Of a stretch of DNA of 53,901 nucleotides, positions 1 through 53,901 are shown piece after piece. Location: contig JARLHO010000123.1 of assembly GCA_031292215.1 (NCBI GenBank), positions 1-53,901 on the forward strand, in the 5' to 3' direction. A program made the position numbers and the translations under genes. The first letter of the stretch is position 1; the number at the start of each line of letters is the position of its first letter. The notes beneath the pieces were generated by a model that worked only from the letters and a program-made list of their open reading frames with translations, was not told where the DNA came from and did not search any database. The stretch is from Syntrophobacteraceae bacterium. Lineage in GTDB: Bacteria > Desulfobacterota > Syntrophobacteria > Syntrophobacterales > Syntrophobacteraceae.

Positions 1-121
1 CATGGCTTCGCTATTGGGTGAACGCTTGAACATTTGGTAACATTGACCTCGCGGTTTGCTCTTTGCCAATCCCCTTCACTCTTAATCGCTCCCTGGATAG
101 CGGAAATCATCTGCCCTTTGA

Positions 122-307
122 CGCCCAACGGGAATTGCTGTCGCCAGGAGCTTTCTTGGGAAAAAGAAAGGATTTACTGGTCAAAGCTTCTGGGCCAGAG
201 GATATTTCGTCTCCACAGTGGGAAGGGATGAGCAGGTTATCCGCCAATATATTAGGAATCAGGAGGCAGAGGATCGCCGACTGGACCAGCTAAACCTGTT
301 CGGGTAG
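122..307 (+). pseudogene. IS200/IS605-family transposase, C-terminal remnant
   Basis: Sixty-one readable codons ending at TAG 305-307. The frame carries FWARGYFVSTVGRDE and then EAEDRRLDQLNLFG, the typical C-terminal block of IS200-type TnpA (Y1 HUH single-strand transposase). TGA at 119-121 closes the frame upstream, and I cannot follow the HUH part in another frame before the window starts. It is therefore at least frameshifted, and probably a decayed insertion. The family call is from recognised motif wording; the degree of decay is uncertain because only 121 bases precede it. Confidence 0.7.
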
Positions 308-952
308 TCACCACCGTCAGGTGGTCAACGGTTTACAACCGCTTTGAGCGGGCCACGGTTTTTCAAGCCTCCGGCTTTGGCGGAGGTATCCGACTCGTCT
401 TCATTCGTTGCATGATGGCTTCCCCTGATTCCGTCGGGTTGGAAATTTCCAACAATATTTCCAACCTTCAGGGAATATTTTAGGGTGAGAACAGGTACAG
501 TCAAGGCAATGTTGATTTGCTGGAATGGCTGTTTGCTCCTACGTATGCGGTGTCGAAGACTCTCCCAAAATTCTCCGGCCGACTCTGGAATCGCTCATTG
601 CCCAAATTCCATCTCCACCATCGCAGAGCGGCTCTCTTTTATCCTTGGAATCGCGGGATACCGATGATCAAAAGAGATATGATCCAAGTGGCTCCGCACG
701 GGCAAATCTTCCTGGATTACTCAAACTTACGGTGGCATACCATTCCCATGGGGAATATCGTCTTTCCCGCCTGATTATTTGAGAGGATGCATCGCTACCG
801 GAGTGACGCCATAAGCAGCTTTCGATATTTGTCAGGCGGGAGAATGCGTCCATCCCGTTTAAGATATAGTGGCGCCTCTTTTTGAGCGGTCATTAGGTTC
901 CACAAACAGTTTCTCTTAAACCCCGCGCCAAACCTCTATTTACCTTCTGCTG
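308..952. other. gene-free stretch with a palindrome
   Basis: About 645 bases without a supportable gene. The open frames between 485 and 853 have no good ribosome binding site and no recognisable protein. Besides the hairpins at 311-386 it holds a 16-base perfect palindrome GTTGGAAATTTCCAAC at 438-453. Part of this can also pair with 457-466 as a 10-bp stem (437-446 with 457-466), giving two competing structures. Confidence 0.5.
311..386. repeat. three short hairpins after the IS200 remnant
   Basis: Three perfect stems lie directly downstream of the transposase stop: CCACC/GGTGG (311-315/320-324), CCGC/GCGG (339-342/348-351) and CCTCCG/CGGAGG (368-373/381-386). Subterminal hairpins are what IS200/IS605 transposases recognise, so one of these may be the old right end. 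Which one, if any, cannot be told from one copy. Confidence 0.4.
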
Positions 953-1153
953 TCACGACATGCTTCCGGGCCCTGGAAAATCGATTGTGGCATCGTGGCG
1001 CGCCGACTTATCTAATTTCCAGAGCAAAAGCCGGCATCTTTCCCGCCAGCAGGCCAATTCATTTTCCATCTCCCCTCGCTCGGCCCCGAGCAGCAGCGCC
1101 GAGATCACAAACCCGCAAAGGGTCCCGACCATAAACAACAAATAGGAGCGCAT
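953..1153 (-). CDS. small membrane protein, unknown function
   Basis: A 66-residue protein that I do not recognise. It has one N-terminal hydrophobic segment (about residues 4-22, YLLFMVGTLCGFVISALLL) followed by a charged, arginine- and glutamate-rich tail with two cysteines (CWRERC). This fits a single-pass inner membrane protein with a cytoplasmic tail. The ATG at 1153 is preceded on the minus strand by AAGGGG about eight bases upstream, a good ribosome binding site and the main reason to accept it. It stands alone between gene-free stretches. An overlapping plus-strand frame is rejected because it has neither binding site nor protein-like composition. Confidence 0.5.
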   Translation of the reverse strand: MRSYLLFMVGTLCGFVISALLLGAERGEMENELACWRERCRLLLWKLDKSARHDATIDFPGPGSMS

Positions 1154-1547
1154 ATCTTTTCCCCTTTATATCTGCGATGTGCGTAGCCGGTAAAACCGCA
1201 TCCACTTTCCGGGTGCTGGCGGCAAAAGATATCCGATTCGCAGTGGCAAGGGGGGCGAACCGGGATTTAAGTCACCGGCGCAGCACGGAAAAACAGCGCT
1301 CGATGCGTTAATAATTTGATTTTACAAAAGATATTCGATCTATATTTTTTAAAATATCAGCGCATAACCGCGTGTGGTAACAGCCGAGATAACAGCAGTC
1401 GTAACAGCAGGGACCGTGGCTGGTAAATGGCGGCCCGGCCGTTGGGGATAAGTGGGGTGGTAAATAGAGGGATGGCGCGATTCGTGTTCTTTTTTAAAAG
1501 GGCGCCGGAGGCGCGCGAGGCGATCCCGTAAGTTCCACCCGAGCCTC

Positions 1548-1589
1548 CATAGCGCATGAATATCCACAGGGCATATATCATGCGCTATG
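1548..1589. repeat. 12-bp perfect inverted repeat
   Basis: CATAGCGCATGA at 1548-1559 is exactly complementary to TCATGCGCTATG at 1578-1589, with an 18-base spacer. No T run follows on either strand, so it is not an obvious intrinsic terminator. A regulator site or the stem of a small RNA is possible. Confidence 0.6.
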
Positions 1590-1784
1590 CCATGCGGCTT
1601 AGCCGGGGCGCAAACCGGAAACGGCAAAAGTAGAATCGGTAATGTCTGCCAAGCCTTGTGAATGAAACCGCGGCCCCAATGGGCATGGGCCGCCGACAGC
1701 CGGATCGCCATCCCGGGGATACCTCCCTTGAGTTTCGCGGCGGTGGGAAAGGAGAAAAAGGCGGGCGTAATTTTTTAGGGCGGC

Positions 1785-1809
1785 GGCGGGGGGGGCGCCC
1801 CCCCCCGCC
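1785..1809. repeat. G8/C9 zero-loop palindrome downstream of tkt
   Basis: Eight G, then CG, then nine C form a nearly loopless palindrome, extended by GGC/GCC on the flanks with one bulge. It lies about 24 bases after the transketolase stop on the minus strand, but is followed there by CTAAAAAATT rather than a T run. It may block transcription or polymerase; homopolymer length errors are also likely here. Confidence 0.5.
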
Positions 1810-1832
1810 TCTTTGACCTGTGGGTCCTTTGT

Positions 1833-3797
1833 CTAGGCCGTGAGCCCTCCGGCGCCCTGGGCCTGCAAAACGGCCCGCACGATCCCTTCGCGGTCCATGC
1901 CCTCCGCTTTGTAGAGCTCGGAGGGTGTGGCGGAGAATCCGTATTTTTTCACTCCGAGCCGGACAAGCCTGCACCGAAGACCATTTTCGACAATGGCCTC
2001 AGCCACCATGGCCCCAAGACCCGTATCCGCGTGGTGGTCCTCGACGGTTACGATCAGGCCGGTTTCTGCGGCCCTGGCGATCGATTCCACGTCCAGGGGC
2101 CTTAGCGAGGCGAAATTTAGCACCGTGGCGTGGACGGAGTAAACCCTGGCGAGTTCCTCGGCCGCCTTAACGGCTTCATGGATCGGCGCCCCGCAGGCGA
2201 TTATCGCCGCATCGGGGCCGCGGCGGAGCCAGTCGGCCTTTCCGGGGGAAAACCGGTACTCTGCGCCAAAGGCCGGATTTCCCGATTCATCTAAGATCGG
2301 CGAGAGCTTGGACCGGCCCATGCCCACAAAAAAGTTTCCGGGTCTTCCGGCGATATAGCGAACGATCCTGTCGGTCTGGTTGGGGTCTGCGGGCATGAAG
2401 AGGGAAAAGCCGAAAAGGTGTCGCAAAAGGCCGATGTAGTCGATGCACTGATGGGTCTGGCCGTCTTCTCCGACATCGAGTCCGAGGTGCGTGCAAACCA
2501 GCTTGAGGTTTGTCTCGTTTATGTCGTTTAGTCTTAGCTGGTTAAACACCTCCGTTACGCCAAAGACCCCGAATGTGCTAAAAAAGACGGCAAACCCCTC
2601 CTTGCTCAACGCACCCGATGCCGTAGCCGTGTGGTGCTCCTGGATGCCGCACTCGAAAAAGCCCTTATCCGAGACCTTGTGGAGGCCGTCCATCTTTACC
2701 GAGCCTTCCAGGTCGCAGGTAAAACCGACGATCTTGGGGACTTTCCCCGTGTTGTTGAGCCTCGCGAGATCTTCTAGGGCCGCGCCGTAGGCCGACCGGT
2801 TGTCGGTTGGCTTATCGGCGCCGTAGCTCCTCGGCTCGCCGGTAACGACCGTGGGATAGACGGGAGGGCGGGAAAAAGTCCTGGCCGATTTCAGGCTAAC
2901 GGATCTCTTTTGCTTTAGCGCGGCTATGGGATTTTCCAGGTTAAGCTCTCCCAGCGCCTTGGCCGCATCCGATTCGCTTAGCACCGACCCGTGGTATTTA
3001 GCCTTGTTTTCCATAAACGATACGCCTTTTCCCATGACCGTCCGGGCAATGACGGCGAACGGAAAGCGCGGATCGGCGGCGGCTTCTCCCAGGTACACCT
3101 TGCGCATGGCCTGAAAAATCTGCTCGAAATCGTTGCCGTCTTCGACATAGACCACATTCCAGTGGGACGCGGCGAAATCCGCCCGGATATCCTGGGGCAT
3201 CACCGCGTGGGTGCTTCCGCCGATCTGGAGATGGTTGCGGTCGATCAGACACGCCATGTTGTTTAGGCCGTATTTTGCGGCAAACCGGCGGGCCTCAGAT
3301 ATCTGCCCCTTTTGCTGTTCGCCGTCTCCCATGAGCACGAAGACCCTGTTCTTTTTTTCCTGGAGCTTTAGCCCAAGCGCCATGCCGGCCCCGGCCGAAA
3401 GCCCCTGGCCAAGCACCCCGGTGTTCCACTCGACCCCGGGAACGCAGGATTCGACATGGCCGGCAAAGGCCGAGCCGCCGCGCCGAAACCCCACGAGGAA
3501 ATCTTCTTCTTCGATGTAGCCAAACTCGCTTAGCACCGAGTAGACGCCCGGGCTGACATGGCCCATGCTTACCACCAGCCGGTCGCGTCCCTCCCAGCAC
3601 GGGTTTTCCGCAGTGTGCGAGATGGTGCTGTAGAGCATCAAAAGCAGATGGAGCGAAGACATCGAGCCGCCCGGATGACCGCTGCCGGCAAGAGTCGTAC
3701 TGACGATTATGCGGCGCATGCAGCGCAGCCACATCTCATGGAGCCTCTGTTTCTGCTCCTCGCTCAAAGACGTCTGGTCAAGGGAAATTTTAAACAT
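1833..3797 (-). CDS. tkt: transketolase
   Basis: Full-length single-chain transketolase of 654 residues. It moves two-carbon ketol units between sugar phosphates in the non-oxidative pentose phosphate pathway, using thiamine diphosphate, in the cytoplasm. The N-terminal cofactor domain shows GSGHPGGSMS, a GDGEQQKGQ...DRNHLQIGG diphosphate/Mg motif and KYHGS. The middle pyrimidine-binding domain shows ECGIQEHH with the catalytic glutamate, and GEDGQTHQ. A C-terminal transketolase domain ends the protein. The wording is more divergent than the E. coli enzyme (for example GIQEHHTA), so a related two-carbon transferase cannot be wholly excluded. The ATG at 3797 follows GGAGAGAAGTAA. It lies 40 bases after the Mrp-type gene on the same strand and is probably cotranscribed. 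Confidence 0.9.
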   Translation of the reverse strand: MFKISLDQTSLSEEQKQRLHEMWLRCMRRIIVSTTLAGSGHPGGSMSSLHLLLMLYSTISHTAENPCWEGRDRLVVSMGHVSPGVYSVLSEFGYIEEEDFLVGFRRGGSAFAGHVESCVPGVEWNTGVLGQGLSAGAGMALGLKLQEKKNRVFVLMGDGEQQKGQISEARRFAAKYGLNNMACLIDRNHLQIGGSTHAVMPQDIRADFAASHWNVVYVEDGNDFEQIFQAMRKVYLGEAAADPRFPFAVIARTVMGKGVSFMENKAKYHGSVLSESDAAKALGELNLENPIAALKQKRSVSLKSARTFSRPPVYPTVVTGEPRSYGADKPTDNRSAYGAALEDLARLNNTGKVPKIVGFTCDLEGSVKMDGLHKVSDKGFFECGIQEHHTATASGALSKEGFAVFFSTFGVFGVTEVFNQLRLNDINETNLKLVCTHLGLDVGEDGQTHQCIDYIGLLRHLFGFSLFMPADPNQTDRIVRYIAGRPGNFFVGMGRSKLSPILDESGNPAFGAEYRFSPGKADWLRRGPDAAIIACGAPIHEAVKAAEELARVYSVHATVLNFASLRPLDVESIARAAETGLIVTVEDHHADTGLGAMVAEAIVENGLRCRLVRLGVKKYGFSATPSELYKAEGMDREGIVRAVLQAQGAGGLTA

Positions 3798-3837
3798 TTA
3801 CTTCTCTCCGCAATCGATCGGTCTATGCTGTTACCGT

Positions 3838-4731
3838 TTACCCCTGCTTACCCCCTTGGCCTTCGCCAAGAATACCCAGGACCGAAGCGACCAGATCTTC
3901 TACGGCCTTGACAAAGGGCGTGCCGGAGTCGCTGTTTAGCACCGGAATCCCCCGGTCTCCTCCTTCGACCACACTCGGATCGAAGGGCAGCTCGCCTATG
4001 TAGCGCACCTTCATCGCCTCGGAAGTCCTGCGGCCCCCCCCGGTCTTGAATATGGCGATAAACTCGTTGCAGTGGGGGCAAAAAAGCCCGGACATGTTTT
4101 CTACAAGCCCCAGGATGGTCATCTCCACCTTGCGGCAAAAATTTATGGATTTTCTGACATCGGCAAGCGCCACTTCCTGGGGCGTTGTCACGATGAGCGC
4201 CTTGGCGTCGGGAACGAGCCGGGATATGCTAAGCGCCTCATCCCCGGTTCCGGGAGGCGAATCGATCACCAAAAAGTCGAGATCCCCCCAGTTGCAATCG
4301 GCGATGAACTGCTGGATGACGCCGTGCTTTACCGGGCCTCGCCAGATGATCGCCGAATCGGTATCGTCGAGCATCGATTCTATCGAGACTATCTTGAGAT
4401 TGGGCCCGTATTCGTAGGGAAGGATCTCCTGTTCGGCGGTGATGTCCAACTTGCCGATCAGCCCGAACATCTTGGGAATGGAGGGTCCATGCAGGTCGAT
4501 GTCGAGAAGCCCGACCTTGTAGCCGCTGCGGGCAAGTCCCAGCGCGAGGTAGCTTGCGACGCTGCTTTTGCCCACCCCCCCCTTGCCGCTCATTACCAAC
4601 ACCTTGTGTTTGATACGGGAGAGCTTGCAGCCAACCAGTTCCTCCCTGGTTTTTTTCTCCCCCGAACTCTTGCATGACCCGCACGATTTCTGATCGCAAC
4701 CCATGGCAACCCCGCTTCCCCCCGGCGTCAA
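3838..4731 (-). CDS. mrp: Mrp/NBP35-type P-loop ATPase (Fe-S cluster carrier)
   Basis: 297-residue ParA-like ATPase of the Mrp/ApbC/NBP35 group, which binds and hands over Fe-S clusters in the cytoplasm. It shows the deviant Walker A SGKGGVGKSS near residue 50, the DIDLHGPSIPKMFG motif, VIDSPPGTGD, and the C-terminal CPHC pair of the cluster-binding type. A cysteine-rich N-terminus (CDQKSCGSC) adds an NBP35-like feature. ATG codons at 4731 and 4704 are both possible; the internal one gives MGCDQKSC, which resembles relatives better, and GGGGAAGCGGGG lies upstream of it. It is first in a two-gene unit with transketolase and divergent from the secretion operon. Confidence 0.9.
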   Translation of the reverse strand: MTPGGSGVAMGCDQKSCGSCKSSGEKKTREELVGCKLSRIKHKVLVMSGKGGVGKSSVASYLALGLARSGYKVGLLDIDLHGPSIPKMFGLIGKLDITAEQEILPYEYGPNLKIVSIESMLDDTDSAIIWRGPVKHGVIQQFIADCNWGDLDFLVIDSPPGTGDEALSISRLVPDAKALIVTTPQEVALADVRKSINFCRKVEMTILGLVENMSGLFCPHCNEFIAIFKTGGGRRTSEAMKVRYIGELPFDPSVVEGGDRGIPVLNSDSGTPFVKAVEDLVASVLGILGEGQGGKQG

Positions 4732-5127
4732 AGCCTATCGCCCGCGAGCCCCGTGACCCGCGACAAAACCTCGCACCCGGAAAATATGGTTTCGAATAAA
4801 ACGCATGAAACTAGAAGTTATTTTCAACCAAGTCAACTCTATAGGATCCCAATCCCGCAGACTGATTGTAAACTTTATAGGCGGCGGGCAACAAATGTTT
4901 TCCTGCGAAAAGTTCTCGATTACAAAAAATTACTCGCCGGGGCGGCGGCCGCCAAACACTGACCGGAATCGATTGCAATCGATAACCCCTCGGTTTTGCG
5001 CACCATGTCATTTTTACCGGTAGCGTTTACTTTTCCTCGGGATGCTGGTAACATGCGCAAATTCTCTTAGCGGGAACCATTTTTTCACTATCCATTTCGG
5101 ATCACCGTTTATTTGCAAGGGCATACC
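4732..5127. promoter_or_regulatory. divergent intergenic region with 16-bp palindrome
   Basis: About 396 bases separate the leftward mrp gene from the rightward gspE gene, with no supportable gene. It contains the perfect 16-base palindrome ATCGATTGCAATCGAT at 4968-4983. The position between divergent promoters makes it a candidate operator. No convincing -35/-10 pair was recognised by eye. Confidence 0.4.
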
Positions 5128-6822
5128 ATGGAAGAGCGCACGTGTCTGCTGGACGCCTTTCAACGCGAATTCAACCTCGATGAAGAACACAAGCTCCGTT
5201 TGCAGCATGCCTTCTTCATCGAGCGGCTTCCGTTGGCCGAGGCGTTCGAAGAGATAGCGATAACCGACGAAAGCCGTATCCTGCGGGTGATGTCCAAACA
5301 ACTGGAGCTTCCGATACTGGTTCGCGAGGACTACCCCGATAAGCCCGTGCTGCTCGAGTCGGTTTCGATGTTTTTCCTGCGAAAACACGCCATTTTGCCC
5401 ATCCAGGTGGAAAGCGAAAGGGTGCGGGTGGTGATAAACGACCCGATGAACCTGCCGGTGCTAAACGCTGTCTCCAGTTATTTCGCGGGAATGGAGCTGA
5501 GCCTCTATCTCGGGCAGCGAGAGGAGATCCGCACAGCGATCGACCGGCTCTACGGGGCCGCGGCCCGGGAGGCCGAGGAGCAGTCGGTCATGACGCTTGA
5601 CGCGGGCGGTTTCGAAGACGACCTGGAGCACTTAAGAGGGCTTGCCCAGGAGGCGCCCATCGTTCGGCTCGTAAACGTTTTGATCTCGCGAGCCCTCGAT
5701 ATGAGGGCCTCAGACATTCACTTCGAACCCTTCGAGCGGGCGTTCCACGTCCGGTGCCGGGTCGACGGCGTGCTCTTTGATCTCGACCAGCCTCAGAAGA
5801 CCATGCAGTCGGCGATCATTAGCCGGCTAAAGCTCATGGCCAACTTGAACATCGCCGAACGGCGGCTGCCCCAGGACGGCAAGATCAAGATACGGTTCGG
5901 GTCCCGGGAAGTCGACATCCGCGTATCCACCGTGCCCACCATCTACGGCGAGAGCGTGGTGCTGAGACTCCTTGCCCAGGAGAGCGTGGAATACGACCTG
6001 GCAAACCTTGGCATGGACAAAAAGGATCTTGATTACCTCGAAGGCCTCATCGAGCGGCCCTACGGCATGGTGCTCGTAACCGGGCCGACCGGCTCGGGGA
6101 AAACGACCACCCTCTACGGAGTGCTAAAGAAACTAAACACGGTCACCCGAAAGATCATAACCGTCGAAGACCCCGTCGAATACCAGATAAACGGAATCAA
6201 CCAGGTCCAGGTAAAGCCCCAGATCGGGCTGACCTTCGGCAATACCCTTCGCTCCCTGGTGCGCCAGGACCCCGACGTGTTGCTGATCGGTGAAATCCGC
6301 GACAAGGAGACCGCCGACATTGCCATCGAGTCCGCCCTTACCGGCCACCTGGTGCTTTCCACGCTTCACACAAATGACGCTCCCGGCGCGATAACGCGCC
6401 TTCGAGACATCGGAATCGAGTCCTTTCTCATGGCCGATTCTCTTCTGACCGTCATGGCCCAGCGCCTCATCCGGGTGCTCTGCCCTCACTGCAAGGAGGA
6501 GTACAAGGCCAGGGAAGAAGACCGGGGGAAAATCGGAGACTATTTGCCCGATCTTGAGCCAACCGTTTCGCTCTACCGCAACAAGGGGTGCGAAAGGTGC
6601 GGATATACGGGCTATAAAGGCAGACAGGGGATTTTCGAGATACTGCCGGTAAACGAGGTGGTAAAGTCTGCCATCGTTGCGGGAAAAGACGCCGGAACCA
6701 TCTCCCGGATAGCCTCCGAGTCCGGCTACCGTCCGCTCGCCCACAACGGCTTCCAGAAGGTGGTCGAAGGAATAACGACCCTTTCGGAGGTGCTGCGGGT
6801 GACAAGCCTTTCGGTTCAGTAA
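5128..6822 (+). CDS. gspE: type II secretion ATPase GspE
   Basis: 564-residue hexameric ATPase that powers pseudopilus assembly at the cytoplasmic face of the type II secretion system. An N-terminal GspE domain (residues 1-150) is followed by the ATPase core. The core has Walker A GPTGSGKTT near residue 319, the Walker B region LLIGEIRDKETADIA, and the histidine-rich box HLVLSTLHTNDAPGA. The tetracysteine zinc motif (CPHC near 452, CERCGYTG near 489) is typical of GspE and PilB. Genomic context, with pseudopilins and secretin behind it, favours GspE over PilB. I chose the ATG at 5128, preceded by AAGGG, over a TTG at 5113. It begins the cluster, and gspF starts 34 bases later. Confidence 0.93.
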   Translation: MEERTCLLDAFQREFNLDEEHKLRLQHAFFIERLPLAEAFEEIAITDESRILRVMSKQLELPILVREDYPDKPVLLESVSMFFLRKHAILPIQVESERVRVVINDPMNLPVLNAVSSYFAGMELSLYLGQREEIRTAIDRLYGAAAREAEEQSVMTLDAGGFEDDLEHLRGLAQEAPIVRLVNVLISRALDMRASDIHFEPFERAFHVRCRVDGVLFDLDQPQKTMQSAIISRLKLMANLNIAERRLPQDGKIKIRFGSREVDIRVSTVPTIYGESVVLRLLAQESVEYDLANLGMDKKDLDYLEGLIERPYGMVLVTGPTGSGKTTTLYGVLKKLNTVTRKIITVEDPVEYQINGINQVQVKPQIGLTFGNTLRSLVRQDPDVLLIGEIRDKETADIAIESALTGHLVLSTLHTNDAPGAITRLRDIGIESFLMADSLLTVMAQRLIRVLCPHCKEEYKAREEDRGKIGDYLPDLEPTVSLYRNKGCERCGYTGYKGRQGIFEILPVNEVVKSAIVAGKDAGTISRIASESGYRPLAHNGFQKVVEGITTLSEVLRVTSLSVQ

Positions 6823-6856
6823 ACACAAAACGCTAATCCCCGGGAGGGGGGGGCTT

Positions 6857-8044
6857 ATGGCTTCATTTCAATACCAGGCGCGAGATTCCGGCGGGGCGAC
6901 TCACCGCGGAGTGATGGAGGCGCTTTCGGAATCGGACGCCGCCAGAAAGCTAAAGGCTGGAAAACTCTTTCCGATCAGCATCAAAGCGGCCACCAGAACC
7001 AGGAAGCGGCGAATTCCCGAAGAGCACGTCATTCGATTTTTTTTCGATCTCTCCGACCTTATGGTCGCGGGGCTGCCCCTCGACCGCGCCCTTAGCCTCA
7101 TAAGCTCCAACCAGACCCACAAGCGTTTCCAGCGGGTGGTGCAGGAGCTGTTTGAATCCGTGCAGGCGGGAAACGATCTTTCGGGGGCCATGAGTCAATA
7201 CCGGGACGTATTCGGGGCGCTTTCCGACCACATGATACGGGCCGGGGAGGCGAGCGGAACGCTTGGACCCATTTTGAAGCGGCTGGCCCGCTATCTCGAA
7301 CAGCGGCGGGCATTTCGCCAGACCATGGTGTCGGCGATGGTGTATCCGGCTATTCTTCTTAGCACCTCGACGGTTTCGGTGGTGATACTTCTGGTCTACG
7401 TCATACCAAGATTTGCCCAGATTTTCCACGAGCTAAACCAACCCGTGCCCCTGCTGACCCAGCTCATGATCGATACGGGCCTGTGGCTAAGAGATTACGG
7501 CTGGGCGATCCCGCTTGTAGCCCTCGCCGCGGCGTTTTCGGCAAAGTACCTGCTGCGCCGGCCGGGCGTGCGCAAAGCTTTGGACAAGTTCCTGTTTCGG
7601 GTCCCTTTTTCCCGTTATTTGATTCTGTTTAGCGAAATGACCCGTTTTTGCCAAACGCTTGGAACGATGATCGAAGCCGGCGTGCCGCTTCTTCGGGCGC
7701 TCACTTTGGGCCAGGGGCTGATAATGAACGGGCTTTTGCGAGAATCGATGAACCCGCTCCACCAGGAAATAAAGGCCGGACGGTCGATGAGTAATTTTTT
7801 TCGCTCTCAACCAGCCTTCCCCCCACGGATGGGAACGATGCTGCGCATATCCGAGGAGCAGGGCAACCTGGGCCCCGGTCTGCTCTCGCTATCGGAGTAC
7901 TTCGAAAAGGAAATTCAAAGGAGGCTCCAGCGAATAATGACAATGGCCGAGCCCATGGTGATCCTGCTTACCGGGGGCTTTGTGGGCATTATAGTCATGA
8001 GCATGTTTTCGGCAATCTTTGGGATCAACAACATCAAGTTTTGA
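6857..8044 (+). CDS. gspF: type II secretion inner-membrane platform protein GspF
   Basis: 395 residues, normal for GspF/PilC. It is the polytopic inner-membrane platform that couples GspE to pseudopilus growth. Two T2SSF four-helix domains are present (about residues 65-190 and 265-390). Three hydrophobic segments lie near 160-182, 210-228 and 365-385, the last in MAEPMVILLTGGFVGIIVMS, a strongly conserved end. The start follows GGGAGGGGGGGCTT. Downstream, a tandem GTGAATGG repeat separates it from the first pseudopilin. Confidence 0.93.
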   Translation: MASFQYQARDSGGATHRGVMEALSESDAARKLKAGKLFPISIKAATRTRKRRIPEEHVIRFFFDLSDLMVAGLPLDRALSLISSNQTHKRFQRVVQELFESVQAGNDLSGAMSQYRDVFGALSDHMIRAGEASGTLGPILKRLARYLEQRRAFRQTMVSAMVYPAILLSTSTVSVVILLVYVIPRFAQIFHELNQPVPLLTQLMIDTGLWLRDYGWAIPLVALAAAFSAKYLLRRPGVRKALDKFLFRVPFSRYLILFSEMTRFCQTLGTMIEAGVPLLRALTLGQGLIMNGLLRESMNPLHQEIKAGRSMSNFFRSQPAFPPRMGTMLRISEEQGNLGPGLLSLSEYFEKEIQRRLQRIMTMAEPMVILLTGGFVGIIVMSMFSAIFGINNIKF

Positions 8045-8050
8045 AGGTCC

Positions 8051-8075
8051 GTGAATGGGTGAATGGGTGAATGGG
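8051..8075 (+). repeat. GTGAATGG tandem repeat (three copies)
   Basis: Three back-to-back copies of GTGAATGG begin six bases after the gspF stop, and more degenerate copies follow to about 8110. The same unit recurs at 15386, 15837, 25681, 26185 and 28437. It overlaps the earliest possible start of the next gene. Confidence 0.7.
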
Positions 8076-8627
8076 GGCAAAAAGTGGCGAATGGGCCAAG
8101 GGGTGAACGGGAAGAACCCGCTGAGCTCATCTGTCAACCGATCCTTGCGCTTTCTGCGCGGGCGCTACCGCCCGCTCCGGTCCTGCGCGGCCGGGGGCTT
8201 TACCCTTGTCGAACTGCTCGTGGTCATGATCATCATAGCGACTGTCATCGCCATTACGATTCCACGAGTCGGCGCCAATTGGAAGCAGATCCAGGACAGC
8301 GATTTTTTGGAGCAGTTCACCGGATCGATTCAAAGGAGCAGGCTTTTCGCGATGAACTCCGGCATGCCGGTTTCCTTCAGGCTAAACGGGGCGAGTCGCG
8401 TGTACGGGGTGGAAAGCCCGCCCGCGCACCCGATACCCCTTAACGTCGAAATATTTGCCCGGCGCCTGGAGGCGGACCCGAAAAGCGGGGACTTCATCAT
8501 AACTTTCTACCCCGACGGGAGCCTGGTTGGAGACAACCTGCAGGTGGTCTTCGACAACTCGCGCACCTACGACGTTGTCATTAATCCCCTGTTTGGAACG
8601 GTGGAAGTGGAAAAAGGTAAAAGGTAA
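8055..8627 (+). CDS. gspH: minor pseudopilin GspH
   Basis: Prepilin-like protein with the cleavage and methylation motif GGFTLVELLVVMIIIATV. The mature part would start at F49 if the longest frame is used. The C-terminal part, ending in FDNSRTYDVVINPLFGTVEV, has the FimT/GspH pattern and not that of the major pseudopilin GspG. After processing by PilD it would sit at the pseudopilus tip. The true start is unclear: ATG 8055 lies inside the GTGAATGG repeat and would give a 47-residue leader, while ATG 8091 and GTG 8103 give shorter, basic leaders. The N-terminal residues before about 8110 may be untranslated. Confidence 0.75.
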   Translation: MGEWVNGGKKWRMGQGVNGKNPLSSSVNRSLRFLRGRYRPLRSCAAGGFTLVELLVVMIIIATVIAITIPRVGANWKQIQDSDFLEQFTGSIQRSRLFAMNSGMPVSFRLNGASRVYGVESPPAHPIPLNVEIFARRLEADPKSGDFIITFYPDGSLVGDNLQVVFDNSRTYDVVINPLFGTVEVEKGKR

Positions 8628-8652
8628 AGGGAGGGTGAGAGAGGGGGGGAGT

Positions 8653-9036
8653 GTGACAAGAAAATCGAAGGAAGGATTCACCCTGCTCGAAGTGCTGGTC
8701 AGCCTGGCTATCGGAGCTCTTCTTATCGGCGCGGTGATGGGGCTCATCTCCCAGGCTCTGCGCTACCGGACCAGCCTGAAGGAAAAAACCGATGCTCAAC
8801 CGATATTGGAATCGGCCGCCCAGATCATCCTGGCCGATCCGCAAAAGGCGACCCGAGGGGTCGTGCGGTTGACTGAACTCGAGGGGGCTCCCGTGGTGAC
8901 GGTGAGCCTTACCCGGGTGCCTCTCTTCAACCCGACCGGGAAAAGCTCGAAGGGCGCGTTGTGCCGGGTGATGCTAAACTATAAGTCCTCGGACCTGGAA
9001 TTTAGCATAATTCTTCCGGCTGGAAGCGGTTCGTAA
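8653..9036 (+). CDS. gspI: minor pseudopilin GspI
   Basis: 127 residues with a textbook prepilin leader: MTRKSKEG followed by FTLLEVLVSLAIGALLIGAV, with cleavage after G8. GspI is a tip pseudopilin that forms a complex with GspJ and GspK. The GTG at 8653 is preceded by GAGGGGGGGA and fixes the start, because longer versions of the frame run into the end of the preceding gene. It lies 25 bases after gspH and 11 before gspJ, so the three are surely cotranscribed. Confidence 0.85.
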   Translation: MTRKSKEGFTLLEVLVSLAIGALLIGAVMGLISQALRYRTSLKEKTDAQPILESAAQIILADPQKATRGVVRLTELEGAPVVTVSLTRVPLFNPTGKSSKGALCRVMLNYKSSDLEFSIILPAGSGS

Positions 9037-9047
9037 GGCCTGTCGGT

Positions 9048-9812
9048 ATGAAAAGATCAAAGAGCGAATTGAGAGTATCGGACCCCGGCTCGGGCGGATT
9101 TACGCTTATCGAGCTGATCGTTGCCACGGCGATTTCAGCGATGGTGATAGCCATCGTTTCGGTTTGCTTTTCCTTTGCCCTGCGCATGTGGCAGACAACC
9201 GCCAATCGCAAGCCGGACCAGACGCTGCGTTTGGCCCAGCTCCTCCAGCGCCAGCTAGCCGAATGCGACCCGACGCCCATCAACTTCGAACACGGCTCGA
9301 GCCCCCTTTTTATCGGCAAAACCAACTCGCTGGCCTTCATAACCTCTCATAGCGTAAAAGCGATCTCCAAGGGGGTTCCGGTGGTCGTCCGCTATACCTT
9401 CGACCCAGTCTCCCGGGAGCTGTCCTATTCCGAGATGGTAATGGATCCGTATCGCCCGGAAAAAATCGAGCAGTTTGCAAGTTCTACGGGCCAAAAAAGC
9501 GAAGCGCGTGTGTATAAGATCGATTTTCAAAAGTTTACGCTAAATTATGCGGGAAGTGGCGCCAGTGAGTTTTCCCCATCGTGGACCTCCACAGGAGACA
9601 TGCCCCTGGAAATCCTGTTCACCTGGCAGGGCGCCGACAAGACTGCCCACTCGATGGTCTGCATGGTCAATTCTCCCCTTCCGGTCCAGGTGAACATGCT
9701 GAACTCATCCATTCCGGGGGGCAGCGCTCCCTCCTCGCCGCCAAGCGGCTTTATTCCAGCCTCACCGCCGGGGGGCTTTACTCCGCCCTCCTCACCGCCG
9801 GGGGGCTTTTAA
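9048..9812 (+). CDS. gspJ: minor pseudopilin GspJ
   Basis: 254 residues. A 17-residue leader ending in GG precedes FTLIELIVATAISAMVIAIV, the prepilin helix. GspJ forms the pseudopilus tip with GspI and GspK. The body matches GspJ in length up to about residue 215. The C-terminus is an unusual proline/glycine/serine tail with three imperfect copies of a SPPGGF-like unit (about 220-254), which I do not know from GspJ proteins. It ends three bases before the gspK start. Confidence 0.82.
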   Translation: MKRSKSELRVSDPGSGGFTLIELIVATAISAMVIAIVSVCFSFALRMWQTTANRKPDQTLRLAQLLQRQLAECDPTPINFEHGSSPLFIGKTNSLAFITSHSVKAISKGVPVVVRYTFDPVSRELSYSEMVMDPYRPEKIEQFASSTGQKSEARVYKIDFQKFTLNYAGSGASEFSPSWTSTGDMPLEILFTWQGADKTAHSMVCMVNSPLPVQVNMLNSSIPGGSAPSSPPSGFIPASPPGGFTPPSSPPGGF

Positions 9813-9815
9813 CCC

Positions 9816-10778
9816 ATGGGCCGGAGCGCAGGAACACCGGCCGCCGAGGGCAGGGCCGGGGATAGGAAGCCAAAACCCGCGCTGCGTTGGTTTGCTGCCG
9901 CCGCCGGCTCACGGGGGGTGGTGCTGATAGCCGTTCTTTGGTGCTGCGCGATGCTTATGTGGGCGGGCATGCAGATTAGCTCCCAGACGCGACTTCTCGG
10001 AGAGGACCGGTTGCACGCGCTAATCGAGTCCCGAGCGCTCTATCTCGCGATCGGGGGGTGCTACGAGGCGCTCGCGCGAATCGATTCGTCCCGGCCCCTG
10101 CAAACGGATCTTCCCTCCGACCAGAGCTGGCTGCCGGATGGAAAGCCCCGCGTGGTGGTCTACAAAACCGGCATCGCCGTGGTGATCATGGAGTCCGAGG
10201 ACCAGTTGCTAAACGTCAACACCGCCAGTGCGGCCCAACTCACGCAGGTGCTCGAAACTGCGGGCGCCGACGAGCAGACCTCGCAGGCCGTGGCTGGCCG
10301 GATAGCCGATTTTGTCCATTCTCAAAACAGCCAACAGCTTCAAGGGCAGGCAAGTCAGGACTTTGGAAAAAGTCTCAACCACGATACGGGCTTTGGCGGC
10401 CCTCTTACCAGCCTCGATCAGTTGCTGCTGGTCCCGGGAGTCACCCAGGAGCTCTTCTACGGCTACCAGCGGGGACGCGAGCAATGGGCGAACGAGTCCA
10501 GGGTTTTCGACCAAATTGCCATTCCGGCAAGGGATTCGCTTTTCGGCCAACTGACGGTGCAAAGCGGCAATGCGACCACGGGGCAGGGGCTCCCGGGCCA
10601 GCAGGGCCGGCAGGGAACGGATTTAACGCAGAATTCATGGACCGCCGGGGGAACCTACCGAATCCTTTCTTTTGGGAAAAGCGCCCTGGGGTCTCCAAGC
10701 GTGGCCATCCGGCTAACGATCCGGTACCAGGGGAGCGGTGACTCCCCATACCAGATACTTGGCCGAAAAGTATTGTAG
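9816..10778 (+). CDS. gspK: minor pseudopilin GspK
   Basis: 320 residues, the largest pseudopilin, which caps the pseudopilus. After a basic leader of about 33 residues, SRGVVLIAVLWCCAMLMW forms the prepilin-type helix. As in other GspK proteins, the glutamate at position 5 of the helix is missing. Downstream, LNVNTASAAQLTQVL is the helix-hairpin-helix-like part of the GspK alpha domain. A Q/N/G-rich segment (about 170-190 and 250-275) breaks the fold. It lies three bases after gspJ. Confidence 0.85.
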   Translation: MGRSAGTPAAEGRAGDRKPKPALRWFAAAAGSRGVVLIAVLWCCAMLMWAGMQISSQTRLLGEDRLHALIESRALYLAIGGCYEALARIDSSRPLQTDLPSDQSWLPDGKPRVVVYKTGIAVVIMESEDQLLNVNTASAAQLTQVLETAGADEQTSQAVAGRIADFVHSQNSQQLQGQASQDFGKSLNHDTGFGGPLTSLDQLLLVPGVTQELFYGYQRGREQWANESRVFDQIAIPARDSLFGQLTVQSGNATTGQGLPGQQGRQGTDLTQNSWTAGGTYRILSFGKSALGSPSVAIRLTIRYQGSGDSPYQILGRKVL

Positions 10779-10802
10779 CCACATAGTAAAGCGAGGTGAT
10801 TC

Positions 10803-12326
10803 ATGCTGGAAAGCATATTCAGGTACCGTCCGAGCGATTTATGCGCGGTCTACATCGAACCCGGCAGGATTGAGGTCTGCCGTGCCCGAAGGGTCTGGAG
10901 AACGTGGGAGCGCGGGGTGGCCGAGCAATTCCATGTTCCGGAGGGCGAATCGGTTTTCGACCATTTGCAGCGCTTAAACCTTAAGCCCGCGACAAGGAAA
11001 GGGAGCGCTCTTCTAGCAATCGTCTCGGGTGTTTTCTACTCGGTCCACAGCGAATACTACCCCCTGTCGATAAAGGACCAACTGGGCAGCGCCATAAATT
11101 TTGACTGGCAGGAAAACGTATTTCAGGAGCATGACAGGACGCTCCATTTCTTCGGCCCCCCGGTCGCCTTGGAGCGCCACGTATCGGTGCCTATTTTTGC
11201 AATCCAGAGCGAAGTGCACGACCAGTTGAACCAGGCGCTAAACGGAGCGCTCTTTCACACCTTCGCGGTGGCCCCGAGCGCTCTTTTGTTTGCGGCCCTC
11301 CTGCCCGAAGCAGACCAATCCGAGGAGGAAAGCGAAATCCTTGCCCGAAGCCTGGATAACGATACCTTCGAAGCGCACCGTTTCTACCGCGGCGCCTTTT
11401 TGGATTCCTCCCCGGTTGGAAAATTTTCCCGCAGCCTGAACCTCTTTGGCGAGAACCTGCGGGGCATCTGCGGTGAAAAAAGCGAGCCCCACGTCCATTT
11501 CCTCTGCTTGCCCGGCGAGTCTCAGCCCTCCCGGCAGGCCGCCGCCAAACTCGACCAGACCGGGGTGAGGTCCGAGGTGCTCGAAGTCCAGGGCTCTTTT
11601 GTCTCCAACTGGCTAGACGGCCTGCTAAAGCAGGACACCATCCATACCTTCGATTCCGAGGTGCTTCTTAAGCCATGGCAGCTTCCGCGCATAGCATGGC
11701 CGCTTGCGGCCCTCGTTTTACTCTTTGCCCTCTACGGGTTCTACCAATCGTATTCGGCCCGTAGCCTGGCGCAGACGAGCAGCCACCTAAAAGTTCGCAT
11801 TGACCGGCTCCAGGCCAGGTGGCAACCGCTCGAAGAGCTCCAGATGCGCATAACCAATTTCGAGCAGGACAAAAAAACCCTGGCCGAATTCAACCGCGAA
11901 GACTACAGGCTCCGCGAGCTTTTGGATCTGCTAAGCGATAGGACTCCCGGGGACACCTGGCTCGACTATTTTTCACTGAGCAGCGGGCAGCTCATCTTGA
12001 GGGGCGAAAGCAAATCGGCCCTCCAGTACCTTGCCGCCCTCTCCAAGGTCGAAGGGCTTACCGAAGTAAAGTTTGCCTCCCCGGTGTCGCGAGACCCCGG
12101 AAACGACATGGAGCGGTTTAATATCGAGCTCCAGCTCGATATGAATAAGCTCAAGACAAGTTTTAAGGCTCTGCCCCACGAGACCTCGGCCGAAGGTCTT
12201 GCGCAGAGTCCGCTTCCGCCCAATGGGCCCCCGCTGACCGGGGCAGGGCCCTTGCCGCCCGGGCCCAAAGTCTACCCCGCGCCCGGCGCGGTCCACAATC
12301 AGGCGTCCAAGGAGAGCCGGCGATGA
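10803..12326 (+). CDS. gspL: type II secretion assembly protein GspL
   Basis: 507 residues. GspL is the bitopic inner-membrane protein that links the GspE ATPase to GspM. The N-terminal cytoplasmic part (1-290) resembles an actin-like ATPase fold without readable catalytic motifs, as usual. One transmembrane helix, IAWPLAALVLLFALYGFY, lies near 296-313. A periplasmic coiled coil and a ferredoxin-like domain of PilN type follow (about 320-450), then a proline-rich tail. It overlaps gspM by four bases (ATGA), implying coupled translation. The call rests on order and topology more than on sequence motifs. Confidence 0.8.
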   Translation: MLESIFRYRPSDLCAVYIEPGRIEVCRARRVWRTWERGVAEQFHVPEGESVFDHLQRLNLKPATRKGSALLAIVSGVFYSVHSEYYPLSIKDQLGSAINFDWQENVFQEHDRTLHFFGPPVALERHVSVPIFAIQSEVHDQLNQALNGALFHTFAVAPSALLFAALLPEADQSEEESEILARSLDNDTFEAHRFYRGAFLDSSPVGKFSRSLNLFGENLRGICGEKSEPHVHFLCLPGESQPSRQAAAKLDQTGVRSEVLEVQGSFVSNWLDGLLKQDTIHTFDSEVLLKPWQLPRIAWPLAALVLLFALYGFYQSYSARSLAQTSSHLKVRIDRLQARWQPLEELQMRITNFEQDKKTLAEFNREDYRLRELLDLLSDRTPGDTWLDYFSLSSGQLILRGESKSALQYLAALSKVEGLTEVKFASPVSRDPGNDMERFNIELQLDMNKLKTSFKALPHETSAEGLAQSPLPPNGPPLTGAGPLPPGPKVYPAPGAVHNQASKESRR

Positions 12327-12919
12327 AATCTGTAAAATTTGACATAACCATGGCGGACATAAAGAAATACCAATGGTCGATAGGGGCTTGCGTTATTGTG
12401 GTAATAGTAATGGCGATCGCTTATTTGACCCTTATATCCCCTATAACGGATAGAAAACATGTACTTGTTGCAAAAATCGACCATCAGCAAAAACTCATTG
12501 CACAGTACGGGCAAAAGTTAAGCCAGAGCAAGGTAATAAAGGATAATCTCTCAAAACATGAGGGCGCGTTAAGACAAATGCGAAAGAGGCTGTTTCGGGG
12601 AACCGATCCATACCAACTGGCCGCTTCCCTGGGGGATCTCCTTTCGTCCAAATCCAAGCCCGATGCGCCCAAGCTCGATATCAAGACCTACCAGGTGCTC
12701 ACAAGCAAGGAACATGGCCTCTACGAAGAAGTGCACATGAGATTTAACCTCATGACAGACATTTACGGGCTGCATTATTTCCTTACCAGGGTCAAGAATT
12801 CCGAGTTCGCAATTCAGGTAAAGGAAATAAACATACAAAAAATACAAAGGGTAAAAGGCCCTGACCTCATAGTTAACGTAATCCTTGCCGCGCTGATGGA
12901 AAAAGGGAAAAAATCCTGA
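12323..12919 (+). CDS. gspM: type II secretion protein GspM
   Basis: 198 residues. A short cytoplasmic start is followed by a transmembrane helix (about 18-38, WSIGACVIVVIVMAIAYLTL), a coiled-coil-like stretch (IDHQQKLIAQYGQKLSQSK) and a small periplasmic domain that would pair with GspL. Sequence motifs are weak in this family. The call depends on its position after gspL, with the ATGA overlap, and on topology. The codon use looks more AT-rich than in its neighbours. It is the last gene before a 156-base gap and the secretin. Confidence 0.75.
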   Translation: MKSVKFDITMADIKKYQWSIGACVIVVIVMAIAYLTLISPITDRKHVLVAKIDHQQKLIAQYGQKLSQSKVIKDNLSKHEGALRQMRKRLFRGTDPYQLAASLGDLLSSKSKPDAPKLDIKTYQVLTSKEHGLYEEVHMRFNLMTDIYGLHYFLTRVKNSEFAIQVKEINIQKIQRVKGPDLIVNVILAALMEKGKKS

Positions 12920-12989
12920 GCCCCAAAGATATTTAGCATTCCTTGTCTGGATTTTTTCTTGAATGTGGCCTCATGTCCCTGTTTTCTTA

Positions 12990-13020
12990 TTGCGTCATTT
13001 GTACGCGATTGTGATATAGT
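12990..13020 (+). promoter_or_regulatory. possible sigma-70 promoter for gspD
   Basis: TTGCGT at 12990-12995 is followed after 17 bases by GATATA (13013-13018), or after 19 by TATAGT. It lies in the 156-base gap before gspD and would allow the secretin to be made separately. Judged by eye only. Confidence 0.3.
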
Positions 13021-13075
13021 CGCGACCAAATTTTCAAGCATCCGTCTGCAGTCCTAGGCCAAGGAAGGGGTTCAC

Positions 13076-15379
13076 ATGGGAACGCGCCAGTCTATTCTTG
13101 CTCTACTACTGGCAATCACATGTATTTCGTGTCAGTCAACAAATCAATGTCCAGTCGGGGTCTGTGAGCCTGCCCCTCCTCAGGCCGCTGCTCTCGGTGC
13201 ATTCTCCGCCCAGCCACAGCAACCGTCGTTTTCCCGGAAAGAATCGAGCGAGCCCCAGCCCCGATCGGCCGGCGTGAGGCCGATCGTCGCCCCGGTGCGC
13301 ACCGGCCTTTTGGCCCCTCCTGGTGAAACTGGCCCTCGCGGCGTCCCGGCGCCCACTCCGAGCGGAAAGCAACATATCGTCCTAAATTTCGACAAGGCCG
13401 ACATTGCGGAGGTGAGCAGCCAGATATTTAGCGACCAGTTAAAGGTTAGCTACGTGCTCGACCAGACGCTTCAGGGCCGCATAAGCATGTACATCGAGGG
13501 CGACTTCGACAATAAAGAATTGCTCCAAATGATCATGAGAGCCTACGAGGCCAACGGCATCAGCATCATACCCAGAAAGGGATTCTATTTCATAAAGCTT
13601 TCCCGGGAAGCCGCCGCGGCCTCCATCCCGGTCGCAAACGAGCACATGCTGGGGCAAAAAGGCGGGGGACCGCTTATCGTTATCTACCGGCTCAGATACA
13701 TTGACGCCAAGCAGGCAAGCGACCTTATCGGCCCCTTTGTCACGCCCGGCGAAAGGGTGACGGTCGACCCGGTCACCAACTCCGTCATATTCGTCGACCA
13801 GGCCAGCGGCGCCCGCACGCTCATCAGTCTTTTAAAGACAATCGATATAAATGTTTTGAAGGAAGTGAGCATGGCGGTTTTGCCGCTTCATTCGATATCT
13901 CCTCAGGATGCTGTCCAGGGGATGAAAACTCTGATGGGCCAGCTTGGAAAATTTAAGCAGAGCGCAATCGGAAGTAGCCTCGCCCTTCTGCCGCTGGAAA
14001 ATTTCGGGGGCGTTTTGATAATGGCCAGGAGCCCGGAATTGCTGGCAACCGCGGAGCAATGGATAAAGGCGATGGATGCGCAGGGACTGGGAAACCAGGA
14101 GCAAATCTACGTCTACTTCGTCCAAAACGGCATGGCGACCGATATTGCCCAGATCCTTAGCGAGGTGCTGGGTATCGGCGGAGGGCAGGCGGGCAAGGGG
14201 CAAAAGATCGTGCCGTCGGGTTCCGCGGCCAAGAGCGCTTTTGGCGGCGGTGCTTTTGGGGGGGGCAGCTCCGGGTCCAGCCCTTTTGGCGGGACCGGCG
14301 CCTCGGGTGCTTTCGGGAGCGCGGGCTCAACTACGGGTGCTGCGGGCGGGGCCGGGACCCCCGGCGGGGCAGCCGGCCAGCAGATCGGGGCGGCGATGAA
14401 GGGAAAGCCCCCCGGTTTTACGGGCGAGGTGTCGATAATATCCGATGAAGTCAACAACGCGATAGTCATTCGGGCAAACCCGGTGGATTACGCAAAACTT
14501 ATGAAAACGGTCAAAAAGCTCGACATCATCCCGCGCGCGGTGCTAATCGAGGTGATGATAGCCGAGGTCGAACTCACCAAGCAGTTCCAATTCGGGCTCG
14601 AGTATTACTTTCAGACCCACCCCGCGACCAACACCGGGTTTGGCGTCTCTTTCGGCGGTCTTTCCAACCAGGCAGCCTCTTCGAGCACCACTACCACGAC
14701 TACCGCGGGGGCATTTCCCATAAACCTCGGCGCGATTGCAAGCTCGGGGGTAGCCCTGGACTGGGTGGCCAACGCCCAGAACCTGGCGGTGCTTTTGAGC
14801 GCGCTATCGTCGAAGACAAACGTATCTGTTCTTTCCACTCCCACGCTGCTTGCCACCGACAACCAGGAAGCAACCCTTACGGTGGGCGGCGAGCAGCCTG
14901 TGCCCACGGGGTCGGTTACCGGCTACACCACCGGGTCTTCGGTTATCAGCACGATCGATTACGCGGAAACCGGGGTTATCCTCGATATTACCCCTCACAT
15001 AAACGTCGGAGGTTTGGTACGGCTCGATCTGGATTCGACGGTAAGACGCGTCAATCAGCAAACCGTGACGGTAGGAAACGGCAATACCGCCCCGACTTTT
15101 ACCGAAAGGCACATTAAGACTTCCATCCTGGCCCAGAACGGCCGCACGGTGGTAATCGGAGGAATTATCGATTCTCAGGGCTCTCAGGGCAAAAGCGGGA
15201 TCCCCTGGCTCGAAAACATCCCCATCCTCTCGCCCCTTTTTGCCGGCCACACTTCCAGTCTTGACCGGGTTGAGCTCCTTATCGCCATAACGCCTCATGT
15301 GGTCGAAAAAGCCGGCACCCAGGCGCCGGCCGAACTGCTCGACAAATTGAGAAACCTTAGAATGAGGGTTGGATATTGA
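13076..15379 (+). CDS. gspD: type II secretion outer-membrane secretin GspD
   Basis: 767 residues, normal length. A hydrophobic signal with cysteines at 16 and 19 (AITCISCQS) suggests a lipoprotein. The N0 domain begins near 100 (VLNFDKADIAEVSSQIF), N1-N3 repeats follow, and the secretin core (about 500-755) contains VLSTPTLLATDNQEATLTVG and ENIPILSPLF. Its role is the outer-membrane channel for folded exoproteins. Oddity: a Gly/Ala/Ser-rich insert of about 65 residues (375-441) lies within N3. The start follows AAGGAAGGGG. It is unusual as the last gene of the cluster, because gspD normally comes first with gspC, and gspC is not seen here. Confidence 0.92.
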   Translation: MGTRQSILALLLAITCISCQSTNQCPVGVCEPAPPQAAALGAFSAQPQQPSFSRKESSEPQPRSAGVRPIVAPVRTGLLAPPGETGPRGVPAPTPSGKQHIVLNFDKADIAEVSSQIFSDQLKVSYVLDQTLQGRISMYIEGDFDNKELLQMIMRAYEANGISIIPRKGFYFIKLSREAAAASIPVANEHMLGQKGGGPLIVIYRLRYIDAKQASDLIGPFVTPGERVTVDPVTNSVIFVDQASGARTLISLLKTIDINVLKEVSMAVLPLHSISPQDAVQGMKTLMGQLGKFKQSAIGSSLALLPLENFGGVLIMARSPELLATAEQWIKAMDAQGLGNQEQIYVYFVQNGMATDIAQILSEVLGIGGGQAGKGQKIVPSGSAAKSAFGGGAFGGGSSGSSPFGGTGASGAFGSAGSTTGAAGGAGTPGGAAGQQIGAAMKGKPPGFTGEVSIISDEVNNAIVIRANPVDYAKLMKTVKKLDIIPRAVLIEVMIAEVELTKQFQFGLEYYFQTHPATNTGFGVSFGGLSNQAASSSTTTTTTAGAFPINLGAIASSGVALDWVANAQNLAVLLSALSSKTNVSVLSTPTLLATDNQEATLTVGGEQPVPTGSVTGYTTGSSVISTIDYAETGVILDITPHINVGGLVRLDLDSTVRRVNQQTVTVGNGNTAPTFTERHIKTSILAQNGRTVVIGGIIDSQGSQGKSGIPWLENIPILSPLFAGHTSSLDRVELLIAITPHVVEKAGTQAPAELLDKLRNLRMRVGY

Positions 15380-15385
15380 AAAAGA

Positions 15386-15408
15386 GCCGGTGAGTGGGTG
15401 AATGGGCG
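15386..15408 (+). repeat. GGTGAATG-family repeat, left copy
   Basis: GCCGGTGAGTGGGTGAATGG begins a few bases after the gspD stop. It faces an inverted copy at 15837-15863, so the pair brackets the broken four-helix-bundle gene. Confidence 0.7.
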
Positions 15409-15426
15409 AAACAAAAGAGGGTTGAG

Positions 15427-15816
15427 GTGGGTTACCAGAGCTTCAAAGAGCTAAGAGTCTGGCAGGAAGCGAAGGCCCTGGCCGTAGATGTTTATTGAGC
15501 GACCTCTTCGGGGAAGCTCTACCGCGATTTTACCCTTAAGGACCAGATGCAACGATCTGCAATCTCGATTGCCGGCAATATCAGTGAGGGGTACGAAAGA
15601 CATTCGGCTGCTGAATTTCTTCGTTTTCTATACATCGCCAAGGGTTCATTGAGTGAACTTGTCACCCGGATGGAAATAGCGAGGGAGGTGGCTCTCATCG
15701 AGGAAACGTCCGCTCCGCATATAGAGGGCCGATGCGAAAAATTGGGGGCCATGCTGACAAAGCTTATTCAGGCAAAACGAAGCGGTCTGAAAAAGGCGCC
15801 GGTTCCGGTGAAGTAG
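15427..15816 (+). pseudogene. four-helix-bundle (S23/IVP-type) protein interrupted by TGA
   Basis: Read from GTG 15427, the frame gives MGYQSFKELRVWQEAKALAV, then DVY, then a TGA codon at 15496-15498. It continues in the same frame with ATSSGKLYRDFTLKDQMQRS and SIAGNISEGYERHSAAEF to TAG-type end 15816. This is the four-helix-bundle family (PF05635) related to proteins of 23S rRNA intervening sequences. Family members usually have arginine or another residue where TGA stands, and CGA to TGA is one transition. The rest is intact, so the mutation looks recent, or the window has a base error. A downstream ATG at 15547 would give only the C-terminal 89 residues. The molecular function of the family is unknown. 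Confidence 0.8.
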
Positions 15817-15836
15817 CCTGGGGCGCATCTTTTGCC

Positions 15837-15863
15837 GATTCACCCATTCACCGATTCACCGGC
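15837..15863 (-). repeat. GGTGAATG-family repeat, right (inverted) copy
   Basis: Reads on the minus strand as GCCGGTGAATCGGTGAATGG plus a partial third unit. It is inverted relative to the copy at 15386-15408. The first TGA inside it is the stop codon of the leftward aminopeptidase gene (15856-15858). Confidence 0.75.
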
Positions 15864-17397
15864 ACTTATTATTTCTAGCCAATTCAAAAAGTGTTCTAAC
15901 GCCAAAGCCGGTAGCCCCTTTGCGAGAAAACCCCGTGTCTTTGTCCGTCCACGCGGTGCCGGCGATGTCCAGGTGCGCCCAGGGGACCTGGTCGGGCACG
16001 AACTGCTTTAAAAACATCGCTGCGTGGATGGTCCCCGCGCCACGGTCCGAGGTGTTTTTCATATCTGCCACCTCGCTTTTTAGTCCTTCGAAGTAGAAGT
16101 CCCAAAGAGGCAGCGGCCAGAACCTTTCCCCGACCGAGGCGCCAATCCTTTGAATGGAGGCCACAAGGTCTTCGCGGTTTCCAAGGATCGCGGCGACCTC
16201 TTTTCCCAGGGCGACAATGGCCGCGCCGGTAAGGGTTGCGATATCGACCATGAGGGAGGGTTTAAAGCGTTTGGCCGCGTAGGCCAGCGCATCGCAGAGG
16301 ACAAGCCTGCCTTCGGCGTCGGTGCTTATGATCTCGACGGTGCGACCCGAATAGGTGCGAAAGACGTCTCCGGGTTTATAGGCCTTGCCGCCGGGCATGT
16401 TTTCGGTGCAGGGCATAATGGCTGCGACCCTTCCGGGGAGTCCGGCCGCCCCGATGGCTTCAAAGGCGCCCATAACGGCCGCTGCCCCCGCCATGTCCTG
16501 CTTCATTTCTTCCATCTTGTCCCTGGGCTTTAGCGAAATGCCCCCGGAGTCGAATGTGATGCCTTTGCCGATCATAACGAGCGCAGGATCGTTTTCGGTA
16601 CCGGGCGGGGCGTGTTCGAGGATGATAAAAAACGGCGGCTCGGCGCTGCCCGAGGCAACGGCGGCGAAGGCCCCCAGCCCCATGGAGCGCGCGGTATCGA
16701 GGTCTATTATTTCGATTTTGAACCCGAACCTGCCCGCGAGCTCTGATGCGGTTTTAACCAGAAAGGAAGGCGTTACCCGGTTGGCCGGAGATATGGTGAG
16801 CTCCCTTGCCAGCGTGATCCCGGCAACTTCGCACCGGGCAAGGGCTACAATTTCGAGAATCGTGGATTCGGGGGGCTCCGGCCACAAAAGGGCCAAAGAC
16901 TCCGGAGTTTTCGCGGCCGCCGAGTTATTGCTCTTTAATTCCTGGAACTGATGGAGCCCGGCCATAGCGCCTACGAGGGTCTCGCGCAAAAGGGCGCCAA
17001 GGGTGAGTGGGCCGATGGCCAAACTTTCATTTGCGCCGGGAAATCCTTCCAGGGCCGAAAGAGGAATTGCCGGCCGCGCAACGCCCAGGTCGCCGCACTT
17101 TCGTAGCGCCAGTGCCGAAGCGAATTTTAGCCTTTCGGTTTCGAACCGCTCGATGGGGCCAAGGCCCGCAAGGATGATGCGTGGTGTCGGCCCGCCGCCT
17201 GGCGCATAAACGACCGCCACCTCGCCTGGTTTTCCCGCGAAGTCGATGAGGGCCGCGGAATCGGCTAGCCATTTACCGGAACTGCCCAAAAATTGCTTTA
17301 GCGCCGGAAGATACCCGCACGGCTTTTCGAAGGCGAAGAAAATGAGGGCGTCGGCCTGCCACTCGGGCATGGGAGCGGTTTTCCATTCGATCTGCAT
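15856..17397 (-). CDS. pepA: leucyl aminopeptidase (M17 family)
   Basis: 513-residue cytosolic di-zinc aminopeptidase that releases N-terminal amino acids. The catalytic C-terminal half shows IGKGITFDSGGISLKP, the DKMEEMKQDMAGAA block and STDAEGRLVLCDAL. The canonical motif is NTDAEGRL, so serine replaces asparagine here. The N-terminal half is the usual poorly conserved macro-like domain. I choose the ATG at 17397 (MQIEWKT), which has GAGGATT just upstream, over an in-frame start 30 bases earlier. The stop codon lies inside a GGTGAATG repeat, so the last codons (KCR) are repeat-derived. It stands alone, divergent from serC. Confidence 0.9.
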   Translation of the reverse strand: MQIEWKTAPMPEWQADALIFFAFEKPCGYLPALKQFLGSSGKWLADSAALIDFAGKPGEVAVVYAPGGGPTPRIILAGLGPIERFETERLKFASALALRKCGDLGVARPAIPLSALEGFPGANESLAIGPLTLGALLRETLVGAMAGLHQFQELKSNNSAAAKTPESLALLWPEPPESTILEIVALARCEVAGITLARELTISPANRVTPSFLVKTASELAGRFGFKIEIIDLDTARSMGLGAFAAVASGSAEPPFFIILEHAPPGTENDPALVMIGKGITFDSGGISLKPRDKMEEMKQDMAGAAAVMGAFEAIGAAGLPGRVAAIMPCTENMPGGKAYKPGDVFRTYSGRTVEIISTDAEGRLVLCDALAYAAKRFKPSLMVDIATLTGAAIVALGKEVAAILGNREDLVASIQRIGASVGERFWPLPLWDFYFEGLKSEVADMKNTSDRGAGTIHAAMFLKQFVPDQVPWAHLDIAGTAWTDKDTGFSRKGATGFGVRTLFELARNNKCR

Positions 17398-17555
17398 TTT
17401 GAATCCTCGGGTTAGCCAATTTGACACTTTATTTTAAAATAATGTTCGAAAAACCAATTGACAAAAGAAAAGCATGGGTGAATAGGTAGTGTCAAGCCGG
17501 AAACCCCGGTTAGCAGATAAGCTTGGAAAAGAAAAGACTTACAGGAGAGGATTTA

Positions 17556-18632
17556 ATGGCGCAAAGAGTGATCAATTTCAATCCGGGCCCATCCGCCCTG
17601 CCTCTTTCGGTGTTGGAGCAGGCAAAGAGTGAGATGCTCGATTTTCAAGGCTCCGGGATGTCTGTGCTGGAGACGAGTCACCGCTCCAAGCAGTTCGAAG
17701 CGGTCTTGGACAGCGCAATTCAGAGGACCCGGCGCTTGCTGGGACTAGATGAAAGCTACCATGTACTGTTCATCCAGGGCGGGGCGAGCATGCAATTCGC
17801 CATGGTCCCGATGAACTTTGCCAACGGGCGGCCCGTCGATTACGTGGACACGGGCACATGGTCGACCAAGGCGATTAAAGAAGCCCGTATATGCGGAAAA
17901 GAGACGCGGGTGGTTGCAAGCTCGGAAGATGCCAAGTTCACCTATATCCCCGGGAAGGTCCCCGTTAACCCCGATGCGGCCTATCTGCATATAACCTCGA
18001 ACAATACGATTCGCGGCACCCAGTGGAAAAGCTTTCCCGATGCGGGAGATGTCCCGCTGGTTAGCGACATGTCCTCTGATATCTTCAGCCGCAGGTTCGA
18101 TCCGCGCCCCTTCGGCCTGATTTATGCCGGGGCTCAGAAAAACGCAGGCCCTGCCGGGGTGACACTGGTCATCATCCGCGATGATATGTTGAAAAAAGCG
18201 TCCAAAGAGCTTCCAACGATGCTCCGATACGCTACGTACGCGGACAACAGATCCCTTTACAACACTCCGCCGTGCTTTTCGATCTACCTTTGCGAACTGG
18301 TGCTCAAGTGGATCGAAGAGACCATCGGCGGCCTGGACCAGATGGAGCAGATAAACGAGGAAAAGGCCGCCCTCCTCTATGACTACATCGACGGCCAGGA
18401 CTTCTACAGGGGGACCGCCAGGCCGGATTCGAGGTCGCGCATGAATATCACCTTCCTGCTGCCCGAAGCCGATCTGGAGAAGGACTTTATCGCCGGCGCA
18501 GCCGAAGCCGGCCTCTACGGGCTAAAAGGCCACCGCTCGGTAGGCGGCCTTAGGGCCTCGATCTACAATGCGACCACCCTGGAGTCGGTAAAGGCGCTTG
18601 TCGATTACATGGATCGTTTTGCAAAGCGTTAA
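17556..18632 (+). CDS. serC: phosphoserine aminotransferase
   Basis: 358 residues. It is the PLP enzyme converting 3-phosphohydroxypyruvate and glutamate to phosphoserine in serine synthesis. It begins with VINFNPGPSALP and has the PLP-lysine motif GAQKNAGPAGVT near residue 200. The C-terminus holds GLKGHRSVGGLRASIYN, which binds the phosphate of the substrate. The ATG at 17556 follows AGGAGAGG and is preferred to an in-frame start 33 bases upstream. It is a single-gene unit with its own terminator. Confidence 0.95.
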   Translation: MAQRVINFNPGPSALPLSVLEQAKSEMLDFQGSGMSVLETSHRSKQFEAVLDSAIQRTRRLLGLDESYHVLFIQGGASMQFAMVPMNFANGRPVDYVDTGTWSTKAIKEARICGKETRVVASSEDAKFTYIPGKVPVNPDAAYLHITSNNTIRGTQWKSFPDAGDVPLVSDMSSDIFSRRFDPRPFGLIYAGAQKNAGPAGVTLVIIRDDMLKKASKELPTMLRYATYADNRSLYNTPPCFSIYLCELVLKWIEETIGGLDQMEQINEEKAALLYDYIDGQDFYRGTARPDSRSRMNITFLLPEADLEKDFIAGAAEAGLYGLKGHRSVGGLRASIYNATTLESVKALVDYMDRFAKR

Positions 18633-18655
18633 TTTCAAGACACCCTCGATTATAA

Positions 18656-18692
18656 AAGAAGCTCCATCCAGCCGGTGGAGCTTCTTTTTTTT
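18656..18692 (+). terminator. intrinsic terminator of serC
   Basis: GAAGCTCCA and TGGAGCTTC form a nine-pair stem with a nine-base loop, followed by eight T. It lies 25 bases after the serC stop. Confidence 0.9.
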
Positions 18693-18912
18693 CAGCGAGG
18701 CGCAAGTCTTCGGCCACTTTGCCCGACACCTTATCCTTTGACACAACGATCACCTCTCGATCTCCCCATTGGCCGCCACCTGTGGCAGCCGGGAGCATTA
18801 TTTGGCTCCCTGCAGATTTATTTATCGGATTGCGCGGATATGCCGACTAGGGTTTGCACAGGCAATAGTCTCTAGACTTTGGTTTGCAAATTTCAGAGAA
18901 GGAGAATAAAAA

Positions 18913-19275
18913 ATGAGCATTTCCGGAATCGCTTCAGCAACAAGCGCTTACACGCAAGGCACGGCCTCGGACGGAGATTCCGCAGCGGTTGAGGCCAAAG
19001 AGTCCACGGCTACAAAGCTCGCGGAACAATCGGGCAAATCCGGCTCGACATCGGGAAGTAGCCAGTCGTCGAGCAATGATACCTTGACCAAGATCAAAAT
19101 GTATGCAAATCAGCATATGGCGCCCGCCGACATTGCACAACGTTTGGGGCTATCGGTCGCCACAGTCGTGCAGGAAGCCTCGGCGGCAGGAGTAAACCTT
19201 AACTCCGGCAGTTCGTCCGCCCCTCCGCCCAGTACGAATCCGGCTGTGGGCAAAAATGTCGATACAACGGCGTAG
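18913..19275 (+). CDS. small Ser/Gly-rich protein with HTH-like segment, unknown
   Basis: 120 residues; function not recognised. The N-terminal two thirds is low-complexity (Ser, Thr, Gly, Ala) with no hydrophobic signal. A short ordered part (about 60-95) holds IAQRLGLSVATVVQEASAAG, which reads like a helix-turn-helix. A Pro/Ser tail closes the protein. The start is firm: AGAGAAGGAG lies nine bases before ATG. It is a single gene, followed by a long inverted repeat. The HTH-like stretch could bind DNA or be a small secretion-related helix bundle; I cannot choose. Confidence 0.65.
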   Translation: MSISGIASATSAYTQGTASDGDSAAVEAKESTATKLAEQSGKSGSTSGSSQSSSNDTLTKIKMYANQHMAPADIAQRLGLSVATVVQEASAAGVNLNSGSSSAPPPSTNPAVGKNVDTTA

Positions 19276-19310
19276 GCTGCTGCGTTATGAAATGGTTGCC
19301 ATGCAGTTCG

Positions 19311-19351
19311 TTTTCCTTTCCATGGCTGTGAAACAGCCATGGAAAGGAAAA
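19311..19351. repeat. 18-bp perfect inverted repeat
   Basis: TTTTCCTTTCCATGGCTG and its exact complement flank a five-base loop, 35 bases after the small Ser-rich gene. The stem itself ends in A/T pairs, so it may act as a terminator in both directions. Confidence 0.7.
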
Positions 19352-19431
19352 GTTTAGCCGCCGTATAACGTATCGCGCCCTTGGCTGCCGCGTAATAATT
19401 CGCCGGATTTTCTTGCGCGGGGACTTATCTT

Positions 19432-19749
19432 TTAATCGGCGCCCTTGTGTTCGATCGACCGCTCCAATACCTTGCCGCTTTTCGCGTCGACGCCCACCTC
19501 GTGTACAACGCCGTCTTTGCCTTTTATATCGAAGGAGTAGCGCAGCCCGCTACCTCCCTTCTCCTTTTCAAGCTCCTCGGTTACAATTTTGCCGGGAACC
19601 GCTTTTTCGGCAATGGAACGAGCCTGATCGATAGTGACCTTTGCCTGGGAGGAAAATTGCCGGCCAGGATAGGCGTAAGGCGTCACCGGCATCGCCATGC
19701 CGAAGATAACCGCAACTGTCGTAATTTTTAGAATTCTACAAAGATTCAC
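19432..19749 (-). CDS. PepSY-domain periplasmic protein
   Basis: 105 residues. An N-terminal signal peptide (about 1-27, ending near TPYAYP) is followed by one PepSY domain: VTIDQARSIAEKAVPGKIV, then a beta part and VGVDAKSGKVLERSIEH. PepSY domains are thought to inhibit peptidases or bind cations outside the cytoplasm; the role here is not known. The GTG start at 19749 is supported by AGAGAGG on the minus strand. It is a single gene convergent with the small Ser-rich gene. Confidence 0.85.
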   Translation of the reverse strand: MNLCRILKITTVAVIFGMAMPVTPYAYPGRQFSSQAKVTIDQARSIAEKAVPGKIVTEELEKEKGGSGLRYSFDIKGKDGVVHEVGVDAKSGKVLERSIEHKGAD

Positions 19750-20016
19750 GTCGCAACCTCTCTACAGTTTTTATCCACATCGAAATGATTGGGGATTTGG
19801 GTTCTTACAGGCAAGGCTGTTCATTCTCGCCCGGTTTACCTTCAGCCCTCTCTGATTCGGGGCGCTCTCAAAAATATACGATAGGCACAGGAATCAGGAA
19901 GGGAAAGTGGGGGTGTAATTCTTCAAGCCCCGGCGAATTGGCGATGTGGCAGGCAGCCGGTGGGGAGGCGAGGTTTTTTCGCCGGTCCATTAATTCCCTT
20001 GCGCGGAGCAATTCGT

Positions 20017-20928
20017 CTAGGCAGCGGGAACCAACCCGGTCGCTACGATGTCGGCATCCATTTGAAAGCGATCTTCGGCAAATCCTTGCTGTAATTCCGA
20101 TAGGGCTGCAGTAAAGTCCTGGTCGGTCATAATTTCCGAAGCGATGAGTTCGTTACGCTCCCTTAAGAGCCGCTCGATCTTGAAGGCTTCTATCTCAGGT
20201 CTTCGACCCTGTTGGAGTCCCAAGCCGACAAACGGGATCACCATCACTTGTATGGCTTCCAGGCCGGCTTCGCGCATCAACCGATACAGCCGGTGCCCGA
20301 TCAGTCTGTCGCCGCCCCGTAGCGATTGCAAAGTCCGTATCGCTTTTCGAAAGTCTGTGATGTGTTGTGGCTCCGGGGGGTCGCTGACCATTATTTCATC
20401 ATCTACGTCAATGATCGCGATAAGTCCGCCTGGACGGGTGACGCGGCGCATCTCGCAAAGCACGGCCAAAGGGTCGGAAAGGTGTTGGAATAGGAATCGA
20501 GCTACAGTCATGTCCCGGGAGGCGTCTTGTACGGGCATGGCAGTGGCGTCGCCGGCCAGGGTCGCGACCTTGACTCCGACCTGACCCGCGATGGTCTTAG
20601 CGATCTTTAGAGCTTCCGTATCCTGGTCCAGAGCCGTAACAAGACCCCCGTTTCCGGCCCGCCACGCTAAATCGAGGCTCAACGCTCCGGTCCCGGCCCC
20701 AACGTCGAGGATATCCCCGGAAATGTCCTTGAAACAGGCGAGCGACATAAGGGGGATGAGGCGGTGGAAATGAGTATGGATACTCTGCTTAATCAGCCAG
20801 CCATGGGGCTCTTCGCGGGGCAAAAGGAGTCTGCTCGCATCTTCTACCGATCGCACCCAATTCTCGATGACGGCTTTACTCATGAATGTTCCACGATCTT
20901 CTACCCGATCCCTAACATGGGCAGTCAT
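20017..20928 (-). CDS. class I SAM-dependent methyltransferase
   Basis: About 300 residues. The SAM-binding motif I ILDVGAGTGALSLDLA lies near residue 75, ALDQDTEALKIA supplies the acidic ribose-binding residue, and motif IV/post I regions follow (GDATAMPV, VTRPGGLIAIIDVDD). It resembles the Methyltransf_11/25 families, so the substrate is probably a small molecule but cannot be named. The start is uncertain: ATG 20928 has no clear ribosome binding site, while ATG 20883 (MSKAVIENW) keeps the whole domain. A tandem 10-bp repeat lies directly upstream. No metabolic neighbour gives a hint. Confidence 0.8.
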   Translation of the reverse strand: MTAHVRDRVEDRGTFMSKAVIENWVRSVEDASRLLLPREEPHGWLIKQSIHTHFHRLIPLMSLACFKDISGDILDVGAGTGALSLDLAWRAGNGGLVTALDQDTEALKIAKTIAGQVGVKVATLAGDATAMPVQDASRDMTVARFLFQHLSDPLAVLCEMRRVTRPGGLIAIIDVDDEIMVSDPPEPQHITDFRKAIRTLQSLRGGDRLIGHRLYRLMREAGLEAIQVMVIPFVGLGLQQGRRPEIEAFKIERLLRERNELIASEIMTDQDFTAALSELQQGFAEDRFQMDADIVATGLVPAA

Positions 20929-20929
20929 G

Positions 20930-20949
20930 TTCAATATACTTCAATATAC
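20930..20949. repeat. tandem 10-bp repeat upstream of the methyltransferase
   Basis: TTCAATATAC occurs twice head to tail directly before the first possible start codon. AT-rich and in promoter position, it could be an operator. Confidence 0.45.
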
Positions 20950-21003
20950 ATAAATACGATGGATACGAATGGCTCCCTCAAGCATACCCGAGTTTATCCC
21001 GGA

Positions 21004-23631
21004 TTACCATGCGCATCCCCTGGAAAGTGAATCCGCGTGGCCGTCCTTGGCCACCTCTGTTGTTAGACTCCATGTGCTCCCGTCTGAGACCGCCCGCACA
21101 TCGCCCTGCAAATCCGTCCTGTATATCGGTATATTTCTTTTTGCGCACCGCTTGAGCACGACAGGGGCGGGGAAGTGGAATAGATTTTCATAGCCGCAGC
21201 TAAAAACGACGGCTACGGGGCGAAGGGCGTCCAGAAACTCTTCGCAACTGGAGCGGCGGCTGCCGTGATGGGCCGCCACAAGAAGGGTCGGCCGGTTTTT
21301 ATCGATGCGGGGGATAATGGATTTTTCGATCGTCGAATCGATATCTCCTGGCAGGATCACCCGGGTTTTGCCAAAAGATATCTCGAAGACGAGCGAGAGG
21401 TCGTTTAGGTCCTTTCGGGACGCCTGTTCGATAAAATCCGCGCCAGGGTGGAGGAGCCGCACCCTGGCCGAGCCGATTTTCACCTCTTTTAGCAGGTCGG
21501 GAAATGTGCGAATAGCGATTTTTTGCTTCGAGGCTATTTCGTTTAAGCGGCGACGCGTTACCGTTGCTTCATAATCGTCTCCGGAAATTTCGCTCGTCCA
21601 AAACTGCCCCACGTCAAAATGTCGAAGGATAAAGCAAAGCCCGAGCGCGTGGTCGGGGTGATAGTGAGACAGGGCCACATAATCTAGCCTTCGGATGGAC
21701 TCATGCCAAAGAAGCGGGGCGACCACTTCGCTGCCGATATCATAGGAACCGGTCGGAAATCCCCCGCCGTCGATAAGCATTGTCTGGCCGCAAGGAAACC
21801 TTATAAGGGCGGAAGAGCCCTGTCCCACGTCGATAACGTCCACTCGAAGCGCGCCCATGCCGCCCGGTTGGAGCCGGTGAGCCGCACCTACGTTCATCGC
21901 TATGACCAGGGTAGACAGCACGGCGACGGCTGCGAGCCCGGCGGTCTTTAGTTTCTTGGGAAATGGGGCGAATAGAAGGCCCAGGGAGGCGTAAACCAAG
22001 ATAAGCCATACGGGTGAAAAGCTTCCGGTCCAAAAGAAGCTCCAGGAAAACCCGGCAAAAAATTTGATTACGCTCAAACAGACCTCGAGGAGGGGATTCA
22101 TGACATGGATGACGGGCCAGGCCAGCGTCTCGCTCAATGCGAAAAGCACTACGCTCAAAAGCCCTGCGGGAAGGATCACGAACCCCACGTAGGGCAGCAG
22201 GAAAATGTTGGCGATTACTCCGGCCGGGGAAAATCCGTTGAAGTAGTAGATGACGAGCGGAAGCAGCAAGATGTTTATCGCTATCGAAACCCAAAAGGCG
22301 TCTTCGAACTGCGAGACGATCTTTCCCGCCAAACTTTCCCGGCCAAAGGCGGGAAATAGGGTCGAAAGCCTTATCCTGTGAAACTTCGGATAGATAACGA
22401 TTATTGCCAAAACGCATGTAAACGTGAACTGGAAGGGGATCTGCGTAAGGCCGGCCGGGTCTGCTACGAGGATGACAAGGGCTGCCAGGGCCAGCATGGT
22501 AATAGAGTCAACGGAGCGGTACCGGAGGGAGGCCGCGAAAAACATCGCAAGGGTCAAAATGGACCGCCAGATGGTCGGTGTTCCAAACCCTGCCAGCAGG
22601 GCATAAAAGATACCGGCGGCAAAAGCGGGCAGAAGTGCCAGGCGCTGGTCGCTCACGCGGTTTAGGACCGAGGGGAAAAGCCGGCGAACCACCAGGCGGA
22701 CGAGCCAGAAGACGAAAACGCAGACCATCCCGATATGCAGACCCGAAACGGAAAGAAGGTGATAGAGGCCGGTCTGGTGGATTCGCTCCTCCCATTTGGC
22801 GTCCAGCAGGTGTTTGTAGCCCAGTATCATTGCCGCATAAAAAGCTGCGGGGCCGGGGTCAAGGGACCTTTTAGACCACAGGAGCGTTTTTTGCCGGAAA
22901 AGTTCTACCCGGCCTCTTATCGCATTGCATGCCGCCCCCAAAGACATGGCCGGCTCTTGCGCGATCTTTACGAGCATTCCCTTTTTTTTTAGAAAAAAAT
23001 GGCCGTAGAGGCCTTTGCCGGCCTGATAGCGCGCGTAATCGAACCCGCCTGGATTCCTGAAATTATGGAACCCCTTGAGAACAGCCTGGAAGATCACCCG
23101 GTCGCCGGGAAGAAGAAAAACCCCCGGGGCTGAGGAGTCCTCTGCCGGCATGCCCAACACGATCTCGCCGTCCAGGACCGTTTGTCCCTCCCCGGTCATT
23201 GCCCGGAGCAGGTGGAGCGGGACCCTGATTTTTTCCGGATAATATTCGGGGGCGCCGCAGACTTCGGCCATAAAGCAGGCGGGGCGCCCGTCAAGAAACG
23301 GCTTAAGCTGCCCGGGAAAGTGCGGGGCGGCAGCCTTTGAGGCCCACATGCCAAAGACAAAGAACAACAAGGCAGGGGCGATAAAGATGCGTCGGTGAGC
23401 AGGGGCCGGTGAAGCGGTCGGGGGGCGAGTGGGCGCATCGTAGCCCCGCCGCCTTCCGGTAAAAAACAAAACGGAGGCCATGGCGGCGAGCAGAACAAAG
23501 GCCGCGGCGGCAAGGCAAGGGAGTGGAAGCGGGAGTCTATTGCCCGAAAGGCGGTCGACCGATATCCCGAGCATAAAAAGGATCGTAAGCCAGACAAGCG
23601 GACGTGAGGGCATCGCGTCTTCCGAATGCAT
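21004..23631 (-). CDS. comEC: ComEC/Rec2 DNA-uptake channel protein
   Basis: 875 residues. ComEC carries single-stranded DNA across the inner membrane during natural transformation. Two N-terminal transmembrane helices precede an OB-like DUF4131 domain (about 40-200). A polytopic Competence domain follows (about 230-530), including GLYHLLSVSGLHIGMV. The C-terminus is a metallo-beta-lactamase-like nuclease domain (about 580-860) with DVIDVGQGSSALI, SHYHPDHALG and AAHHGSRRSS, so the metal ligands appear intact. ATG 23613 (MPSRPLVW) with GGAAGA upstream is an alternative start. It is alone; no other com genes are in view, so competence is only a suggestion. Confidence 0.92.
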   Translation of the reverse strand: MHSEDAMPSRPLVWLTILFMLGISVDRLSGNRLPLPLPCLAAAAFVLLAAMASVLFFTGRRRGYDAPTRPPTASPAPAHRRIFIAPALLFFVFGMWASKAAAPHFPGQLKPFLDGRPACFMAEVCGAPEYYPEKIRVPLHLLRAMTGEGQTVLDGEIVLGMPAEDSSAPGVFLLPGDRVIFQAVLKGFHNFRNPGGFDYARYQAGKGLYGHFFLKKKGMLVKIAQEPAMSLGAACNAIRGRVELFRQKTLLWSKRSLDPGPAAFYAAMILGYKHLLDAKWEERIHQTGLYHLLSVSGLHIGMVCVFVFWLVRLVVRRLFPSVLNRVSDQRLALLPAFAAGIFYALLAGFGTPTIWRSILTLAMFFAASLRYRSVDSITMLALAALVILVADPAGLTQIPFQFTFTCVLAIIVIYPKFHRIRLSTLFPAFGRESLAGKIVSQFEDAFWVSIAINILLLPLVIYYFNGFSPAGVIANIFLLPYVGFVILPAGLLSVVLFALSETLAWPVIHVMNPLLEVCLSVIKFFAGFSWSFFWTGSFSPVWLILVYASLGLLFAPFPKKLKTAGLAAVAVLSTLVIAMNVGAAHRLQPGGMGALRVDVIDVGQGSSALIRFPCGQTMLIDGGGFPTGSYDIGSEVVAPLLWHESIRRLDYVALSHYHPDHALGLCFILRHFDVGQFWTSEISGDDYEATVTRRRLNEIASKQKIAIRTFPDLLKEVKIGSARVRLLHPGADFIEQASRKDLNDLSLVFEISFGKTRVILPGDIDSTIEKSIIPRIDKNRPTLLVAAHHGSRRSSCEEFLDALRPVAVVFSCGYENLFHFPAPVVLKRCAKRNIPIYRTDLQGDVRAVSDGSTWSLTTEVAKDGHADSLSRGCAW

Positions 23632-24403
23632 GGATAGGATAGGCCAAATTATGTTCCATTAGCGCTTATTTCACAATGGCTTTCTTACATGAAACTTCAG
23701 CCGTGGGACAGGTGGAGCAAAGCGCAACCCATCGGATTGATCGAAACCCGATTTGGACCATTGGAGCCAGGAGTTGGCAATTATTTAATTTTTCTGCTAT
23801 GTTAATAAGATTGTCCCAGCAGATGAAAAATTTTTTAAAGTCCCTGGCCACTTTGCGGCGAACCGGCATGCTTTGTCATACTTTTTAAAAACAGCTCGAC
23901 CGGCGCGCAGAGGGGGCTTTGCGGAGGAAAAGACAGTCGCAAAAGTCGCAGGAGTAGACAGTCCCTTGGCTTTTTTCTTGTTCGGGCTTCATTTCGATAT
24001 AATTGTGATATCGACAACATTTTGACAATTAGTATGATGGGACGCTCCATTCATTAGCGGCGGCGAATGTGTGGGTGGGCACAGTTTCACCGTGCCCACC
24101 GAAAAGGTGAACAAGATGAGGCCTTGCCCACCCTAAAAAAAACCGGCACAATATTTTGGCCCGAGTATCAGATCTAATCCATGAATGCCGTGCAGAGAGC
24201 ACTATCCAAATTCAAATCGAAAACGGGAAACTATGCCAAAGAGCATTAAAAATCAAACGTTTATAGCTGCCGATTCAAAATTTACCGGACAATAGTGCTC
24301 GGATACTATTTCGCTATATTTGTCCGATGATTATCCTTGGCTTCGTTGGAAACATCATGTGTTTAAACATATATGGCGACATGAAAAATAGAAAGATGCA
24401 AAG
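23632..24403. other. gene-free stretch with repeat-like segments
   Basis: About 770 bases without a supportable gene. At 23706-23733 it holds GGTGGAGCAAAGCGCAACCC, a member of the dispersed GGGTTGCGC-type elements also seen near 25870 and 25930. At 24074-24100 GGTGGGCAC and GTGCCCACC form a nine-pair inverted repeat. The last 250 bases are AT-rich and probably hold the promoter of the histidine kinase, but no clear -35/-10 was seen. Confidence 0.45.
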
Positions 24404-25666
24404 ATGAATAATTCCGGGCTACCCGGGTTTGAGGAAATCCGGCGGCAAGCCGAAAAGATCATCGGAAACAGTGGGGGAAAGGGCGAGGTCCGGGACATCT
24501 TCTCGCTCTTGCGTGATCTGGAGGTCCAAAACGAGGAGCTGCGGCAGGCGCAAAAGGAACTGGAAAAGTCCAGGAATGCGTACAGGGACCTCTATAATTT
24601 TGCCCCGGTTGGCTACGTGAGTCTCGATAAACATGGGACCATCGTCACGGTAAACCTAACGGGTTGCGATATCCTCCACTTTGTGAGCGAAGAGTTGATC
24701 GGGCAGGGGTTTTCCCGGTTCGTCCACCCGTTGGATCATACTATTTATTTCGGGCTGGTAAAAGATTTGTCCGATACGACGGCAGGAAAACGCAAGGGAG
24801 AAATGAGGCTCATCGGCCGCGGGGGCGCGACTTTTCATGCCCGCGTGGAGCTTAGCGGTTCCGCCGACGATCGTGGCCGATTTTCCGGATTACGAATAGT
24901 GTTTCTGGATATATCCGAGCAAAAAAAGGGGGAAGAAAAGCTCAAAAAATATGCCGAGAAATTGGAGCGGAGCAATCGGGAATTAATGGACTTCGCTTTT
25001 ATCGCCTCCCATGACCTGAATGAACCCCTTCGAAAGATCCAGGCATTCGGGGATCGGTTGCAACGCAAGTTCGCACCCGCCCTGGGCAAGGAGGGCCTGG
25101 AATACGTGGAGAGGATGCGGGGGGCCACCAAACGGCTCCAGGATATGATCGGGGGCCTCCTCGAGTATTCAAGGGTAGTTACCACGGGGGCCGGTTTTGT
25201 GGCTGTCGACCTGGAGATGCTGGTCCGAGATGTCCTCTCGGACCTCGAATGGCAGATAGAAAAGAACGGAGCAGCCCTCACCGTGGAAAATCTTCCTGCC
25301 CTGGACGTCGATTCGAACCAGATGCGCCGGCTTTTTCAAAATCTTATCTCCAACGCGCTGAAATTTCATGGGCAGGCCCCTGTCCGGATAAAGATATACG
25401 GCAGACCGCGCGAGGTTCGCCAAAATGAGGTCCAATACCTGGATATAATAGTTGAAGATAACGGTATCGGTTTCGAACAAATCCATGCCGAACGCATTTT
25501 CTCGCTATTGGAGCGGCTGCACGGCAGGAGCGCCTATGAAGGCACAGGCATGGGGCTTGCCATCTGCCGGCGAATCGTCGAGCGCCACGGAGGCTCCATC
25601 ACGGCTCAAGGCGTGCCGGGAAAGGGTGCGACCTTCACGATCACGCTACCGACCAAACACCAATAA
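24404..25666 (+). CDS. soluble PAS-domain sensor histidine kinase
   Basis: 420 residues with no transmembrane segment, so a cytoplasmic sensor. A coiled coil (about 38-60) leads into a PAS domain (about 60-175, starting YRDLYNFAPVGYVSLDKHG). The HisKA dimerisation domain has H203 in FIASHDLNEPLRK. The ATPase domain shows the N box QNLISNALKFHG, DNGIGF, and GTGMGLAICRRIVERHGG. The HD-LNEPLR wording is that of the phytochrome-like/bacteriophytochrome kinase group. No response regulator is adjacent; the nearest, a CheY-like gene at 32817, is 7 kb away. Its signal is unknown. Confidence 0.92.
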   Translation: MNNSGLPGFEEIRRQAEKIIGNSGGKGEVRDIFSLLRDLEVQNEELRQAQKELEKSRNAYRDLYNFAPVGYVSLDKHGTIVTVNLTGCDILHFVSEELIGQGFSRFVHPLDHTIYFGLVKDLSDTTAGKRKGEMRLIGRGGATFHARVELSGSADDRGRFSGLRIVFLDISEQKKGEEKLKKYAEKLERSNRELMDFAFIASHDLNEPLRKIQAFGDRLQRKFAPALGKEGLEYVERMRGATKRLQDMIGGLLEYSRVVTTGAGFVAVDLEMLVRDVLSDLEWQIEKNGAALTVENLPALDVDSNQMRRLFQNLISNALKFHGQAPVRIKIYGRPREVRQNEVQYLDIIVEDNGIGFEQIHAERIFSLLERLHGRSAYEGTGMGLAICRRIVERHGGSITAQGVPGKGATFTITLPTKHQ

Positions 25667-26260
25667 ATCCCGATCAAAGCCCGGTGAATCGGGGCGGCGT
25701 GTCGCCGCAGACGGGTTGCCAAGCCCCGACCTGCCCGACTGGCTGCGCCGGCGGCAGTTCGGACGGCAGTCCGCACCGCCTGCCGGGTGATGTATTCACA
25801 AAAAGTTTCATCTCGTTCAAACCGCATCCCCGGAGGCTGCGGCCCAGTTTGTATGAAACTTCACTTGTAGGTTGGGCTTAGCGCAGCGCAGCCCAACAAA
25901 CAGGAGCGCCGGTTGGGCCAAACTTGTAGGATGGGTGTAACGGAGTGCAACCCATCGCCTCTTGACGCATCTTTTATGAAACCTCAGATTGAAAGGGCCG
26001 GTGGCCCCCCCGCTAAATCCTTCGAAACGCCGGAATGACGCGCGCTGCCTGAAGTTTCGTCCTCGATAAAACCCCGTCTAAAAAACAGGGCGGCGCCGCT
26101 TGTATGCCTTTTCCAGCGGTTCCTTGCCGCCGGAAAGCCGGTATGCCGTTTCTTTTCTTTATCGTTTCCCTCAGTTTTTTTCGCTTCACCAATTCACCAA
26201 TTCACCGGCCCTTATTATCTTATTTTAAGATAGTAATTAGATAGATGAGGAGGACCGGCA
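25667..26260. other. gene-free stretch bracketed by GGTGAATG-type repeats
   Basis: About 590 bases with no supportable gene. Near its left edge CCGGTGAATCGG (25681-25692) and near its right edge the inverse TTCACCAATTCACCAATTCACCGGC (26185-26209) face each other. Inside are two hairpin elements (separate entry). The right copy continues into CTTATTAT, as does the copy beside the aminopeptidase. Confidence 0.5.
25871..25956. repeat. two GGTTGGGC/GGATGGGT hairpin elements
   Basis: TTGTAGGTTGGGCT...AGCCCAAC (stem 25871-25878 with 25890-25897) and TTGTAGGATGGGT...ACCCATC (stem 25930-25936 with 25950-25956) share the TTGTAGG lead and the GCGCAGCG/CGGAGTGC type loop. They belong to the palindromic TAGGTTGGG...AACCCAAC elements scattered through many bacterial genomes. 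A half copy lies near 23710. Confidence 0.6.
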
Positions 26261-27625
26261 ATGATCCGAAAAAATATTTGGACTCGCGCATTAATCGGAT
26301 TTCTCTCCCTTGTGCTGACGGCCCCGGTGGGAGCGTTCGCGCAGCCTGCTTCGAACCCTCAGGGAAGCGGGGCTCAGCCGGGCTTTAGCCAACCAAAGCT
26401 AGACCAGATGCTCGCTCCGATCGCCTTGTATCCTGATTCCCTTCTGGCCCAGGTACTGCTCGCCTCAACCTATCCGTCCCGGGTGGTGGAAGCCAACAGG
26501 TGGGTTAAGGCTCACAGGGGTTGGAGCAAGGCTCGCATCAACGCTGCCTTGGATAAGCTGGACTGGGATCTTAGCGTTAAAGCGCTGGTTCCCTTCCCCA
26601 AGGTGCTCGCCATGATGGATAAGCACCTGGGGTGGACCACGAATTTGGGTGAGGCGTTCCTTGGGCAGCAACAACAGGTCATGGCCTCGGTGCAGGAATT
26701 GCGCCATAAGGCCTACGCACAAGGCAACCTCAAGACGACCCCGCAGCAGGAAGTGGTTGTCCAAAGACAAGATATCGAGATCGAGCCCGTAAGTCCCGAT
26801 GTCGTCTATGTGCCCTATTACGATCCATGGCTGGTCTACGGGGATTGGTGGTGGCCGGGATATCCTCCCTACGCTTTCTTTCCCTACGGAGGATATGGTC
26901 TGTTCGGATTCGCCGTGGGCATAAGCGTTGGATCCTACTGGAACAGGGGGTGGGGACATTGGAATTGGGGGCGAAGAGATGTCTTTGTAAATGTCGATCG
27001 ATCCTTGAATATCAACGACCCACGCGCCGCAAGACACTCTTTTAGGACCGCCAATTTCAACTCGTTTGCCCACCATCGGGCGGCCGGCCTGGGAAGAGTC
27101 CCCGGCGCTCGCGCAGGCGCCTTCAACAGGCCTTCGGCGGCTTCGGTAAGACAAGGCCTATCGAGTACGGGTACGCGCGCCGGATCGGCCCACGGCTTCG
27201 GCGCCCAAAGACCCGGTTTTGCGGGAAACCGGCCTGCCAACGGCTCGTTTGGCCGCTCTGCGGCGGGCGCCCATGGCCATGGATTTGTCGGCGGCGCCCA
27301 CAATTTTAACGGCGCGGGCAACTTCCGCAGCAATGGTTTTGCCGGCTCACACCCGGGCCATGTTGCCCCCGGCTTTGCAGGACACGGCGTTAACGGCGGC
27401 GGCTTCCGCGGCCCGGTGGGCGGAGCCCCGGCTTTTGGCGGCGGCGGAGCGCACATCGGCGGCGGCGCCCCCCATTTCGGTGGTGGCGGCGCCTTCGGTG
27501 GCGGAGGTGGCGGCGCTCACTTCGGTGGCGGAGGTGGCGGCGCTCACTTCGGAGGCGGAGGTGGCGGCGCTCACTTCGGAGGCGGAGGTGGCGGCGCTCA
27601 CTTCGGAGGAGGCGGGCGAAGGTAA
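26261..27625 (+). CDS. DUF3300 exported protein with Gly/His-rich repeat tail
   Basis: 454 residues. A signal peptide (about 1-27, cleaved near AFAQP) precedes the DUF3300 domain (about 45-240): LAPIALYPDSLLAQVLLAST, then VSPDVVYVPYYDPWLVYGDW and a tryptophan/tyrosine-rich part. From about 270 on it is low complexity, rich in Gly, Ala, His, Phe, Asn. It ends in four exact GGGGGGAHF repeats and GGGRR. The family's function is unknown, and an envelope location is likely. The start is firm, with GAGGAGGA upstream. A long antisense frame (26465-27154) is only a mirror of its biased codons. It is a single gene with a strong terminator. Confidence 0.88.
   Translation: MIRKNIWTRALIGFLSLVLTAPVGAFAQPASNPQGSGAQPGFSQPKLDQMLAPIALYPDSLLAQVLLASTYPSRVVEANRWVKAHRGWSKARINAALDKLDWDLSVKALVPFPKVLAMMDKHLGWTTNLGEAFLGQQQQVMASVQELRHKAYAQGNLKTTPQQEVVVQRQDIEIEPVSPDVVYVPYYDPWLVYGDWWWPGYPPYAFFPYGGYGLFGFAVGISVGSYWNRGWGHWNWGRRDVFVNVDRSLNINDPRAARHSFRTANFNSFAHHRAAGLGRVPGARAGAFNRPSAASVRQGLSSTGTRAGSAHGFGAQRPGFAGNRPANGSFGRSAAGAHGHGFVGGAHNFNGAGNFRSNGFAGSHPGHVAPGFAGHGVNGGGFRGPVGGAPAFGGGGAHIGGGAPHFGGGGAFGGGGGGAHFGGGGGGAHFGGGGGGAHFGGGGGGAHFGGGGRR
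27497..27604 (+). repeat. 27-bp tandem repeat, four copies, in the DUF3300 gene
   Basis: Four adjoining 27-base units encode GGGGGGAHF each. Copies 1-2 begin GGTGGC and copies 3-4 GGAGGC; otherwise they are identical. Near-identity at DNA level points to recent expansion or ongoing copy-number change. Confidence 0.9.
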
Positions 27626-27664
27626 GCGCAGCTCTTAGAAGTTTTGCCAGGGGCCAGTGGAGAA

Positions 27665-27702
27665 GGGAAGCCGTATTTTGGTAGCGGGCTTCCCTTTTTT
27701 TT
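27665..27702 (+). terminator. intrinsic terminator after the DUF3300 gene
   Basis: GGGAAGCC and GGCTTCCC form an eight-pair stem with a 14-base loop, followed by eight T. Confidence 0.9.
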
Positions 27703-27771
27703 CTCTGCGCGTCTGTGTTATGATGGCGGGGACTTTTACTGGAGCAACGCTTTGAGCGGAGCGGGTTCTCA

Positions 27772-28425
27772 TTGAAAATAGATTGCTTTATTTTCGACTT
27801 CGACGGCACACTGGCAGAATTTCGGCTCGATTTTGCGCAAATGAAACAGCGGCTTAATTCCCTGGCTTCGAGCTACCTTGCGATCCCGCCCCCGCAGCCC
27901 TTTTTGCCCGCTTTGGAATGGCTTGCCTGGCTGGAGGCAAGGATTGGCGAATCGGGAGGCCGCTCGGAGGCGTTCCATGTGCAGGCCATGGCCATGATAA
28001 GTGAAATGGAGGTGGAATCTGCGAAATGCGGGGCGCTTTTCCGTTTCACCAGGCCGCTTTTGAAGATGTTAAAGGAGTCGGGGGCAAAGACGGCCATCAT
28101 CACCCGAAACTGCGAAGCGGCGGTTCGAGTGGTATTCCCCGACCTGCTGGACGTTTGTCCAGCTTTTTTCTCGCGCGATCAGGTGATTTCCCCCAAGCCC
28201 GATCCCGCCCATGTGGCGTGCGCGCTCGAATTCCTGCGGGCAGACCCGCGAACGGCGATCATGATAGGAGATCATCCCATGGATATAAAAACCGGCAAGG
28301 CGGCGGGAATATTTACGGCAGGCGTTTGTTCCGGCAGCGCATCGCGCAGTGAACTTTTGGCCGCCGGGGCCGACTGGATCGCCAGGGACTGCGAGGAACT
28401 GATAAAAGCCGCCGAGTGGGAATAG
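27772..28425 (+). CDS. HAD-family hydrolase (phosphoglycolate phosphatase-like)
   Basis: 217 residues. It has the HAD motif I FDFDGTLAE (D9 nucleophile, D11), motif II TIITRN, motif III lysine in SPKPDPAHV, and motif IV IMIGDHPMDIKTGKAAG. A helical cap between motifs I and II places it in subfamily I (Gph/PGMB-like). It hydrolyses phosphate esters; the substrate cannot be told. The start is a TTG at 27772 preceded by GGAGCGGG, and no ATG lies in frame before motif I. It follows the DUF3300 terminator and is followed by a perfect hairpin of the GGTGAATG type that probably ends its transcript. Confidence 0.88.
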   Translation: MKIDCFIFDFDGTLAEFRLDFAQMKQRLNSLASSYLAIPPPQPFLPALEWLAWLEARIGESGGRSEAFHVQAMAMISEMEVESAKCGALFRFTRPLLKMLKESGAKTAIITRNCEAAVRVVFPDLLDVCPAFFSRDQVISPKPDPAHVACALEFLRADPRTAIMIGDHPMDIKTGKAAGIFTAGVCSGSASRSELLAAGADWIARDCEELIKAAEWE

Positions 28426-28436
28426 GTGAAATAAAT

Positions 28437-28491
28437 GCCGGTGAATGGGTGAATGGGTGAGTGGGTTTTTCCCATTCACCCATTCACCGGC
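28437..28491. repeat. 21-bp perfect inverted repeat built of GGTGAATG units
   Basis: The left arm 28437-28457 (GCCGGTGAATGGGTGAATGG plus G) is exactly complementary to the right arm 28471-28491, with a 13-base loop and TTTT directly after. It is a GGTGAATG repeat pair with no cargo between the arms, and probably serves as the terminator of the HAD gene. Confidence 0.85.
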
Positions 28492-28516
28492 TTTTAATCG
28501 ACAACCAGGGAACACG

Positions 28517-29317
28517 ATGGACGTTTCAAAGGAAAATACGAAGGAACTCCGTGGAATAGGCGCCCTTTTCAGCGATGTGGAACGTAAGGACCTTTTCCGT
28601 AAATATCTCTATTTTCTCTGCTGGGTCGAACTGGGCATCCTCATCACCTGCTGGCTGTACCAGATAAGCGACGGAGGCAGCCCCGGACAATCCACTTTCC
28701 CGTGGCGCCTCTATTTTCTGATCGCCTTTCTCGCCCCCATCGCCATTACGTTTTTGACAGGGATCATAGTCGTAGGTTTCAATAAATATTTCGCCGAAAC
28801 CGGTGAGGAGGCCGAAGAGTTTAAGGTCCATGGCGCCGGCGCCGGCGCCGGCAGGATCGAGCGGTTGGCCGGGATGGTCGCCCTGGTGCAAAAGCTTCCG
28901 TTTTTGGCGCTTTTGCTGCTGCTTGGCGTGGCGGTGGCGTTTTTCTATAAGATGAGCGCCATTATAACCATGGCGGGAAATATCGGGGGAAAATCCGTAG
29001 AAATACTTTTGATTTCGGTTGGCGTCGTTTTGCTGGTGGCGGCGATTTTCGGCTTTGTCCTTATCCTCCTCAACTACAGACTGCGTAAAGCCGCGATGGA
29101 ATACGAGTACAAGTCGCAGGTCGCCGAGAAGTTCGGGCTTGTGATCCTGGAAGACAACACGGTCATGAACAGTTCGGGCAAACTCCTGGTAAACGGGGTC
29201 AAGTTCAAGAGGGCCGCCCCGCTTCTACCCGAGCCGCAGGGTGAGATAAAAGAGATAGAAGCCCGGGCCGATGAGGGCGATCGCGTCGATGCGGGCGCCT
29301 GCGGTCAGGAAAAATGA
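28517..29317 (+). CDS. four-helix membrane protein, unknown function
   Basis: 266 residues; not recognised. Hydrophobic segments lie near 34-52 (YLYFLCWVELGILITCWLY), 70-95, 130-150 and 165-190, so the protein has about four transmembrane helices with both ends inside. A Gly/Ala run (GAGAGAGR) links the two pairs. The C-terminal soluble tail (about 195-266) holds KFGLVILEDNTVMNSSGKLL and is acidic at the end. ATG 28517 follows AGGGAAC; an earlier ATG at 28445 lies inside the repeat hairpin and is rejected. It overlaps tilS by four bases (ATGA), so the two are translationally coupled. Confidence 0.75.
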   Translation: MDVSKENTKELRGIGALFSDVERKDLFRKYLYFLCWVELGILITCWLYQISDGGSPGQSTFPWRLYFLIAFLAPIAITFLTGIIVVGFNKYFAETGEEAEEFKVHGAGAGAGRIERLAGMVALVQKLPFLALLLLLGVAVAFFYKMSAIITMAGNIGGKSVEILLISVGVVLLVAAIFGFVLILLNYRLRKAAMEYEYKSQVAEKFGLVILEDNTVMNSSGKLLVNGVKFKRAAPLLPEPQGEIKEIEARADEGDRVDAGACGQEK

Positions 29318-30780
29318 ACCCCGCCGCTACGTCTCTTCCGGCTCTGGCGTTGGAGTACATAAGAAGGCATGGCCTGATAAGCGCGGGCGACCATATCCTG
29401 GCAGCGGTTTCCGGCGGCCCGGATTCGGTGGCTCTTTTGGGGGTGCTAAGCGGTCTCAAAGACTGTCTGGCGATAGAGCGCATCACCGTCCTTCATTTCG
29501 ACCATCGGCTCCGGGGCAAAGAATCCGACGAAGACCGGGAATTCGTGCGCGCCCTGGCGCACTCCGCAGGCTTTGATTTTCGCCTTGCGGATGCGGATGT
29601 GAGCGGTTTTGCCCAAAAGAAAAAGATCTCGGTCGAGATGGCCGCCAGGGAGTGCAGGCGCTCCTTTTTTTTAAAGACCGCAGCCAATCTCAATGGCGCT
29701 AAAATAGCCCTGGGACATACCGCCGACGACCAGGCGGAGGAGGTGCTCCTAAGGATTCTAAGGGGGACTGGGCCGGCGGGCATCCAGGCGATGTCTCCTG
29801 CAACCGATGCCGGCATAATCCGTCCGCTCCTTTTCGCCGACCGGACCTCGATCCTGGAATACCTCCAGGGGAGGGGCATGGAATATCGAGTGGATTCGAC
29901 CAACTTTGACCCTTCCTGCCAGAGAAATTTTCTGCGTCTCAAAGTTTTCCCGCTCCTAAAAGAGGCATTTAATCCGCAAATTGTAAGGACCATAACGAGA
30001 TGCGCGGACCTTGCGCGCGAGGAAGAGTCCTGGTTACGGCCCCACATCCAAGACCTGTGGAACGATTTATGCCTTAAGAGGGGCAAAAGATGGTGTGCGC
30101 TCGATTTTGAACGCCTCCGGGGGCTTCACCCCGCCCTTTTGCGACGAATCCTGCGGCTTGCCATAAGTACGGTCAAGGGGAACCTCTCCGGTGTCGGGTT
30201 CGTACACCTAAAACCGCTTATCGAGATGGTTTACTCGGGGAAAAGGGGAAAATCGGTCGAAATTCCGGGGGGGGTCGAAGCAACTGCGGTTGGCAGACGT
30301 CTTGTGATCGGCGTAAATCCCTGCGCCGGGCCAAACGAGCCGCCCACCGAACCGCTTGTTGTAAACACTCCCGGCAGCTATCGATTCGGCGGATTTTCCT
30401 TCGAGTTGCGGTTGGAGGATAAGATGGCGCGGGACCGGGATGGCGGGTCCGTTCGCATGGACATGGAAAAGCTCCGGTGGCCCCTTGCGTTCAGGTTTCG
30501 AAGACCCGGGGATCGGTTTCGTCCCCTTGGCATGAGGGGCGCCAAAAAGCTCCAGGATTTTTTTACCGACTCCAGGGTCCCAAGGTTTGAGCGCCCGGAG
30601 ATCCCGCTTCTTTGCGACTCCGAAAAGATTTGCTGGGTCGCGGGGATGAGAATGGACGACAGGGTAAAGGTCGATTCCGATACATCGCGAGTCCTCATGG
30701 TTAAGTTTGTCCGGTTTTCCGGAGACGGAGTCGACCCCTCCGGTTCGATTTCGGCTCTTGACTTCCACCCCGGAGATTAA
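29314..30780 (+). CDS. tilS: tRNA(Ile)-lysidine synthase
   Basis: 488 residues. TilS joins lysine to C34 of the CAU-anticodon tRNA-Ile, changing both its codon reading (AUA) and its charging. The PP-loop SGGPDS is at 33-38, followed by LHFDHRLRGKESD and LGHTADDQAEEVLLR, both family hallmarks. The middle domain and the C-terminal TilS domain (LAFRFRRPGDRFRPLGMRGA, then KKLQDFF) are present, so it is the long form. The start ATG overlaps the stop of the upstream membrane protein gene. This is an essential enzyme, so the gene should be functional. Confidence 0.95.
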   Translation: MNPAATSLPALALEYIRRHGLISAGDHILAAVSGGPDSVALLGVLSGLKDCLAIERITVLHFDHRLRGKESDEDREFVRALAHSAGFDFRLADADVSGFAQKKKISVEMAARECRRSFFLKTAANLNGAKIALGHTADDQAEEVLLRILRGTGPAGIQAMSPATDAGIIRPLLFADRTSILEYLQGRGMEYRVDSTNFDPSCQRNFLRLKVFPLLKEAFNPQIVRTITRCADLAREEESWLRPHIQDLWNDLCLKRGKRWCALDFERLRGLHPALLRRILRLAISTVKGNLSGVGFVHLKPLIEMVYSGKRGKSVEIPGGVEATAVGRRLVIGVNPCAGPNEPPTEPLVVNTPGSYRFGGFSFELRLEDKMARDRDGGSVRMDMEKLRWPLAFRFRRPGDRFRPLGMRGAKKLQDFFTDSRVPRFERPEIPLLCDSEKICWVAGMRMDDRVKVDSDTSRVLMVKFVRFSGDGVDPSGSISALDFHPGD

Positions 30781-30885
30781 TAGAAGCGGAATCTGAAACC
30801 ATCGCAAGCTAAAAGGAGAGCTGGGTTTGCCTGTCCCTCTCCTGCTTGTCCGAATCCATAAAGCATTGACGTGAAAGGACTTCGA

Positions 30886-31803
30886 ATGAAGAACTGGGTG
30901 TTCCTTTTTCCCGGCCAGGGCTCCCAATACGTGGGGATGGGGCGCGAGTTCCACGATAACTACTCCGAAGTGCGGGAGCTGTTTGAAAATGCCAACGATA
31001 TACTGAAAATGGACATCAGGAAGCTCTGCTTTGAAGGCCCCGAAGAGGTGCTCGTTTTGACCGAAAATGTCCAGCCGGCGTTGACCGTGGTAAATCTCGC
31101 GTGTCTTAGCGTATTGCGGATGCACGAGATCTATCCGGTGGCCGCGGCGGGACACAGTCTGGGAGAGTACAGCGCCCTTTTCGCGGCCGGGGTGCTAACT
31201 CTGGAGGACACGTTAAAGCTTGTCAGTAACAGGGGAAAGTTCATGCAGGAGGCGGCCATTGTCGAACCCGGCGGCATGGCGGCCATAATGGATTTGCAAG
31301 AGGAAAAAATACGCGAGATCTGCACGCTCTCAGGAGCTGAGATCGCCAACATAAACTGCGCCGAGCAGATCATTATCACCGGCCCCCAGGTCGAGGTGAA
31401 CACCGCGGCGTCCATGTGCGAAAAGGCCGGGGCCATGAAGTGCGTAAAGCTAAACGTAAGCGGTCCCTGGCACAGCCGGTGCATGGAATATGCGCTCAAA
31501 AAATTCGAGCCCGTTCTTCGGGAGTGCGTATTCAAAAATCCGCAAATCCCGGTCGTAAACAACGTAGACGCCCAAATTCCTGCGAGCGGCTCGGAGATAC
31601 CCGCCAAACTGAGCCGCCAGATCTGCGGCTCGGTTCTCTGGCGCCAAAGCATGGAGCGGCTGATTGGAGCCGGGTTTTCCAACTTTGTCGAAGTGGGCCC
31701 CAAGAAAGTATTGCGGGGGCTCATGAGAAGGATCGATCGAAACGCCAAGATGTTAAACGTCGAAGACGACGCGAGCCTTGCGACCTTTTTGCAGGCAATC
31801 TGA
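30886..31803 (+). CDS. fabD: malonyl-CoA:ACP transacylase
   Basis: 305 residues. FabD moves malonyl groups from CoA to acyl carrier protein at the start of type II fatty acid synthesis. FPGQGSQYVGMG is near the N-terminus, the nucleophile S91 is in GHSLGEYSAL, and the histidine is in SGPWHSRCM near 196. ATG 30886 (MKNWVF) with AAAGGAC upstream is preferred over a GTG 15 bases earlier. It stands 105 bases after tilS and away from other fab genes, which is less usual. A fused or polyketide role is unlikely because the protein is single-domain. Confidence 0.93.
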   Translation: MKNWVFLFPGQGSQYVGMGREFHDNYSEVRELFENANDILKMDIRKLCFEGPEEVLVLTENVQPALTVVNLACLSVLRMHEIYPVAAAGHSLGEYSALFAAGVLTLEDTLKLVSNRGKFMQEAAIVEPGGMAAIMDLQEEKIREICTLSGAEIANINCAEQIIITGPQVEVNTAASMCEKAGAMKCVKLNVSGPWHSRCMEYALKKFEPVLRECVFKNPQIPVVNNVDAQIPASGSEIPAKLSRQICGSVLWRQSMERLIGAGFSNFVEVGPKKVLRGLMRRIDRNAKMLNVEDDASLATFLQAI

Positions 31804-31808
31804 ACTTT

Positions 31809-31848
31809 TAAAAAAATGGACGGGGCGCCTTGCGTAAAGCGCTCCGTC
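31809..31848 (-). terminator. terminator of the DUF169 gene
   Basis: On the minus strand GACGGAGCGC and GCGCCCCGTC form a ten-pair stem with one G-T pair, followed by CATTTTTTT. It sits in the 59-base gap between the convergent fabD and DUF169 genes and may help end both. Confidence 0.7.
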
Positions 31849-31862
31849 GCCCGCAAAAAAGA

Positions 31863-32738
31863 TCAGCTTTCCTTATCCTTATCCTTATCCTTGCCTTTTG
31901 GAAAAGCGATGAATGTGCAGAGCTTGCAGATATCAAAACCGGGGTAGGTCTCTCCCGTGCGCGGAAATGAGACGCCGCCGTCACGCACAGTCCTCTCGAG
32001 GGTCCAGTGGAACGTAGGCTCTATTTGGTCGTAAGGCCATATATAGTTTACCTCGGACTGTTCCGTCTTGCCCGCTGTCTTGCTGCTGCTGCACATCTGG
32101 GTCACGTTGGGTTTTTGGGTCACATAACACTGCACACAGCCGTGACAGATGGATGAGTTCATGGTCATGGTCATTTGGAACGGGTGCGAGTCGAAGGCCG
32201 CGCACCAGTCATTGGCAAGATGATAGGACTGGAGGGGGTCGCACATTCCATGGACTAGGTCCGGTTGAAAGGGCGCCTTGTGTAGTGGCGCCGTTGCAAA
32301 AGCGAGGAGTCCCGGAGGAAGACGCTTCTTGGTTTGGATGAACTTCTCGGCCTGCTCCCTGTTTTTGGTGTACTTTAGATGGCTTTTGATTTCCCCCTCG
32401 TCTAGATCCTTCCATCCAAATACGTACTTGGCGTTCGAACAGCCCAGTTTGTCCCGGGTCCCCAGCAGGATATCGCCCCGCTGCCTGGAAGCGGCTACAA
32501 AATGGCAGAAGGTGTAGGGCCTCAAACCAATTCTATAATCCACCCCGGCTTTAAAGGCTTCCAGCTCGTCTTCCTTGTAGAAAAACTTGATTGCCACCGG
32601 ATAGTATTTGAGTTTGAGAAGATTTCTCAACCCGAATACGATATCGGAGTGGCTCAGCCGTTCCCCGTTATTCTTTGCATTATCGAGCAACTCTTTGGCA
32701 AGTTGCACATCGTCCATGTAAACCTGTGTGTCGATCAT
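31863..32738 (-). CDS. DUF169-family protein
   Basis: 291 residues. It resembles DUF169 (COG2043) proteins: LLKLKYYPVAIKFF near the N-terminus, TFCHFVAASRQRGDILLGTR, LGCSNAKYVFGW, and a later SSICHGCVQCYV cysteine cluster, with CKLC near the C-terminus. The pattern suggests metal or cluster binding. DUF169 proteins are common in anaerobes but have no established reaction. ATG 32738 follows AGGAGCC. The 3' end carries a GATAAG hexanucleotide in three copies that gives a lysine/aspartate tail (KDKDKDK). The neighbour upstream is a CheY-like regulator on the same strand, 78 bases away. Confidence 0.75.
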   Translation of the reverse strand: MIDTQVYMDDVQLAKELLDNAKNNGERLSHSDIVFGLRNLLKLKYYPVAIKFFYKEDELEAFKAGVDYRIGLRPYTFCHFVAASRQRGDILLGTRDKLGCSNAKYVFGWKDLDEGEIKSHLKYTKNREQAEKFIQTKKRLPPGLLAFATAPLHKAPFQPDLVHGMCDPLQSYHLANDWCAAFDSHPFQMTMTMNSSICHGCVQCYVTQKPNVTQMCSSSKTAGKTEQSEVNYIWPYDQIEPTFHWTLERTVRDGGVSFPRTGETYPGFDICKLCTFIAFPKGKDKDKDKES

Positions 32739-32816
32739 AATTATTGGCTCCTCATTTATAGGTCGTCCCATATTCCCCTGCAGGAATCCCGCAAAGCGGT
32801 GAATCGCCCGGTACGC

Positions 32817-33191
32817 CTAACCTCCTGCCTGCGACTTCACCAGCGCCCGGCTCACCAGTTCTTCCAAATCGGCTATTTCAAGAGGCTTGGATAAATAATC
32901 TTCCACCCCAATCCGCATTGCTTCTTCGAATGTTTCCTCGGAAGGGCATCCCGTTATCATTATGACTTTGGTCGAAAAAGGCATCTGCTGGATGGACTTG
33001 AGAACTTTCAACCCATTTGTTTCACGGAGTTTGACATCTATTACGGCCAGGTCCGGTTTGAAGTGCAGGACCCACTCCAACGCCTCGTGGTGATCCGTAA
33101 ACGCATGGACTTCGTGCCCCATCCCACTGATAACGCGTTGCATGAGACGGCATGCGTCCAGTTCGTCGTCCAACACCACAACCAGTCCCAT
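32817..33191 (-). CDS. single-domain response regulator (CheY-like)
   Basis: 124 residues, a receiver domain only. Acidic pair D8/D9, phospho-acceptor D52 (LAVIDVKLRETNG), T/S at ITG, and the K of SKPLE are all present, so phosphorylation should work. With no output domain it acts by protein contact or as a phosphate relay. The start follows AAGGAAGGC. Its kinase is not adjacent; the soluble PAS kinase at 24404 is one candidate. It precedes the DUF169 gene on the same strand. Confidence 0.9.
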   Translation of the reverse strand: MGLVVVLDDELDACRLMQRVISGMGHEVHAFTDHHEALEWVLHFKPDLAVIDVKLRETNGLKVLKSIQQMPFSTKVIMITGCPSEETFEEAMRIGVEDYLSKPLEIADLEELVSRALVKSQAGG

Positions 33192-33801
33192 TTGCCTTCC
33201 TTTGCTTACAAAACGAATCCTGGCAGAATAGTAGCATTATGTGTGCCAATGGAACATGGGGGAGCGATGCCTCGATCCCCCGCTCCTGCCAATCGGCTGC
33301 GGCGCTCCGGCAAGGGGGGCGACCGAGAAACCGCGAAAAGAATTGATGCAGGTTCACTGGACCGAAAAGTGGCAGCCATCGAAGAAGATTTGTGCAATAG
33401 ATCGATTGCAGCGCAATAATACTTTGTCACACGGAAGGGGCGGCGCGCGAGAAGAGAGAGGGAAGGGTTCCGTAATGGCGATGTTTGTTGAAAAGTGGGC
33501 TATCTTCAAGGTAATTTCGCATTGCAGAAGTAACCGGGACACGCTGAAAGCCCGAACCCTGTGCCGGTTGCGGAAATGATAAAAGGCGATCCTGGGAAGT
33601 TCGAGGCGGCCTTGAGAACTTCGTATGTTCCCGACTGAAAAAGGAGTATTTCCACATCGAAAACGAGCTTTTAAGGTGCAAGTAAGCCTCGATTTCGGCA
33701 TAATAACTTTGAAAACGGAGCGCCCTGTAAGGTTCGACTCCTATGGACCAATGGACATGAATTATTCTACCTACGCATAAACTCATTGCGGAGACAGCTA
33801 A
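33192..33801. other. gene-free stretch before the defence module
   Basis: About 610 bases with no supportable gene; its open frames lack ribosome binding sites and resemble nothing. It contains the divergent promoter region of the CheY-like gene and of the HamA-like gene. GGTTCGACTCC at 33730 looks like a tRNA T-loop but has no matching arms. Confidence 0.45.
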
Positions 33802-34585
33802 TTGCTGACTTACAACGCCACATTTTCAAAGATTGACGGTCAAGTGATTTGGCGCGGCAAAAGCGTTGAGGAGCAGGGAGAATTCAGTGCATTCCTCGCC
33901 GGACCGACTCGCAGCCGTTTGTTCGATGAACAACAATATACACGGTATGAAGCCGACCTGCGCGCGTTGGCCACTACGGAAATGGCCTCCAATACGATCA
34001 CACGGCTTTTGGCATCCCAACCTGACAAGGCGCCCTGGGAAGTCGGCGAGGCCCTCGCAGAATGCTTTCTTGAGGAAGAGCGCGGTGTAAAATTTCCATG
34101 GAATACCGAACGGGATAAGCGAACGCCAAAGGCCAGCCTGCCGGGTGCTGACCTGGTTGGTTTCATTGAAGAGGGCGATGAAGCCGTATTGGTTTTGGGG
34201 GAAGTGAAGACATCCAGCGATGCGAATAGCCCTCCCCTGGTGATGTACGGCAAGAGTGGATTGATCCACCAGTTGGACAACCTTGCCGCTGATAATCTCG
34301 ATTCACAATTGTTTGCTGAAATGGTTGCATCCGAGATGTAAGAATACTAATCTCTGGCCCCTATACGAGAAAGCAGTAAAAAAATATCTTTCCTCCGATG
34401 GTCGGGCGATTAAGCTTGTCGGCATGCTAATGCGGGATACCGAACCCAATGAGCTCGACCTGAAAAATCGCGCCAAACGGCTGGCCACTTCGGTATCGGC
34501 CCCTACGGAAGTGGAGCTGGACGCCTGGTATCTTCCTCTCCCCGTTGATGATTGGCCAACGGTTGTTCAAGGGGGTGCAGTATGA
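33802..34585 (+). pseudogene. HamA-like (DUF1837) nuclease subunit, frameshifted
   Basis: Two frames together encode one protein of about 260 residues. The first (33802-34341) holds a PD-(D/E)XK-type core: D117 in GADLVGF and E134-x-K136 in GEVKTSSDANSPPLVMYGKS, the arrangement of DUF1837/HamA nucleases. It runs out at DNLDSQLFAEMVASEM. The second frame continues with LLKWLHPRCKNTNLWPLYEK and ends at TGA 34583-34585. Removing one T from the run 34312-34314 joins them as SQLLLKWLHPRC, and the whole length then becomes a multiple of three. The start is TTG 33802 after GCGGAG. The stop overlaps the helicase start. It may be a true mutation, a sequencing error or frameshifting. Naming as HamA is by motif and context. 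Confidence 0.6.
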
Positions 34586-37500
34586 CTTCCTGGATACTGG
34601 ACAGCCTTAATCCGGACCTGTTGCAGTGGGCTCGCACCGAGGCGTCACGACGTTTGCTCGATACCGCATTGGGATTGGTCGGAAAGCGAGAAGACGACAG
34701 CAATCTACTTTTTGCTGCGGAGTCGCTGGAATTAGCCGTCATCGATCTGCTGGACAACGACAAAGAGGTCGATTCCCTACGAGAGATAAGCGCAGAAGCT
34801 TTCCAGCTTTTGCGGGTCCTGCCGCCACCGAAAGCTCCTCTTGAAGCGGCAAAAAGCTATTTACGGCTTGCCTGCCTGGGAGTAATCGGGGAGCGTGGAG
34901 TCGATGCCCGCCGTGTGTTGAGAGAAACGCCATGGCCCGCTCTGCCGATGGATTCCACCTCATGGGGAGAGCGTACATCGGCGACAATACTTGATCTCTG
35001 GTTGCGAGTCATCCGCAAGGATGGCTGGTCCGACCTCGATGCCGTCCAAACTCAGATTGTTGCACTTCGACAGCAACAGGCGAACTATGAAGCCGAATAT
35101 CTGGATGCCCAGCATTCAATGGCGCGTACAGCCGCGTGGGAGTTGGTTGCTCTTTATCATCTATCCAAGGCGGCCGAGCTGCTGGCCATTTTCACCACGC
35201 AGGGGGAGATTGACGGACGCTTTGATGCCCGGCAACAATTGGAAGCCCAGTTTGACCGGGCTCTGACAGCCTGCGGACGTGCCGAGCTTGTTGAGCTTGA
35301 CGCCATGGTGCGGCTACTTGCCCGCACGGCACAGCAGTTGGTGGACAACTGCATCTGGACCGTTACTCGTGCTGTAAACTCTCGGGTTACACGATTTGTT
35401 CATCATCTGGTCTCCAGGGAGAGCGGCAATCCAATCTTCGAGATGCTTCCACCGCAGCGGCGAACGTTGCGAGAGGCCGGTTTGCTCGGCTCCGGCCATC
35501 GAGCGGTCGTGGTCAATTTGCCGACCTCCAGCGGTAAGACCTTCATTGCCGAATTCCGTATTTTGCAGGCCCTTAACCAGTTCGACCACGAAAAGGGATG
35601 GGTCGCGTATCTCGCCCCAACCCGCGCCTTGGTTAGCCAGATCGCAACTCGGCTGCGACGCGATTTCGCCCCGATTGATATCAATGTCGAAAAAGTCAGC
35701 CCGGCCCTTGAGGTTGACGGTTTGGAAGCAACCTTGCTTACCGACAGGCAGGATACTACCCAGTTCCGTGTGCTAGTTACCACCCCGGAAAAGCTCGATC
35801 TGATGCTGAGAGGAGGATGGGAAGAATCAATCGGGCGACCTCTTACGCTGGTCGTGGTGGACGAGGCGCATAACCTCGCTCAAAAAGGGCGTGGCATAAA
35901 GTTGGAATTGCTATTGGCAACGATTAATCGGGAGTGTCGCTATGCCCAATTCCTTCTGTTGACGCCATTTATTCCCAATGCTGCGGAGATTGCCCGTTGG
36001 CTCGCCCCGGATAGCTATAGTGACTTTGAGCTAGGCGTGGATTGGCGACCCAATGACAGGGCAATTGTGCTGAGTCAGCCGCGGCAGGGTGCCAAGAAAG
36101 GGGACTTTTCGCTAGAGCTGGAAACTGTCCATACCTCCAAACAGACGTTATGCATTCCTGAAAACATACCCCTAGCAGCCGTAAGGCCTCTGGGCGTGTC
36201 CTGGTCGCAGGCAAAGGGGAATACCGGAAAGTTGGCTGCAGCCACGGCTCAGGTCATGAAAGAACGTGGTCCTGTCATTGTTCTTGCCCGAACGATCCCA
36301 GACACGTGGAGCCTTGCTGCTAACTTCAAACATTCGGCAAACAGGCCTGTGGCAATACATGCCGATGTGCGGTTAGTGCAGCGTTATCTGGAGCGGGAGT
36401 TTGGCGAAGGTTTTGCCCTTTGTGAACTTCTGGAATACGGGGTGGGGGTGCACCACTCCGGATTATCCGATGAGGCCAAGGCTCTCATGGAATGGCTGTT
36501 TGAAAGTGAGTTAATAAGTGTGCTGGTGTCGACGACTACCATTGCCCAAGGGGTTAATTTCCCGGTTTCCGGGGTAGTTATGGCCGCACATCAGTATCCA
36601 GGTCCTCCTCCGGTTGACATCCCGCCCGAAGATTTCTGGCATTTGGCAGGCCGAGCCGGACGGGTTGAGCATGGTAGCGTCGGTATCGTAGCGCTTGCGG
36701 CAACAGACGAGCAGAAGGCCACCAAATTACGCAACTTTGTGGGACACCAAGTCACGGCGTTAAATTCAACGCTGATTGCAATGGTCCAGGCGATCATTGC
36801 CTCAGGTGCTCCACTTGAGTTACATCGGCTATTTTATTTGCCGGAATGGTCAGCCTTCCTTCAGTACTTGGCGCATACATATCGCCAGATAGGCGATCCG
36901 CAACGCTTTGCCAATGAAGTGGAGCAGGTGCTGCGAGGTACGTTGGGGTTCCAGAACCTGCGACGAACACGGAGCGACTGGGCAAATCGATTGGTGGCAA
37001 GCGTGCAGGCCTACGGCGAGAGGATTTCTGGAAAGCCAGGGCTTAAGCTTGTAGACAACACAGGGTTTTCTTGGGAAACCGTCAGCATCACCTTAAAGCG
37101 TTTATCAGACGAGCGGATCACCGATGATGTCTGGGATGCGCAACGACTTTTCGGCAGGGACGGCGGGAATCTGCAAAAGCTGATGGGAATTATGCTGGAA
37201 GTACCAGAGCTTAAGGAAAATCTAGCGGCAGCCACCGGTGGTCGTGGTTCGGATGGAAATCGTTTGGCGTCCATGGTTAGAGACTGGGTCAATGGTGCAA
37301 GTCTGCCTGATATGGCCCGAGCATATTTTGCGATAAAACCCGATGGCGGGGCGGTTGAACCGACCAAGGCTTTGACGGATTGCTGTAAGAACGTGTTTGG
37401 CAAACTTACCCAGACAGCTTCATGGGGGCTGGCCGCCCTCCAGACCATGACCTTTGGCGACAGTTTCCAACAATTGACGGAGGCTGAGCAGAAGACCTTG

Positions 37501-37746
37501 CGAAATTTGCCCGCCCGCGTTTTCTACGGCGTAAATACCGACGAAGCAATTGCCCTTCGACTGCTTGGGGTTCCGCGAGGAGCGGCGCAACCGCTGGCTC
37601 AAAGCTTGACAACACCAAGGGACCTATTATTGCCACAATTGCGAACTCAGTTGGCACAGACAGATGTACGGATATGGACCCAAGCGCTGGGAGAGAGCGG
37701 GCAGGATTATTTTAGGATCTGGAAGGTGCTGGAGGGGATTGGGTAA
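34582..37746 (+). CDS. HamB-like Ski2-type DExH helicase (Hachiman-like defence)
   Basis: 1054 residues. A 300-residue helical N-terminal part leads to a superfamily 2 helicase. Motif I NLPTSSGKTFIAEF has K319, LAPTRALVSQIA is motif Ia, and VVVDEAHNL gives DEAH at 427-430. HHSGLSDEAK and TTTIAQGVNFPVSG are Ski2-like blocks, and the arginine-finger motif GRAGR is at 690-694. All motifs look intact. A 350-residue helical C-terminus follows. ATG 34582 overlaps the stop of the nuclease gene (ATGA), so the two are coupled. In Hachiman systems HamB loads on DNA and activates the HamA nuclease during phage infection. That function is inferred here. No plain housekeeping helicase has this partner. 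Confidence 0.7.
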   Translation: MTSWILDSLNPDLLQWARTEASRRLLDTALGLVGKREDDSNLLFAAESLELAVIDLLDNDKEVDSLREISAEAFQLLRVLPPPKAPLEAAKSYLRLACLGVIGERGVDARRVLRETPWPALPMDSTSWGERTSATILDLWLRVIRKDGWSDLDAVQTQIVALRQQQANYEAEYLDAQHSMARTAAWELVALYHLSKAAELLAIFTTQGEIDGRFDARQQLEAQFDRALTACGRAELVELDAMVRLLARTAQQLVDNCIWTVTRAVNSRVTRFVHHLVSRESGNPIFEMLPPQRRTLREAGLLGSGHRAVVVNLPTSSGKTFIAEFRILQALNQFDHEKGWVAYLAPTRALVSQIATRLRRDFAPIDINVEKVSPALEVDGLEATLLTDRQDTTQFRVLVTTPEKLDLMLRGGWEESIGRPLTLVVVDEAHNLAQKGRGIKLELLLATINRECRYAQFLLLTPFIPNAAEIARWLAPDSYSDFELGVDWRPNDRAIVLSQPRQGAKKGDFSLELETVHTSKQTLCIPENIPLAAVRPLGVSWSQAKGNTGKLAAATAQVMKERGPVIVLARTIPDTWSLAANFKHSANRPVAIHADVRLVQRYLEREFGEGFALCELLEYGVGVHHSGLSDEAKALMEWLFESELISVLVSTTTIAQGVNFPVSGVVMAAHQYPGPPPVDIPPEDFWHLAGRAGRVEHGSVGIVALAATDEQKATKLRNFVGHQVTALNSTLIAMVQAIIASGAPLELHRLFYLPEWSAFLQYLAHTYRQIGDPQRFANEVEQVLRGTLGFQNLRRTRSDWANRLVASVQAYGERISGKPGLKLVDNTGFSWETVSITLKRLSDERITDDVWDAQRLFGRDGGNLQKLMGIMLEVPELKENLAAATGGRGSDGNRLASMVRDWVNGASLPDMARAYFAIKPDGGAVEPTKALTDCCKNVFGKLTQTASWGLAALQTMTFGDSFQQLTEAEQKTLRNLPARVFYGVNTDEAIALRLLGVPRGAAQPLAQSLTTPRDLLLPQLRTQLAQTDVRIWTQALGESGQDYFRIWKVLEGIG

Positions 37747-37975
37747 GTCACTTTCTGCTCCGCCTGGATTACCTGTATTGTTGACGTGGTAGAAAGGCGT
37801 AATTGAGGGCTTGGGTGCCTTGCCCGTGAAAAACATTGTCGCGAAGATAAGGGAGCATAATTGTGTGTGCTTTTTTTGCCACAGTCGCGGGTAGCCACTA
37901 GCAAAAATAAGGCAAAAAGGGATTTGATCCTTGTAAATGAAGAAATCCCCTTACTCAACATGCTGGTGGTTTTGA

Positions 37976-38125
37976 AAGATAAAAGATAAAGGACTACCGA
38001 GCACCGGTATCGAGTCGTGGTACCAGGAAAAATTCAACACTCTCAAAAAATACGACGAGTATTGTGATCTTCATGCACAGTTGGCAGAGTTTGTGTCGCG
38101 AAATGGTATCATAGTCTTGGAGTAA
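37976..38125 (+). pseudogene. orphan C-terminal protein fragment
   Basis: After TGA 37973-37975 an open run of 49 codons ends at TAA 38123-38125 and reads GLPSTGIESWYQEKFNTLKK, YDEYCDLHAQLAEFVSRNG and IIVLE. The composition is strongly protein-like, but there is no start codon near its beginning. It may be the tail of a gene lost when the defence island was rearranged. I do not recognise the family. The rest of 37747-38259 holds nothing I can name. Confidence 0.35.
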
Positions 38126-38259
38126 CGACAGATCCATTCAAAAGCCCCGAGAATTTGGATTATGGGCATTCGCAAAAGGCAACTGCAAACCTTGACTAGC
38201 TCACAAGACTCAATCGTCTTTCATCCAGGCGGGACGGATAATCTCGGTAAAAGGGCGAC

Positions 38260-39699
38260 TCAAGAGTCCTCATCATTTTCTCGATACTTTTCCGCCTGGA
38301 CGCCGTAGCGGCGCATGACCTGCTGGAGCCCCTGACGCTCCAGTCCGCAAAGACGCGCCGCGCGAGTCACATTGCCCCCGGTTGCCGACAGCGCCTTCTC
38401 CAGATAGTGTACATGAAACTTTCTAAGAACTTCGTCTTTTGCCTCCCGATATTCCAGGAGTCGTTCGGTTTCTTCGACAAGGCAGGACCTTTCGGAGAGT
38501 TTTTCCAAAAGCCCCACGTGCTCCACATCGATCTGGTCTCCTGGCGCCAGAAGAACTCCGCGCATGATGATGTTTTGGAGCTCACGCACGTTGCCCTCCC
38601 ACGGCCATCGCAGGAAAAGCTCCATGAGCCTTGTGGAAACCTCCTTGGGGGGCCGTTTGAACTCGCGGCAGTGCTTTTCGAGGAAATGATGGACAAGTAG
38701 GAGGATGTCTTCGCGCCTTTCCCTGAGCGGGGGCAGCTCGATAGGCAAAACGTTCAGGCGGTAGAAAAGATCCTCTCGAAATTCCCCTCGTTTGATCTTC
38801 TCCGCGAGATTCCTGTTGGTGGAGGCAACCAGGCGAACGTCTATATGAATGGATTTGGTGTCCCCGAGCGGCTTGATCTCTTTTGATTGCAGGACCCGCA
38901 GTAACTTTGTCTGGATGGTCGTGCTGATGTCTCCGATTTCGTCTAAAAAAAGGGTCCCGCGGTGAGCCTCCTGGAAAAGCCCTGTCCTGTTTTGAACGGC
39001 GTGTGTGAAGGCCCCCTTTCTATAGCCGAAAAGCTCGGATTCCAGAATATTTTCCGGAACCGCCGGGCAGTTTACCACCACGAACGGTTCGTTTTGCCGC
39101 TCGCTCAAATCATGGATGGCCCGCCCCAAAAGATCCTTGCCCGTCCCCGACTCCCCGGTGATAAGAACCGTCACATCCGTTTTGGCCACCATTTGCACGG
39201 CCTCAAAGACCCGTTGCATTTTCGCGCTCTTTCCCACCAGGTTCCGGAAAGCCTGCGTTTGCTGTACGCGCCGCTGGAGCACCGTATTTTCCCGCAGCAG
39301 CCGGCTTCTTTCCATGGCCTTGGTGAGGTGCCAGACCAGGGCTTCGTGGTCGAAGGGCTTGGTGATAAAATCGTAGGCGCCCATCTTAATGGCCTGCACC
39401 GCGAGATCGATCGTGCCATGAGCCGTCATCATGACCACTGTCAGCCAGGGGTGATCGCGCCGAGTGCGCTCCAGGACCTCCAAACCGTCCATGCCCGGCA
39501 TCTTTACGTCGAGCAGCATGAGGCCGACGGGGTCTTTGGCCAAAACGGCCAACGCCGCTTCCCCGGAGTTGGCCGTTTTGACTTCGCAGCCAAGCTCGGG
39601 CGCAAGGGCCCGTTGTAGAAGCCGCCCCATGTCCTCTTCATCGTCTACGATCAAAAGGATGTCGACCGCTCGCTGCGGTTTTGCGTTTTCAGTGGCCAC
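38260..39699 (-). CDS. NtrC-family sigma-54 response regulator
   Basis: 479 residues. The receiver domain (1-125) has D19/D20, phospho-acceptor D64 in LLDVKMPGMDGL and the K of TKPFD. The AAA+ activator domain (about 150-385) has Walker A GESGTGKDLLGRAIH and Walker B LFLDEIGDI. A Fis-type helix-turn-helix closes the protein (about 435-472, ATGGNVTRAARLCGLERQGL). The sigma-54 contact loop reads GAFTHA instead of the usual GAFTGA. It overlaps the kinase gene by 11 bases. A sigma-54 promoter with upstream inverted repeats lies beyond the start of this operon, before the TSUP genes, making those the probable targets. Confidence 0.92.
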   Translation of the reverse strand: MATENAKPQRAVDILLIVDDEEDMGRLLQRALAPELGCEVKTANSGEAALAVLAKDPVGLMLLDVKMPGMDGLEVLERTRRDHPWLTVVMMTAHGTIDLAVQAIKMGAYDFITKPFDHEALVWHLTKAMERSRLLRENTVLQRRVQQTQAFRNLVGKSAKMQRVFEAVQMVAKTDVTVLITGESGTGKDLLGRAIHDLSERQNEPFVVVNCPAVPENILESELFGYRKGAFTHAVQNRTGLFQEAHRGTLFLDEIGDISTTIQTKLLRVLQSKEIKPLGDTKSIHIDVRLVASTNRNLAEKIKRGEFREDLFYRLNVLPIELPPLRERREDILLLVHHFLEKHCREFKRPPKEVSTRLMELFLRWPWEGNVRELQNIIMRGVLLAPGDQIDVEHVGLLEKLSERSCLVEETERLLEYREAKDEVLRKFHVHYLEKALSATGGNVTRAARLCGLERQGLQQVMRRYGVQAEKYRENDEDS

Positions 39700-41236
39700 T
39701 CTGCGACCTTTTCCCGGCGCCGGGCTCTGCTGTCTGGTTAACGGTTTGCAGAACCGGAAGTATGATGGTGAAAATGGACCCCTTTCCCACTTCGCTTTCG
39801 ACGAGCAACTCGCCCCCGTGGTCCTTTACGATGCCGTAGCTCACCGAAAGGCCAAGGCCGGTCCCTTCCCCCGTGGGCTTGGTGGTAAAAAACGGATCGA
39901 AAATGCGGGTCATGTGGCGGGCCTCTATTCCCATCCCCTCATCTATTACCCGCACTATCGCTTTTCGCCCCGTTTCCTCGTAGCGGGTTTCGATCCGCAC
40001 CGTCCCCGATTTCATCGCCTGCCGGGCATTCATAATAAGATTCATGAAGACTTGCTTCATCTTCGCCTCATCTATGGCCATGGCAGGAATCCGGGGGTCG
40101 AATTCCTCTATGATGACGATTTTTTCCAATTGAAACTGATGGCGCACAACGCTTAGCACCTCCTCTATCACATCGTTAATGCGGCAGGCGGCCTTTTTTG
40201 TCTGGGCTCTTCTCGAAAAGCTAAGAAGATTTTCAACGATGGTCTTGCACGACCGCGTGTGTTTTTCAATAATCCGCAGATCTTCGAAGTTCTGGGAGTT
40301 CTCGTTTTCAGAGCGAATCAGCAGTTGCGTGTAGCCAAGGATAATGCCCAGGGGGTTATTGATTTCATGGGCGATTCCAGCGGCCAGTTGGCCAACGGAT
40401 GCCAGCTTGTCGGCCTGAAGGATCTGCTGCTCCATCGCCTTTCTATACGAGATGTCTTTTACGAGGAAATGATAAATCTCACCGTTGCCCCGGGACCGGT
40501 CCTCGACGCTGCCGCTGATGAGTCCGCTAAAAAGGGTGTTATCGGCCCGTTTCATCGAGACCTCGGTATCGACGACATAGCCCTGCCCTTGAAGTGTCCG
40601 CTGTAAGGAACTCCAATCGCCAACCGTTTCGAAATAGTCTTGTAACAGGCGACTGCCCGAGGACATATCACCCCCGCAGAGGCCAACCATCTCCATGCCC
40701 GAAGGATTCAGGGTCAAAAGCGTCCCATCGTCTTGCACAACCGCTATCATGTCGCGGGAAACCTCGAATATACGCCGGTATTTGCGCTCGGATAAGGCAA
40801 GCTCCCGGGTGCGCTCCTCTACGAGGTCCTCCAGATTGTGATTCATGAAAAGGAGCTGCTCGTGGGCTGTCTGGATGGCCAGCTTATCCTCAAGAATCTG
40901 TTGATAGACCTTCCACACCCGGCCGAAAAACAGGGTTACCGAGGCCACGAACACGAAGGTGAGCGTGTTGAAAGCCCCGCTAAACGGGCGCACAAGAACC
41001 CATAGGCTGTCGTAGTGAAAAACGAGCAGTATCCGCTTTATAATGTGGTCCACCGAGCGCGAAATGGCGAAGGCCGCCAGCATGTAGCACACAGCCAGCA
41101 GGTAGAGCCACACAACGTTTGTGCGGTCCCGATCCCTTAGCTTTCCGGCGAGCCGCACGCACAGGAAGGAAAACAGGATCATGAGCGCGGAGCCCACAAG
41201 ATCGCAGATCCATATAGGATAGACAGGCAGGCTCAT
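39689..41236 (-). CDS. membrane PAS-domain sensor histidine kinase
   Basis: 515 residues. Three hydrophobic segments (about 10-30, 42-60, 85-105) anchor the protein and form a small membrane sensor domain. A coiled coil (108-150), a PAS domain (150-268), HisKA with H290 in LAAGIAHEINNPLGIILGYT, and an ATPase domain follow. The ATPase domain has NLIMNARQAM, DEGMGIEARHM and TGEGTGLGLSVSYGIVKDHG. The NtrB/ZraS-like catalytic part fits its partner, the NtrC-type regulator that overlaps it. There is no large periplasmic domain, so the signal is probably in the membrane or cytoplasm, or comes from the adjacent small membrane protein. Confidence 0.92.
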   Translation of the reverse strand: MSLPVYPIWICDLVGSALMILFSFLCVRLAGKLRDRDRTNVVWLYLLAVCYMLAAFAISRSVDHIIKRILLVFHYDSLWVLVRPFSGAFNTLTFVFVASVTLFFGRVWKVYQQILEDKLAIQTAHEQLLFMNHNLEDLVEERTRELALSERKYRRIFEVSRDMIAVVQDDGTLLTLNPSGMEMVGLCGGDMSSGSRLLQDYFETVGDWSSLQRTLQGQGYVVDTEVSMKRADNTLFSGLISGSVEDRSRGNGEIYHFLVKDISYRKAMEQQILQADKLASVGQLAAGIAHEINNPLGIILGYTQLLIRSENENSQNFEDLRIIEKHTRSCKTIVENLLSFSRRAQTKKAACRINDVIEEVLSVVRHQFQLEKIVIIEEFDPRIPAMAIDEAKMKQVFMNLIMNARQAMKSGTVRIETRYEETGRKAIVRVIDEGMGIEARHMTRIFDPFFTTKPTGEGTGLGLSVSYGIVKDHGGELLVESEVGKGSIFTIILPVLQTVNQTAEPGAGKRSQSGH

Positions 41237-41245
41237 GACCGCTGG

Positions 41246-41701
41246 TTACACCTGTTTGAGGAGTCGACGCAGACCCATGTATAAAAAGATAATCCCCGGC
41301 ACGCAGAACAAGTGATCGAATTTGGTGAAATAGTAAAGCGCCACCAGCTTGCCCGATCCGCTCCCGAAATGGACCCTGGCACTCCATGAACCTTCGTCTG
41401 CCAGCACAAAAGAGCTTCCGTGTCCATCCAGGTAATGTCCCAGAACAGCATCGATATTCCACAGAATCAGGCAAAAAGCGCCATATTGGACATAACGCCA
41501 TCCGGGCGCCTTTATCAAGCCGCTGTCTCTTAGCCAATAGATCAACGCGCCCATGGAAAACAGGAAAAGAATGTGGGCCATCTGGTGAACGTAGAGTCCC
41601 TCCGGACCACCATGAGACTGAATGGCCATCGCCGCCTGCGGGGACAAGAGCAAATATCCCAGGATCGCTGCGGGAACGGCTAACGTTAACGTCCTATCCA
41701 T
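41246..41701 (-). CDS. small membrane protein, first gene of the two-component operon
   Basis: 151 residues; family not recognised. A signal peptide-like start (MDRTLTLAVPAAILGYLLLS, ending QAAMA) is followed by three hydrophobic segments (about 40-58, 70-85 and 125-145). Several histidines lie near the membrane surface (YVHQMAHIL, GHYLDGHGS, FDHLF), which could bind a metal or haem. ATG 41701 with TGAGGC upstream is preferred to longer starts at 41713 or 41764. The kinase gene begins nine bases after its stop, so they share a transcript. A role as accessory sensor of the kinase is a reasonable inference but unproven. Confidence 0.75.
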   Translation of the reverse strand: MDRTLTLAVPAAILGYLLLSPQAAMAIQSHGGPEGLYVHQMAHILFLFSMGALIYWLRDSGLIKAPGWRYVQYGAFCLILWNIDAVLGHYLDGHGSSFVLADEGSWSARVHFGSGSGKLVALYYFTKFDHLFCVPGIIFLYMGLRRLLKQV

Positions 41702-41787
41702 CGATTGCCTCATAAACGGCGCCGCTCGCTTTGCAAAGTGCACCGCCCGCGCGCCATGAAACACCGCAAAACATGTGCACTAAATCT

Positions 41788-41880
41788 GTTGCACTGCAAC
41801 GAAAACGATCCTTTGGCCGACATGCCGATAATGTGGCTAAATAACAGATACTCTCCACGCAGTGCAAGTTTTCCTTGCAC
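41788..41880. promoter_or_regulatory. candidate activator binding sites (TGCAA inverted repeats)
   Basis: GTTGCACTGCAAC (41788-41800, six-base arms around one C) and GTGCAAG-N5-CTTGCAC (41862-41868/41874-41880) share TGCAA half sites. They lie about 170-260 bases upstream of the expected start from the sigma-54 promoter at 42026, the usual distance for NtrC-type enhancers. The divergent regulatory operon starts at 41701, so they could also control that. Confidence 0.5.
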
Positions 41881-42025
41881 CATTCGTTTAGTTGCATTCC
41901 CGGTCGGGACCTCCCGGTGGTTTTGCGGTCCCGGGGCCGATTTCCCCGGCGCTGCGCCCCAATCCCTGTGTAGGGGCCGCGCGGAGCCCGCTACCATGGG
42001 GCGGGAAAGACGGGCCCTGGCAATA

Positions 42026-42041
42026 TGGCATGGTGATTGCT
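42026..42041 (+). promoter_or_regulatory. sigma-54 promoter of the TSUP genes
   Basis: TGGCATGGTGATTGCT matches the -24/-12 pattern TGGCAy-N5-TTGCw with the correct GG to GC spacing. It points at the TSUP gene starting at 42227, leaving a leader of about 175 bases. A sigma-54 activator gene is divergently encoded nearby. Confidence 0.65.
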
Positions 42042-42226
42042 CTCCACCCATGCAACCAGGATGCTAATTATAAGTTGACCGTCCGGTAAAGGAAACGACA
42101 GATCGCGGACTTAAGGCTTCATGGTGGGTGTATCCCCTGGTGAGCATGTGATGACCGCTTTTTCCGCCTGTGCCCGAGCGCACGGGTATGAGCGCTTAGT
42201 AACCAACTTTTTATCGGGAGGACTTT

Positions 42227-43507
42227 ATGAATAGAAAAATTGCTCTGTTTGGAGCCGCTTTGGGCATCGGCGCCTCGATGCTCTTTTCGGCCATCGCGTT
42301 TGCCGAGCCGAGTGCTGCGCCTTCCCCGGCAGCTCTTCCCGGCGCCGCTGCGGCCACGGCCGCACCTGCTGCGGGACAGGTGCAGATAAGCCTGGACAAG
42401 ACTTCTCTACAAAACTACGGCGAAGTGACGGTGAGCGGCAAAGCGATGGCCGGGGCCCCGGTTTTTGTCGAGGTCTGGAGCGGCCGAACGGTCCACGCGG
42501 ACCTATTTGACACCAAAAAGGACAAAAAGACAGGAATAGCCCCCTACATTCTCTACCAGACCGAGCAGATGCCGGCCTACTACAAGGTCTTGGTTCCGGC
42601 GGACAAAAAAGCCGTGCTGGAAACGGCCAAAGCCGAGGGCAAGAAGTGGAAGTTTTCGGAAACGCTCAAAAAATGCGGAGCCCTCGAAGCTTTCAACGCG
42701 CCCGGCACGATCCCTATCCAGAGGTATCGTGTAAGCCTTCTTGGCAGCGTTATCGGCTCGCGCGGAACCGAGCTTGCCGCGATGGACGCCAAAGAAAATA
42801 TCAACCGGGCGATGAAACTTGCTAAAACAAGGTTTAGAAACCCTGGCGCCCTCCTCGCTCCGGTCGTTATGACCAGGCCCGACGGCTCCTTTACCGCCAA
42901 GATCTCCGTCCCCTCTGGCGCCCCCGATGGGACGTTCCACGTACGGGCCTTTTCCGGCCAGGGGGGCTTTAGCCGGACGCTCTCTTTTGAAAACCATGTC
43001 GGTTTCCCCTATGTGTACCTCAGCAACGCCGGAACCAGCATGAATCTTCTGTGGCCCTTCCTTCTCTCTTTCGCCGTTTGCACCTTCGGGGTCTTGATGG
43101 GCGCGGGAGGCGGGTTTATCCTCAATCCGCTGCTCGTTTTGATCTGGCCTCTTCCGGCCGCTGTAGTCGCGGGCACCGTCATGCCGACCGTTCTTTTCTC
43201 CCAGGCAAGCGGGATCTTTAACTATTCGAAAATTAAATTCATAAGCTGGAAGCTCGGCATTGCGATCGGCCTGGCAATGCTTCTGGGCGGCTTCATCGGT
43301 CCGGAGTTAACCGAGCTCATCACCCTTTCGCAGTTTAAATTCATCTTCGGAATAATACTGATTTTCCTCGCTTGCCTCATGGCGTGGCAGACCACCCCCG
43401 GCTACGTGGCCAAAAACAAGAAAGAGAAAGCGATTCTGGATCAGTTCCAGAAGAAGGCCAAGGAGGCCGCGGCCAAAAAAGCCCAAGCCAAACCCGTGGC
43501 CGTTTGA
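42227..43507 (+). CDS. TSUP (TauE/SafE) half-permease with periplasmic domain
   Basis: 426 residues. A signal peptide (1-26) and an Ala/Pro-rich linker lead to an extracytoplasmic beta-rich domain (about 50-265, starting VQISLDKTSLQNYGEVTVSG). Four transmembrane helices follow (about 272-395), with the TSUP signature GVLMGAGGGFILNPLLVL near 286-303. A basic, Lys/Ala-rich tail (about 398-426) is cytoplasmic. TSUP permeases export or import small sulfonates, sulfite or carboxylates; the substrate is unknown. It carries only the first of the two TSUP repeats, and the second is in the next gene, 38 bases on. The start follows GGGAGGAC. It lies downstream of a sigma-54 promoter. Confidence 0.85.
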   Translation: MNRKIALFGAALGIGASMLFSAIAFAEPSAAPSPAALPGAAAATAAPAAGQVQISLDKTSLQNYGEVTVSGKAMAGAPVFVEVWSGRTVHADLFDTKKDKKTGIAPYILYQTEQMPAYYKVLVPADKKAVLETAKAEGKKWKFSETLKKCGALEAFNAPGTIPIQRYRVSLLGSVIGSRGTELAAMDAKENINRAMKLAKTRFRNPGALLAPVVMTRPDGSFTAKISVPSGAPDGTFHVRAFSGQGGFSRTLSFENHVGFPYVYLSNAGTSMNLLWPFLLSFAVCTFGVLMGAGGGFILNPLLVLIWPLPAAVVAGTVMPTVLFSQASGIFNYSKIKFISWKLGIAIGLAMLLGGFIGPELTELITLSQFKFIFGIILIFLACLMAWQTTPGYVAKNKKEKAILDQFQKKAKEAAAKKAQAKPVAV

Positions 43508-43545
43508 GTTCTGAGGAATTTTTACCTTGTTCTAAGGAGATCGAT

Positions 43546-43929
43546 ATGGAAGTTTCATTTTGGGGTGAGTCCTTCAAGGTCAATTTGGTTATTGGATGTG
43601 TCGGCGGATTTTTGATCGCTGTCCTGGGATCGATGTTCGGGTTTGGAGGCGGTCCTTTCATGGTGCCGCTCTTAACCGTTGGGCTGGGGCTTCCGATGTA
43701 CCTGGTCGTGGGCAGTTCGCTGCTCGCCATCTTCTTTAATACGGTTATGGGGACCCTGCGCCACTTTCAGTTGGGACACCTGGACCTTTTGCTCTTCTGC
43801 GCAATGTTTCCGGGAGCGATTCTGGCCGGTTTTGTGGGACCCAAAATCGCCAAGAAGCTGAGCCCTCTCATGGTTAAGAGGGTGGCGGTAGTCGGCCTTT
43901 TGATCCTGGGTTTGCGTCTGCTTTTCTAA
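43546..43929 (+). CDS. TSUP (TauE/SafE) second half-permease
   Basis: 127 residues with three to four hydrophobic helices. It carries the TSUP repeat signature GSMFGFGGGPFMVPLLTVGL near 28-47 and ends at the membrane (GLLILGLRLLF). It supplies the second half of a permease whose first half is encoded just upstream, so the two should form one transporter as a heterodimer. ATG 43546 follows AAGGAGATCG. There is no stop or frameshift inside a single ancestral frame: a proper ribosome binding site and the charged tail of the first protein show that the split is genuine. Confidence 0.85.
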   Translation: MEVSFWGESFKVNLVIGCVGGFLIAVLGSMFGFGGGPFMVPLLTVGLGLPMYLVVGSSLLAIFFNTVMGTLRHFQLGHLDLLLFCAMFPGAILAGFVGPKIAKKLSPLMVKRVAVVGLLILGLRLLF

Positions 43930-43952
43930 CAACCCCGGAGAGAAAATTGTAA

Positions 43953-44034
43953 ACCACGAGAGGGCGCGAAGTTCACGAAGGCTCAAATGGAGCTTCCTTC
44001 GTGATCTTTCGCGCTCTTTGTGGTGAAAAGTTTG
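43953..44034. repeat. long imperfect inverted repeat after the TSUP genes
   Basis: ACCACGAGAGGGCGCGAAG.TTCACGAAGG pairs imperfectly with CCTTCGTGATCTTTCGCGC.TCTTTGTGGT across a 14-base loop. The ACCACGAAG...CTTCGTGGT type is a common dispersed element; here it may end the TSUP transcript. Confidence 0.6.
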
Positions 44035-44127
44035 CTTCGGCGCTGCGGTTGACAGGCCTTCGATGCTTTTGTTACAATAAAAACCGCCTAATTCAACTTA
44101 CTTCACCCCCCACGCGAGGTTAAAAAA

Positions 44128-44376
44128 TTGCCAATTTACGAATTCAGGTGTGGAAACTGCGGCAAGGTTGAAGAATTCATTCTTTCGGGAAGCCGGGAAA
44201 TCGAGATGAAGTGCGGCTCGTGCGGCAGCGAGGAGATGGAGAGGATCATCAGCAAAAGCAATTACGCCATGGGATCTTCGGGAACGTCTGCCTCAGCCGG
44301 TCCTTCGGCGACCACGCGCACCTGCGGCCCCGGACAATCGTGTACGTCCATCGCCCTGCCCGGCCATACCAGGTAA
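44128..44376 (+). CDS. FmdB-family zinc-ribbon protein
   Basis: 82 residues. The first 40 form the zinc ribbon of the FmdB/CxxC_CxxC_SSSS family: MPIYEFRCGNCGKVEEF with C8/C11, and C29/C32 in KCGSCGSE. A Ser/Ala/Thr-rich tail follows, with two further cysteines. The family is tied to regulation in some methylotrophs but is mostly uncharacterised. The start is TTG 44128 with CGAGGTT upstream; the protein otherwise begins exactly at the family's MPIYE. It is a single gene, convergent with the DUF1992 gene. Confidence 0.88.
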   Translation: MPIYEFRCGNCGKVEEFILSGSREIEMKCGSCGSEEMERIISKSNYAMGSSGTSASAGPSATTRTCGPGQSCTSIALPGHTR

Positions 44377-44423
44377 GGAGGAAAAAACGGGGAGGCTAAA
44401 ACCTGCCGGGAAACCGCAGGGGA

Positions 44424-44819
44424 TCAATCCGCCGTTTCCTTTTTTCCCATCTTTTCGACCACCCTGTCGTAGTACACCTGGTTTTTCTCCAGGGAAAGCG
44501 AACTGCGGCGGGTCATGTTGAGCTTCATGATTAGGAAGTTCAGCTTCTTCATCTGCTTGTATTTTTCCTTGGTGTCCTTTTCCCCGGCAAGCAATTCCTC
44601 GATGGTCAAAATTTCTTTCTTGAGTTCTAGCTCAGGCGGCAGGCAGCCACCGTTTTTTAGAATTTTATGGGCAAGGCGGATGTCCAGCGGAAGATGGCTG
44701 TCATCTTCGAGCTCGAGGGGCCGGCCTTTGCCCGGTAAATCCTCGAATTGGCCCTCCTGTATTGCTTCCTGGATCTTTTTTTCAGCGATTTTATTGAATG
44801 CTTCGAATATATTGCTCAT
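44424..44819 (-). CDS. DUF1992 (DnaJ homologue subfamily C member 28-like) protein
   Basis: 131 residues. The N-terminal half carries the DUF1992 pattern AEKKIQEAIQEGQFEDLPGK then GRPLELEDDSHLP, and the C-terminal half is a charged helical region. The family is widespread (E. coli YhdN type) but its role is unknown, despite the DnaJ label, since the J domain is absent. ATG 44819 has GGAT upstream; a TTG 12 bases earlier is an alternative. It is divergent from the Rossmann-like gene by about 60 bases. Confidence 0.88.
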   Translation of the reverse strand: MSNIFEAFNKIAEKKIQEAIQEGQFEDLPGKGRPLELEDDSHLPLDIRLAHKILKNGGCLPPELELKKEILTIEELLAGEKDTKEKYKQMKKLNFLIMKLNMTRRSSLSLEKNQVYYDRVVEKMGKKETAD

Positions 44820-44882
44820 AATTTCATCCAATTGATAAAGTGATTATTCTCTACTATACACCATGGGCGAAACAAACAAAAG

Positions 44883-45578
44883 ATGGCGAAAAACTACGCA
44901 GCAGCAGATGTATTTGGAGACATTTACCCGCCTCGGCAAATACGGGTCCTTGGGGCCGGCCGCTTTGGCCGGATTGCCGTAGAAAGGCTAAGGGGCCGCT
45001 TCCCCGGCGCCCTCCTGACGGTTTATGACCGCGATAAGAGTCGGGTCGCACAAATCAGCGAAGAGTTTAAAATTTGCGGCGAGGCCGCAGAGTGCCTCGC
45101 GTCCATGGGCGGGGCCAAACCCGACGAAGAGGTGTGGTTTATACCCTCTGTGCCCGTGCACGTGGCCTTCGAGTGGGTGCTAAGCGAGCTTGCCCCCACC
45201 GGCAACCCCCGAAGGCTCTCGGTCCCGCAGGAGGTCGACTTGCAGGTCCCAAACCCGATGCGCTCCCCATCCGGGGCGCTTTACGCAAGCTTTGCCTCCT
45301 TCCTGTGCCCGGACAACTGCAATGAGCCGGACCAACTCTGCACCCACACCGGAAAAAATCGGCCGGGAAACCTCTACGAGCTCCTGGAGGGAATCCATGT
45401 GCCGGGATTTGAGGTCTTTGTGCAGAGGAGCCGGCAGCTTGCCCCGGGGGTTGGCGGATATCCGGGGCGAAGCCTTCGCGAACTGGCGGCCCGGGTCGCC
45501 CAAAAGCCGGGCGCCTGCCTGGTGGCGACAAGTTGCCGCTGTCACGCGGTCATAAACGCTCTGGAATGGAGCGCGTGA
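44883..45578 (+). CDS. Rossmann-like protein with cysteine cluster, unknown
   Basis: 231 residues. The N-terminus has a nucleotide-binding GxGxxG (RVLGAGRFGRIAVERL, 21-36) followed by VYDRDKSRV, the acidic end of the second strand, so NAD(H) or a related ligand is likely. The middle holds SFLCPDNCNEPDQLCTHTG, three cysteines and a histidine that could bind a metal or cluster. Two more cysteines lie near the C-terminus (CRCHAV). I do not know the family. It converges with, and overlaps by 29 bases, the cysteine-rich gene on the other strand. Confidence 0.7.
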   Translation: MAKNYAAADVFGDIYPPRQIRVLGAGRFGRIAVERLRGRFPGALLTVYDRDKSRVAQISEEFKICGEAAECLASMGGAKPDEEVWFIPSVPVHVAFEWVLSELAPTGNPRRLSVPQEVDLQVPNPMRSPSGALYASFASFLCPDNCNEPDQLCTHTGKNRPGNLYELLEGIHVPGFEVFVQRSRQLAPGVGGYPGRSLRELAARVAQKPGACLVATSCRCHAVINALEWSA

Positions 45579-46062
45579 TATACCGGGTAAGGGCCCGCTC
45601 AAGCTCCCAGCCCAAAGACAACTGTTCTCCGACCTGGCGTTGAAGCTCCAAAACGGTTTTTTCTCCGAGGAAAGCGATTAGTTCCGGGCAAAAATAGTTG
45701 AGGCAAAAAGAGTGGCGGGTCTTGAGAGTGCAACCTTTTTTGCCGACAAAAAAACAGCCTCCCGGCAATTCGCGCTCCCGGGGAAGTTCGGCGCCGAGAA
45801 GTCGGTTGGCAAGAAGCTCGATGAAGCCGTAGCTTTCGCCCATCTCCTTAAAACAGCAGCTCCCCGTTGCCTCCGCGCACCTGCCGCACGCCATGGCGAC
45901 TCCCGAACTCACCATAAACGAGTCGCTCGCCTTAACCCGGAGGTCTAATGCAACCAAAAGCCCGCCCACTTCGGGGTCTGCCAGGCAGGCGGCGCCCAGG
46001 GCGGCATGCAGCACCCGGGCCTTTTCAATTTGTTTTTTTACATTCGTTTCCGCTTCGCTCAT
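45550..46062 (-). CDS. cysteine-cluster protein (YkgJ-like pattern), unknown
   Basis: 170 residues. The central part has CGRCAEATGSCC and then GCTLKTRHSFCLNYFCPEL, which together resemble the metal- or Fe-S-binding cysteine pattern of YkgJ-type proteins. Helical segments flank it. The function is unknown. The ribosome binding site is weak. Its 3' end overlaps the 3' end of the Rossmann-like gene by 29 bases, so both reading frames share sequence. Similar cysteine content in the two convergent proteins may be coincidence or indicate a common pathway. Confidence 0.65.
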   Translation of the reverse strand: MSEAETNVKKQIEKARVLHAALGAACLADPEVGGLLVALDLRVKASDSFMVSSGVAMACGRCAEATGSCCFKEMGESYGFIELLANRLLGAELPRERELPGGCFFVGKKGCTLKTRHSFCLNYFCPELIAFLGEKTVLELQRQVGEQLSLGWELERALTRYITRSIPERL

Positions 46063-46348
46063 AAACGATGTGTCCCGGAAATAATAGGGGAATATTTAGC
46101 CGGGGGTCCAGCGGTTTGCCCCCAACCCGCTCGACCTTGTTACCGCCAATGGTAAAAACTGTCAACCGCCTGAAGTATTACTCCCTTTGCGGCTTCGCGT
46201 GAGAAACCTTTTTGAGACAAGACCGGCAGACATTTTTGTGTTGCGGATTGACTTTTTCCCTCAAACATCATTAAATAAACCGTTTTGACCGCCAATAAGT
46301 TCTCTTTATGGTATGCAAAAATCAAATTAAATATCGGGAGGAATCAGG

Positions 46349-46726
46349 ATGACTTTTATTGGAGCGGCAAATGCCGCCGAGGCTTACGCTCAGACTGCTG
46401 TGGGGGGCGCGCATGGAGGAATGGAGGGGCTTCTTGGCAGCCCGATAATTCTTCTGGTTGCAATGCTTGCGATCTTTTACTTCCTTCTTATTCGCCCGCA
46501 GCAAAAACGGCAAAAGGAACACAACCGGATGCTGGAAAATCTGCAGAAGGGTGATACAATTTTTACCGCCGGCGGACTGCGGGGAAGGGTAACCAACCTT
46601 GACACGACCGTTGTGACAATGGAAATTGCCGATAAAGTTCGCGTAAAAGTCAACCGCAGCGCCATAGGGGGACTGGTTTCCAAGGGCGATGTGGCTCCGG
46701 AAAAAGAATCCGGCAAAGAATCTTGA
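46349..46726 (+). CDS. yajC: preprotein translocase subunit YajC
   Basis: 125 residues. One transmembrane helix (about 31-48, SPIILLVAMLAIFYFLLI) is followed directly by the family signature RPQQKRQKEH and by the soluble domain LENLQKGDTIFTAGGLRGRV. YajC joins SecD and SecF in the accessory Sec complex, and both are encoded right after it. It has a longer than usual periplasmic N-terminus (about 30 residues). The start follows GGGAGGAATC. It begins the yajC-secD-secF operon. Confidence 0.95.
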   Translation: MTFIGAANAAEAYAQTAVGGAHGGMEGLLGSPIILLVAMLAIFYFLLIRPQQKRQKEHNRMLENLQKGDTIFTAGGLRGRVTNLDTTVVTMEIADKVRVKVNRSAIGGLVSKGDVAPEKESGKES

Positions 46727-46830
46727 GATATTTTGGCGCAATGTTTTGGCCGGGGGAAAGTTTTACCGGCCGGAGATTGTGGATGGAGCGCGCTGTGACG
46801 AGCGCAATCCACGGCCAGTTGGAGGCTTAA

Positions 46831-48423
46831 TTGAAGAGCATAGCAATGCGCGCGGGTATAATCTTGGTGTTTCTCATCGCCGGAATCTTTTGCCTGCTTC
46901 CGACGTTTGTGTCTTCCTCCCTGCCGGGGTTGTCGACTGTTTTGCCGGGCAAGATCCATCTGGGGCTTGACCTCCAGGGCGGCATGCACCTGGTGTTGGA
47001 GGTCGAAACCAATAAGGCGATCGAAAATACGGCGGATAGCCTTGCCGAGGAGATAAAAGACGCTCTGCGCACGAAAAAAATCGGGTTCACCGAGGTCGCA
47101 AGGACCGGTGGGTGGAACATAGAAGCAGTACTTCCGTCCAACGCGCAAGTAAATGATTTCAACGAGGCGCTAAAAACCGGCTTCCCAATGCTCGAAACCA
47201 CAAGCGAGCAGACCGGAGCGCAGGGCACAAAAATTCTTCTCGCCATGAGCCCGCAGGAACTCCATAACCTTCGGACCCGGTCGGTGCAGCAGGCGATTGA
47301 GACCATCCGCAACCGCATCGATCAATTCGGAGTAAGAGAGCCCGACATTCGGCTTGCCGGAACCGACCGGATAATGATCGAATTGCCTGGAGTCAAAGAC
47401 TCCCAGCAGGCGATCAGCCTGATCGGAAAAACCGCGGTGCTCGAATTTAAGCTTGTGGCGCAAAACGTCACGCAATCGCAGATCGAAGACCATCGGTTGC
47501 CGCCGGGAGTAAAGCTTTTTCCCATGAGGTCCTCCGATGCCACATCGCCCCCCTCCATGGTAGCTCTGGAAGACAAGACCGTGTTGACCGGGGACCACAT
47601 TACGGATGCGCGGGTCGAGATCGGAGGGGGAAATTCCTACGGGCAGGCCTCCATTTCGCTAAATTTCGATCGACAGGGCGCCAAGATGTTCGAGCGCATT
47701 ACGGGCGACAACGTCGGGCGAAAGCTTGCAATCGTTTTAGACGGGGTCGTTTATTCCGATCCGGTGATAAAGGATCGCATTCCGGACGGAAGAGCGGTGA
47801 TCGAGGGCGCCTACTCCGACGAGGACGCCAAGGTGCTGGCCATTGCCCTTCGCACCGGCAGGCTGCCCGCACCGGTTAAAATTCTCGAACAAAGCACGGT
47901 AGGCCCCTCGCTGGGTCATGATTCCATAAAGGACGGCGTTATGGCCTCGGCTATCGCAGGCCTTGGCATCGTACTATTTATGATCGTCTACTACCGCATG
48001 TCGGGGGTGGTCGCCGATCTGGCCCTGGTCATGAACCTCATCCTCATTCTGGCTCTCATGGCGGCCGTTGGGGCAACGCTTACCCTTCCCGGCATTGCGG
48101 GCATTGCGCTTACCATCGGTATAGCCGTTGACGCAAACGTTCTCATATACGAACGAATACGCGAGGAGCTGCGCTTTGGCAAAACACCCCGCGCGGCTAT
48201 CGATACGGGCTACGAACGCGCGACCATAACCATCATGGACGCAAACGTCACCAGCGCCATCGCGGCCCTGGTCCTCTACGAGTTCGGCACCGGTCCGGTA
48301 AAAGGATTTGCGGTAACCCTCTTTTTCGGCCTTGCGGCCAACATGTTTACCGCGATCTTCGTTACCAGGGTTATTTTCGACTATCTTCTCACCGAGCGGC
48401 GGGTTAAAGAGCTGAGCATTTAG
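46831..48423 (+). CDS. secD: protein translocase subunit SecD
   Basis: 530 residues. The first helix (about 6-24) leads into KIHLGLDLQGGMHLVLEV, the SecD hallmark. The periplasmic P1 domain follows (about 40-350), and the RND-type membrane part has about five helices (355-520), with GIAGIALTIGIAVDANVLIY. SecD with SecF uses the proton gradient to pull secreted proteins across the inner membrane. The start is a TTG at 46831 with GGAGGC six bases before; an ATG 15 bases later is the alternative. A 104-base gap after yajC holds a GTGGAT...ATCCAC hairpin. Confidence 0.95.
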   Translation: MKSIAMRAGIILVFLIAGIFCLLPTFVSSSLPGLSTVLPGKIHLGLDLQGGMHLVLEVETNKAIENTADSLAEEIKDALRTKKIGFTEVARTGGWNIEAVLPSNAQVNDFNEALKTGFPMLETTSEQTGAQGTKILLAMSPQELHNLRTRSVQQAIETIRNRIDQFGVREPDIRLAGTDRIMIELPGVKDSQQAISLIGKTAVLEFKLVAQNVTQSQIEDHRLPPGVKLFPMRSSDATSPPSMVALEDKTVLTGDHITDARVEIGGGNSYGQASISLNFDRQGAKMFERITGDNVGRKLAIVLDGVVYSDPVIKDRIPDGRAVIEGAYSDEDAKVLAIALRTGRLPAPVKILEQSTVGPSLGHDSIKDGVMASAIAGLGIVLFMIVYYRMSGVVADLALVMNLILILALMAAVGATLTLPGIAGIALTIGIAVDANVLIYERIREELRFGKTPRAAIDTGYERATITIMDANVTSAIAALVLYEFGTGPVKGFAVTLFFGLAANMFTAIFVTRVIFDYLLTERRVKELSI

Positions 48424-48447
48424 TTCGGGGCTACATAAGGAAAGCGA

Positions 48448-49785
48448 ATGCAACTGATAAAACCGGATATCAATGTCAACTTCGTTGGATGGCGCAACAA
48501 GGCTTTCTTGCTTTCCGGCACGATCATCCTGGTTGGGTTGATCACCCTGTTTGCGCGGGGCGGGCTCCGAATGGGTGTCGATTTTGCCGGCGGCATGCTT
48601 GTCCAGGTCAAATTCGATAAGCCAACCGATTCGGCCCACATTCGGCAGGCTCTTCATGGAATCGTTGCCAATGCCTTCGTCCAGCAGATAGGCTCGGAAA
48701 AAGACCATGAATATTTGATCCGTACCGATACGGTCCACGAAGAGCTAAAGAGCCTTTCGGTCGAAATAGCCAATGCGCTCACCAAGGCATACGGCCCCGG
48801 CCAGCAGGTGCTGCGCGTCGAGATGGTTGGCCCAAAAGTTGGCCACGATTTGCGCCAGAAGGCCCTCCAGGCCATATTCTATGCCTTTTTGTTTATCGCC
48901 CTCTATATCTCCTGGCGCTTTGAACCCAAGGTCTCCTCCGGGCTTACGATGCTTGCGATCGTCGGGATTGGAATTTATGCGCTAAACGGGCTTGACTTAA
49001 ACGCTGAGTATATGATCGGCGGCGCGCTGATCGTAACCCTTGCCCTCTGCTGGTTTTTGCGACTGCCCTATGCCCTGGGGGCGCTCTTGTCCCTTGTCCA
49101 CGACATCCTCATAACGGTTGGAATCTTTGCTCTTTTCAACAAAGAATTCACCCTCGAGGTCTTTGCGGCCCTTTTGACTCTTTCGGGCTATTCGCTAAAC
49201 GATACGATCATCGTCTACGATAGAATCCGCGAAAACCGCAACAAGGACAAAAAACAAAGCTTTGGCGAAATGATAAACGCCGCGATAAACCAGACGCTTA
49301 GCCGGACGGTGCTGACCTCGGCGACCGTATTTTTCGTCATCCTCATGCTTTTCCTTTTGGGGGGCACGGTGATCCATGATTTTTGCTTCGCCATGCTGAT
49401 CGGGGTGATAACCGGGAGCTACTCGTCGGTGTTTGTGGCAAGCCCGATCCTTATCGCCTACGAAGACCTCAGGAAAAAGAAGTCGCCCGGCGCAAAACGG
49501 GCCGAAATCGCCTCGGGTGGCGCTAGAAACGCCGGGGCCGGGCGGGAAGTAAAAATTATTAAGGAGCGGGAAGGCAAACAGGTGCAGCCCGCCGTGGCGC
49601 CCGAGGCGCAAATCCCGGCGGAGCCCGCCAACGGCGCGGCCGACCGGGCCGAGACAATAGATGCGCCTGCGGTAAATGGCGCCGCCGAGGAGCGCAAGCC
49701 CGAGGCCAAGCCCCCCGCCCGCAAGCCCAAAAAGCAGAAGAAACAATCTCCACGGCTGGCAGGGGCAAGGAAAAGCGGCGCGTAG
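48448..49785 (+). CDS. secF: protein translocase subunit SecF
   Basis: 445 residues, about 100 more than usual. The normal SecF part (1-345) has the first helix, GLRMGVDFAGGMLVQVKF, the P1 domain and the RND helices, with TLSGYSLNDTIIVYDRIREN. The extra C-terminal stretch (about 345-445) is cytoplasmic, low in complexity and rich in Ala, Pro, Glu and Lys. It ends very basic (RKPKKQKKQ), perhaps for ribosome or lipid contact. The start follows AAGGAAAGCGA, 24 bases after secD. A strong terminator ends the operon. Confidence 0.93.
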   Translation: MQLIKPDINVNFVGWRNKAFLLSGTIILVGLITLFARGGLRMGVDFAGGMLVQVKFDKPTDSAHIRQALHGIVANAFVQQIGSEKDHEYLIRTDTVHEELKSLSVEIANALTKAYGPGQQVLRVEMVGPKVGHDLRQKALQAIFYAFLFIALYISWRFEPKVSSGLTMLAIVGIGIYALNGLDLNAEYMIGGALIVTLALCWFLRLPYALGALLSLVHDILITVGIFALFNKEFTLEVFAALLTLSGYSLNDTIIVYDRIRENRNKDKKQSFGEMINAAINQTLSRTVLTSATVFFVILMLFLLGGTVIHDFCFAMLIGVITGSYSSVFVASPILIAYEDLRKKKSPGAKRAEIASGGARNAGAGREVKIIKEREGKQVQPAVAPEAQIPAEPANGAADRAETIDAPAVNGAAEERKPEAKPPARKPKKQKKQSPRLAGARKSGA

Positions 49786-49803
49786 AATAGACTCGTTATC
49801 TTC

Positions 49804-49847
49804 TGGCGGTCTGGAACGCTCAAGCGATCCAGACCGCCATGTTTTTT
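49804..49847 (+). terminator. intrinsic terminator of the yajC-secD-secF operon
   Basis: TGGCGGTCTGGA and TCCAGACCGCCA form a perfect 12-pair stem with a 12-base loop, then TGTTTTTT. Its second arm lies within the last codons of the convergent universal stress protein gene. Confidence 0.92.
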
Positions 49848-50725
49848 AAATCGGAAGTGATTTTCCGGGTCGAAGAGGCCCTGAGAGACCCGAGGATTCC
49901 CTCCGTGCGCGTGCGCTCCAGCCCGATTATTCCTATCCCGTTTGAGGCGCACCAGGAAAGCACTTCCGCTATGGTATCGCCTCTTTTCGGAATGAGCGTC
50001 ATGCGGATTCGGTCCTGGTCGATTCCGTAGTCGGCCAGTACGGCCGATGCCTTAAGAAGGCTTTCGAGGCCGCGGGGGGCGCTTTGGGCTTGCGAGGGCC
50101 GCCACGTAAGGGGATGCCGAATTTTGGCCGCCGCCCCTACAAGGTCGATATCTACGCCCGTATCCGAGAGCATGTAGCCGGCGTGGTCTGCGATGCGCGT
50201 CGAACCCTCCTCGTCGCTTATGTATATTGCGGCTTTTCCCGGCTCGATTGCTCCTTCGGTCATCCAGACGGGACACTCGATGCACTGCTGCGCAAGGGCC
50301 GAAGAGGGGTCGGACTTAAGCAGATCCTCCAGGCGAACTTTGACATGCTTTGGGACGACAATGGCATCGACTTTTTTGATATCGCCAAGAAGACATGCCT
50401 GCTTTGCCACGGCCATTCCTTTGGGCTCGACGTGTTCCTGTATGAATTCTTTTAAAAAACCCAATTTTTCGAGCGCTTCCAGGGCATGGTCGAAAACGGC
50501 GCGTTCCTCACGCTTTTCGTCTTCCAAAAATTGCCTTTTTTTTGCCTGCAGCTCATGTGAGCGGGCGAGGTCGCCGGTATAGGCGGGCGGGGGCGGCGCG
50601 GAGAAATAACTTAGGATCAGTCTTACTTCCGAGGGGGAGTAGAGCTTGCCGAGAAACCGGGCGGGCCACAAAGACTCGTTTGTCCCGTCTATTGGAAGCA
50701 GAAAACATTTCGGTATCGTTTGCAT
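49820..50725 (-). CDS. universal stress protein, tandem-domain type
   Basis: 301 residues, about twice the single Usp length. The first Usp domain (1-150) begins PKCFLLPIDGTNES. The second (about 155-301) has DIDLVGAAAKI, then ILGSLRASSTRKITSDLKNM, a G-2x-G-9x-G(S/T)-like nucleotide-binding end. A charged helical insert (about 55-100, EDEKREERAVF) lies in the first domain. Such proteins bind ATP or other ligands and respond to stress, but the specific role is unknown. The 3' end shares sequence with the terminator of secF. It is divergent from purC by 56 bases, so their promoters may overlap. Confidence 0.85.
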   Translation of the reverse strand: MQTIPKCFLLPIDGTNESLWPARFLGKLYSPSEVRLILSYFSAPPPPAYTGDLARSHELQAKKRQFLEDEKREERAVFDHALEALEKLGFLKEFIQEHVEPKGMAVAKQACLLGDIKKVDAIVVPKHVKVRLEDLLKSDPSSALAQQCIECPVWMTEGAIEPGKAAIYISDEEGSTRIADHAGYMLSDTGVDIDLVGAAAKIRHPLTWRPSQAQSAPRGLESLLKASAVLADYGIDQDRIRMTLIPKRGDTIAEVLSWCASNGIGIIGLERTRTEGILGSLRASSTRKITSDLKNMAVWIA

Positions 50726-50781
50726 CCGATGGACCCTTAACAGAAAATGTGTCTATATAGTAAGACCTGCGAGGAGAAAAG

Positions 50782-51678
50782 ATGCTAAAAACTCCGATTT
50801 TTGAAACCAATTTCCCGGACTTAAACCTCGTATCGCGCGGGAAGGTCCGAGACATTTACGATCTTGGCGACTCCCTGCTCATAGTGGCCACCGACCGGAT
50901 CTCGGCTTTCGATGTGGTAATGGTCGACCCCATTGCCGATAAGGGTGTTATCCTGACAAAGCTTTCCGAGTTCTGGCTTCAATACCTGGGAGGCCTCATC
51001 GAAAATCACCTCATAACCACGGATTGCGAAAAGTTCCCCGAGGTTTGCCGGCCGTATCGCTCCATGCTCGCGGGGCGCGCCATGTGGGTGAAAAAGGCTA
51101 AACCGCTGCCGGTGGAATGCATCGTGAGGGGGTATCTGGCGGGCTCCGGGTGGGAAGACTACCAAAGGAGCGGGCAGATGAGCGGAATTAGACTGCCTTC
51201 CGGGCTGATCGAGGCCCAGGAGCTGCCCGAGCCCCTGTTTACTCCTTCGACCAAAGCGGCTTTGGGCGAGCATGACGAAAACATAAGCTTTGAGAAGATG
51301 GGAGAACTCGTTGGGGAAAACATTGCCGAGCGAGTAAAAGAGGCTTCGATCGCGCTCTACCGCAAAGCCCGGGAGTACGCGCGGGAACGTGGAATCATCC
51401 TTGCCGATACGAAGTTCGAATTCGGAATCGCCGACGCCAAACTTATGCTAATAGACGAAGTGCTGACCCCGGATTCGAGCCGCTTCTGGCCCGCGGACCG
51501 CTACCGGCCGGGCGGGAGTCCCGAGAGCTTCGATAAACAGTTTCTGCGCGATTATCTAAAGTCGAGCGGCTGGAAAAAGAGCGACCCCGCGCCCCGGCTG
51601 CCCGCAGATGTTGTGGCTAATACGCGCGCCCGCTACCTGGAGGCCCTGAAGCGTCTTAGCGGAGAAGACCTTGGCTGA
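50782..51678 (+). CDS. purC: phosphoribosylaminoimidazole-succinocarboxamide synthase
   Basis: 298 residues, the long SAICAR synthetase type. It joins aspartate to CAIR with ATP in purine synthesis. Motifs are SRGKVRDIYDLGDSLLIVAT at the start, PVECIVRGYLAGSGWEDYQ in the middle, and LADTKFEFGI and DEVLTPDSSRFWPAD later. The start follows GAGGAGAAAAG. It overlaps the next gene by eight bases, so the purine enzyme, the ParB-like and the SPL-like gene form a tight operon, an unusual company for purC. Confidence 0.96.
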   Translation: MLKTPIFETNFPDLNLVSRGKVRDIYDLGDSLLIVATDRISAFDVVMVDPIADKGVILTKLSEFWLQYLGGLIENHLITTDCEKFPEVCRPYRSMLAGRAMWVKKAKPLPVECIVRGYLAGSGWEDYQRSGQMSGIRLPSGLIEAQELPEPLFTPSTKAALGEHDENISFEKMGELVGENIAERVKEASIALYRKAREYARERGIILADTKFEFGIADAKLMLIDEVLTPDSSRFWPADRYRPGGSPESFDKQFLRDYLKSSGWKKSDPAPRLPADVVANTRARYLEALKRLSGEDLG

Positions 51679-52633
51679 AATGGATTGTCGCTTTGTTGCC
51701 GTAAAAGACATCGACTTTACCGACCGCAGCTTCGAGATTGGAAAATTTTCGAGTTCCACGGGGGTTCGGGAATCGCTTGAGCGCTTCGGGATTTTTGACC
51801 CCGTGTGGCTGCTGGAAAAACCGGGCGGCTATACCGTGGTCGATGGGTTTAAACGGGTTGGCTGGGCGAAGGAAAACGGGGGGCAAGATCTGCTTTGCCG
51901 GATTTTTGCCCAAGGGAGCGATCCGGGCCGGGTTTTTTCCCAAAGGATGGAGAAAAAAATCTTTGAAGGTGAAATCAACCCGGCGGAAAAAGCCCAAATA
52001 ATCGCGATACTGGCACGGCTTTTCGGACTGGAGGAAATCCCGGGATTACTCCTTGCAAGCCTTAAGGCTTCAAACCGCCGGGAGGTGCTGTGCAAGTGGG
52101 CGCTCGTGGCGCAAAAGGGAACCCCGATGCTCGATGCCCTTGGTTCGGGCGAGGTCTGCGAGCGGGCGGCGCTAGATATCGCCGACTGGGATCCGGGCAG
52201 TTCGGACTCCGTTTTGTCCCTTCTTCGAGCGCTTCGGTGCAGTGCGAGCATCCAGGTCGAAATTATCGAGCGGATAAACGAAATAGCCATCCGGGAGGAC
52301 ATCACGCGCTCCGATGTCCTCGAAATGGAGCGTGTTCGAAAGATAATGTCGTCGCAGGAGTCTAACCATCGGGAAAAAACCCGGGCGCTACGAGAGTACT
52401 TATCCGCGCTGCGAAACCCGCGCCTCGTTTCGAGGCGGAAAGAAGTCCGGCAGGAAATTGAGGCGCTGGGGCTCCCGAGCGGGGCAAGAATCGTTTTCCC
52501 CGAGGCGTTCGAAGGCGGGGGGTGGCAAATGGAGTTAAGCTTTTCGGGTTCCGAAGAGCTTCGAAGGATTTTCCGTACGATTGAGCCTCTCGTTTCGTCG
52601 GGGCAACTCGATGCGGTTTTGGGCAAACGATGA
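51671..52633 (+). CDS. ParB-like domain protein, solo
   Basis: 320 residues. The N-terminal part (about 10-95) matches the ParB/Srx nuclease-like fold: VRESLERFGIFDPVWLLEK, then YTVVDGFKRVGWAKENGGQD, the place of the usual DG(Q/F)xR motif that binds CTP in ParB. A helical middle and C-terminus without a recognised second domain follow; DITRSDVLEMERV is coiled. No parA or parS is visible, so it is not obviously a partition protein. TTG 51671 after GGAG is the best start, with ATG 51680 the alternative. It overlaps purC by eight bases and the SPL-like gene by four (ATGA). Confidence 0.75.
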   Translation: MAEMDCRFVAVKDIDFTDRSFEIGKFSSSTGVRESLERFGIFDPVWLLEKPGGYTVVDGFKRVGWAKENGGQDLLCRIFAQGSDPGRVFSQRMEKKIFEGEINPAEKAQIIAILARLFGLEEIPGLLLASLKASNRREVLCKWALVAQKGTPMLDALGSGEVCERAALDIADWDPGSSDSVLSLLRALRCSASIQVEIIERINEIAIREDITRSDVLEMERVRKIMSSQESNHREKTRALREYLSALRNPRLVSRRKEVRQEIEALGLPSGARIVFPEAFEGGGWQMELSFSGSEELRRIFRTIEPLVSSGQLDAVLGKR

Positions 52634-53760
52634 AAATTCGCGCCCCCAAAAGAGTAATCCTCGAATCTGCGGTTGCCGAAAGCGCCCTTTCGAACACTTT
52701 ACGCAAAAACCTTCCCGGCGCCTCCTTTGAAATCGTAGATAGGGTCTCGGAGGGGGCCTGCCATTCTCCCGACGTCTTGGAAGTTGTAAATTTTCGGGGA
52801 AAGTTTCTTAAATCCTGTCCCGGAACACGCCGCTACCACTGCTGCGGATACCGGATCTTGCACCTTGGGACCCAGTGCACTATCGACTGCGCCTATTGCA
52901 TCCTCCAGGCCTACCTCAATTCGCCCAACCTGCGGTTGTTTGGAAACCTCGAGGAAATGTTTTGCGAGCTCTCGGGTTCTCTTGCCCAAAACCCCGCGAG
53001 CCTCCACAGGATAGGGACAGGGGAGTTCACCGATTCGCTTCTGCTTGACCCTTTTTCCGAAATCTCCCGCTCGATCGTCCCCTTTTTTGCCAAAACCCCA
53101 AACGGCGTGCTCGAACTAAAGACCAAGACCGATTTCATTGGAAACCTAAAAGGGCTCGATCATGGAGGCCACACGATCGTCGCCTGGTCGCTAAACCCCG
53201 AAGAAGTTCAAAGGCGGGAGGAACCTCTTTCGGCAACGATTGCCGAAAGGCTCGAAGCGGCCCGCCTCTGTTCGCAGGAGGGTTATTTTCTAGCCTTCCA
53301 CTTCGATCCGATCATCGATTATGGAGAGTGGAAATCGGGGTACGCAAAAACACTTGAGCTGCTCTTCGAAAGGATAGACCCCTCCCGGATCGTCTGGATA
53401 AGCCTGGGGGCCCTGAGGTTCATGCCCGAGCTTAAAGGCATAATTCAGGCTCGTCACCCTTTGAGCCGGATCGTCTACGGGGAATTCATCCGGGGCCTGG
53501 ACGGCAAAATGCGCTATTTCAGAGACATCCGGGCCGAGTTCTATGCGTTTATCGCCGAGCGCATCCGGCGGGCCGACCCGGAGCTGTGTGTCTACCTGTG
53601 CATGGAAAGCGACGACGTCTGGCGCGATTCCCTGGGCTTTTCCCCGGAGGATCGCGGCGGCCTTGGCCAAATGCTCGACAGCGCGGTCGAGCGCCGGATG
53701 GGGATCGTCCCGCCAAAGGCGCCGTGCGACAAAACTGATAAGCCCGTTCTCCCGACATAA
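52630..53760 (+). CDS. SplB-like radical SAM protein (DNA photolyase family), non-canonical
   Basis: 376 residues. The radical SAM cluster is C83-x3-C87-x2-C90 (GTQCTIDCAYCILQ), in the spacing of spore photoproduct lyase. The barrel continues with LELKTKTDFIGNL and ends with HFDPIIDYGEWKSGYAKTLE. True SPL repairs the spore thymine photoproduct and uses a cysteine about 44 residues after the cluster as hydrogen donor. Here that region reads GTGEFTDSLLLD, with no cysteine. The host is not expected to sporulate. It is therefore probably a relative with another DNA or nucleoside substrate. Translation is coupled to the ParB-like gene. No terminator is seen before the transposase remnant. Confidence 0.85.
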   Translation: MKIRAPKRVILESAVAESALSNTLRKNLPGASFEIVDRVSEGACHSPDVLEVVNFRGKFLKSCPGTRRYHCCGYRILHLGTQCTIDCAYCILQAYLNSPNLRLFGNLEEMFCELSGSLAQNPASLHRIGTGEFTDSLLLDPFSEISRSIVPFFAKTPNGVLELKTKTDFIGNLKGLDHGGHTIVAWSLNPEEVQRREEPLSATIAERLEAARLCSQEGYFLAFHFDPIIDYGEWKSGYAKTLELLFERIDPSRIVWISLGALRFMPELKGIIQARHPLSRIVYGEFIRGLDGKMRYFRDIRAEFYAFIAERIRRADPELCVYLCMESDDVWRDSLGFSPEDRGGLGQMLDSAVERRMGIVPPKAPCDKTDKPVLPT

Positions 53761-53786
53761 AGCCGGGTGTAATTCGAACTGATACG

Positions 53787-53901
53787 CTAAGCGGCTTCTT
53801 CGCCGCACTGACGCCAGTAGTTGCCCCAATCGGAGTTCGCCCTTGTGGTTCGCAGGGCTAACATATTGTCAGCGTTTTCCTTTAGCCACCAGGCTCCCGA
53901 G
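53787..53901 (-). mobile_element. transposase C-terminus, cut by the window edge
   Basis: Reading leftward from the window end, an open frame encodes SGAWWLKENADNMLALRTTR then ANSDWGNYWRQCGEEAA and stops at TAG (53787-53789). The WW...ENADNMLALR...W pattern is typical of the C-terminus of large DDE transposases of the ISKra4 or ISLre2 kind; I cannot decide which from 37 residues. The gene continues beyond the window. Confidence 0.5.

What the first reader, a model, noticed from the sequence alone, without database searches (positions are those of the whole stretch)
15386..15863. GGTGAATG inverted repeats bracket a four-helix-bundle gene like a cassette
GCCGGTGAGTGGGTGAATGG (left) and its inverse (right) flank one gene exactly, between the gspD stop and the pepA stop. 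Related copies at 8051, 25681/26185 and 28437 lie directly after stop codons. It looks like a repeat family that inserts downstream of genes and can carry cargo.
Basis: seen in the sequence. Interest (0 to 1): 0.6.

Follow-up and report, generated by a model that had tools for sequence, protein, structure and literature searches.

The report
Four-helix-bundle gene between inverted repeat arrays
A small gene of unknown role, known until now mainly from insertions inside ribosomal RNA genes, turns out in bacteria of many phyla to sit between two mirror-image runs of a 7-8 letter DNA repeat, and closely related sites with and without it show that gene and repeats come and go as one unit, so it is probably an overlooked kind of mobile DNA.

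Summary
At 15386-15862 a PF05635 (23S_rRNA_IVP / S23) four-helix-bundle (4HB) gene, interrupted by one in-frame TGA, lies between inverted tandem arrays of GGTGARTS. The gspD/pepA gap in same-genus genomes is empty in the closest relative (its two stop codons abut), nearly empty in another, filled in G000 and G007, and filled with the gene reversed in G005. The pattern is general: of 140 PF05635 loci from many phyla, 65% are bracketed by inverted 7-8 nt arrays, against 0.3% of offset controls and 0 of 18 transposase loci. Unit sequence differs per element but tracks the protein subfamily; period is mostly 7. Nostoc plasmids give empty, gene-less and filled versions of one site. Within the genus three solo-array families occur almost exactly in the genomes that carry the matching 4HB subfamily. 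A 23S rRNA insertion in the same genus has the same kind of arms. I conclude that this is one member of a widespread 4HB/heptamer-array insertion element, REPIN-like in behaviour, of which the 23S rRNA IVS and probably some cyanobacterial heptamer repeats are special cases. Movement was not observed, the catalytic step is unknown, and no described family fully fits.

The parts
13076..15379 (+). gspD (secretin), left neighbour; its stop codon abuts the element
   Evidence: ORF; Pfam Secretin
15379..15410 (+). left inverted arm; tandem GGTGAGTG GGTGAATG at 15389-15404, preceded by AAAGAGCC
15427..15816 (+). four-helix-bundle gene (PF05635 / TIGR02436 family), GTG start assumed, in-frame TGA at 15496-15498
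15496..15498 (+). in-frame TGA where the same-genus copy L052 has a sense codon; intact copies exist in the genus
15830..15870 (-). right inverted arm; GGTGAATC GGTGAATG GGTGAATC on the minus strand at 15837-15860, preceded by TAAGTGCC
15856..17427 (-). pepA (leucyl aminopeptidase), right neighbour; its stop codon is supplied by the first repeat unit
8050..8073 (+). solo array of the same family, just after a stop codon
25683..25690 (+). single unit, possible left remnant of a pair with 26183-26206
26183..26206 (-). array (GGTGAATT GGTGAATT GGTGAAGC) preceded by TAAGGGCC
28437..28492 (.). gene-less convergent pair (hairpin) of the same family, after a stop codon; inverted score 47, shuffle maximum 24

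Best explanation
The locus is one copy, now decaying, of a discrete insertion element: [tandem 7-8 nt array] - 4HB gene - [same array inverted]. Shown here: (1) arrays and gene are gained or lost together at a site; (2) the arrangement is general for PF05635 genes across bacterial phyla; (3) the unit differs between elements but is shared by the two arms of one element and tracks the 4HB subfamily; (4) solo arrays and gene-less convergent pairs of the same unit are dispersed through genomes that carry the matching 4HB, mostly just after stop codons, with the G-rich strand in the coding sense; (5) the protein is under purifying selection. Inferred: the 4HB protein, an Avd-like helical bundle expected to be pentameric, recognises its own array and promotes copying of array-bounded DNA, with or without the gene, into new sites at gene 3' ends. 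It has no known catalytic motif, so cutting and joining would be done by host or other enzymes acting in trans. Solo arrays and hairpins are its non-autonomous derivatives, much as REPINs relate to RAYT transposases. Insertions tolerated in the tips of 23S rRNA helices are the known IVSs.
For: Inverted arms in 65% of 140 PF05635 loci (score >=30), against 16% in direct orientation, 2% for cross-locus pairs and 0.3% of 589 offset controls; 0 of 18 Y1-transposase loci. Period 7 in 75 and 8 in 16 of 92 loci; generic unit nGTGA(A/G)n, score -10.68 against -11.47 +- 0.05 for permuted order. Unit similarity follows protein similarity, r 0.15-0.22, none of 1000 permutations as high. Sites: gspD/pepA filled in L001 and L003, reversed in L005, empty in L002; Nostoc nrd site filled against Calothrix empty; TraM site filled, gene-less and empty among related plasmids. 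Three array families against matching 4HB subfamily in 11 genus genomes: AGCGGGD 5 of 5 and 0 of 6, AATTARG 2 of 2 and 0 of 9, GGTGARTS 4 of 4 plus one extra. Polarity: 43:2 and 13:0 after stops, convergent pairs 16:0 and 11:2. dN/dS 0.06-0.15 in the unsaturated pairs. A 23S rRNA insertion in the same genus carries a 4HB gene and heptamer arms. Fold: 2gsc TM 0.87, DGR Avd 4dwl TM 0.73.
Against: Movement itself was never observed and no excised or circular form was seen. No clear target-site duplication at the resolved sites; some target sequence seems replaced. No catalytic partner is identified: RT and Y1 transposase co-occur with 4HB (odds ratio 2.0 and 4.0), but 8 of 31 many-copy genomes lack a detected RT and 2 lack Y1. 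G001 has 36 GGTGARTS matches but no detected matching 4HB. The 4HB/array match within the genus is partly confounded with phylogeny (the positives fall in the clade nearest G000). About a third of PF05635 loci show no inverted arms. The window copy itself carries a stop codon.
Confidence: 0.62

Rival explanations
1. The arms work at the RNA level: they form a stem in the transcript that is cut by RNase III, as in 23S rRNA IVSs, isolating the 4HB message or tuning mRNA ends; mobility is incidental.
For: IVS stems in 23S rRNA are cut by RNase III (PMC4990558); the arms are complementary and the arrays sit in 3' regions of genes with fixed sense.
Against: Mismatches between arms do not favour G.U pairs in the sense RNA (85) over A.C (104) in 87 loci, so there is no sign of selection for RNA pairing. 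Gene-plus-array presence and absence needs an insertion process in any case. Many solo arrays have no partner.
Confidence: 0.12
2. The arrays are mobilised by another enzyme (a RAYT/Y1 transposase or a reverse transcriptase) and the 4HB gene is a passenger or helper captured between two arrays.
For: Y1_Tnp occurs in 84% of 4HB genomes against 57% of others (odds ratio 4.0), RT in 46% against 29%; the 4HB fold matches DGR Avd, a partner of a reverse transcriptase; REPINs are thought to be moved in trans by RAYTs (PMC3116915).
Against: Y1 loci lack such arrays (0 of 18); 19 of 161 4HB genomes have neither enzyme family detected; the unit tracks the 4HB subfamily, which a passenger would not explain.
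Confidence: 0.2
3. Ordinary heptamer microsatellites arise by polymerase slippage and the 4HB gene is a stable neighbour; there is no element.
For: Heptanucleotide repeats are over-represented in many bacterial genomes and slippage has been proposed (PMC4692102, PMC4679880).
Against: Slippage cannot make the same unit in inverted orientation on both sides of a gene (65% against 0.3%), cannot explain convergent-only pairs (16:0), nor empty against filled sites.
Confidence: 0.04

Closest known systems
23S rRNA intervening sequences (IVS) with S23/IVP ORF (Leptospira, Coxiella, Xanthomonas, Brucella)
   Same: Same protein family (PF05635/TIGR02436), same size, ends complementary; the Coxiella IVS has tandem heptamers GACAGAT (PMC4990558); an IVS in the same genus (L058) has heptamer arms.
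   Different: The window element and nearly all others lie between protein genes, not in rRNA; dispersed solo and gene-less copies; no sign of RNA-stem selection.
REPIN / RAYT (REP-associated tyrosine transposase) systems
   Same: Inverted pairs of short extragenic repeats dispersed in a genome, each family tied to one protein lineage whose gene sits beside the same repeats (PMC3116915).
   Different: No Y1/HUH transposase in the element; ends are variable tandem arrays rather than a fixed palindrome; the gene itself lies inside the pair and shows empty sites.
DGR accessory protein Avd (Bordetella phage, PDB 4dwl)
   Same: Four-helix-bundle fold (TM 0.73); weak Pfam bAvd hit in a cyanobacterial member (E 5e-4).
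   Different: No reverse transcriptase, template or variable repeat was looked for or noticed beside the elements; sequence identity about 10%.
Cyanobacterial STRR heptamers and Xanthomonas/Nostoc GGGAATC-type repeats
   Same: 7-nt period, G-rich strand, intergenic; about 70 convergent pairs reported in each of two Xanthomonas genomes (PMC4692102); Nostoc and Calothrix 4HB elements end in AGGGAGT, AGGGAAC and AGGGTGT arrays.
   Different: Published work did not link them to a gene and generally found no association with mobile elements; I could not examine a Xanthomonas 4HB locus.
MITEs
   Same: Short, inverted ends, gene-less derivatives of a longer copy.
   Different: No target-site duplication seen; no transposase donor; ends are tandem arrays.

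Membership tests
PF05635 / TIGR02436 four-helix-bundle (S23/IVP) proteins | Match over curated cut-off | tested here: met
   Window gene 110 bits against cut-off 33.8; fold of the same-genus copy matches 2gsc and 2rld
23S rRNA IVS | Located inside a 23S rRNA gene helix (9, 25 or 45) | tested here: not met
   Window copy lies between gspD and pepA; no rRNA match near it. Met by L058 in the same genus
23S rRNA IVS | Complementary ends bounding an S23 ORF | tested here: met
23S rRNA IVS | Excised from the transcript by RNase III | not testable with these tools
   needs RNA work
REPIN/RAYT | Dispersed inverted pairs of short extragenic repeats, family tied to one protein lineage | tested here: met
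REPIN/RAYT | Associated protein is a Y1 (HUH) tyrosine transposase | tested here: not met
   Protein is a four-helix bundle; Y1 loci lack the arrays
MITE / DNA transposon | Target-site duplication | tested here: inconclusive
   No duplication evident at two empty/filled sites; flanks differ by substitutions and small deletions
Diversity-generating retroelement | Adjacent RT with template and variable repeat | not tested
   Neighbours of 4HB loci were not scanned for RT; RT only tallied per genome
STRR heptamers | Tandem 7-nt units in intergenic DNA | tested here: met
   Period 7 in 75 of 92 loci; the window family itself is 8 nt

The most novel reading that the evidence does not exclude
PF05635 genes define a widespread class of selfish element without any recognisable recombinase: a pentameric helical-bundle protein spreads DNA bounded by tandem arrays whose unit it reads, so that the unit evolves with the protein, seeding bacterial genomes with heptamer repeats. 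The 23S rRNA IVS, cyanobacterial STRR repeats and the 'CRISPR-associated' IVP genes would all be by-products of this one element class.
Probability: 0.4. Interest if true: 0.9.

Novelty: new variant of a known kind. Interest (0 to 1): 0.76.

Why it matters
PF05635 is common (161 of 297 genomes of the window's phylum sample; loci from many phyla) and its role has been open since it was found in rRNA insertions. If the gene and its arrays form one element, three separate puzzles join: the origin of 23S rRNA IVSs, the source of heptamer repeats in bacterial genomes, and reports of IVP genes in cas loci (PMC3936711, PMC10910872), which may be insertions rather than immune genes: two plasmid cas6/cas4 loci have the 4HB gene with arrays. 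It also offers a direct test of what Avd-like bundles do without a reverse transcriptase. The papers searched did not link these repeats to this gene, but only an open-access library was searched.

Tried and rejected
RNA-stem maintenance: tested by wobble asymmetry, no signal. Near-identical copies in G248 for boundaries: they turned out to be duplications of one element inside a CRISPR array, so not independent insertions. Calothrix plasmids 1 and 2 share one element in duplicated context, not informative. Phage records: no 4HB hit with the one consensus query used. RT as obligatory partner: weak association, 8 of 31 many-copy genomes lack it. Y1 transposase as the array owner: 0 of 18 loci have arrays. 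Rfam: only a chance-level hit near the window element. The fixed polarity after stop codons is partly expected for GGTGARTS because the unit holds TGA; AGCGGGD, which has no stop, shows it too (13:0).

Full report
What is in the window. Between the stop codon of gspD (13076-15379) and that of pepA (minus strand, 17427-15856) lies a segment of about 480 bp. Its ends are inverted tandem arrays of an 8-mer: GGTGAGTG GGTGAATG on the left (15389-15404) and GGTGAATC GGTGAATG GGTGAATC on the minus strand at the right (15837-15860), both preceded by a related AAAGAGCC/TAAGTGCC. The inverted score is 40, against a maximum of 27 in 500 dinucleotide shuffles. The bracketed gene belongs to PF05635, 23S_rRNA_IVP (E 2.1e-31), and has one in-frame TGA (15496-15498), so this copy is probably dead. 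The pepA stop codon is supplied by the first repeat unit (sequence). The same repeat occurs alone after stop codons (8050, 26183) and as a gene-less hairpin (28437-28492).

The site varies in occupancy. In ten other genomes of the genus the pepA neighbourhood was read. G001, the closest by PepA identity (81%), has gspD and pepA ending on each other with nothing between (L002). G010 has only a short spacer with one unit. G007 carries the gene in the same orientation. G005 carries it in the opposite orientation between the same kind of arms. The rest have a different gene order there. Reversal fits either recombination between the arms or a separate insertion; I cannot tell which.

The arrangement is general. 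PF05635 loci were gathered from the genus and family, from 297 genomes of the phylum and from named genomes of many phyla. Of 140 usable loci, 65% align upstream to inverted downstream flank at score 30 or more. Controls: direct orientation 16%, cross-locus 2%, offset positions in the same loci 0.3% of 589, and 0 of 18 loci of another small mobile-element gene, Y1 transposase. The arms are tandem arrays of period 7 (75 of 92) or 8 (16), and each element has its own unit. Aligned by rotation, the heptamers share a generic form nGTGA(A/G)n well beyond permuted order. The downstream array often starts within 10 nt of the stop codon, and the upstream arm is G-rich towards the gene in 81 of 87.

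Unit and protein belong together. Unit similarity rises with protein similarity, also when close pairs and family-family pairs are left out (r 0.15, none of 1000 permutations). Within the genus, dispersed arrays match the 4HB subfamily present. AGCGGGD arrays occur in exactly the five genomes with the ELEVWKNSHA-type gene. AATTARG arrays occur in exactly the two with the SFTFALRI-type gene. GGTGARTS arrays occur in the four with the KELRVWQEAK-type gene plus G001. Counts run to over 200 matches per genome for the first family, far more than the elements themselves hold; reversed-pattern controls are zero. Part of this agreement may follow from shared ancestry, as the positives lie in the clade near G000.

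Empty, gene-less and filled sites elsewhere. In Nostoc edaphicum pNe_5 a 4HB element sits between nrdB and nrdA; Calothrix sp. NIES-4105 has the same junction without it. Downstream of a TraM-domain gene, Nostoc sp. C052 and N. edaphicum have arrays plus gene, ATCC 53789 pNsp_c has inverted arrays without the gene, and C057 (two plasmids) and UHCC 0926 have no arrays. No target-site duplication is evident; some target sequence appears replaced.

Where copies lie. In 65 intergenic GGTGARTS arrays from three genomes of the genus plus the window genome, those within 30 nt after a stop codon have the G-rich strand in the coding sense 43 to 2; for AGCGGGD, whose unit holds no stop codon, 13 to 0. 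Neighbouring arrays are convergent 16 to 0 and 11 to 2. This is the polarity expected of elements whose ends both read G-rich inwards and that insert beside gene 3' ends. Gene calls here come from a simple codon-score finder, not a full annotation.

What the protein is. The same-genus intact copy folds with pLDDT 94 as a four-helix bundle; best matches are 2gsc (XCC0516, TM 0.87) and 2rld, then DGR Avd 4dwl (TM 0.73). PMC4990558 describes the Xanthomonas protein as a homopentamer; PMC10053308 notes the Avd resemblance. dN/dS of 0.06-0.15 among unsaturated pairs shows that the protein is kept by selection in most copies.

Link to rRNA insertions. In G002, same genus, a PF05635 gene lies inside a 23S rRNA gene, in sequence I read as helix 45, with heptamer arms (GTCGGAT-type). 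The Coxiella IVS is reported to have GACAGAT heptamers that vary in number between strains, and a mobile origin for IVSs has been proposed (PMC4990558). So the rRNA IVS looks like one landing place of the same element.

Mechanism. Mismatches between arms show no preference for G.U in the sense RNA (85 against 104), which argues for a DNA-level process keeping the arms alike. My best explanation is an element whose 4HB protein reads its own array and promotes copying of array-bounded DNA to gene 3' ends, with catalysis by other enzymes. The recognition and catalysis steps are inferred. RT and Y1 transposase are commoner in 4HB genomes (odds ratios 2.0 and 4.0), but neither is present in all many-copy genomes and genome repeat load may explain both.

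Known and new. PF05635, rRNA IVSs, heptamer repeats (PMC4692102 reports about 70 convergent pairs in each of two Xanthomonas genomes, without a link to a gene) and REPIN/RAYT systems (PMC3116915) are known. I found no paper that ties the heptamer arrays to PF05635 genes in general; only an open-access library was searched. IVP genes in cas loci (PMC3936711) may be such insertions: two plasmid cases here lie between cas6 and cas4 with arrays.

Noticed in passing
L197/L198 (G248:C1:3064000-3089000): A 4HB element with inverted GAGGACT-type arms sits inside a CRISPR array (repeat CTCTGCTTCATTGACCTGATTACGAAGGGATTGCGAC) and has been duplicated with it many times; a 941-codon frame with an RVT_1 match lies close by at 3069356.
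   Followed up: partly
L214 and L215 (Anabaena sp. 90 pANA02, Pseudanabaena galeata pPg_01): 4HB genes with tandem arrays lie between cas6 and cas4 of CRISPR loci (type I-D cas1d annotated next in Anabaena) on two cyanobacterial plasmids; earlier papers listed IVP as CRISPR-associated.
   Followed up: partly
L223 and L225 (Nostoc plasmids, TraM site): The same intergenic site that hosts 4HB elements in some plasmids carries other short insertions with AATTCAAAATT arrays in others, as if a hotspot.
   Followed up: no
window 25683-26206: One GGTGAATC unit and a GGTGAAT array face each other 500 bp apart around non-coding DNA with GTAGGTTGGG/GTAGGATGGG-type segments; no 4HB frame seen.
   Followed up: no
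L060 (G003:C95), downstream of the 4HB gene: Several GGTGARTS hairpins stand in a row after the gene, each ended by GCATTTAATCCC, as if elements had landed in one another.
   Followed up: no
GGTGARTS units: The unit resembles the 16S anti-Shine-Dalgarno complement (TAAGGAGGTGATC), and arms reading inwards close all three frames with stops in 42% against 13% outwards; either may shape the polarity.
   Followed up: partly

Follow-up and report, generated by a model that had tools for sequence, protein, structure and literature searches.

The window analysed here is a stretch of 53,901 bp from a Syntrophobacteraceae bacterium (contig C59; the draft genome totals 4.89 Mb), in which the region 41701–42226 separates two divergently transcribed groups of genes (Table 1). 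To its left are genes for a small membrane protein (MEM), a membrane sensor histidine kinase (HK) and a response regulator (RR), and to its right are two transporter genes, TauN and TauC. A first-pass annotation had described a sigma-54 activator and a kinase divergent from the transporter; both are so arranged, although the MEM gene lies between the kinase gene and the promoter. RR has the architecture of NtrC-type regulators, with receiver, sigma-54 AAA+ and Fis-type helix-turn-helix domains recognized by Pfam, and its translation contains the loop GAFTHA and the recognition helix ERQGLQQ. GAFTHA is listed in the text of PMC4641369 as a loop variant compatible with activation. MEM has a QxH...EG...HQxxH-like signature and a DHL motif that are conserved in most related loci, together with conserved histidines, and it may be a subunit that senses heme, a metal or redox state. 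A candidate defence island separates RR from the REC promoter and falls outside the circuit described below; its PDC-M23A match reaches residue 169 of a 263-residue profile, and an ORF in another frame (34283–34585) overlaps the end of the match.

Table 1. Positions of the genes and predicted control elements in the window.
Feature	Coordinates	Strand	Remarks
DUF169 protein behind REC	31863–32771	-	PF02596, E 5e-52
REC, single receiver-domain protein	32817–33191	-	In relatives heads REC-PhsA-PhsB
Sigma-54-like element TGGCACACATAATGCT for REC	33233–33248	-	15.5/17.5
Second candidate activator site, before REC	33393–33429		17/20
Candidate defence island PDC-M23A/B	33802–37746	+	PADLOC
RR, NtrC-type response regulator	38260–39699	-	PF00072 receiver, PF00158 AAA+, PF02954 Fis-type HTH
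HK, membrane sensor histidine kinase	39689–41236	-	PAS + HisKA + HATPase_c
MEM, small membrane protein	41246–41713	-	No Pfam match; start codon from alignment of relatives
Candidate upstream activator site	41776–41812		16/20 to TGCAA-N8-TTGCA-N-TGCAA-N8-TTGCA; fourth half-site lost
Second TGCAA inverted repeat, TGCAA-N7-TTGCA	41863–41879		~174–190 before predicted start; possible accessory site
Sigma-54 -24/-12 element, TauN-TauC operon	42026–42041	+	17.5/17.5; kept in G024 and G022, decayed in G023
TauN, N-terminal half of TauE/SafE (TSUP) transporter	42227–43507	+	PF01925 positions 2–114 of 237
TauC, C-terminal half, same TauE/SafE family	43546–43929	+	PF01925 positions 127–237

A transporter does lie downstream of the promoter, as the first-pass annotation had it, but it is split over two genes, which was not mentioned. 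The two products resemble TauE/SafE (TSUP) exporters in that both halves of PF01925 are found, on the two adjacent genes, and they differ from these exporters in the split itself and in an extra beta-rich N-terminal domain of ~220 residues in TauN, which lacks a significant PDB match and is probably periplasmic. The predicted fold of TauN is confident for this N-domain and poor for the membrane part (mean pLDDT 70), and comparison of the model with the PDB gave no match at E ≤ 0.001. Two separate half-transporter matches are also seen in nearly all related loci. TSUP proteins are numerous in sulfate reducers, and the text of PMC5840216 states that prediction of their function is not feasible; on balance, we lean towards TauNC moving a sulfur oxyanion.

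Two TGCAA inverted repeats had been reported upstream of the transporter promoter. Both are in the places given, although they are not equivalent and the binding unit appears to be larger. The first (TTGCACTGCAA; 41789–41799, ~254–264 before the predicted start) forms the centre of the conserved tandem site, and this core is kept in all four of the same-genus genomes aligned, whereas relatives retain the second one in part, with an N8 version in G024, a degraded one in G022 and none in G023. Alignment of 15 candidate sites places TTGCANTGCAA in the middle of a longer unit: a further TGCAA half-site is found 8 bp ahead of it, and several of the sites also have a TTGCA half-site at the same distance on the other side. 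These flanking half-sites indicate a pair of 18-bp inverted repeats at a spacing of 19 bp, which would fit two dimers side by side. Within the window there is a single TTGCA-N0-12-TGCAA and there are two copies of TGCAA-N0-12-TTGCA, the second of these at 33393.

The tandem form was scanned for in 73 loci (888,629 positions), from which five loci (L038, L040, L045, L051 and L053) had been left out, since nearly all of them, if not all, are on contigs equal in length to family contigs already included. There are 16 matches of at least 16/20, all of which fall in regions that control TauN, REC, PhsA/PhsB or fused TSUP genes, a count that includes one at a contig end (L097 position 80) with its target off the contig. 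Most of the 16 sites had served to define the motif; those in L057 and L059 had not. As a control we used all orderings of the five half-site letters; the other orderings have a median of one match of at least 15 (maximum seven), and the best 11 of them have no more than two matches of at least 16. For the window alone, the expected number of matches scoring 16 or more is ~0.05, and two are observed. The specificity is only in the tandem form: TTGCRNYGCAA by itself was rejected as a motif because it is too loose, with 28 places in the window's own genome against 10 for the control, and the relatives are similar. It is scarcely plausible that the TGCAA repeats are parts of an RNA hairpin or a terminator rather than protein sites; TGCAA-N7-TTGCA at 41863 does sit within a 7-bp inverted repeat able to form a hairpin, but the feature that is conserved is a tandem array of half-sites, in phase at 19-bp intervals, which lies upstream of the promoter and has targets on both sides. 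Separately, we observed 29 matches of TTGCRNYGCAAC in G016, mostly TTGCATCGCAAC, against five for the control; these are probably an unrelated repeated element of that genome.

The first-pass annotation had suggested looking for the same half-sites at other promoters, and this was productive, as the copy at 33393, unnoticed earlier, appears to be a second regulon site in the window, lying ahead of the REC gene. The DUF169 gene behind REC is a probable operon partner of it in the window; the ORF that follows a site in G002 resembles a DUF169 gene by eye only. G024 has RR, the site, REC, PhsA and PhsB in this order, with the first three of these within ~2.2 kb. No PhsA copy was found in the window genome at E ≤ 1e-100. 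The PDB chain closest to the G024 PhsA-like protein is the chain of 2vpw named thiosulfate reductase (E 4e-117), an entry which we take to be the Thermus polysulfide reductase. The module resembles the PhsAB/PsrAB reductases both in this PhsA-like protein and in the linked PhsB-like protein with 4Fe-4S domains, although the PhsA-like proteins score 520.5 and 587 bits against a cut-off of 694 bits for the NCBIfam PhsA equivalog (NF012032). The match to the PhsA profile begins at residue 37 or 41 and leaves the leader region unmatched.

Linkage of TauN-TauC to PhsA/PhsB-like genes recurs in many loci, labelled as Desulfobacterota groups, Nitrospirota and Rhodocyclaceae, and several of the relatives have informative arrangements. 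One example is that of G025 (putatively Syntrophobacter fumaroxidans) and G006, where the RR genes are distant and the site separates TauN from the divergently oriented REC-PhsAB and has a sigma-54 element to each side; G001 and G007 have the same arrangement with a fused TSUP gene instead of TauN. A second example is provided by G002 and G003, in which RR is present and TauN absent; the genes downstream of their sites are a fused TSUP gene, a REC gene and REC-PhsB. Searching 26 relatives with the pattern, a test that could have failed, returned 23 rows at 22 distinct places (with L223 judged from its pattern-match position), and none for the reversed control pattern. Fifteen of the 22 places adjoin regulon genes, and three of the places, two in G002 and one in G003, are independent of the motif definition; the seven that are elsewhere (one each in G005, G022 and G024, and two each in G018 and G000) count against the model. 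Each of the ten family genomes in which the pattern matched regulon sites has an RR ortholog, at 67–86% identity outside the window genome. TauN is present in G004, G005 and G008, with no RR ortholog at E ≤ 1e-150 and no site of at least 15 in the loci read. G011, G012 and G013 have RR and no pattern match, which also counts against the model; in G011 there is a 15/20 site between TauN and PhsA. We note a further 15/20 tandem match in the window's own genome (L237; G000:C152:36618) with a 14.5 sigma-54-like element nearby, a possible extra target.

The -24/-12 element claimed at 42026 is present (TGGCATGGTGATTGCT) with the correct GG/GC spacing, and it agrees with the consensus TGGCAY-N5-TTGCW with GG and GC 12 bp apart. 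Scored with a simple sigma-54 consensus, itself and its weights being general knowledge, it is the top match on both strands of the 53.9 kb, with the runner-up at 15.5, and TGGCATGGTGATTGCT occurs as a single copy in the draft genome. The start predicted from it is at ~42052, one base away from the 42053 proposed earlier. The element is kept in three of four aligned same-genus control regions (two of three relatives), in a region that is otherwise poorly conserved, and its distance to the ATG is equal in G024 and G022. The TauN leader contains, at ~42074–42201, an extra stretch relative to these two genomes that is single-copy in the genome; a leader RNA element was considered and rejected, Rfam having no match and folding being no better than that of shuffled sequences (z 0.71).

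Of 21 site-gene pairs, several of which have approximate target start codons, 18 contain an intervening sigma-54 match of at least 15.5, compared with 1.3% of ~3,000 random segments of equal lengths, some draws having been skipped where the locus was too short. The three weaker promoters are those of TauN in G023 (14.5) and of REC in G001 and G007 (15.0 each), and the first of these counts against the model, as G023 has a strong 18/20 site at TauN but only this poor match. It is very unlikely that the match at 42026 arose by chance and that TauN is made from a different promoter. The missing good element in G023 would fit such an explanation, as would a window leader ~130 nt longer than in the two sister genomes, but chance would have to account for a perfect score, the highest in the window, for an element that G024 and G022 keep at equal distances from the ATG, and for the recurrence of sigma-54 elements at the regulon promoters. 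The sigma-54 promoter remains our preferred reading. The distance from site to element is 77–429 bp across the pairs and 213 bp in the window, which is long relative to D. vulgaris, for which the text of PMC4641369 gives the largest fraction of such distances as within 100 bp, yet is within the range of the pairs here.

The inverted repeat is conserved and co-occurs with RR, and its presence follows the RR recognition helix. In a table of 28 genomes, compiled by hand, a site was found in 13 of 13 with the helix ERQx[LF]QQ and in two of 15 others (p 2.8e-6, with relatedness ignored), the others including four without a readable helix (G005, G028, G031 and G032). Of 47 related loci, 18 entered the comparison that feeds this table, and G042 and G043 were dropped as presumed to be G004 and G008. 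The two exceptions with a site of at least 15 are G028, where RR is cut by the contig end, and G039, which has the helix ERQALQR and a 15/20 site before MEM and shows that the rule is not absolute. No site of at least 15 is near TauN with helix classes QR, QH, QY and QK. In L068 and L075 there are looser TGCAT- or CGCAG-type arrays, identified by eye, which suggest that the site code drifted along with the helix.

These relationships bear on the alternative that another factor binds the tandem repeat, either a different sigma-54 activator or a repressor acting on the divergent promoter of MEM-HK-RR, and that RR controls something else. Many sigma-54 activators are encoded (37–61 candidates were scored per genome), the site is 63 bp before the MEM start codon and could act on both genes, and binding of RR to the repeat is deduced from sequence. 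However, the site tracks the RR ortholog even where the RR gene is distant (G025, G006, G002 and G003), it tracks the recognition helix, and the unlinked MEM in five genomes has no preceding site of at least 15. We regard binding by another factor as unlikely, and it is highly likely that RR is the protein that binds the tandem site.

The first-pass annotation had also described a closed regulatory circuit with all of its parts in one place. A scan of MEM promoters does not support closure: upstream of MEM-HK-RR in the five genomes where the operon is elsewhere there is neither a sigma-54 element of at least 14.5 nor a tandem site of at least 15, and on the MEM side of the four same-genus genomes there is one weak sigma-54 match only (14.5, in the window). 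The pairing of a site with a suitable promoter before the regulator operon, which autoregulation would require in several genomes, was not found. G039 is an exception in having a site ahead of its MEM gene, and autoregulation may exist there. We also considered and rejected a sigma-70-type promoter that would drive MEM from the overlapping region, as three of four genomes have no match of at least 9/12, with one in G023. Nor are all of the parts in one place, as the second target, REC, is 5 kb past the regulator genes, and the regulators of G025 and G006 are unlinked to the transporter.

The central proposal that a sigma-54 promoter links regulator and transporter is supported by the comparison, including the upstream site and the divergent activator as its likely binder. 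RR very probably switches on the two-part sulfur-anion transporter through this promoter, and we consider it likely that a sigma-54 regulon has its control region at 41701–42226 and that RR acts in it on TauN-TauC, REC and the targets in relatives. Phosphorylated oligomers of NtrC family proteins at upstream sites loop to sigma-54 polymerase and open the promoter through ATP hydrolysis. By this scheme, the MEM-HK membrane pair would sense a signal and phosphorylate RR, which would bind at 41776–41812 as tandem dimers, one on each TGCAA-N8-TTGCA unit, and loop to the sigma-54 polymerase at 42026, where its AAA+ ATPase would open the promoter for production of TauN-TauC. At 33393–33429 RR would likewise act on REC, and its targets in relatives would be REC-PhsA-PhsB or a fused TauE-type gene; the likely purpose would be joint induction of a sulfur-oxyanion transporter and an enzyme of the thiosulfate/polysulfide-reductase family. 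The chances that the signal is a sulfur compound or the redox state are about even. A broader and more tentative suggestion is that MEM-HK-RR could be a dedicated sensor of sulfur intermediates (sulfite, thiosulfate or polysulfide) that switches a TSUP/REC/Phs-Psr module across the Desulfobacterota, with MEM as the sensing subunit and REC as a second layer, acting as a phosphate sink or HK modulator.

Two-component sigma-54 regulons are well known in the sulfate-reducer group (PMC4641369, PMC3333781), and those of D. vulgaris of the NtrC type (PMC4641369; Rajeev 2011, PMC3333781) share with the one proposed here a response regulator, a sigma-54 element and an upstream inverted repeat. According to the text of Kazakov 2015 (PMC4641369), most of the mapped sites are inverted repeats of 4–6 bp with spacers of 3–8 bp, and the sigma-54 regulons are small and often beside the activator gene. 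The regulon described here would be of this conventional kind. Neither the tandem TGCAA-N8-TTGCA nor the targets TauNC and REC-PhsAB were found in the text of PMC4641369 and PMC3333781, motif figures and supplements aside, and a literature search outside subscription papers and supplements found neither the motif nor the target set described. Among published systems, DVU2956 may come closest; Kazakov 2015 (PMC4641369) gives its regulon as DVU2957–DVU2964, with a role in transmembrane transport. DVU2956 is likewise a divergent sigma-54 activator, its operon includes a TSUP gene (DVU2958, judged by gene numbers; PMC5840216), and its mapped site has three half-sites (PMC4641369), a likeness in the number of half-sites; unlike RR, as far as these texts describe it, DVU2956 lacks a receiver domain and is an activator of the single-component type.

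The regulon supplies both a DNA code that can be tested and a regulator for the transporter-enzyme module, and the sulfur compound that induces it would tell what the TauNC/Phs-type module handles. Such a test is practical because Syntrophobacter fumaroxidans is a described strain that carries the module. Lastly, we note that in L041, L043, L046, L047, L049, L056 and L084 a split transporter and PhsAB are near a different NtrC-type regulator, ~40% identical, and that TGGTATGGTTATTGCT is a good sigma-54 element in L043 and L046. The different regulator and the good elements suggest that sigma-54 control of the module may have arisen more than once.
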